In this document: positions 1 to 26,222 of the stretch, piece after piece | Position numbering within the stretch: the first letter of the stretch is position 1 | Layout: every line of letters begins with the position of its first letter | From: a virus | Strand: one strand, 5' to 3' | Virus record (IMG/VR): IMGVR_UViG_3300027708_000266 | Location: 1-26,222 of that record | DNA length: 26,222 nucleotides | Notes under the pieces: model-generated | Seen by the model: only the letters and a program-made list of their open reading frames with translations | What the model was told of the DNA's origin: nothing | Database searches by the model: none | Translations under genes and position numbers: made by a program

Positions 1-1
1 A

Positions 2-445
2 GAATTATCAAACTACGACTACATCATTATCGACGGACCTGGGCGGACATCGGAATTAAATGGATTGATATTGTCGGTTTCGGACTTGGTCTTAATTCCG
101 GTCCAGCCGTCCCCCGCAGACATCAAGGCCGCTAGACGCCTAGTCAATACAATTCACTCACTACGGATCGAATTAGATACCACTCAGCCGATGGCTGCGT
201 TCGTAGTGAGCATGGAGGACAAGACCACCGAGATATCAAAACGAGCTGATGCCATGATTATCGAGAAAAATTACAACTTGCCCATTCTAGAGGCCCGAAC
301 CGCCGATCGGATTTCCTATGTCCTGTCGTACGAGCAAGGTAAAACCGTATTTCATAGGGATGACCTGGATGCAAAAAATGAGATGGGGGCGATAGCCATG
401 GAAGTTATTGAGATTTTTGAAAAGGAGACCGATGATGAAAAGTAA
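2..445 (+). CDS. parA: ParA-type partition ATPase, 5' end outside the window
   Basis: The frame is open from base 2, so only the C-terminal ~147 residues are present and the Walker A motif lies off the left edge. The visible part begins with a Walker B-like stretch (YDYIIIDGPGRTSE) followed by the ParA hallmark PVQPSPADI and a C-terminal helical region. This matches small ParA/ParF-type Walker ATPases that segregate low-copy replicons by binding the nucleoid and a centromere-binding partner. The next gene, overlapping its stop codon, encodes a ribbon-helix-helix protein, which is the usual partner of ParF-type ATPases. The alternative is another MinD/ParA family member, but the PSPxD motif and the partner favour partition. 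Confidence 0.88.
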   Translation, partial: ELSNYDYIIIDGPGRTSELNGLILSVSDLVLIPVQPSPADIKAARRLVNTIHSLRIELDTTQPMAAFVVSMEDKTTEISKRADAMIIEKNYNLPILEARTADRISYVLSYEQGKTVFHRDDLDAKNEMGAIAMEVIEIFEKETDDEK

Positions 446-623
446 ATCGAGCCATGAATTAACTAAAGTTGATGTCCACCCGCTTAACGTTAGGGTTCCG
501 TCAGATATATTTTTTGAGTACAAATCGCTATTAGCGAAGCAACGAAAAAATATAAAAGAGGAGATCATTTCCCATTTGTTAATGTACATAAAAGAAAATT
601 CAGAAAGGCCAGAAAATGAATGA
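435..623 (+). CDS. Ribbon-helix-helix DNA-binding protein, ParG-like partition partner
   Basis: A 62-residue protein with a short, polar, probably flexible N-terminus, a beta-strand near residues 17-21 (LNVRV) and two helices (about 26-36 and 40-54), the layout of a ribbon-helix-helix dimer. The family comparison is ParG of plasmid TP228, which binds the centromere and stimulates ParF. I chose ATG 435 because AAAGGAGA (421-428) lies about 7 bases upstream; ATG 432 is too close. The gene overlaps the ParA stop (443-445), so the two are translationally coupled. The centromere and any autoregulatory operator would lie upstream of parA, outside the window. Confidence 0.75.
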   Translation: MKSKSSHELTKVDVHPLNVRVPSDIFFEYKSLLAKQRKNIKEEIISHLLMYIKENSERPENE

Positions 624-802
624 AAAAAATTAAACGGACTGACTTCTTTCATGGGGAAAAAGTCACCGTTCTTAGTTGGAAAGTGTCAGGAAAAGGCGAA
701 TTTATGTCCGAGGTAAATGCTGGCCTTAAGGTGAAAATCAATGGCGTCATCTCGACGGTCCCAGACAACTGCGTAATTCGAGAAGTAGAGGGTAAGAAAT
801 GA
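620..802 (+). CDS. Hypothetical protein, 60 residues
   Basis: A small basic protein starting with MKKIKRTDFFHGEKVTV. It has alternating hydrophobic residues that suggest a small beta-rich fold. No family is recognised. It is held in the operon by ATGA overlaps on both sides: its ATG overlaps the stop of the ribbon-helix-helix gene, and its stop overlaps the ATG of the metallophosphoesterase gene. This coupling is the main evidence that it is real. Confidence 0.65.
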   Translation: MKKIKRTDFFHGEKVTVLSWKVSGKGEFMSEVNAGLKVKINGVISTVPDNCVIREVEGKK

Positions 803-1386
803 CAATCTACATCACTACGGACACCCACTTTAACCACGCAAAAATATTTGACTATTGCGATAGGCCTTTGGATTTCCAAGAAAAATTAAAATCGGGATTC
901 TCTAGGCTAACCGAAGACGATACGTTGATTCATCTTGGGGACATTTGTATTGGCCAAGATGCCGCCATGCACTCGGAATTCATCGTCCCGATCAAGGCCA
1001 AAAAGATTCTAATCAGAGGCAACCACGATAAAAAAAGTGCCTTTTGGTATGAATCTAATGGCTGGGATTTCGTATGTAATTCAATGGAGTCAATGTACTT
1101 CGGGGTTAAGGTCTTATTTTCCCATAAGCCTAGAGCGTGGGATGGAATTTTTGACATAAATATTCACGGGCACCTCCATGATCTAGGGCATCGTCCAGGG
1201 GAACGCGGTACGCGGATAAATCACCTTATCAGCCTAGAGTTCATGGGGTATGAACTCATAAGCCTAAAATCGATTCTAGAGCCTATTAAGGCGGCAATGA
1301 ATGAATATAAACTTGATCAAAAGTTTACTCAGTACAACGCAAACGATTTACCCGTAAATTTACACGCTCAGGAGCTTATGGGATGA
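799..1386 (+). CDS. Calcineurin-like metallophosphoesterase
   Basis: A 195-residue protein with the complete metal-binding motif set of the calcineurin-like phosphoesterase superfamily: D8-T-H10, GD at 47-48, GNHD at 74-77, SH at 108-109, and GHLH at 124-127. These residues bind a dinuclear metal centre and hydrolyse phosphomono- or diesters. The length is that of small single-domain phage and bacterial versions. The substrate cannot be told from sequence; nucleotide, nucleic acid or protein phosphate are all possible. The start codon overlaps the stop of the preceding gene (ATGA), and the next small gene overlaps its stop. Its position between partition genes and rusA suggests a role in nucleic-acid metabolism or host modification, which is inference. 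Confidence 0.9.
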   Translation: MTIYITTDTHFNHAKIFDYCDRPLDFQEKLKSGFSRLTEDDTLIHLGDICIGQDAAMHSEFIVPIKAKKILIRGNHDKKSAFWYESNGWDFVCNSMESMYFGVKVLFSHKPRAWDGIFDINIHGHLHDLGHRPGERGTRINHLISLEFMGYELISLKSILEPIKAAMNEYKLDQKFTQYNANDLPVNLHAQELMG

Positions 1387-1547
1387 CCGAATTTAAATAC
1401 CATGGTCTTGTATTGTTCGGTGTAACTCTTGGGTATTTCAGTGCTGCCGTACACCACGCGTCTATTGGTGGCTATATCAGATTCGTCATTTTTTATATTT
1501 TGGGGTCCATTTTCTGGAAGTTTGTTTATAAATGGGAAAATGGATGA
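1383..1547 (+). CDS. Small membrane protein, 54 residues
   Basis: The ATG overlaps the stop of the metallophosphoesterase gene (ATGA) and the frame closes at TGA 1545-1547. The product has two hydrophobic segments, about residues 8-23 (GLVLFGVTLGYFSAAV) and 32-49 (IRFVIFYILGSIFWKFVY), joined by a short polar loop with two His residues and ending KWENG. It is probably a two-pass inner-membrane miniprotein. No family is recognised. Early-region miniproteins of this sort may act in superinfection exclusion or in modifying the host membrane, but nothing here shows a specific role. Confidence 0.6.
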   Translation: MTEFKYHGLVLFGVTLGYFSAAVHHASIGGYIRFVIFYILGSIFWKFVYKWENG

Positions 1548-1577
1548 CCGCAAACAAGATGCGCCGGGAGGATTATT

Positions 1578-1876
1578 TTGACGAAATTAATCGAGTTCGT
1601 AGTCCAAGGAATTCCGGTTCCCTACGTAAGGACGACGCAAAAGCAAAAGTACACAAGCGTCCAGTTCAAGCGCTATCAAGAATATGCCGAATTGGTTCGC
1701 ATGGCGTTCATCAAGGCCCATTCGAAATACAAGTTGATATCCGGGGGAAGTGCCGCGCCGATATCGACAATGTCCTTAAGGGCGTACTCGATGCCCTCAA
1801 CGGAGTCGCGTACACGGACGACAAACAATGCACCCGCGCAACGGTCCAGCTATATCCGGGTTCGAGTCATTTTTAA
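1578..1876 (+). pseudogene. rusA: RusA-type Holliday junction resolvase, frameshifted
   Basis: The N-terminal half reads from TTG 1578, behind GGGAGG (1566-1571, 6-base spacing), and gives a RusA-like start (IEFVVQGIPVPYVR) followed by the YQEYAELVRMAF helix. The C-terminal half, with the catalytic RADIDNVLKGVLDALNG and YTDDKQC motifs (the Asp residues that bind Mg2+ in RusA enzymes), lies in the -1 frame and ends at TAA 1874-1876. Adding one base in the CCC run at 1717-1719 would join the halves as KAPFEIQVDI. Uncorrected, frame 0 runs on to 1889 without the catalytic motif. This is either a true loss-of-function deletion, a sequencing or assembly error, or less likely a -1 recoding site; no canonical slippery heptamer is visible. 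The intact product would resolve four-way junctions during phage replication or recombination. Confidence 0.8.
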
Positions 1877-1889
1877 CGAGGTTTTATAA

Positions 1890-2456
1890 ATGCGACTAAC
1901 CGATGATTTTGGATTTTTTGACGAGATTGATGTGATTAACAGAAGAGAGTATCTAGCCAAATTTGTCCAAGAATCCAACATGATCGAAGGTATCTCCATA
2001 GTTCACCCTGAACACATTACGGCTACCGAGAAATTTCTCAAGACGAAGAAGTTGACTATCGTCCAGATATTGAAACTAGCTAAAATATTGCAGGAGGGAT
2101 CTGGGCCAGGACTTTGTCCAATTGAGCTTAGGGATAAAACTGGGATGAATGTCTACGTGGGAGACTCCGAGCCGCCGCCGGGCGGTCCCAAGCTCGTGAA
2201 GAGGTTAAAAACATTTTTAAAACAATTGAACAACAAAAACATGACGTCTTATGATTCGCATTTGGTGTATGAATATTTACACCCATTAACCGATTGCAAT
2301 GGCCGTACAGGACGGGCTATTTGGCTTTGGCTTAGATCCCGAGAGCTGGCTAGATTGCCGTCGAAGCATCTTTTTTTACAGTCGTTCTACTACCAGACTC
2401 TTATAAGCAATAGCAAGCTAATCGACTTCGCCAATAAATTAAATTCCAATGACTGA
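1890..2456 (+). CDS. Fic-domain protein (predicted AMPylase) with N-terminal inhibitory motif
   Basis: A 188-residue protein with the Fic active-site signature HPLTDCNGRTGR at 131-142. The catalytic His131, Asp135, Asn137, Gly138, Arg139 and Arg142 are present. Two positions differ from the consensus HPFx(D/E)GNGRxxR: Leu133 for Phe and Cys136 for Gly. Residues 29-34 (SNMIEG) fit the inhibitory motif (S/T)xxxE(G/N), so this is a class II-type Fic protein whose Glu33 would block ATP gamma-phosphate binding in cis. Fic enzymes transfer AMP or other phosphate groups to Ser, Thr or Tyr of target proteins. GAGG lies 8 bases before ATG 1890. The next gene overlaps the stop. The target is unknown; host modification, anti-defence or a toxin role are possible. 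Confidence 0.88.
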   Translation: MRLTDDFGFFDEIDVINRREYLAKFVQESNMIEGISIVHPEHITATEKFLKTKKLTIVQILKLAKILQEGSGPGLCPIELRDKTGMNVYVGDSEPPPGGPKLVKRLKTFLKQLNNKNMTSYDSHLVYEYLHPLTDCNGRTGRAIWLWLRSRELARLPSKHLFLQSFYYQTLISNSKLIDFANKLNSND

Positions 2457-2757
2457 CAAATACATTTTAAATGGGCGCAACGTCGTCCCCGCAGAAGACC
2501 TCATTACATGGGCGAAATGGATGGAAACCGCCGACCGCCAGATAGCCTTTACTCGCCTTGATGATTGCGAGATTTCAACCGTGTTTTTAGGTCTAAATTT
2601 CTCGCTTCTCAACCCGTCTCAACCCCTACTGTTTGAATCTATGATATTTGGTGGAAACAATGACGGGTACCTACGTTTGTATCTGAACATTGACGATGCC
2701 GAGTTGGGACACAAGCAAATCGTGGCGGGGATCAAGCTGGGACTTCTAGAAACATGA
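2449..2757 (+). CDS. Hypothetical phage protein, 102 residues
   Basis: The protein begins MTDKYILNGRNVVPAEDL and contains ADRQIAFTRLDDCEISTVFLG and PLLFESMIFGG. I recall similar small proteins as uncharacterised, widely shared phage genes, but no biochemical function is known to me. It is soluble, acidic and has no membrane segment. Its ATG overlaps the 3' end of the Fic gene by 8 bases, indicating coupled translation. Confidence 0.75.
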   Translation: MTDKYILNGRNVVPAEDLITWAKWMETADRQIAFTRLDDCEISTVFLGLNFSLLNPSQPLLFESMIFGGNNDGYLRLYLNIDDAELGHKQIVAGIKLGLLET

Positions 2758-2769
2758 TTGTGTTTTAAT

Positions 2770-3000
2770 ATGGACTCAAACGAATTCCGAATGGCGGTTA
2801 TTCACTGTGTCAACTGGGTCGGTGCCAAGGAAGCAATAGACGAAGCCGCCATCTATATAGACCTAGCAAATAAACGAATTATGGAATCAGATTCAATATG
2901 GCTTCCTGAAGCTGTTCCCATTCAAGAACAGGTTGAGACAATCCCGAACTCACAGCATCCTGAAAGTCTGGTTGAAGCTCCGAATGCCAATCACAGCTGA
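2770..3000 (+). CDS. Hypothetical protein, 76 residues, last gene of the plus-strand operon
   Basis: I chose ATG 2770 over the in-frame TTG 2758; neither has a clear ribosome-binding site. Residues 1-45 look helical (EFRMAVIHCVNWVGAKEAID) and the last 30 residues are polar, rich in Pro, Glu and Asn, and probably disordered. No family is recognised. The gene ends at TGA 2998-3000 and overlaps by 10 bases, tail to tail, with the last gene of the minus-strand operon. Confidence 0.5.
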   Translation: MDSNEFRMAVIHCVNWVGAKEAIDEAAIYIDLANKRIMESDSIWLPEAVPIQEQVETIPNSQHPESLVEAPNANHS

Positions 3001-3362
3001 GTTTCGACATCTTTAAGAATCTGGTTCATCGCCGATACCGAATCATCTACTAAACGTCCAGCCCATGAGGTTGGAACAATAGGGCAGCACTTCTGAATAT
3101 ATTTTATCGCCAATAACCGTTTTTCAGAGCCTAACTTATCTGGAAATTTTGCCTCAATCCACCGAATCACGCGCCGGGCGGCCTCTTTTTCGTCAGGTGT
3201 CGTTAGCCTAGACCTCAGATAGAACAGGATTGGCCCTTCAATGGACATAATAGACGATCTTAGTTTGTCCGCGATAAGAAATGTGGTTAAGCTGACACTC
3301 GCGACTTTAAGGGCAAATGGATGGCCTAGTATAAATCCGACGACGTTCTGTAAAAATTGCAA
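2991..3362 (-). CDS. Putative holin, LL-H type
   Basis: A 123-residue protein with one N-terminal hydrophobic segment (about residues 7-31) followed by a charged helical domain. The C-terminal part (RLLAIKYIQKCCPIVPTSWAG, then LVDDSVSAMNQ) resembles the cytoplasmic domain of LL-H-type phage holins, which typically pair one membrane segment with a helix ending in an (E/D)xAVxxxN-like motif. The start is TTG 3362 behind GGGAG with 6-base spacing. It follows an endolysin-like gene and closes the late operon, the usual place for lysis genes. A holin would form the membrane lesion that times lysis. It could also be another membrane-anchored lysis accessory protein. Confidence 0.55.
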   Translation of the reverse strand: MQFLQNVVGFILGHPFALKVASVSLTTFLIADKLRSSIMSIEGPILFYLRSRLTTPDEKEAARRVIRWIEAKFPDKLGSEKRLLAIKYIQKCCPIVPTSWAGRLVDDSVSAMNQILKDVETQL

Positions 3363-3379
3363 TAGAGACTCCCTTTTTT

Positions 3380-3793
3380 TTAGGCCAGTCTAACAACAAC
3401 GTCAATTAATTTAAAACGATTTAAAAGAAGGTTCATTGTGTAATAAAATTCAGCGTCCGGCGTCTGAAGCCCAACGCATCCCAATGTCCCTGGAACATTC
3501 CCATCCCCATGAATTCCAATCCCTGATCTTGTCGTCTGAAATTTCGGAATCAATGCCATGAACCACGGGAATGAGTCTCGCTTGTATGCGACATTCTCGG
3601 ACGTATCAGGAAGGCGGCTAATGGTGGTCGATTTCCATTTGCCTAATGGTAACGGCCCCAGCCCCCACCCACCGGATTTAAATGGCCATGAGGCGAATAA
3701 TAAATCGCCGACCAACAGATTAACGACGCCTTCCGCCAACTTGGCCTTTGGGCCATCGGAAATTTTCTTTATGACGACCTCAAGAATAATCAT
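3380..3793 (-). CDS. Putative endolysin with L,D-transpeptidase (YkuD-like) active site
   Basis: The 137-residue protein has GIHGDGNVPGTLGCVGL at about 93-109, which fits the HxxG...(S)xGC(I/V)xL arrangement of YkuD-fold L,D-transpeptidases, with His95 and Cys106 as likely catalytic residues. The usual SHGC is TLGC here, as in short phage and bacterial variants I recall. The fold acts on the peptide stems of peptidoglycan; a phage version would cleave or remodel crosslinks. There is no signal peptide, so export would depend on the neighbouring holin. The start overlaps the preceding gene by ATGA. The assignment rests on the motif and on context; no lysozyme or amidase is seen elsewhere in the window. 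Confidence 0.65.
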   Translation of the reverse strand: MIILEVVIKKISDGPKAKLAEGVVNLLVGDLLFASWPFKSGGWGLGPLPLGKWKSTTISRLPDTSENVAYKRDSFPWFMALIPKFQTTRSGIGIHGDGNVPGTLGCVGLQTPDAEFYYTMNLLLNRFKLIDVVVRLA

Positions 3794-4020
3794 TTTTTAA
3801 GCCATAAGCTTATTATGATCCCGATTACACCGACCAGAATCCCAATTAGCCAGCTCCGTGATTGTAACTGCCACGCATGGAGAGTCGCGGAAAGATCATC
3901 TAGCTTACCCATAAAAACTTGATGAGCATCTATAGCCCCCTTTAAGTCTGAATCATGGCCCGAAACACGTACCTCCAACACTGCTACACGCCCCTCCATA
4001 GAGGCCGGAATAGGCGCCAT
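3790..4020 (-). CDS. Small coiled-coil protein with C-terminal membrane anchor (XhlA-like lysis accessory)
   Basis: The 76-residue product has a heptad-like helix (RVAVLEVRV to LDDLSATLHAW, about residues 11-50) and a C-terminal hydrophobic segment WLIGILVGVIGIIISLWLKK (57-76). This is the architecture of XhlA/haemolysin-type phage lysis accessory proteins, N-terminal coil inside and C-terminal transmembrane anchor. It lies immediately before the endolysin and holin genes, and its start overlaps the stop of the fibre gene by one base. It could alternatively be the holin itself or a spanin component. Confidence 0.6.
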   Translation of the reverse strand: MAPIPASMEGRVAVLEVRVSGHDSDLKGAIDAHQVFMGKLDDLSATLHAWQLQSRSWLIGILVGVIGIIISLWLKK

Positions 4021-5015
4021 TATTCGTTTGTCCCTGGAAGCATATACACGGAAAGTGAAGATGTATTTGTTAACCCCATAGCCAAATCCAATGTACCTCC
4101 GGAATTCTGATATCCGAAAACCGTAAAATAGTCTCCAGCGGTAAGTCGTCTAATTACATTGATAGACTGCGTCGTATATTGGCCACTTACAACCGGCAAA
4201 CAAGTGGATTCACCTCCCCATATCCCAGACCCATTAAGCTGCATATATAGACGTCGATACCCTCCTGCCGCCCACTGCCACGTCGCATACATATTGATTA
4301 GATACCACCCAGTTTTTGATATCGTAATTCTTCCCGTATTTACGGAAGTCGAATGGAGTGACCCAGAATCCCAATATTCACTATTAAATGTGATTAAAGT
4401 TCCTGTTGAGTCGGCAAATGTCTGAGATGCCGAATTATAAACACTGCATGATGGCTGCGTGCTCAAAGTCAATGTCTGTGCGATATTAACATCGGCAAAA
4501 GTATTATTTGCCTCGTTCAAATCCGATAAAATTAAAGATGTCGACGAAATCGCATATCCGATTGGCTTTGCGTAGGTCGCGGGCTTTGAAAGAGTAATGG
4601 CTCCGTTGGTATCTAGGTAATATGTTTCCCCATCGTCCAATCCAGAAAATGAGTCATATTGAGTCCTCGTGACATTGGCCGTTTCATTAATTAAAACAGT
4701 TGATACCACTATTCCTAGGAAATTTTTAATCCCAGCGGCGGTTGCGCTTGTGGTTTTGTATGCCTTATTACCAGATACCCGGACACAATTCCCTGCGGTT
4801 AAATTCTCACCGGCGATAATAGCTACATTTGATCCAGGAAACCCCGTACAGTTTGATATATCTGCTACCAACGTATCAGCCACAATATCCCCAAAAGTGA
4901 CATCGTAATCGGTAGTAAAGAAACTGATTATCTGGTCGATATTCGAGTTCCAATCGACGCCATTGAGCAATGTCCCCGTGTATCGTGATAAGTCTGACAG
5001 GCTTGGCGTGGACAT
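4020..5015 (-). CDS. Tail fibre or spike-like protein with C1q-like C-terminal domain
   Basis: A 331-residue protein. The first ~45 residues (LSDLSRYTGTLLNGVDW) look like a virion-attachment segment. Residues ~50-180 are a low-complexity beta region (AGENLTAGNCVRVSGNKAY, GLDDGETYYLDTNGAI) of the type seen in phage fibre stalks. Residues ~190-331 resemble a C1q/TNF-like jelly roll: ITFNSEYWDSG, GRITISKTGWYLINMYATW, LTAGDYFTVFGYQNSGG and a final strand LSVYML. Such domains trimerise at fibre tips and often bind receptors. It lies between internal virion genes and the lysis cassette, coupled to both. It is the best receptor-binding candidate here. Confidence 0.7.
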   Translation of the reverse strand: MSTPSLSDLSRYTGTLLNGVDWNSNIDQIISFFTTDYDVTFGDIVADTLVADISNCTGFPGSNVAIIAGENLTAGNCVRVSGNKAYKTTSATAAGIKNFLGIVVSTVLINETANVTRTQYDSFSGLDDGETYYLDTNGAITLSKPATYAKPIGYAISSTSLILSDLNEANNTFADVNIAQTLTLSTQPSCSVYNSASQTFADSTGTLITFNSEYWDSGSLHSTSVNTGRITISKTGWYLINMYATWQWAAGGYRRLYMQLNGSGIWGGESTCLPVVSGQYTTQSINVIRRLTAGDYFTVFGYQNSGGTLDLAMGLTNTSSLSVYMLPGTNE

Positions 5016-7279
5016 TATTTTTTCCTCCTGCTCATAAATGCGTCGTATGGATTTGGGATAAGTTCGGCGGACTGGGTTCTTGTGGCTAATGGAGGGGCAA
5101 GTCTTTTGATTAACTCACCGACCGGCTGGCCCACTTTGTTTAACCCGGAAGAAATCGCTGGCAATCGCTGAATCCCTGCGGCCATAAGTCGGGGAGACAT
5201 AATTGGGGCAACCGCGCCTCCCGTCTTTGAAAGGATTGCTACTCTAGCAAGGTTTCCAAAGCCTTCTCCGCTCCCTGAGCCACCTCCCTTGCCGGGAAGC
5301 TTCTTTTGAAACGCTTCGGCTATGTTTTGATCCATAACGGGATCAATGAATTTTTGATCTGGGGCTCTGGCTTGCAATTCGTCCAAATTTCCCAAAACTT
5401 CGGGGGTCTGCGATTCGTATCGAGAAAGAATACTACGGCCACCTTTTTGGTTAGCTAGCCCTGAAAGCTTATCAATAAAATTCTTCTCGTCGATTACTGA
5501 TTGATGTAGCTGCGGAATGTCTGTCTCTGTCGGTAGGTGTTTTTGTGGAAGGAATTCATTTGGCATTTTCGGCTTGCTATTTTCAAGAATCCGCATGCCC
5601 GAAAGATCATCGAATTGCTCTAATGCAGCTACTTCCCGAGGATTTAGCTTCCCAGCATGATATTTTGAAATAATCGACGCCATTGACTTGTCGCTTACAT
5701 TTCCACCAATCGCAGTTTGAAGGTCTTTCACGACACTCATAGAGTCATTGGCCTGAGCCAACTCTGGTGATATTTCCCTGACTTTTTCATTTAGGAAATT
5801 ACGGACATCCTTTAAATGGAATTCTCCGCGCCCAGTGATGTCGTTAATTTGATGCTTTGGCCCATATTGTACAAAATCATCGATTTTAGAAATAAGGGAG
5901 TCCATTCTCGCTACGGATATAGGCAAATTAACTTCTTTTATACCTGCCGAGTCTAGGTTAACCCCATTAGGTCCAAATCCAAGAAGTTTGTCCACTTCAC
6001 CCTGAGAAATGACTTTCCCGGTCGAATCAACAAACGCTTTTTTCCCCGAAAGTTCCGAATGTAAGTTGTCCAGAAAATTCAATTCTTTATTTGATAAATG
6101 GCTTGCCTTCCCCGATGGGTCGACTATCGTGACGTCATTAATCTTGTTTTTTACAAAGTCAGCCGCAGATTTAGAAGTTTCTGGAGAAACAAGATTGTTC
6201 TTTGCAGACTTAATCAATCCCTGCTCTGCGGCACCTACATTAGCCCCGGCATCCGATTGCAACTTTTTGAATGAAGATAATGCCATCGCACCAGCATTGT
6301 TGAAAATCGATCGATTTTCGGCGGCTACTCTTTCAGCCTCTTTTTTAGTTAGGCCCTGCGTATCAATGATAGCTTGTCGGTTCGCCGCATTCGCTGCACT
6401 TATCGAGTTTTTATTTCCGGCCTTCGTTTCCGAAACAGACCGGGAATAATCAGAAAGCTTGGTATCCAACTTTGATTTTTCTGCGTTGTAGATATTTTGA
6501 GCCGTCGAAGCTGCCTCGTCATAAATCTGTGTTGGATGTTCCCAGCCTGGAGGGAATACAGATTTTCCGGCAAATTCACGCTCGACGGCGGTCTTCATTT
6601 TTGGGATACCGACGCCTGAGCCAACGGCGGCTGTGTCCCTCAATAATCCAGGTATGAAACTAGCTAGTTTCCCCGCCAGGCCAATACCTCCGGCGGTAGT
6701 TCCAGCTATAAGCCCTTCCTTAGTACCTTCTCCAACAGCCTGCCCTAGTGGCTGGCCATTTATAAGTCCTTTGGCAGTAGCCGAGCCTCCAGATATCGCA
6801 AAATTCGACAATATTTGTTTTAACAGGTTACCTTCTGGAGCTACGGCATATGGGACAGATTCAGCCAATGCAGAGGCGGCTAATCTTGGGTTTTGTGCGG
6901 ATGCGTTAGCCGCAATAGGGGCCATAGCTGGACCAGTCCCGCCAAGTCCCTCCAGCATGGCCTTTATTCTCGTAGCGGGAGATACCTTAGCCGGAGTTTC
7001 TGTCCTTTCATTATTTCCACCTATCAAATCCATTAGCCCAGAAATAAAGCCCGTCGATTCCTTCGGCGCTGTTGGTGCTCCAATAGACGCGACCTTATAT
7101 CCTGGCCCGGCGTCTGTGGAAACCTGCGAGTTACCAGATTCTGTATCGACAACGTCTTTATATTGGCCAGGATTATGGCTGACAATGCTTTGACCAAGCT
7201 CGGCATCATCCATATCGTCATACAACCCAGGATGCTTGTCCCGAACCATTTTCCCTACATCCGAAACGGTTCGCGTCAT
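5015..7279 (-). CDS. Large putative internal virion (ejection) protein, 754 residues
   Basis: The N-terminus has a short paired motif (MVRDKHPGLYDDMDDAEL then NPGQYKDVVD, about residues 11-45) that recurs in large phage virion proteins. Residues ~115-225 are Gly/Ala-rich and weakly amphipathic (GLIAGTTAGGIGLAGKL), which could associate with membranes. Residues ~250-360 are coiled-coil-like (AAENRSIFNNAGAMALSSF and nearby), and the rest is mostly helical and polar. There is no enzymatic motif. Its size, place after the tail-hub gene and helical character fit the ejection proteins of P22-like phages, which leave the virion with the DNA and form a conduit. The start overlaps the preceding gene by ATGA. 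Confidence 0.6.
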   Translation of the reverse strand: MTRTVSDVGKMVRDKHPGLYDDMDDAELGQSIVSHNPGQYKDVVDTESGNSQVSTDAGPGYKVASIGAPTAPKESTGFISGLMDLIGGNNERTETPAKVSPATRIKAMLEGLGGTGPAMAPIAANASAQNPRLAASALAESVPYAVAPEGNLLKQILSNFAISGGSATAKGLINGQPLGQAVGEGTKEGLIAGTTAGGIGLAGKLASFIPGLLRDTAAVGSGVGIPKMKTAVEREFAGKSVFPPGWEHPTQIYDEAASTAQNIYNAEKSKLDTKLSDYSRSVSETKAGNKNSISAANAANRQAIIDTQGLTKKEAERVAAENRSIFNNAGAMALSSFKKLQSDAGANVGAAEQGLIKSAKNNLVSPETSKSAADFVKNKINDVTIVDPSGKASHLSNKELNFLDNLHSELSGKKAFVDSTGKVISQGEVDKLLGFGPNGVNLDSAGIKEVNLPISVARMDSLISKIDDFVQYGPKHQINDITGRGEFHLKDVRNFLNEKVREISPELAQANDSMSVVKDLQTAIGGNVSDKSMASIISKYHAGKLNPREVAALEQFDDLSGMRILENSKPKMPNEFLPQKHLPTETDIPQLHQSVIDEKNFIDKLSGLANQKGGRSILSRYESQTPEVLGNLDELQARAPDQKFIDPVMDQNIAEAFQKKLPGKGGGSGSGEGFGNLARVAILSKTGGAVAPIMSPRLMAAGIQRLPAISSGLNKVGQPVGELIKRLAPPLATRTQSAELIPNPYDAFMSRRKK

Positions 7280-8901
7280 TTATTTTTACCCAATTTATGC
7301 CGAGCGCCAGCCGGGTCATTTTTATCGTTCCATCCTTCGGGCGGTGTAGGCGTTGCCGTCTTAGGCAACTTGGAATTATAGGTATCTAGATAATTCCCGA
7401 CAGCATTGGCATCGGCGTTTGGATGCAGGTTCAAAAATCTTGAATTCGCACCGGCTATCAAGTTTTTCTGATTTTTTAATGCGCCTTTAACATACACATT
7501 TGTTAAATCATTTATTGCCGCCTGATTAGCCTTAGACCATTTGCTGGAAAGTCTAGTTTCCATCTCTTGTTCCCACTTACTAACTAAGTCTTGACGCCCC
7601 CCGAATGCCATTAACAGTGCCGCAGAACGAGTCGTATCCCCCTCCATTGCCTTTAATGCAGTCTTTACAGCTACTTCTGATGCAGCATTTGTTAATAGGC
7701 CTCGTATATTTTGTGCCGCATTCAATGCCTTATTTGCGTTTATGTAATCCGGTGTGGATTGAATTTCATGTCCGATTGCGGTGAGGTCAGCGTTTTCTTT
7801 AGCTGTATAATTCTGCCCACCGCGTTTACCACCTCCAGATAGATTCCCTGATTTTGTATTGAGGACTTGGTCTTCGCCCTCTGGGCTTTTTGACAAAGTG
7901 AAACTACCTGGGGCATTAGAATCTCCCTCTATTTTTTGGAACCTTTGCGTTGCTTCGTTAAAAAACTCATAATTACTGGAGTTCCCATGCATAAGTTCTT
8001 TTATTTGGGCATCATGTGGAATTTGGACGTCGGTCGGTTTTTTTATAAGCTCCCCAGTACGCTTATCGTATGAGCCTAATCTCGTTATTGGCCCGTCCGT
8101 ATATGCCCTGGGCGCAAATGTCTGTTCCCCAGTTTGATTCAATGCCTTCCCAAGCTCATGCCCAGCCGTCAAAAGCACTTTTGAGTTATCCCTATTCTTT
8201 TTATCTGCGGCATCTTGATATTGAGCCTCTTTGCTCAATTGATCCAGCCCAGATCCCAGTATTTCTGGACGTCGCAATGCTGCCCCGAGTATTAGCCGAC
8301 CCTGCCCACTGGCGGCATATTGGCCAATATTTTTTATGGCATCCAATAATCCGGCACCTATGTCCTTACCACCGGACGCAGTTTTAGATCCACCGCCTAG
8401 TAACTGACCGAACGAACCAAGAACATCCCCGAGATCCGTTGGCTTTTGGGCTGTCGCCTGAGTTGATAACCTAGCCATAAGGTCCTGGGCATTTTTCTTG
8501 TAGTCAAAGCCGCCATCTGTGGGAACCGCGTCATTTGTCGGTTTGTTTAAATCTTGTTTTATTGGCCCCTGCTTCTCAAGCTCAAGAACCTTATTCATAG
8601 CATCCTTTTTCGAGTCTTGAATGCTTGGCGTATTTGATTCTGCAATTGATTGAGTAAGTGCCCCGGTAGACGGCGGCGCTGATGGCGTGGCTGGCCCAAG
8701 CGTATTTATGAAATTCCCGATTGCATCAAGTGGATTTGATGTTGGAGTGGGTGACGATGGAGGTGCTGAAGTTGCAAGGCTCTTTATTAATTCAGGGATA
8801 TTCTCAAGCGGATCATAGCCACCATTTCCGAAATTTACGGCATAGGGGCTTCTGGAATTACCGAGCATAACCGGTGTTTCCAGTTTGCGCCTTTCCGGCA
8901 T
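7276..8901 (-). CDS. Putative internal virion (ejection) protein, about 541 residues
   Basis: The product is mostly helical and polar. Residues 1-170 are rich in Pro, Ser and Thr (SAPPSSPTPTSN, STGALTQSIAES) and look disordered; a Gly/Ala stretch (SASGGKDIGAGLLDAIKN-like) follows; the C-terminal ~200 residues form a helical domain ending in a Pro-rich tail. No motif identifies it. I chose ATG 8901, behind AGAAGG at 9-base spacing, which leaves a 44-base overlap with the upstream gene. ATG 8943 (14 residues longer) would overlap by 86 bases and has no clear ribosome-binding site; ATG 8868 would nearly remove the overlap. Position argues for a role in the ejection complex. Confidence 0.6.
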   Translation of the reverse strand: MPERRKLETPVMLGNSRSPYAVNFGNGGYDPLENIPELIKSLATSAPPSSPTPTSNPLDAIGNFINTLGPATPSAPPSTGALTQSIAESNTPSIQDSKKDAMNKVLELEKQGPIKQDLNKPTNDAVPTDGGFDYKKNAQDLMARLSTQATAQKPTDLGDVLGSFGQLLGGGSKTASGGKDIGAGLLDAIKNIGQYAASGQGRLILGAALRRPEILGSGLDQLSKEAQYQDAADKKNRDNSKVLLTAGHELGKALNQTGEQTFAPRAYTDGPITRLGSYDKRTGELIKKPTDVQIPHDAQIKELMHGNSSNYEFFNEATQRFQKIEGDSNAPGSFTLSKSPEGEDQVLNTKSGNLSGGGKRGGQNYTAKENADLTAIGHEIQSTPDYINANKALNAAQNIRGLLTNAASEVAVKTALKAMEGDTTRSAALLMAFGGRQDLVSKWEQEMETRLSSKWSKANQAAINDLTNVYVKGALKNQKNLIAGANSRFLNLHPNADANAVGNYLDTYNSKLPKTATPTPPEGWNDKNDPAGARHKLGKNK

Positions 8902-9403
8902 AGTATCCGGCCTTCTCAGATGCTCGTTTGGTTGCGTCGTCATACGCTAGTTGATTCACGTTATATCCGAGTTGTTTGTTCAATTCTCCAGAGCTTCGAT
9001 TCGCTAATGTAGCGGCTTGGCCACCCCTGACGCCCTGTTGAGCCAAGTTTAAATTGACTTGTCCTCGTTGAGCGTTTTGAGCCTCGGTTGACTGGTTTGC
9101 GATGTCTGACTTTAGCTGCGTCAACTCGGGAGGAGGTGCGGAAACAGAATTCAAAAATCCAGCTTCCCCTTCACCAGAAAGCTGCTTATTCCGATCCAAT
9201 GAAGCATTTAATTGCTCCATGGCTCTGTCATAGGCGGTCTTAGCTGTATCGGTTTGATATTGTTGCCCTTGGAGCGTTTGCTCTTGTTGAAATTTCTGCG
9301 TTTGGTCCAACGCCTTTTGTTGTTGAGCCATTTGCTCACGGGAAAGATCCGCTTGGCTTACTCTATTTTCTCTGGCAATACTGTCTTCGTTAGAGCCGCC
9401 CAT
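8858..9403 (-). CDS. Gln-rich putative internal virion protein, 181 residues
   Basis: A Gln-rich, helical protein with a long probable coiled coil (MAQQQKALDQTQKFQQEQ to LDRNKQL, residues ~25-75) and a second helical, Asn/Gln-rich part with ARGQ/AQQGVRGGQAATLANR-like stretches. Short proteins of this composition commonly precede large ejection proteins in podovirus operons, but I can name no family with certainty. ATG 9403 overlaps the preceding TAA by one base (TAATG). Its 3' end overlaps the start region of the next gene in another frame. Confidence 0.6.
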   Translation of the reverse strand: MGGSNEDSIARENRVSQADLSREQMAQQQKALDQTQKFQQEQTLQGQQYQTDTAKTAYDRAMEQLNASLDRNKQLSGEGEAGFLNSVSAPPPELTQLKSDIANQSTEAQNAQRGQVNLNLAQQGVRGGQAATLANRSSGELNKQLGYNVNQLAYDDATKRASEKAGYYAGKAQTGNTGYAR

Positions 9404-9759
9404 TATTGTTGCCCACCAGATGATTGCCCACCAGATGGTTGCCCACCAAAGGCCTTCATATATTCATCATAGGCACTTTTAACTTTTGGCGCAGAATCGG
9501 ATACTGCCCCCATTGATTTTGCGATACTTATAGGGTCCTTCAAATCAGTTCCTGCTATTGTCTTTTTGGCCTTGTAAATATCATTCGCAGAACCAGCAAC
9601 TTTACCCGCTGTATTGAGGCCATCAATTACCCCAGGAGCTGATGAGGCTATGGTGTCATAAGCCCCCTGAGCTACTGCTGGGGCTGTTTCGGCGGCGGCA
9701 GTACCCACCGATGCCGCAGTATTTCCGATCGCTTCCAACGCCGCTGGGATTGCCTCCAT
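9403..9759 (-). CDS. Ala-rich small putative virion protein with Gly-Gln repeat tail
   Basis: A 118-residue product dominated by Ala, Thr and Ser in helical stretches (ALEAIGNTAASVGTAAAETA) followed by a lysine-rich middle and a C-terminal tail of three five-residue units (GGQPS, GGQSS, GGQQ). It resembles small Ala-rich ejection proteins in size and place, but sequence alone does not prove this. A strong ribosome-binding site (GGAGG, 9 bases before ATG 9759) suggests high expression compared with neighbours that depend on coupling. Confidence 0.6.
   Translation of the reverse strand: MEAIPAALEAIGNTAASVGTAAAETAPAVAQGAYDTIASSAPGVIDGLNTAGKVAGSANDIYKAKKTIAGTDLKDPISIAKSMGAVSDSAPKVKSAYDEYMKAFGGQPSGGQSSGGQQ
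9409..9452. repeat. Three 15-base tandem units in coding sequence
   Basis: TTGCCCACCAGATG occurs at 9409-9422 and 9424-9437, with a diverged third copy at 9439-9452, giving a 15-base period. On the minus strand they encode the GGQ-type tail of the preceding protein entry, so the period keeps the reading frame. Slippage here would lengthen or shorten the tail by five residues. Confidence 0.9.
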
Positions 9760-10173
9760 TTAAATCGCCCTCCGTCTCATAAAAAAGATAAACGGATCGA
9801 CGACTTCGGATGACGTACAAAGGGACTTTCCGAAAGTGACCATGATCGTATTTTTTAATGCTGCGCGGTAAACAATTTCTTTACATCCGCGATATGCTCG
9901 CATGGCCATTTTCATCAGCACTGACGGTGATAAAGCCTTTGAAAAAGCCTCCAGTATGACGCAAAGGCCATTTGCATCGCGCCAGTAAATCAAGACGGCT
10001 TTTAACGAGCCCCCATCAAAATGGAGTTCTTTCTCAAACGTGGCGCATAAGTCCTTCAACCGATTCCTGATAAAGGATTTCATGTCGTCGGTAAAATCAT
10101 AATAGGGTTCATGACACTCTATATATAGCGCGAACATTTCGTCGTCTATTCCTTGTTTTTCACTGTTTGCCAT
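9760..10173 (-). CDS. Hypothetical protein in the tail region, 137 residues
   Basis: A mixed-charge helical protein starting MANSEKQGIDDEMFALYIE, with a central FDGGSLKAVLIYWRDANGLCVILEAF that looks like an acetyltransferase-style strand-helix but is too short and motif-poor to call. AGAGGA lies about 12 bases before ATG 10173. It overlaps the tail-hub gene by 28 bases in a different frame. Many podoviruses carry a small uncharacterised gene at this place between hub and ejection genes. Confidence 0.55.
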   Translation of the reverse strand: MANSEKQGIDDEMFALYIECHEPYYDFTDDMKSFIRNRLKDLCATFEKELHFDGGSLKAVLIYWRDANGLCVILEAFSKALSPSVLMKMAMRAYRGCKEIVYRAALKNTIMVTFGKSLCTSSEVVDPFIFFMRRRAI

Positions 10174-11945
10174 AATATTTTGAATCCTCTAAAAAATGTT
10201 CGTCCTTTGGTCTGACGGATCGTGTATTGAATCCATCGCCCCCATAAATTCACATGCACGACGCGGTAGTCTTCGGTGTTCTGCCCTACCTCATAATCCT
10301 GGTATGTGAAGTACTGGCTATCAAAGAATCCGCCCTTTAAAGGGACCGTGTATGTGAGCTTGTGCTGTTCCTCCCCATCGATTACAAGAGATATATCCAC
10401 GGAGTCGTCGCCGCCCATTACAAAGAATGCGAAGAAGTCCTGCATATACCGGACCTCATTACTAGCCAGCAACTGGCCTCCCTGAACGATCGAAGAGACC
10501 TCTTCGTCTCGGTACTGGATGGATACATAGAACTGATCAATTATCCCGTCCGCAGCCTGCCCCGAATACAAAAAGTTGTTGATCACTGCAAAGCAATTCC
10601 AGTTTGGCGAATATGAATCAGTCGCAATCTGATAAATGGCCCAGCCTTTTACACGGATGTCATAAATCAGAATGATGGTGCCCAATATGATGTGGTACTT
10701 GTAGTCGTAAAATATCGCACTGACATTGGTCTGCGGCGTGACGTAATAGTCCATGATTGGGCGGATCGGCTGGCTCAAGTTATCCGCCTGAAGGTTATCC
10801 AACGAAGTCGACACTGGTTGGGCAAAGTTGCCATTGAAAAGGCGGATATCGTTTAACGTGGACAGGAACATCACTCCGCCGGGGAAATCGCCTTGTACGG
10901 GAACTTTGACCATTGAATAGCCATTCAAAACACCCACGTTTGACCTGGTTGAGGAAAGGGTTGGGGTCGCGGTCGAGACGTCCATTACATAGACGGCTTT
11001 TTTTGAACCGATGACGACCTTTGCATAATCCAGACTAAGGCCAGTTAATGGGGTCCCGTCGTTATCGATATTTGATACATTCTCAAAATTCCCGTTATCA
11101 AAAACCTCAATTTCCGAATCCGTCACCCATGCTTGCGTCGGGTAGAGTGGGTCACCAAGACCGATTAAACGCTCAAATGAGACTTCGATGAACTTTACCC
11201 TTGGGCATTCATTGTTTATTGCTGGTATAGCTGCCCCAAGACTCCCATCCGCAACATTATCGACATAGGTCAAAGTTGTGTTATCCCCAACGATTGCGAG
11301 AAGAAAAAGTGACGTCCCCCCGGCAATTGTCCGATATATCTTTCTTCCTGTAGTCCCGGCATATCCTATCGGCAAAGTGAGTTCCATCTGAGAGTTAACC
11401 ACCGTGATCGAATTCGATACGGTCCCAATCACTTCTTCTCCACCGGCAGTCACGTAGGTCATCGCATAATAATAGGCCCCATTTAAATTGCCGGACGACC
11501 CAGAATCGGCAGCATAAGGGGCTCCCATTTGAGCAACAAGCGTCCCGTCAAACCGAATAGGGTAGTCGAGCCCATTTACGATAAATAACTGGTCATTGAG
11601 TACACCGAAGTCACATTTACCCGGCGTCATCCCTGTATAGATGGCCGTTGGGGTAGCGTTTATCCAGTCCTTATATAAAGTCCCGTTAACGACTGCGATT
11701 GATACGCTTTGCGGGACATTTTGAGCGTTCAAATAGGCGAATTCAAAAATTCCATCGACATCGTGAGCTGTATTAAAATCAGCTTCCATTTCTGGCATTA
11801 GGATTTTGTCTGCCCCGACAATGGAGTCGTAGTTTACATTGACGGCATTCAGCAAATACTCGGGACCAATAAACTTGGAACCGACGTCATTTCGCATCCC
11901 CTTGAATTGAACCTGGACGCCGGTCCATCCAGTCGATAGGTTCAT
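10146..11945 (-). CDS. P22 gp10-like tail hub / packaged-DNA stabilisation protein
   Basis: A 599-residue beta-rich protein. The N-terminus reads NAVNVNYDSIVGADKI, and then come blade-like repeats such as FGVLNDQLFIVNGLDYPIRF, typical of the propeller-like tail nozzle of P22 gp10-type proteins. Residues ~155-240 look like an inserted FN3-like domain (YYYAMTYVTAGGEE, TTGRKIYRTIAGG, TLTYVDN). The C-terminal ~120 residues are beta-rich and end in aromatic and basic residues. The gene lies directly after the gp4-like adaptor with an ATGA overlap, the P22 order. In P22 this protein closes the portal channel and keeps the packaged DNA in. Confidence 0.72.
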   Translation of the reverse strand: MNLSTGWTGVQVQFKGMRNDVGSKFIGPEYLLNAVNVNYDSIVGADKILMPEMEADFNTAHDVDGIFEFAYLNAQNVPQSVSIAVVNGTLYKDWINATPTAIYTGMTPGKCDFGVLNDQLFIVNGLDYPIRFDGTLVAQMGAPYAADSGSSGNLNGAYYYAMTYVTAGGEEVIGTVSNSITVVNSQMELTLPIGYAGTTGRKIYRTIAGGTSLFLLAIVGDNTTLTYVDNVADGSLGAAIPAINNECPRVKFIEVSFERLIGLGDPLYPTQAWVTDSEIEVFDNGNFENVSNIDNDGTPLTGLSLDYAKVVIGSKKAVYVMDVSTATPTLSSTRSNVGVLNGYSMVKVPVQGDFPGGVMFLSTLNDIRLFNGNFAQPVSTSLDNLQADNLSQPIRPIMDYYVTPQTNVSAIFYDYKYHIILGTIILIYDIRVKGWAIYQIATDSYSPNWNCFAVINNFLYSGQAADGIIDQFYVSIQYRDEEVSSIVQGGQLLASNEVRYMQDFFAFFVMGGDDSVDISLVIDGEEQHKLTYTVPLKGGFFDSQYFTYQDYEVGQNTEDYRVVHVNLWGRWIQYTIRQTKGRTFFRGFKILWQTVKNKE

Positions 11946-12868
11946 GTCAAATAGATTCCGGGGTTGTTCGTCTCAAAGAAAATCGGGTTTCGGATATCGC
12001 CGTTAGGATTGATCATTTTTCGACCGCGTCGAACCTGGGCCTTCGCCATAACTAACGCTTCAGCGAAAGTTTTGTCGTAAACCGCCGTTCTGATGGGGTC
12101 AATTTTTGCGAGTAGGACCGATGCGGTGTACGACGTGATGATTTCCATGTGTTCATCGCAGACTTCCATCTCCATATCGAGAGTTTTTTGAGAGATAACA
12201 TTGTTGATTACCGGAATTCGGAAATGGCGCTTGTAGTAGTAAACCCAAAAGTTATTTTCCTTCACTTCCGATCCAATAGAATGAGACACGGCGGTGGTAT
12301 CCTGAACGCCACGTTCGCACCCATAAAAAACGTTGTCGGACATACTGAGATACCCTATTTTTTCGTCACCGATTTGGATAAATCCGCTAAATTGAAGGAA
12401 ATTCGAAGCATCATCCACTTCAATGGTGGTGGACTCGGATGTTATCGCCTTTGTCAGCGTCGTCGTCTGAAATGATGACACGTCGGTTGGGTAAACAATG
12501 AGCTTGTTTTGCCATGCGACAATCCAGCGCGGAACGCCCTTCCATTGATATTGGAATGCCGCCTCTGCGGGGTTTAAATTGACCACATCGAGCATATATT
12601 TTATTCCTTGGACCCATACCATAATGAACCGGTATGTTTTGGCCCTTAACGCCAATGGGGGGGCGTCTATAGTGTGTTCATTGGTATCAAGGCATTTGGA
12701 ATAAAATCCCTCTAAGGCCTGGGTCTCAGCGGCATAGCGATCGAGCCCAAACATTAATTGCTGAACTATGTTGTTGTTATTGAAAAGCGTATTGATTGCT
12801 TTGCCTGATAAGTCATCAAGCGTAGACGTGGCAAACCGGATTCGTTCAATACACTCTCTAACGAGCAT
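11942..12868 (-). CDS. Head-tail adaptor (P22 gp4-like) with an inserted beta domain
   Basis: The N-terminal ~125 residues are helical with WVQGIKYMLDVVNLNPAEAAF and RWIVAWQNKLIVYP, resembling phage head-tail connector proteins that bind below the portal. Residues ~136-202 form a compact beta domain (TTIEVDDASNF, GFIQIGDEKIGYLS, YGCERGVQDTTAVSH) of a type that recurs as an insert in phage structural proteins. The helical domain then resumes (MEMEVCDEHMEIITSYTASV) and ends near NNPGIYLT. The start overlaps the previous stop as TAATG, the end overlaps the hub gene as ATGA. The connector role is inferred from place and helical layout. Confidence 0.6.
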   Translation of the reverse strand: MLVRECIERIRFATSTLDDLSGKAINTLFNNNNIVQQLMFGLDRYAAETQALEGFYSKCLDTNEHTIDAPPLALRAKTYRFIMVWVQGIKYMLDVVNLNPAEAAFQYQWKGVPRWIVAWQNKLIVYPTDVSSFQTTTLTKAITSESTTIEVDDASNFLQFSGFIQIGDEKIGYLSMSDNVFYGCERGVQDTTAVSHSIGSEVKENNFWVYYYKRHFRIPVINNVISQKTLDMEMEVCDEHMEIITSYTASVLLAKIDPIRTAVYDKTFAEALVMAKAQVRRGRKMINPNGDIRNPIFFETNNPGIYLT

Positions 12869-13362
12869 TAATCAGTCCCCAGTATCCACATCTGGAATGT
12901 GGTGTCAGAAGCGGACCCTGTGAGCTTAAAACTCCCCGCAGATGCAACCGATATTTCTGAGGAATAAATGAATGTTTGTGCTTGGCCCGGAGAAATAATC
13001 ATATAATCCGAGGTGGTGTGCCATGTGAATAGATTCTGGGATGCTGCGGCACCCAATATCAGGTTGTTTGATGCGTGGGAATTGTAGATTACCAAGGCCT
13101 TAAGATAAGAGAGATCCCCATCATTGTTTCGAACGATTTGGGTGGAATATCCTGTCCCCGATTGATTATCAATTGCGTTAAGGTTGAATGTGAATACTGT
13201 GGTCCCCACGGAGCCATCAACAGAGAAAACAATATCGTCCTCGTCAATATCTAGGGTACCGATTGCAGTTGGAACCTCTTGGACCTGGATGACCGTTCCC
13301 GTTGTGGTGTCCGCTTCCTCGGTGATATTAAATAATACGCCAGCATTGCCATAAACTGTCAT
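12868..13362 (-). CDS. Beta-rich virion protein, probable capsid appendage, 164 residues
   Basis: An acidic, Ser/Thr/Asn-rich protein with predicted beta-strands throughout (VIQVQEVPTAIGTLDID, FTFNLNAIDNQSGTGY, LKALVIYNSH). It ends SFKLTGSASDTTFQMWILG, which resembles the C-terminal strand of the neighbouring appendage proteins. I chose ATG 13362, whose ATGA overlaps the upstream stop, over GTG 13374. No enzymatic motif is seen. The low charge, small residues and repeated strands are typical of decoration or fibre proteins. Confidence 0.6.
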   Translation of the reverse strand: MTVYGNAGVLFNITEEADTTTGTVIQVQEVPTAIGTLDIDEDDIVFSVDGSVGTTVFTFNLNAIDNQSGTGYSTQIVRNNDGDLSYLKALVIYNSHASNNLILGAAASQNLFTWHTTSDYMIISPGQAQTFIYSSEISVASAGSFKLTGSASDTTFQMWILGTD

Positions 13363-13700
13363 GATTGACCCCACACAAAAGAATTGAAATCGGCGTCGTC
13401 TTCGCCGTCGTTTTGAACCTCAATAGAATCTATCGATCCCAGAAGAATGAACTCGCCCGTTATCGTGAATTGGTTGCCGCTGTTTATTTTGCAGTTGAGC
13501 GTTTCCGTTGTTGAAATTCGAATCCCTGTGATCGTAGGAATGCGGCTCAAATCGACTGTGTACCAATTAGAATCGGCGGCGACAGTAGACTCACTTTTAG
13601 ATACAATCGCAAAATCCGCATCTATCTCAAATGAGACTTCGGTCAAAACATCGCTGGCCGCATTTAATTCATATTGAATGCCTTGGAATAGTGCTTGCAT
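13359..13700 (-). CDS. Beta-rich virion protein, probable capsid appendage, 113 residues
   Basis: Starts MQALFQGIQYELNAASD at ATG 13700, which overlaps the upstream TAA (TAATG); a GTG/ATG further upstream is open in frame but would overlap the previous gene by 42 bases. The C-terminus (EFILLGSIDSIEVQND to FNSFVWGQS) closely parallels part of the next upstream protein (VILTGSFPALQFKSSS to LLVWGDG), so the two share a domain. This is probably a decoration or fibre-base module. Confidence 0.6.
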   Translation of the reverse strand: MQALFQGIQYELNAASDVLTEVSFEIDADFAIVSKSESTVAADSNWYTVDLSRIPTITGIRISTTETLNCKINSGNQFTITGEFILLGSIDSIEVQNDGEDDADFNSFVWGQS

Positions 13701-14395
13701 TAGCCTGCCGTCCAGACGCCGGAGCCGCTTGTCACTAGCCATCCGGTGGCCGTTCCAGTCACGTATATGATTGAGCCCGGAGTGTATGATTCGAAATAGC
13801 CATTTAAGGTACTTGTTTGGGCAAACCCCGTGATTGTCGTATCCCCGACGCAGTAGAATCGAATCCCGTGGGCATTCTCAATTTCGAAGCCATAAATTAG
13901 CCCCCGTTTTAATGGCGGCAATATGACATAACCAAGAACTGAAAGTCCTTGATTAGTGACCAGAATTCCAGATTGTGCCGCGCTCAAATAATATGGATTT
14001 GAGGCGCTTACATCGATTCCGTCGCCCCATACCAAAAGATCGACATCCACATCGACATCGCTTGAGCTTTTGAATTGAAGTGCTGGAAACGAACCTGTAA
14101 GGATTACTGATGAGTTCATCAAAAATTCGTCAGATTCGCTATCAACCCGAAGATACACGGGTGCTGATGCGTCTAGCCTCATTGCAGTCGAGGCCTTTGC
14201 GTCGCCTAGTGGAAGAACCCCGGACAACACTTGATACATCGCCACCGAGCGCCAGACGCTTCCCGGTGGGATTATCAGTGATTGTTTTGAATAAAAAGAG
14301 AAATCGGAGATCGCCGAAAATGATTCATCCGTTAGGATGTCTGAACTTTCGGAGACCTCTAATTGATCAACGTCGAACTTGACTCGCTTTGCCAC
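13700..14395 (-). CDS. Two-domain beta-rich virion protein, 231 residues
   Basis: Residues ~1-130 carry the VILTGSFPALQF...LLVWGDG module shared with the 113-residue protein downstream. Residues ~135-231 carry a second module (SGILVTNQGLSVLGYVILP, GLIYGFEIENAHGIRF, PGSIIYVTGTATGWLVTS, GSGVWTAG) that matches the 127-residue protein encoded at 15667-16050. It therefore looks like a fusion of two appendage domains. The start is GTG 14395, overlapping the upstream TAG by one base. The role is probably a decoration or tail-fibre-associated protein. Confidence 0.65.
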   Translation of the reverse strand: MAKRVKFDVDQLEVSESSDILTDESFSAISDFSFYSKQSLIIPPGSVWRSVAMYQVLSGVLPLGDAKASTAMRLDASAPVYLRVDSESDEFLMNSSVILTGSFPALQFKSSSDVDVDVDLLVWGDGIDVSASNPYYLSAAQSGILVTNQGLSVLGYVILPPLKRGLIYGFEIENAHGIRFYCVGDTTITGFAQTSTLNGYFESYTPGSIIYVTGTATGWLVTSGSGVWTAG

Positions 14396-15657
14396 TATTC
14401 AAGACGTTTTTCCAAGGCGGTCAATCGCTCATCTAGCTGCTGGATTGCCCGGATTACAAGGGCTGATGTTTGACCCGTGTTAATCTGTTTTAGGTTTTTA
14501 ACACAAAGTTTTCCAATCTTGGTATCGCCAGAAGTTACCTTTACATCGTTTGGAAACACCTTTTCGTATTCTTGAGCGATGAACCCATATTGTTTTTGAC
14601 CAACGGGGAACTTGTAATATGCACAAGCTTCTTTATTGTATTCAAACTCGCGAACGCGAAGATTATTTAGAATTCCGAGGCCGTCGTCCAAGTCTTGAAT
14701 ATTGGTTTTTACACGTTCATCTGAAATAACGGTCCATAAGCCACCAACTCCCGGCTTCGCTGCGTCGTCAGTCGAGACTTGAAGAAGATGCGTAGCATTT
14801 GTTAAGCCAATGCCAACATTTCCAGACGAGTCAATCCTCATTCTTTCTGAAGGTGTTGCTGTAGACGTAGTTACACTCCTAGTTAGAAATACAATTGCGC
14901 CGTTCGTCCCACCCGAATTAGATGTCTCTACATAGCCGATATTAGCTGGCTGAACATCGGTTGCACCACTTCCTACAAAACCGAACCCAATCAATCTGTA
15001 TGTGTTTATTCCACTTTCCCCCCCCCCAATTGCCAAATGAGTGGTTGCTTTTGTGATATTTATCGTGGCCGTACCCGCGATTTGAAGAGTTGAATACGGG
15101 GTAGTTGTTCCAATCCCCAGGCGTGGGGTAGATGTTAACGTCATTTTTGGAGTAGTTAAGGTCCCACCAGTTGAGAAAAATAGAGGGCCTCCATTTAAGG
15201 AACTCTCTCCAATCGACCACTGAGGGGTTCCGTTCTCTTGAATTTTAAGCCAAGCATCCGATCCTGATGCCGAATCTACCGTTAAAACTGCCGTCCCTGA
15301 TGAGGCCTGGATATACGCCTGAGGTGATGCTGATCGGATATTAAAAACTGTTGAGGGGGTCGGCGTTCCAACGCCGATGCGGTGATTTGTTGCATCTACT
15401 TGAAGAGTGTTGGTATCAAATACGACATCGCCTGTAAAATTGCCCGTGACGGCATTTATCCCATTAGTAATGGATATCCGTTGACCTGTTAATTGCCCGG
15501 AAAGATTTCCCGTAACGGCTGAAAATCCTTTTGTATAACTTGCGGTCACTGCCCCAGGAGGAAGGTTGCTGCCATTAGCGGTAAATGGTCCATAATACAT
15601 TTGAGCGAACAATGGCGTTGCCAAGATTAGAAATAATGCAGATAGTATTTTTTTCAT
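14395..15657 (-). CDS. Signal-peptide-bearing fibre protein with S74 intramolecular chaperone domain
   Basis: A 420-residue protein. Residues 1-19 are a clear Sec signal peptide, MKKILSALFLILATPLFA, with a likely signal peptidase I cut before Gln20. The middle has fibre-like beta repeats (RIGVGTPTPSTVFNIRS, RLGIGTTTPYSTLQIAG, SSGNVGIGLTNATHLLQV). The C-terminal ~109 residues are a peptidase S74 domain, starting at S312-DERVK and containing QYGFIAQEYEKVFPND; Ser312 and Lys317 match the self-cleaving dyad. A final helix (IRAIQQLDERLTALEKRLE) would trimerise. AAAGGA precedes ATG 15657. S74 domains help fibres fold and then cut themselves off. A cleavable signal is unexpected for a virion part and suggests export to the cell surface. 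Confidence 0.82.
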   Translation of the reverse strand: MKKILSALFLILATPLFAQMYYGPFTANGSNLPPGAVTASYTKGFSAVTGNLSGQLTGQRISITNGINAVTGNFTGDVVFDTNTLQVDATNHRIGVGTPTPSTVFNIRSASPQAYIQASSGTAVLTVDSASGSDAWLKIQENGTPQWSIGESSLNGGPLFFSTGGTLTTPKMTLTSTPRLGIGTTTPYSTLQIAGTATINITKATTHLAIGGGESGINTYRLIGFGFVGSGATDVQPANIGYVETSNSGGTNGAIVFLTRSVTTSTATPSERMRIDSSGNVGIGLTNATHLLQVSTDDAAKPGVGGLWTVISDERVKTNIQDLDDGLGILNNLRVREFEYNKEACAYYKFPVGQKQYGFIAQEYEKVFPNDVKVTSGDTKIGKLCVKNLKQINTGQTSALVIRAIQQLDERLTALEKRLE

Positions 15658-15666
15658 AAAATTCCT

Positions 15667-16050
15667 TTAGTTAGGCGTCCAAATTCCGGCACCGGCATAA
15701 CAAATCCATTCAGTAGCATTAATTGCTGTCATCCATAGGACTGAGCCAATAGATGATGACGTGATATACCCGGCAACCGACGTGACTTGGTCACCGGTAC
15801 GAATCGTGTCTCCTGCACTTGCAATGGCCCTCATGCCGTCGCCATCCTGGATCGCAAATCCATAGGTAAGTCCGGCAGAAGCAGTAGGGAGGTCAACATA
15901 AACCTCAGCCGTAGCTCCTTCGTTGGTGATTAATGACCCTGTCTGTGTTGTCAAAAGAACATAATGGGAGCCCGATCCGCTCGTGACGGCAATGACGGAA
16001 ATCCGAGATCCCGAACTTGAAGATCCTCCAAATGGTGCGAGTGTAGGCAT
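15667..16050 (-). CDS. Virion appendage protein of the shared beta-domain family, 127 residues
   Basis: After a Gly/Ser-rich N-terminus (GGSSSSGSRISVI), residues ~33-127 form one domain: GSLITNEGATAEVYVDLPT, GLTYGFAIQDGDGMRAIA, SSIGSVLWMTAINATEWIC, GAGIWTPN. The same pattern is the C-terminal half of the protein encoded at 13700-14395. Domains of this kind (tN.Ga...LP.A..Gl.y.F...) are common in phage structural proteins. The function is probably capsid decoration or fibre attachment. Confidence 0.65.
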   Translation of the reverse strand: MPTLAPFGGSSSSGSRISVIAVTSGSGSHYVLLTTQTGSLITNEGATAEVYVDLPTASAGLTYGFAIQDGDGMRAIASAGDTIRTGDQVTSVAGYITSSSIGSVLWMTAINATEWICYAGAGIWTPN

Positions 16051-16051
16051 G

Positions 16052-16423
16052 TTATTTCACCAAAATTTCATAGTCGGAGTTACCACCGACTCGTGTTAAT
16101 CGGATTTTCTTAAATCCGATCCATGAATCCAAATTCAATATGGCGGTATCTCTAACGCTGATTTCATCGCCATAAGTTGTTCCATCGATAGACATTGCGA
16201 CGGTAAATTTGACCGACGATGTAAAGTTTTGGATATACCCGGAGCTGCCAACGCGTCCAAGGTCCGTATATACATCCAACACAACCGGTGTAGTGCCTGT
16301 ATCAACCGAACCCGAATAGAACTTATACGCCGCAGTGTTTCCGACAGCATTAATCGTTAACCCAATTGGCTTCCCGTAGGTATCTGACTGATTTCGAATA
16401 TTCTGCGACGTAATGTTGCTCAT
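16052..16423 (-). CDS. Hypothetical virion protein, 123 residues
   Basis: A soluble beta-rich protein starting MSNITSQNIRNQSDTYG, with VVLDVYTDLGRVGSSGYI and WIGFKKIRLTRVGG. No family is recognised. It is coupled by ATGA (16420-16423) to the small gene upstream and lies within the block between coat and head-tail adaptor. A structural role is inferred from position and composition. Confidence 0.6.
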   Translation of the reverse strand: MSNITSQNIRNQSDTYGKPIGLTINAVGNTAAYKFYSGSVDTGTTPVVLDVYTDLGRVGSSGYIQNFTSSVKFTVAMSIDGTTYGDEISVRDTAILNLDSWIGFKKIRLTRVGGNSDYEILVK

Positions 16424-16662
16424 ACGCCAGTTGCCTGCCAGGTACCTGTTTGATTTGCGGTGGTGGTAATGGTTACCGTCCCACCTGAGATCACGGAGAC
16501 GGTCGAAGGCGTTGACGTAGCAACGCTCACTGAAAACGTATCAACGATGGTCAGCCCCGTAGTGATGGCCCCGCCGGTATCACCGGCGGTACTCGCATAA
16601 GTCCCAAACACATGCTTTTTATTCCCGAAAACGTCATATTTCTTCGTATATGAGAATGCCAT
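16420..16662 (-). CDS. Small conserved-type phage structural protein, 80 residues
   Basis: Begins MAFSYTKKYDVFGNKKHVFG, then a Thr/Ser/Val-rich beta part (TVSVISGGTVTITTTANQTG). Short proteins with an N-terminal (M)AFxYTKK...FGNKKxxxGTY pattern occur next to capsid genes in many phages, as I recall, without an assigned function. It may be a minor decoration or head-completion protein. Its spacing to the upstream gene is 9 bases with no strong ribosome-binding site. Confidence 0.6.
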   Translation of the reverse strand: MAFSYTKKYDVFGNKKHVFGTYASTAGDTGGAITTGLTIVDTFSVSVATSTPSTVSVISGGTVTITTTANQTGTWQATGV

Positions 16663-16671
16663 TAACTTGGC

Positions 16672-17208
16672 CTAACTCGCACTTACTAAAGCGGTACGGT
16701 AGTCAGAGAATAAAATAACGCTTGCGGTTCCGGCACCGGACAAAGCGCCGACCTGGATAGCCACACTCTTTGCGCTGAAAGCAGTGGAACTAGATGTCCC
16801 ATCAACGATCAATGTGGTGCCGGCGTTCAGTAATTTGAGGTAATCGCCAGCGACGTGTGTCTCGTTGGCTAGTTTTGAAATACATTGACCAAAAATTTGA
16901 ACGAACCCATAGTATCCAGAAGTAAAGGCCACTTGAGGGATACAGACCGTCACCCCTGATGCAAGAGTTGCGGGAGCTGCCGTGACAAACTCGCTACCAC
17001 TCGTATTGATGCCAACAACCGTATAGGGCTGATATTGGGTCAGGGTTGTATGCGATTTAACATACATGAAACGTTTGATCGCATTTGGATTATCGGAATC
17101 CACCATATGGTAAACCATTCCCAACGGATACGCTGGGTTTTTTGCCGATGTAGGGACCGTTAAATCATTTTCATAAATTGAATTTGGACTATAAATTGGA
17201 AAACTCAT
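16672..17208 (-). CDS. Probable capsid-associated decoration protein, 178 residues
   Basis: Encoded directly after the coat gene. The protein has a beta-rich core (QYQPYTVVGINTSGSEFV, YYGFVQIFGQCISKLANET, GDYLKLLNAGTTLIVDG) that resembles phage head decoration and stabilisation proteins containing a barrel-like domain. AAAGGA lies 9 bases before ATG 17208, a strong site comparable with that of the coat gene, suggesting abundant synthesis. The assignment rests on fold-like pattern and place. Confidence 0.6.
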   Translation of the reverse strand: MSFPIYSPNSIYENDLTVPTSAKNPAYPLGMVYHMVDSDNPNAIKRFMYVKSHTTLTQYQPYTVVGINTSGSEFVTAAPATLASGVTVCIPQVAFTSGYYGFVQIFGQCISKLANETHVAGDYLKLLNAGTTLIVDGTSSSTAFSAKSVAIQVGALSGAGTASVILFSDYRTALVSAS

Positions 17209-17223
17209 TGTCTTCGTCCTTTC

Positions 17224-18204
17224 TTAAGAAGTTAGAGCGGTCGCGACGGCGTTTACTCGTCGGTTTTCGCAATACAGGTTTCCAACGTGATAAGTTGTCG
17301 CGACTGAAATTGGCTGATTCGGGATCGTTTGAACTGAATCGAGTGGCGATTTTTTTCCAGACCAGAATCCAAATCGGCATCCGAAGTGCATGGACGCAGA
17401 AGATAGGATGTAGAGGTAATTTGACGGTGAGTAGTAATCGATGACCCAAGGAATCCCATCCACTTCGATCCCTTTGAATCCAGACTTGACCATTTCCTCG
17501 GACATGAACCGTTGTTGAACTTGCAACTGGGTTTTGTACCGTGATTGAATGTTCGCTTTGGACAGCATCAAATCGATATCGTAAGAACTTACCAATTCGT
17601 TGTCGGCGGGCTGCTGATTAACGACTTCATAAAGTGAAGCGAGAAGGCCTGAAATAACGTCGTAGGAAACTACCGTATTGGTGCTGTCCACTTGAGGATA
17701 CCAAGTTGCATAATCGGTGTTATTGATACCGGCGTACGCAGTTCCTGAAGCTCCGAAAATATCGCCAAATCCGTTGATCGCCATGTTCGAAGTAGTTCCA
17801 GAGCCATAAAGGGCACTTGAAATTGTTCGGACCATAGTGGACTGGGAAACGTTTTTCTTGACTACAGCCAAATCCGCGATTGCGTTAGGACTGTTATCGG
17901 TTGCCGCAATGTCGTTTAGCGTCAAAACCGCGCTAGATACGAACTTTTTATAGGTCAACTGCCCGTATACCAATTCTTGGTTTGGGTTGTTTGAAATTAC
18001 GTCGGTCGATCCATCGATCCACCCTTGGGCGGCGTTATCAAGAATATTGACCGGGAATTGGAAGGTTAAGTTACCTCCATTAAAGGGCTTAGACCGTTTT
18101 TTAACGAGTTTGTTTAAAAGCGCATTTGACCGAGCTAGGGCGTCGGGGATGTCTTTCATCAACTCAGTTTGCGTTACCGCTAAAATATCATTGTTGACTG
18201 GCAT
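17224..18204 (-). CDS. Major capsid (coat) protein, HK97-fold type
   Basis: A 326-residue protein following the scaffold gene. The N-terminal helix is followed by FNGGNLTFQFPVNI, typical of the E-loop region in HK97-like coats. It continues with GQLTYKKFVSSAVLTLND, a helical spine region (AIADLAVVKKNVSQSTMVRT), YDIDLMLSK, GIEVDGIPWVIDYY and a C-terminal strand. Size, place between scaffold and decoration genes and a strong ribosome-binding site (AAAGGA, 8 bases) agree. No N-terminal prodomain is seen, consistent with a separate scaffold. Confidence 0.82.
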   Translation of the reverse strand: MPVNNDILAVTQTELMKDIPDALARSNALLNKLVKKRSKPFNGGNLTFQFPVNILDNAAQGWIDGSTDVISNNPNQELVYGQLTYKKFVSSAVLTLNDIAATDNSPNAIADLAVVKKNVSQSTMVRTISSALYGSGTTSNMAINGFGDIFGASGTAYAGINNTDYATWYPQVDSTNTVVSYDVISGLLASLYEVVNQQPADNELVSSYDIDLMLSKANIQSRYKTQLQVQQRFMSEEMVKSGFKGIEVDGIPWVIDYYSPSNYLYILSSASMHFGCRFGFWSGKKSPLDSVQTIPNQPISVATTYHVGNLYCENRRVNAVATALTS

Positions 18205-18218
18205 TTTTTATTCCTTTC

Positions 18219-19010
18219 TTACTTCGTGAGCATTCGGGCGATTTGATCTCGATACGATTCGGGCTTTGCATTGGGTTGACGGGACTGGGACGGCGCAATG
18301 GCCCGAGCTTTATTGCCTTGAATCGTTTTTGCTGTGTTCACCGAAGACTGTCGTTGTGCATTTTTTACAACGGCATCCATGGCAAATTTAGAGAAAATGG
18401 CCCCCATGTGTTGGGGTGGGATATTGTTGGTTTTGCAGTAGGTCAAAAACTCGCGTTGGTCATATTCGACCCCATACTTCTTGGAGATTGAATCAATCCC
18501 CGCCAATTCGGAGTGAATGACGTTCGTTTGCTTTTCCAACTCTTGCGCCCGCTCCATTTCCTGAAATTTTTTATCTACCGCATCAGCTCTTTCGAGTTTC
18601 GATATCATTTCAGGCGGAAGATCCCCATATTTAACTCGGCGTTGCTCGGCGGCTACCTTTTCCAGGTTCTCCATGAGGGCAGTCTGATAAGCCGGATTGG
18701 ATTCAAAAAACTCAACCAACTGCTTAACTTGAGAAAGGCTTCCGACTTCTCCTTCGAGTGTCGACAGCTTAGACTCGTAATCAGTAACCTTTTGCTTGTA
18801 CTCGCCATGTTCCTTTTGAAGCGTCGGGAGGCTTTTCTCGACATTAAGGAACGATCGATACATTGCATGGGGATCGCGGTTCCATTCCGTTTCAAATCGA
18901 GGATCTTGATCATAGGTTTGAGATTCCGTTTCTATAGCGGCATTGGGCTCGACCGATTGATCGATATCCATGTCTTCCGTAGCTGATTCTTGTTCGAATT
19001 CGTTTTCCAT
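18219..19010 (-). CDS. Scaffolding protein
   Basis: A 263-residue, strongly acidic, helical protein with a long coiled coil (LPTLQKEHGEYKQKVTDYES and onward, residues ~58-150). The C-terminus is short and basic (ARAIAPSQSRQP, then SYRDQIARMLTK), as in scaffolds whose C-terminal helices bind the coat. It is immediately upstream of the coat gene. AAGGA precedes ATG 19010 by 7 bases. There is no protease motif, so the scaffold is probably released intact as in P22. Confidence 0.75.
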   Translation of the reverse strand: MENEFEQESATEDMDIDQSVEPNAAIETESQTYDQDPRFETEWNRDPHAMYRSFLNVEKSLPTLQKEHGEYKQKVTDYESKLSTLEGEVGSLSQVKQLVEFFESNPAYQTALMENLEKVAAEQRRVKYGDLPPEMISKLERADAVDKKFQEMERAQELEKQTNVIHSELAGIDSISKKYGVEYDQREFLTYCKTNNIPPQHMGAIFSKFAMDAVVKNAQRQSSVNTAKTIQGNKARAIAPSQSRQPNAKPESYRDQIARMLTK

Positions 19011-19019
19011 GAGGTTCCT

Positions 19020-19307
19020 TTACTTGAAATTGACCTTGATCTTGGCGGAGGGTGCGCCTTTCGGGGCATTTATCGGCATAGACTCCGCGCCCATTGGCCC
19101 AGCATCATCTTGTGGTGCGCCAAGGCACTCATCGATCGACTTCATCGCGCCATTAACGTCCCCACTCGAAAGCATGGCCTTAATCTCGGAAAGCTTGCCT
19201 TTTAGGTAGTCGGCTTCGCCACCTTCGGACTCGCCGCCCATATCTGGGGCTGCGCCCATTCCGGGATCTTGTCCAAAATTGATTTTAATTTTTCCTTGGT
19301 CGTCCAC
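19020..19307 (-). CDS. Hypothetical acidic protein upstream of the scaffold gene, 95 residues
   Basis: I chose GTG 19307 because AGGAGG lies about 11 bases upstream (GGAG at 9) and this leaves only a 23-base overlap with the preceding gene. An open frame continues upstream but overlaps more and lacks such a site. The product is Gly/Met/Asp-rich and disordered at both ends (GMGAAPDMGGESEGG, GPMGAESMPINAPKGAP) around a short helical core (YLKGKLSEIKAMLSSGDVNG). It is bracketed by near-repeats, KIKINF at the N-terminus and KIKVNFK at the C-terminus. No function is recognised. Confidence 0.55.
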   Translation of the reverse strand: MDDQGKIKINFGQDPGMGAAPDMGGESEGGEADYLKGKLSEIKAMLSSGDVNGAMKSIDECLGAPQDDAGPMGAESMPINAPKGAPSAKIKVNFK

Positions 19308-19617
19308 GTTTAATTTCTCCTCCTGGTTCCTGCGAAACATCCTCAACCACTGGCGAAGAGACTTTGGGCTCTTCGGATTCTTCCAACTCATCGGGAGCCT
19401 CCACTATTTTCTGGAATACCGATGCGATTGGGTCTATTGCCTTCAGCTCCACAAAAATTCGATCCAAAAATTCCTCTTGGATCACAAAAAGTGCTCCAGC
19501 AAAACTGATCTTGTATTCAGTGAATTTTTTTCCCTGTCCGCCGGGGTAAACTCCGACGATTTCCGCAAAATCGGACTGATCCGTGTTGATCCTGAACTTA
19601 TTTCCTGCTGTATACAT
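19285..19617 (-). CDS. Hypothetical protein with basic GRPRK tail, 110 residues
   Basis: The N-terminal ~75 residues look like a small folded domain (FAEIVGVYPGGQGKKFTEYK). Residues ~72-102 are acidic (EAPDELEESEEPK), and the protein ends KRGRPRKN, an AT-hook-like basic motif. This charge split could mark a DNA-contacting or assembly role, but this is speculation. ATG 19617 has no obvious ribosome-binding site. Confidence 0.55.
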   Translation of the reverse strand: MYTAGNKFRINTDQSDFAEIVGVYPGGQGKKFTEYKISFAGALFVIQEEFLDRIFVELKAIDPIASVFQKIVEAPDELEESEEPKVSSPVVEDVSQEPGGEIKRGRPRKN

Positions 19618-19629
19618 GCAGGGTAAGCT

Positions 19630-19649
19630 AATCTACTTGTAAATAGATT
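19630..19649 (-). other. AT-rich inverted repeat in the portal-to-downstream gap
   Basis: AATCTA (19630-19635) and TAGATT (19644-19649) form a 6-base-pair stem with an 8-base loop in a 61-base gap. No U-tract follows on the minus strand. It may be a weak processing or attenuation hairpin, or chance. Confidence 0.3.
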
Positions 19650-19678
19650 TCATTTCGGCATTTTTCAGTGACGTTTAT

Positions 19679-21679
19679 TTATTGCGGTGGTGGAACCGGT
19701 AATGGCGGCGCGGATGGGTCTAATTCCGGCGGCAAAAGGCTGTTTTTTTGCAGAAGTTCTGCTTGCGCCGGTACCGGAAGGTCCGTATATGCCATGGTGA
19801 TCTTTTCGATCGGTGGCGTAGGCGGTGGAAGCTGACCCATTTCCTCCTGGTCTTTTTCCATACGGTCTAAAATCCCTCGAATATTGGGGAAATCGAGATT
19901 CTCGAGCAATATTTCGCGGGAAAGCATGGACGTTGGTGGCCCGAAGACGCCGGACTTATAAAGGTCCATGGTAAGGGCGGCGATTGCGCCGCGAGAGCGG
20001 GGGAGATTTCGCCCGGTACTGACTTCGCACTCGAATTCGGTAAGGGAAAGATCCCCCTTTATTTCTTTTACGACTTTTAGCGTCTGGTCGGGACCTTCGC
20101 CCTTTTGAAGCTGGAGTTGCTGGATATTCCCCTCTTGGCCGTCTTGGGGCGGCGTGAATGATAGGAAGTCTTTCCCGTTAGTCATTCGGATAATTCGGGG
20201 GATGTTGTAAAACTGTTGAGCCACCATGATCGCGTAGTTCGAGATATCGACCAGATATTGATAGTAGACCGCCTGGATCTCGCGGATGGACGTCATAGGG
20301 CTTTCATTGAGGCTATCTACCATCTTGGCGCTGCTGACATTTTCCTTAGACTGGCCGGAAATCATCATGTCGTTAACACGGCCAATTTCTTTCGCTTCAG
20401 CTTTCAACTGTGCGACCAGATCGGTGAGGTTGCGGATCTCGGAGAGTGTGTTGTTGGTCAAAATGATCGGTTGCCGGGCTGGCAAAACGCCAGTCTCTAC
20501 AATAGTGATTAGTTTATTCACGAACTCGTTTTCGCTGGTAATGCCAGCTAATTCGTCGATTAAAATCGTTGAAATGTACCCACCAACAAGAAGCTGAATG
20601 CGGCGGTAGGCGCGATTGATCCGGTCTTGAACCGGGATCAGCTTCTCAACGTCGCCTTGTCCCCAGATGTCATCGGTTGGATAAAGGTTTGCGGTAACAA
20701 TCGGTATTCCTGTTGGGATCTCAATAGGCTTGTCTTCAAAAATGAGGTTGTCCCCGGCGAATATGATGACCCGACCATAAGGGTAGCGAAATCCGATTCG
20801 TTCTTTTTCAGCGATTTCCGCCCCGCTATCCCCTTGGCCGGGAATAAACGTGGAATCATCCCGGAGGTAACATTCTAGAACCTCGACACTTTCGGACATA
20901 CTCACTAGGTTGGGATTATTCGAAATATAGACTTGGGCGGCGGAGACATCGTTTTTGTAGGTCACGACGTTATTGGACTGATCCATCATGTCGGACCCGC
21001 TTTTTTCGGCCTGAGTCTTCATGAGTTTATCGATATCTTCGATACGGTCGGGGTAGCGGCGTTTTAGGGTGATTGCGCTGTAACGGTTCTTTAAAATGAC
21101 ATAGTTACACTCGGCGATCGTCCGGGCGGCGGGATCAGGGAAAAAATTTTTAGGGTCGATCAAATCAATCTTGACCTCACCAATCCCCTGTAGCTGATCT
21201 TGGTCCCAGGAGACACGCCCAATCATGATGCCAAACATCTCAACGCTGCGGATCGACTCGCGTCCAAACTGCTCGAATTTGTTGACCCGTTTGATGTGAT
21301 CAAGAATATCGTTCATGACATCGGAAATCGCCTGGATCTGAGTAAGGGCATTGAGATCCGCCATGGCCCCAATAACGGCATTAACGGATGTGGTTATCTC
21401 TGAATCAAGAGTGAGGCTTGTTTTGGTCTCAACAATCGGATTGATAATGTTGTACGAGTCTTTTGTGCTGGCGGAACCCTGGACGCCATTGCCCTGGCTA
21501 TCCCCGTTTTTGTACCTCCCAAGATAATACTGGGCGCAGGTTTTTAATCGGTCCTTGGGTTGCTTCTCAGTAGCAATCGAGTAAAGTTTACGGCAATGCT
21601 CAACGAGGGCCTTATCATCGGTCTTTTGTTGATTCTTTGAATCTGGCTGATCCGATTGACCGGTTGGCATACCTAACAT
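19679..21679 (-). CDS. Portal protein, P22-like
   Basis: A 666-residue protein in the portal position between terminase and scaffold. It contains typical portal features: an early helical stretch, NPIVETKTSLTL, FGIMIGRVSWDQDQLQGIG, IDLIDPKNFFPDPAARTI, a long helical segment after WGQGDVEKLIPVQDRINRAY, and the wing-to-stem region RVNDMMISGQSKENVSSAK. The C-terminal ~60 residues are Pro-rich. Twelve copies would form the DNA-packaging vertex that docks the terminase. ATG 21679 is taken as start; ATG 21670 is possible. Neither has a ribosome-binding site at normal spacing, see the hairpin entry. Confidence 0.85.
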   Translation of the reverse strand: MLGMPTGQSDQPDSKNQQKTDDKALVEHCRKLYSIATEKQPKDRLKTCAQYYLGRYKNGDSQGNGVQGSASTKDSYNIINPIVETKTSLTLDSEITTSVNAVIGAMADLNALTQIQAISDVMNDILDHIKRVNKFEQFGRESIRSVEMFGIMIGRVSWDQDQLQGIGEVKIDLIDPKNFFPDPAARTIAECNYVILKNRYSAITLKRRYPDRIEDIDKLMKTQAEKSGSDMMDQSNNVVTYKNDVSAAQVYISNNPNLVSMSESVEVLECYLRDDSTFIPGQGDSGAEIAEKERIGFRYPYGRVIIFAGDNLIFEDKPIEIPTGIPIVTANLYPTDDIWGQGDVEKLIPVQDRINRAYRRIQLLVGGYISTILIDELAGITSENEFVNKLITIVETGVLPARQPIILTNNTLSEIRNLTDLVAQLKAEAKEIGRVNDMMISGQSKENVSSAKMVDSLNESPMTSIREIQAVYYQYLVDISNYAIMVAQQFYNIPRIIRMTNGKDFLSFTPPQDGQEGNIQQLQLQKGEGPDQTLKVVKEIKGDLSLTEFECEVSTGRNLPRSRGAIAALTMDLYKSGVFGPPTSMLSREILLENLDFPNIRGILDRMEKDQEEMGQLPPPTPPIEKITMAYTDLPVPAQAELLQKNSLLPPELDPSAPPLPVPPPQ

Positions 21680-21680
21680 T

Positions 21681-21707
21681 GGGGCTATTTAAGTGATCGC
21701 AAGCCCC
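21681..21707 (-). promoter_or_regulatory. GC-rich hairpin just upstream of the portal start
   Basis: GGGGCT (21681-21686) and AGCCCC (21702-21707) can form a 6-base-pair stem directly before ATG 21679 on the minus strand. No U-run follows, so it is unlikely to be a terminator. It may limit or couple portal translation. Confidence 0.35.
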
Positions 21708-21727
21708 CATTGTCATTTCTGTTTTTT

Positions 21728-22156
21728 TCACCAACGACCCTGACCAGTATGTGCAAGATATGCACCTACTGAATTGCGGACATTAATACGGAGGCGCTCG
21801 TCACTCTCTTTTTCAAGTCGAGCCCTATGATGATCCGCCTCCTGTGAAATCTCTTTTTCAGACGCCCAGATTTTCCCATTCTCACGGGCGTAGTTTTCAA
21901 GTTCCTTTCGAGAATGTACCACCTTCCCGCCACCAGGTAATCCCGGCTCAAAATATTCGTGCATGGGCGGAATAAAATTAAATGATCGTCCAGACGCCGT
22001 AACATTTTCCCGGTACACCCGAAGTCGATACCATTCCATGAGTGTCGGGCAGTTATAGCAGACAAGCTTATAATCCCCGCCAGCGGTAAAAAGTTCCTCG
22101 GTAGTCGCCCCACAACTGGGGCATTTAAAAAATACCAAATGCTGATGAGGTGCCAT
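21728..22156 (-). CDS. Zinc-ribbon protein between terminase and portal, 142 residues
   Basis: C12-P-S-C15 and C33-Y-N-C36 make a short zinc ribbon at the N-terminus. Residues ~55-80 are Pro/Gly-rich (FNFIPPMHEYFEPGLPGGGK). A charged helix follows (EISQEADHHRARLEKESDE). The combination, zinc ribbon plus helix, is common in small FmdB-like phage proteins encoded beside packaging genes. The function is unknown; nucleic-acid or terminase contact is a possibility. ATG 22156 overlaps the preceding stop by one base. Confidence 0.65.
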   Translation of the reverse strand: MAPHQHLVFFKCPSCGATTEELFTAGGDYKLVCYNCPTLMEWYRLRVYRENVTASGRSFNFIPPMHEYFEPGLPGGGKVVHSRKELENYARENGKIWASEKEISQEADHHRARLEKESDERLRINVRNSVGAYLAHTGQGRW

Positions 22157-22746
22157 TAGATTGCTACCCTTGACCTGATCGCCGTGACATAAAACTTCTT
22201 CAGCTTATCCCGAATGTGAATGTCCTTAATCCGGCCATGGGCGTAACTGTGAGCGGTTGTCGCCTCCACCTTAAACTCTTCCTGAATGTGTTTAAGCAAA
22301 AGCCCACTCTGGATATAAAGCTGCATAAGCTCCTCGTCAGTGATGTGGTCAATAAACTTCGACGTAAAATGAAAATCAAAGTCACTCGCCATCTTGGAAA
22401 TGCGATTCTCAATCTGGACCATACGCTGGTGTACCCGTGTCAACTCATTGAGTATCGTAACCGGAGACGTCTTTTTGTTTATTTGCTCAAATAATTCTTT
22501 ACTGGTTTCCACCTTTCTTTCAATGTTGGTCACAAGCTCCCCAAACTCAGCCCTCATAATCTTGGCGGCAGCAATGCCACCAATCGACTCCACATGTTCC
22601 TTGATGTTCTCTAAAAACGTAGCCTGGAAGTCATTAATTTTCTTCTCAGCCGATTCCTTCTCTGACTTCAATTCCCCTAGCAGGGACTCTACCGAAGCCC
22701 GTACCATCGTCTTAATTCTGATCTCGTCTTGAGGGCTAAAACTCAT
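22156..22746 (-). CDS. Coiled-coil protein with C-terminal helix-turn-helix-like domain
   Basis: A 196-residue protein starting MSFSPQDEIRIKT at ATG 22746, where ATGA overlaps the terminase stop. Residues ~15-110 are a long coiled coil (LKSEKESAEKKINDFQATF). The last ~60 residues (DEELMQLYIQSGLLLKHIQE, then TTAHSYAHGRIKDIHIRDKL) look like a small DNA-binding helical bundle. It may be the small terminase placed after the large one, or a separate packaging accessory. Known small terminases often combine a coil-forming oligomerisation part with a helix-turn-helix, which fits, though usually in the reverse order. Confidence 0.5.
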   Translation of the reverse strand: MSFSPQDEIRIKTMVRASVESLLGELKSEKESAEKKINDFQATFLENIKEHVESIGGIAAAKIMRAEFGELVTNIERKVETSKELFEQINKKTSPVTILNELTRVHQRMVQIENRISKMASDFDFHFTSKFIDHITDEELMQLYIQSGLLLKHIQEEFKVEATTAHSYAHGRIKDIHIRDKLKKFYVTAIRSRVAI

Positions 22747-24089
22747 CCTTGATTCTCCCATTCTTGCTTATTCGGCATGACCAACATTTTCTCTAATCGC
22801 TTACCTGATGTGTCTAGCTTCGGATCACTGCTTGTCAGGTCCTCTAAAAAACAAATCAGGTAGAGCATGGCGTCTATCGCGTGATTGTCCTTGTCTTGTG
22901 GCTTCTCATCGAGGTTCTTCTCGTCCCCCAGCCTCATTTTCTTCCAGTGGTAGTTCCGTATCTCCCGAATCAATTCGACGCAGTTCCGCGTGATAAACAG
23001 CCTCCCAGTCTTAAATAACCAATTAACGTGAGCGATGTTTCGAGTTTCGTCCTTGTTTGATTCGAGTAGCGGCACTCCCTCAGCTTCTAGGTCTTGCCAG
23101 ACGGATTTCCCATCACGGTCCGGTCGCTTCGTCGAGAAGTCGTATACCACGAGCTTTTTGCCGTGACGCTTGCTTGCGGTCGCTATCTGTTGAACTGATT
23201 GTTCTTTTTCGTACCATTCATCATAAATAATGACGTTGCCGTCAAAATCTTTCAACCCCCACACAAATGCCGCTGGGTTTCTGAATCCGTAATCCCCACC
23301 AATAGCGTCTCTCATGCCCATCTCAGGCACGAATGCGTCCACCACATGCTCAGAGTCTTTAAACGTCGAAAAGACCATAAGTTCATGAGAACCCCATTCC
23401 CCGAACATCTTTGAAGCGAGCTGAGACTCACTGTAGTTGGCTATCAGGTTAGGGATAAACTGCGGGTTGTACTTGTCTAAGAATGCCCTGTTATCAAGCG
23501 TTGAGACCTGGATATAGAAGATATTGGAAGGTAGCGGATTGTCGATATAGCGCGTCTTTGCCCAACACTGGGCAGGGTTACCTTCCGTTATTAAAATTTT
23601 CTTCTTTAACGTTGATTTACCACGCTGTCTTCCGAAAATTTCTTTGAATAGGGCCTCTGGTATCTGCTCCGCTTGGGATATCACGATGACGTCTATGTTG
23701 CCTCCTAGGATCTTCTCAGGCTGGTCAAAGGCCCTGAAGCGTATAAGTGAGCCGTTTGGGAAGTGCATTTCTTTGGGCTGGATCTTGTGGACGTAGCCAT
23801 TGCCCCCAAATAGCTCGTTAAAGTCGGATATGATCGTGTCGTCTAGCTGAGTGTATGTTTCCCTGATTACGGTGATCTTGACGCCTTTGTACTGTTCGCA
23901 GATTTGGAATATGGCTAATAGTACGGTCATGGTCTTGCCGGAACCGTACCCTCCCCATATTGAGAATTCGTCATAGGGGCTGTCGAGATTTACTGTGCCA
24001 TCGTCATTAAAGATTGCTTCCCAAAACATGGTTAACTTTGGGTTTAATTCGACGTCAGAGACTTCAGGTTCCTGGTGTTCGGTAAGCGT
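22743..24089 (-). CDS. terL: Terminase large subunit, probably starting at ACG
   Basis: ATPase and nuclease motor that packages phage DNA. Counting from the first ATG (24029), Walker A is GGYGSGKT (26-33), the Walker B-like stretch is DVIVISQAE with catalytic Glu121 (Ser118 stands where Asp is common), and the RNase H-like nuclease has GGDYGF, YDEW and the final Asp of DNHAIDAMLYL. The frame stays open for 20 more codons upstream, encoding TEHQEPEVSDVELNPKLT, which resembles the N-terminal segment of terminases. The only plausible initiator is ACG 24089, 6 bases after AGGGG and 2 bases after the previous stop. Starting at ATG 24029 would leave a 62-base gap and no ribosome-binding site. Confidence 0.9.
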   Translation of the reverse strand, partial: TLTEHQEPEVSDVELNPKLTMFWEAIFNDDGTVNLDSPYDEFSIWGGYGSGKTMTVLLAIFQICEQYKGVKITVIRETYTQLDDTIISDFNELFGGNGYVHKIQPKEMHFPNGSLIRFRAFDQPEKILGGNIDVIVISQAEQIPEALFKEIFGRQRGKSTLKKKILITEGNPAQCWAKTRYIDNPLPSNIFYIQVSTLDNRAFLDKYNPQFIPNLIANYSESQLASKMFGEWGSHELMVFSTFKDSEHVVDAFVPEMGMRDAIGGDYGFRNPAAFVWGLKDFDGNVIIYDEWYEKEQSVQQIATASKRHGKKLVVYDFSTKRPDRDGKSVWQDLEAEGVPLLESNKDETRNIAHVNWLFKTGRLFITRNCVELIREIRNYHWKKMRLGDEKNLDEKPQDKDNHAIDAMLYLICFLEDLTSSDPKLDTSGKRLEKMLVMPNKQEWENQG

Positions 24090-24100
24090 ATTTAACCCCT
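24090..24100 (-). promoter_or_regulatory. Ribosome-binding site supporting the ACG start of the terminase gene
   Basis: On the minus strand, AGGGG (24100-24096) is followed by six bases and ACG (24089-24087). It overlaps the TAA stop (24092-24094) of the preceding gene, as at most junctions of this operon. Confidence 0.55.
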
Positions 24101-24307
24101 AGATAACCAATCGTTTTCTTGGTCTACCGCCTGGAATGGGTTGGTGGGCTGAGACGGTGTCTTGGGCTTTGTGAGACGTATTGCGGCGATAGGGTCTGCG
24201 TTGTTTCGCGAGAAGTGAGTTATCCGCATAATGAACATTACGACACCGCAGACGTATAGGGCGTTGACTGCGAGTAGTAGGACTGCGAGTAGTAGGGTTG
24301 TGATCAT
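24092..24307 (-). CDS. Small single-pass membrane protein, 71 residues
   Basis: Residues 1-28 are a hydrophobic segment (LLLAVLLLAVNALYVCGVVM). The rest is polar with a TKPKTPSQPTNPFQ linker and ends DWLSRG. ATG 24307 overlaps the upstream stop by ATGA, which distinguishes it from an overlapping frame in the same region that starts without coupling. The function is unknown; N-in or N-out orientation cannot be fixed from sequence. Confidence 0.6.
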   Translation of the reverse strand: MITTLLLAVLLLAVNALYVCGVVMFIMRITHFSRNNADPIAAIRLTKPKTPSQPTNPFQAVDQENDWLSRG

Positions 24308-24609
24308 GAGCGGGGAATCCCAAAGAAGTCGGCGACTAGCGATACCGTGTTGTTATAGTCGTAACTGATTCGGTCAATCGTGGATAAGCATAAGGCCCGG
24401 ACTATTGCGTTGCCTTCTGAAGCGTCTAGGGATGCCAGGGAGCCCGACACTATCAGCCTCTGGGCAATTCTTCGCAAGTCATAGGACCGATACAATTCAG
24501 TATTGGCGGTTGATAATAGGGCCTCAATTACGATGTCCCCTAGGATCAATGGCTTGCCCGCTGACGGGATATCTACGGCCAATGACCCGTTGAATTTTGC
24601 TAGCGTCAT
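24304..24609 (-). CDS. Hypothetical protein, 101 residues
   Basis: Begins MTLAKFNGSLAVDIPSAGKP. Its core is a compact helical domain (ELYRSYDLRRIAQRLIVSG, ASEGNAIVRALCLS). This layout recurs in small uncharacterised phage proteins near packaging genes, as I recall. It is coupled by ATGA on both sides, giving good evidence of expression with terminase. Confidence 0.6.
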   Translation of the reverse strand: MTLAKFNGSLAVDIPSAGKPLILGDIVIEALLSTANTELYRSYDLRRIAQRLIVSGSLASLDASEGNAIVRALCLSTIDRISYDYNNTVSLVADFFGIPRS

Positions 24610-24935
24610 TCCTTGGGGGCCTTTGCTGATACAAGCGCTTTAAGCGCCTTGTCGGGGTCTTTGGACAGTAACACCCGCAAGGTTTTCTTTGCGTCGCCTG
24701 GGATGAATTCCTCGTCTAGTTCCCCGCCTAACTGCACACGTAGGTTGGCCGCTTTTATCCGGGCTTCCCAGTCTGGCACTATGACGATCCCGTGTTCTCT
24801 GGAGTGGATATTCTTTTCAGCCTTGAGGGCTTCTGAGATGGTCTCAACGACTTCCTCGAATGGGATCAGTTTGCGGATCATCCGCGCCGCCGAGGTTTTT
24901 AAATCCTGATCGTCCACTGGCAGTAATTCGCTCAT
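24606..24935 (-). CDS. Putative small terminase-like protein, first gene of the late operon
   Basis: A 109-residue helical protein starting MSELLPVDDQDLK at ATG 24935 (TTG 24941 is an alternative). It contains EEVVETISEALKAEK, a VPDWEARIKAANLRVQLGG stretch of a kind seen in small phage packaging proteins, and a C-terminal helix (DPDKALKALVSAKAPKE). Upstream position two genes before the large terminase fits a small terminase, but no DNA-binding motif is plain and the coiled-coil protein at 22156 is a rival candidate. No ribosome-binding site is seen at either start. Confidence 0.45.
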   Translation of the reverse strand: MSELLPVDDQDLKTSAARMIRKLIPFEEVVETISEALKAEKNIHSREHGIVIVPDWEARIKAANLRVQLGGELDEEFIPGDAKKTLRVLLSKDPDKALKALVSAKAPKE

Positions 24936-24941
24936 GGCCAA

Positions 24942-25231
24942 ACGTTAACTTTTAATTAAACCAAAGTCAAACGTGCCTAAATTCTATGTCGCATAATAAC
25001 TATTATGTGAAAACGCCCCTATATCGAGCGTATTCGATGCTTATTTTGGCAATAGTTGACGTGTCGTATTGGGGGCAGATTCGGGCGTGGCTGGCGGTGT
25101 AAAAAACCCCCTACCCCCCTTATTGCAATGTTGTTGCGTTTGAGAGGGCTCATTTTTCTCTAATCCCAAAACCCGATACTACTCACAAATTCATCCCAAA
25201 CCAATAAACCAAAATGGGGCCCCGATCGTCC
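24942..25231. other. Non-coding region upstream of the late operon
   Basis: About 290 bases without a convincing gene. On the minus strand it holds a weak promoter candidate reading into the late genes (TTGACT at 24970-24965, TAACGT at 24947-24942, 17-base spacer, only 3 of 6 matches at -10), an inverted repeat (24989-25010), a TTGACGTGT 9-mer (25056-25064) shared with the switch operator, and a G-rich tract ending in T6 (25119-25101). GGGGCCCC (25216-25223) lies just past the stop of the next small gene. It probably carries late promoter control; no clear terminator is seen. Confidence 0.5.
24989..25010. promoter_or_regulatory. Inverted repeat, possible operator of the late promoter
   Basis: TCGCATAAT (24989-24997) and ATTATGTGA (25002-25010) pair over nine positions (one G-T wobble) around AACT. 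It is AT-rich with no T-tract, so an operator or regulator-binding site upstream of the late operon fits better than a terminator. Confidence 0.4.
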
Positions 25232-25396
25232 TCAATCCACACTCGAAACAATAACCCCCTGTTTAATCGCCTCAGCAAGCCCATTAACGAGCCTGTAAGG
25301 CCTCACAAAACAAATACCCTGATCAGGATCAAAGCAAACCTTCGGTTGGTTAAAACCGGTGGTTAAAACATGCGACTGGGTATCAATATCGTTCAT
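25232..25396 (-). CDS. Small hypothetical protein, 54 residues
   Basis: ATG 25396 to TGA 25234-25232. An in-frame ATG at 25405 would add three residues. The product begins MNDIDTQSHVLTTGFNQPK and continues CFDPDQGICFV, RPYRLVNGLAEAIKQG, ending VIVSSVD. It has a balanced composition with a short amphipathic helix, unlike a chance frame. No family is recognised. It lies between the helix-turn-helix gene and the late operon on the same strand, so it may be co-transcribed from the switch promoter. There is no strong ribosome-binding site. Confidence 0.45.
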   Translation of the reverse strand: MNDIDTQSHVLTTGFNQPKVCFDPDQGICFVRPYRLVNGLAEAIKQGVIVSSVD

Positions 25397-25408
25397 AATG
25401 ATCATTAT

Positions 25409-25433
25409 CCCGCGTCTACGCGCCCGCGTCTAC
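25409..25433. repeat. Tandem direct repeat upstream of the 54-residue gene
   Basis: CCCGCGTCTAC occurs at 25409-25419 and again at 25423-25433, a 14-base period. It sits just upstream of the ATG at 25396/25405 in GC-rich sequence that contrasts with the AT-rich flanks. The flanking 25434-25530 is AT-rich with a 24-codon frame (25490-25416) that I cannot support. The repeat could be a protein-binding site. Confidence 0.5.
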
Positions 25434-25530
25434 TGTATTCAGACTACGTAACTGTGCCCTGGTGGTGGTTTTTAAAATATTAAATTCCATAGGATTAAAC
25501 ATTCCTCAATAGCCCATTTCTTAATTTCAA

Positions 25531-25695
25531 TCATTTAGGAACATAGACGTATACACGTTGGATACGTGCCCTTCTAAGGTACGAGTTTAACGCGGATACA
25601 GGTACGCCCATATGATTGGCGATATCCACCTGTAGCCAACCGAGATTGAGCCAGGCGATTATCTGATCCCGGTTCCATTTAATTTTAGGTTTCAT
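25531..25695 (-). CDS. Helix-turn-helix mini-regulator, possibly translated from a leaderless mRNA
   Basis: A 54-residue protein from ATG 25695, consisting almost only of a helix-turn-helix: WNRDQIIAWLNLGW, then QVDIANHMGVPVSALNSYLR, then a basic and aromatic tail (RARIQRVYVYVPK). The recognition unit Q-xx-IA-xxx-GVP-xS-x-L is near the consensus. There is no ribosome-binding site, but a good promoter ends 7 bases before the ATG, so the transcript would start at or next to the AUG. By place it is a candidate repressor or Cro-like protein acting on the adjacent operator. A longer reading from TTG 25803 crosses the promoter and is not favoured. Confidence 0.6.
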   Translation of the reverse strand: MKPKIKWNRDQIIAWLNLGWLQVDIANHMGVPVSALNSYLRRARIQRVYVYVPK

Positions 25696-25702
25696 ATTCG
25701 AG

Positions 25703-25731
25703 ACTATATTTAATTGACGTGTTCCCGTCAA
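25703..25731 (-). promoter_or_regulatory. Sigma70-type promoter for the helix-turn-helix gene
   Basis: Minus-strand TTGACG (25731-25726), a 17-base spacer, and TATAGT (25708-25703); five of six matches in each box. Transcription would begin about 25696, at the ATG of the gene, giving a leaderless mRNA. Confidence 0.6.
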
Positions 25732-25732
25732 T
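25713..25732. promoter_or_regulatory. Inverted-repeat operator in the divergent intergenic region
   Basis: ATTGACG (25713-25719) and CGTCAAT (25726-25732) form a perfect 7-base inverted repeat around TGTTCC. The right arm is the -35 box of the leftward promoter and the left arm lies in its spacer, so a bound dimer would block it. A further half-site, ACGTCAG, lies at 25760-25766 near the rightward promoter. Confidence 0.55.
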
Positions 25733-25753
25733 GCATTGAAATAATACCATGTG

Positions 25754-25759
25754 TATAAT
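25754..25759 (+). promoter_or_regulatory. -10 box of a probable rightward early promoter
   Basis: TATAAT is a perfect -10 match 60 bases before the first rightward gene. The -35 region at about 25731-25736 (ATGCAT) is poor, so an activator, or another -35, may be needed. It borders the operator. Confidence 0.4.
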
Positions 25760-25819
25760 ACGTCAGATTGGGGTATATTAATGGGGTAGGAAAATTTAAT
25801 CAAATGAGGTTTTGAGAAA

Positions 25820-26017
25820 ATGAATAGTGTGAATGATCTTTTGTTTGGAATGGCCGGGATATTTATGTTCGGGGTCGTGATTCTTTCAAGTTTAGGGGCA
25901 CCATTTTCGACCGCCTGTCAGTTCGGGATAGTGTTGGTTCCAGTCGTTTGGATAGTCGTTTCTGGATGTCTATTTTTGGCTAAAGAATTTGAAGCTCGAA
26001 CACAAAGGGGCAATTAA
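25820..26017 (+). CDS. Small two-pass membrane protein, first rightward gene
   Basis: A 65-residue protein with two hydrophobic segments, about 8-26 (LFGMAGIFMFGVVILSSLG) and 33-52 (CQFGIVLVPVVWIVVSGCLF), and a charged tail (AKEFEARTQRGN). GAGG lies about 10 bases before ATG 25820. As the first gene after the switch it is probably expressed early, and could act in exclusion or host membrane change, which is inference. No family is recognised. Confidence 0.6.
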   Translation: MNSVNDLLFGMAGIFMFGVVILSSLGAPFSTACQFGIVLVPVVWIVVSGCLFLAKEFEARTQRGN

Positions 26018-26018
26018 T

Positions 26019-26222
26019 ATGCAACACAAACACGCAATCGAAGTTAAATATCTAGGCCCAACGTACTCATGCGGCTCACGATTAAAGGTCACGTCCCGCC
26101 GATTTAATCAGTCTCTGACTTTCGGTGTCGACTATACGACCACGGACCTATCAGAGATGGCGGCGCGTGAGCTTGCCCGCCTAGGCTTCACCTTCGACAC
26201 CTACGCAGAAACCAAGGCCGGA
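26019..26222 (+). CDS. Hypothetical early phage protein, 3' end outside the window
   Basis: ATG 26019 follows the preceding stop by one base, with AAGGGG about 9 bases upstream. Sixty-eight codons are visible before the window ends: HAIEVKYLGPTYSCGSRLKV, LTFGVDYTTTDLSEMAAREL, LGFTFDTYAETKAG. The xVxYLGPTxxxGSRxKxxS start is one I recall from small, widespread uncharacterised phage and plasmid proteins. No function is known to me. Confidence 0.7.
   Translation, partial: MQHKHAIEVKYLGPTYSCGSRLKVTSRRFNQSLTFGVDYTTTDLSEMAARELARLGFTFDTYAETKAG

Follow-up and report, generated by a model that had tools for sequence, protein, structure and literature searches.

An S74 fibre encoded in the late operon of a phage carries a conserved predicted Sec signal peptide

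The window, a stretch of 26,222 nucleotides of viral DNA analysed at its full length, encodes a Peptidase_S74 fibre protein which carries a predicted Sec signal peptide and is probably exported from the cytoplasm. Tailed-phage fibres are generally regarded as cytoplasmic virion parts. The reading that we prefer, and to which we give about an even chance, is that the protein is a mosaic trimeric fibre, made late, exported through Sec and displayed on the infected cell or, if the phage is temperate, on the lysogenic cell. Two related loci were compared with the window: L010, a contig of 12 kb in which the gene order is the same (portal protein 66% and major capsid protein (MCP) 74% identical), and L015, which a profile built on fibre residues 1–52 had picked up and whose coat protein is P22-type (Pfam, E = 8e-91) and unrelated to the MCP of the window. 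The fibre gene and its parts are as follows.

14395–15657, minus strand: signal-peptide S74 fibre gene, 420 amino acids (open reading frame and translation; Pfam S74; PHROG tail fibre families)
15662–15668, minus strand: Shine-Dalgarno-like AAAGGAA, 4 nt 5' of the fibre ATG (sequence)
15604–15657, minus strand: predicted Sec signal peptide, residues 1–18, MKKILSALFLILATPLFA (heuristic scoring; character kept in L010 and L015)
15517–15603, minus strand: mature N-terminal motif, residues 19–47, QMYYGPFTANGSNLPPGAVTASYTKGFSA, probable docking segment (comparison with L010 and L015)
14725–15516, minus strand: fibre shaft with S74-type beta-helix loops IGVGTPTPSTVF at 94, LGIGTTTPYSTL at 180 and VGIGLTNATHLL at 281 (pattern search)
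14542–14724, minus strand: S74 intramolecular chaperone/protease domain with a Ser312–Lys317 dyad (Pfam)

An earlier note on this DNA had placed an open reading frame with an S74 domain here, within the head operon, and the sequence, Pfam and the gene order all agreed. The ATG lies at position 15657, and the start of the L010 orthologue likewise has a Shine-Dalgarno sequence (AAAGGAG). Met20 was considered as an alternative start and rejected, being Leu in both L010 and L015 and having no Shine-Dalgarno sequence; the objection that the real start might lie beyond residue 19, raised in the same note against its own reading, therefore failed.

In the window MKKILSALFLILATPLFA is followed by QMYYGPF..., with the predicted signal peptidase I site before Gln19 (LFA before Q), and the N-terminus MKKILSALFLILATPLFAQ contains two lysines, an uncharged hydrophobic core of 14 residues, Ala at −1 and Leu at −3. 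Signal peptides were called by our own heuristic Sec-signal test, not by SignalP; the test was positive in one of the 36 genes of the window, the fibre gene, against background rates of 0.7% for random N-termini with phage composition and 0.4% for internal sequence windows. Taken alone, one positive among 36 genes is weak evidence and unimpressive beside this background rate. What carries the signal peptide beyond chance is that L010 and L015 keep one too, immediately ahead of the mature N-terminal motif that all three share. At this place L010 reads MRRLLMSLLALFICVSPAFG followed by QLYYGPFTANG..., and L015 reads MMKKYIIAALLFFTTTVHA followed by QLYYGPFKADGSNLPPGAVTQNYT. The letters of the signal region have diverged among the three loci and the n/h/c layout is constant, with Ala or Gly at −1 and Gln always after the cut. 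A hydrophobic N-terminus arising purely by chance was ruled out by this conservation, which also upheld the Sec signal peptide proposed earlier and suggests export through Sec with cleavage before Gln19.

All three loci continue behind the signal peptide with an almost invariant motif, QxYYGPFxAxGSNLPPGAVTxxYT. From Tyr21 to Ala47 the window and L010 are identical at 27 of 27 residues, with silent differences in 17 of the 27 codons, and this is the longest identical run among the 16 shared genes compared (MCP 22, TerL 20, portal 18); the fibre as a whole has the lowest identity (37%) of the proteins shared by the two. Scanning 2.9 million viral contigs for the motif returned only the same three contigs, with sensitivity limited by the pattern step used in the contig scans. 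No real match was found in named phages (best E = 2), and a PDB search with the N-terminal profile gave no match. The motif was also absent from 297 Bacteroidota genomes, a search which had no positive control there and is uninformative for other phyla.

The S74 domain (residues 312–372) matched Pfam PF13884 with E = 6.7e-14 and 52.4 bits against a curated cut-off of 22; the record contains no other S74 match, and the catalytic SDxxxK motif of the domain is intact (SDERVK, residues 312–317, by pattern search). A profile built from this S74 domain and related ones matched 6f45, a long tail fibre, and 7dc3, the S74 domain of MYRF. The shaft has weak similarity to the Bd2133 fibre (PDB 8ond); its first loop is at residue 94 (58 in L010), with shaft-type TGN.[ST]G repeats starting earlier, near residues 49 and 71. 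Most PHROG matches of the fibre were to tail or virion fibre families. An AlphaFold2 monomer built from a five-row alignment had a mean pLDDT of 38, the S74 end alone reaching about 50–75. An S74 tip is present in the window and in L010, and L015 has a different tip, in which Pfam found no S74 match. The anatomy is thus one of signal peptide, fixed N-terminal segment, variable shaft and exchangeable tip, which would fit a fibre that docks by one end and binds by the other.

The frequency of signal peptides on S74 proteins was assessed by the same heuristic test. In an IMG/VR scan, one of 66 viral S74 open reading frames with a complete 5' end was positive, a rate that holds for the sample surveyed, the best 80 of at least 270 relatives. 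Among complete S74 open reading frames of Bacteroidota, 7 of 11 were positive and two more were so by eye (Fisher p = 1e-6 for viral against Bacteroidota on the script's calls). Of the bacterial S74 surface gene proposed in the earlier note, the likeness is supported by this contrast; direct capture is not supported, the motif having turned up in phages only among the viral contigs and Bacteroidota genomes searched.

The single viral positive, L059, represents a further phage lineage, its S74 gene lying just after the MCP gene. Two signal-peptide genes stand there in tandem after the MCP (L059 3723–5288), the first for a 139-residue protein for which no relative was found among named phages and the second for the S74 fibre. 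No signal-peptide fibre was found in L134–L137, relatives of the L059 capsid protein, nor in the regions read of L018–L020, P22-coat relatives of L015. Four signal-peptide fibre loci are known in phages, and, on the predictions, such a fibre is rare but recurrent, in a like position in separate lineages. A literature search on signal peptides of S74 phage proteins gave nothing relevant.

The following other genes of the window bear on the function of the fibre.

15667–16050, minus strand: upstream partner gene, 127 amino acids, TNEGA beta-domain, no signal peptide (domain comparison)
13700–14395, minus strand: downstream gene, 231 amino acids, C-terminal TNEGA beta-domain, GTG start (open reading frame and sequence)
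17224–18204, minus strand: major capsid protein (PHROG major head protein, E = 5e-29; 27% identity to the Myxococcus phage Mx9 MCP)
4020–5015, minus strand: separate fibre-like protein, 331 amino acids, no signal peptide, adjoining the lysis genes (sequence and position)

The fibre gene lies on the same strand as its neighbours, between the MCP-proximal genes and the adaptor and tail genes. It is 9 nt from the preceding gene, its stop and the start of the following gene share one base (TAGTG), and its GC content resembles that of the neighbours. No promoter signal above chance was detected, with 6 promoter-like sites in 13000–18500 against 9.1 expected. TNEGA is a name coined here, from a conserved stretch, for a beta-rich domain which also lies directly upstream of the fibre in L010 (56% identity) and L015 (45%) and is repeated in the gene downstream of the fibre in the window and L010. 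Scanning the 2.9 million viral contigs with a TNEGA profile gave the same three contigs as the N-terminal motif, and because the two scans coincide, the fibre and the TNEGA gene appear to move as a unit among phages that differ in capsid type. One weak TNEGA match (E = 3e-3) was seen elsewhere, at the C-terminus of a protein adjoining the tail fibre gene of Escherichia phage EP_H11. The protein encoded at 4020–5015 had no family match in Pfam or PHROG and is a candidate for a conventional receptor-binding fibre; with such a second gene present, the exported fibre need not be the tail fibre.

Among known systems, the protein resembles the S74 subgroup of the Bdellovibrio MAT fibres (Bd3182) in its signal peptide, VGIG..P...L-type shaft loops and SDxxxK S74 tip, and in the swapping of S74 and non-S74 tips under a constant N-terminus (window and L010 against L015). 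MATs carry signal peptides, the tagged MAT proteins tested are displayed on the cell, Bd3182 self-cleaves at its S74 serine, and each of the 21 MATs has a beta-rich domain of ~130 residues directly behind its signal peptide (PMC10769870). The phage fibre differs from them in its late-operon position, its shorter length (420 residues) and a constant N-terminal segment of only ~28 residues. By analogy it may work like a MAT fibre, yet we do not file it as one, because the ~130-residue domain would have no room behind the signal peptide, as judged by length only.

K1F endosialidase-type tailspikes, the T5 L-shaped fibre and 6f45 share with it the S74 chaperone domain, shaft repeats and PHROG tail fibre families. 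S74 tail fibres and tailspikes of this kind as a rule have no signal peptide and join the virion from within the cytoplasm; as far as the conserved predicted signal peptide goes, our protein is unlike a conventional virion tail fibre. The 'tail fiber domain-containing' S74 proteins of Bacteroidota (Aureispira plasmid L022; L006) likewise combine a signal peptide with S74, but they are encoded by cellular or plasmid genes, have another mature N-terminus and show no phage context. Exported, signal-bearing envelope proteins are known from phages in Lom, Cor and Llp, some of them encoded beside tail genes; these are small outer-membrane proteins or lipoproteins rather than S74 trimeric fibres, and they change cell binding or mask the receptor by other means.

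If the preferred reading is correct, the fibre would be made late, alongside the virion proteins, would leave the cytoplasm through Sec and would lose its signal peptide by a cut before Gln19. Once outside, the chains would form trimers, the S74 domain serving as a built-in chaperone, and S74 would afterwards cleave itself off the fibre at Ser312; folding and self-cleavage would thus both occur outside the cytoplasm, the self-cleavage as the earlier note had reasoned. The fixed N-terminal peptide would dock the fibre onto an envelope partner with the tip pointing outward, and its likely use would be to alter what the infected cell binds or to mask the phage's own receptor. Such a surface fibre is supported by the start codon with its Shine-Dalgarno sequence and by a signal conserved in character across two capsid lineages. 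It is favoured also by the complete identity, with many silent changes, right after the cut in a protein otherwise so diverged, by the non-S74 tip swapped in at L015, and by the rarity of signal peptides on viral S74 proteins and their regular occurrence on bacterial ones. The second exported protein beside the L059 fibre, the precedent of exported, self-cleaving fibres in Bdellovibrio, and the separate fibre-like protein of this phage point the same way.

Against a surface fibre stand the late operon, where products are usually virion parts, the lack of promoter signal above chance, the small number of signal-peptide loci in phages and the heuristic nature of the signal call. The co-travelling neighbour, having no signal peptide, could bind the fibre only in the cytoplasm or after lysis, and no route for passage of the fibre through the outer membrane was identified. 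A Sec signal kept on a late-operon fibre points in one of two directions: infected cells may display fibres made by the phage, much as predatory bacteria display their MAT fibres, or some virion parts may reach maturity beyond the cytoplasm. Some proteins annotated as fibres in phage genomes may be exported and absent from the virion.

The signal-less partner gene and the late-operon setting make a virion fibre that passes through the periplasm the main rival, which we hold tentatively as a possibility. The fibre would be exported, fold and self-cleave in the periplasm, and its mature N-terminus would dock onto particles at lysis, the base being a protein carried on the head or neck, for instance the adjoining TNEGA-domain partner. 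Translational coupling within the late operon fits this route, as do a conserved N-terminus with a variable tip, which virion fibres also have, the PHROG matches, and the co-inheritance of the TNEGA neighbour even where the capsid proteins of the phages are unrelated. At L059, however, the adjacent protein is itself predicted to be exported and no TNEGA gene was seen beside the fibre, and we know of no tailed-phage fibre that takes a periplasmic route. That the fibre is a virion part built through Sec, its N-terminal peptide attaching to a head-borne product of the neighbouring gene as fibres join particles at lysis, we consider unlikely.

The two remaining explanations are less likely. In one, the protein is a cytoplasmic virion fibre whose hydrophobic N-terminus is a docking peptide or membrane-interacting part with no working signal. 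The gene does sit among virion genes and the signal is a prediction, but the hydrophobic letters are poorly conserved while the n/h/c layout and the −1 and −3 residues are kept, constraint rises to complete identity directly past the predicted cut, and other viral S74 fibres have no such hydrophobic N-terminus. Cleaved signal peptides evolve in this manner, with loose letters, a kept layout and constraint after the cut, and we regard a non-working signal as improbable.

Least probable of all is a moron captured from a bacterial S74 surface fibre and expressed mainly in the lysogen, for which the usual presence of signal peptides on bacterial S74 proteins and a plasmid-like prophage state, possible given the encoded ParA and Cro/CI-type helix-turn-helix protein, can be cited, but which is at odds with the close and overlapping junctions, the neighbour-like GC content, the absence of the motif from the Bacteroidota genomes (within the limits of that search), the long-term residence in phages, and the lack of an independent promoter signal, where a moron inserted between structural genes would have a promoter and terminator of its own. 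Of the interpretation offered in the earlier note, export is well supported; direct bacterial capture and lysogenic conversion are not, the latter because the gene sits within the late operon and has no promoter signal above chance.

The same phage had also been assembled as G001, a contig of 36.7 kb whose sequence is 100%/99.98% identical to that of the window. Because its two ends have about 138 nt in common, G001 is probably a complete circular map. The nearest relatives of the MCP are in the Myxococcus phages Mx8/Mx9 (27%) and those of TerL in Helicobacter pullorum prophages (31%), and the portal is P22-like (Pfam). The use of Shine-Dalgarno sequences speaks mildly against a Bacteroidota host. 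A ParA-type partition ATPase is encoded at window positions 1–445 and is complete at L012 948–1721; RecT, a PD-(D/E)XK nuclease and a Cro/CI-like helix-turn-helix protein are encoded elsewhere in the genome, and no integrase was noticed. The phage is possibly a phage-plasmid. Its lysis cassette is unusual in that a YkuD L,D-transpeptidase-fold protein (3380–3793, E = 2e-5) lies beside a small holin-like gene. An early-strand gene at 1890–2456 encodes a weak Fic/DOC-like domain (E = 2e-4, just below the curated cut-off), and a small protein with an N-terminal transmembrane stretch is encoded just upstream of TerL in both phages (window 24092–24307; L010 225–491).
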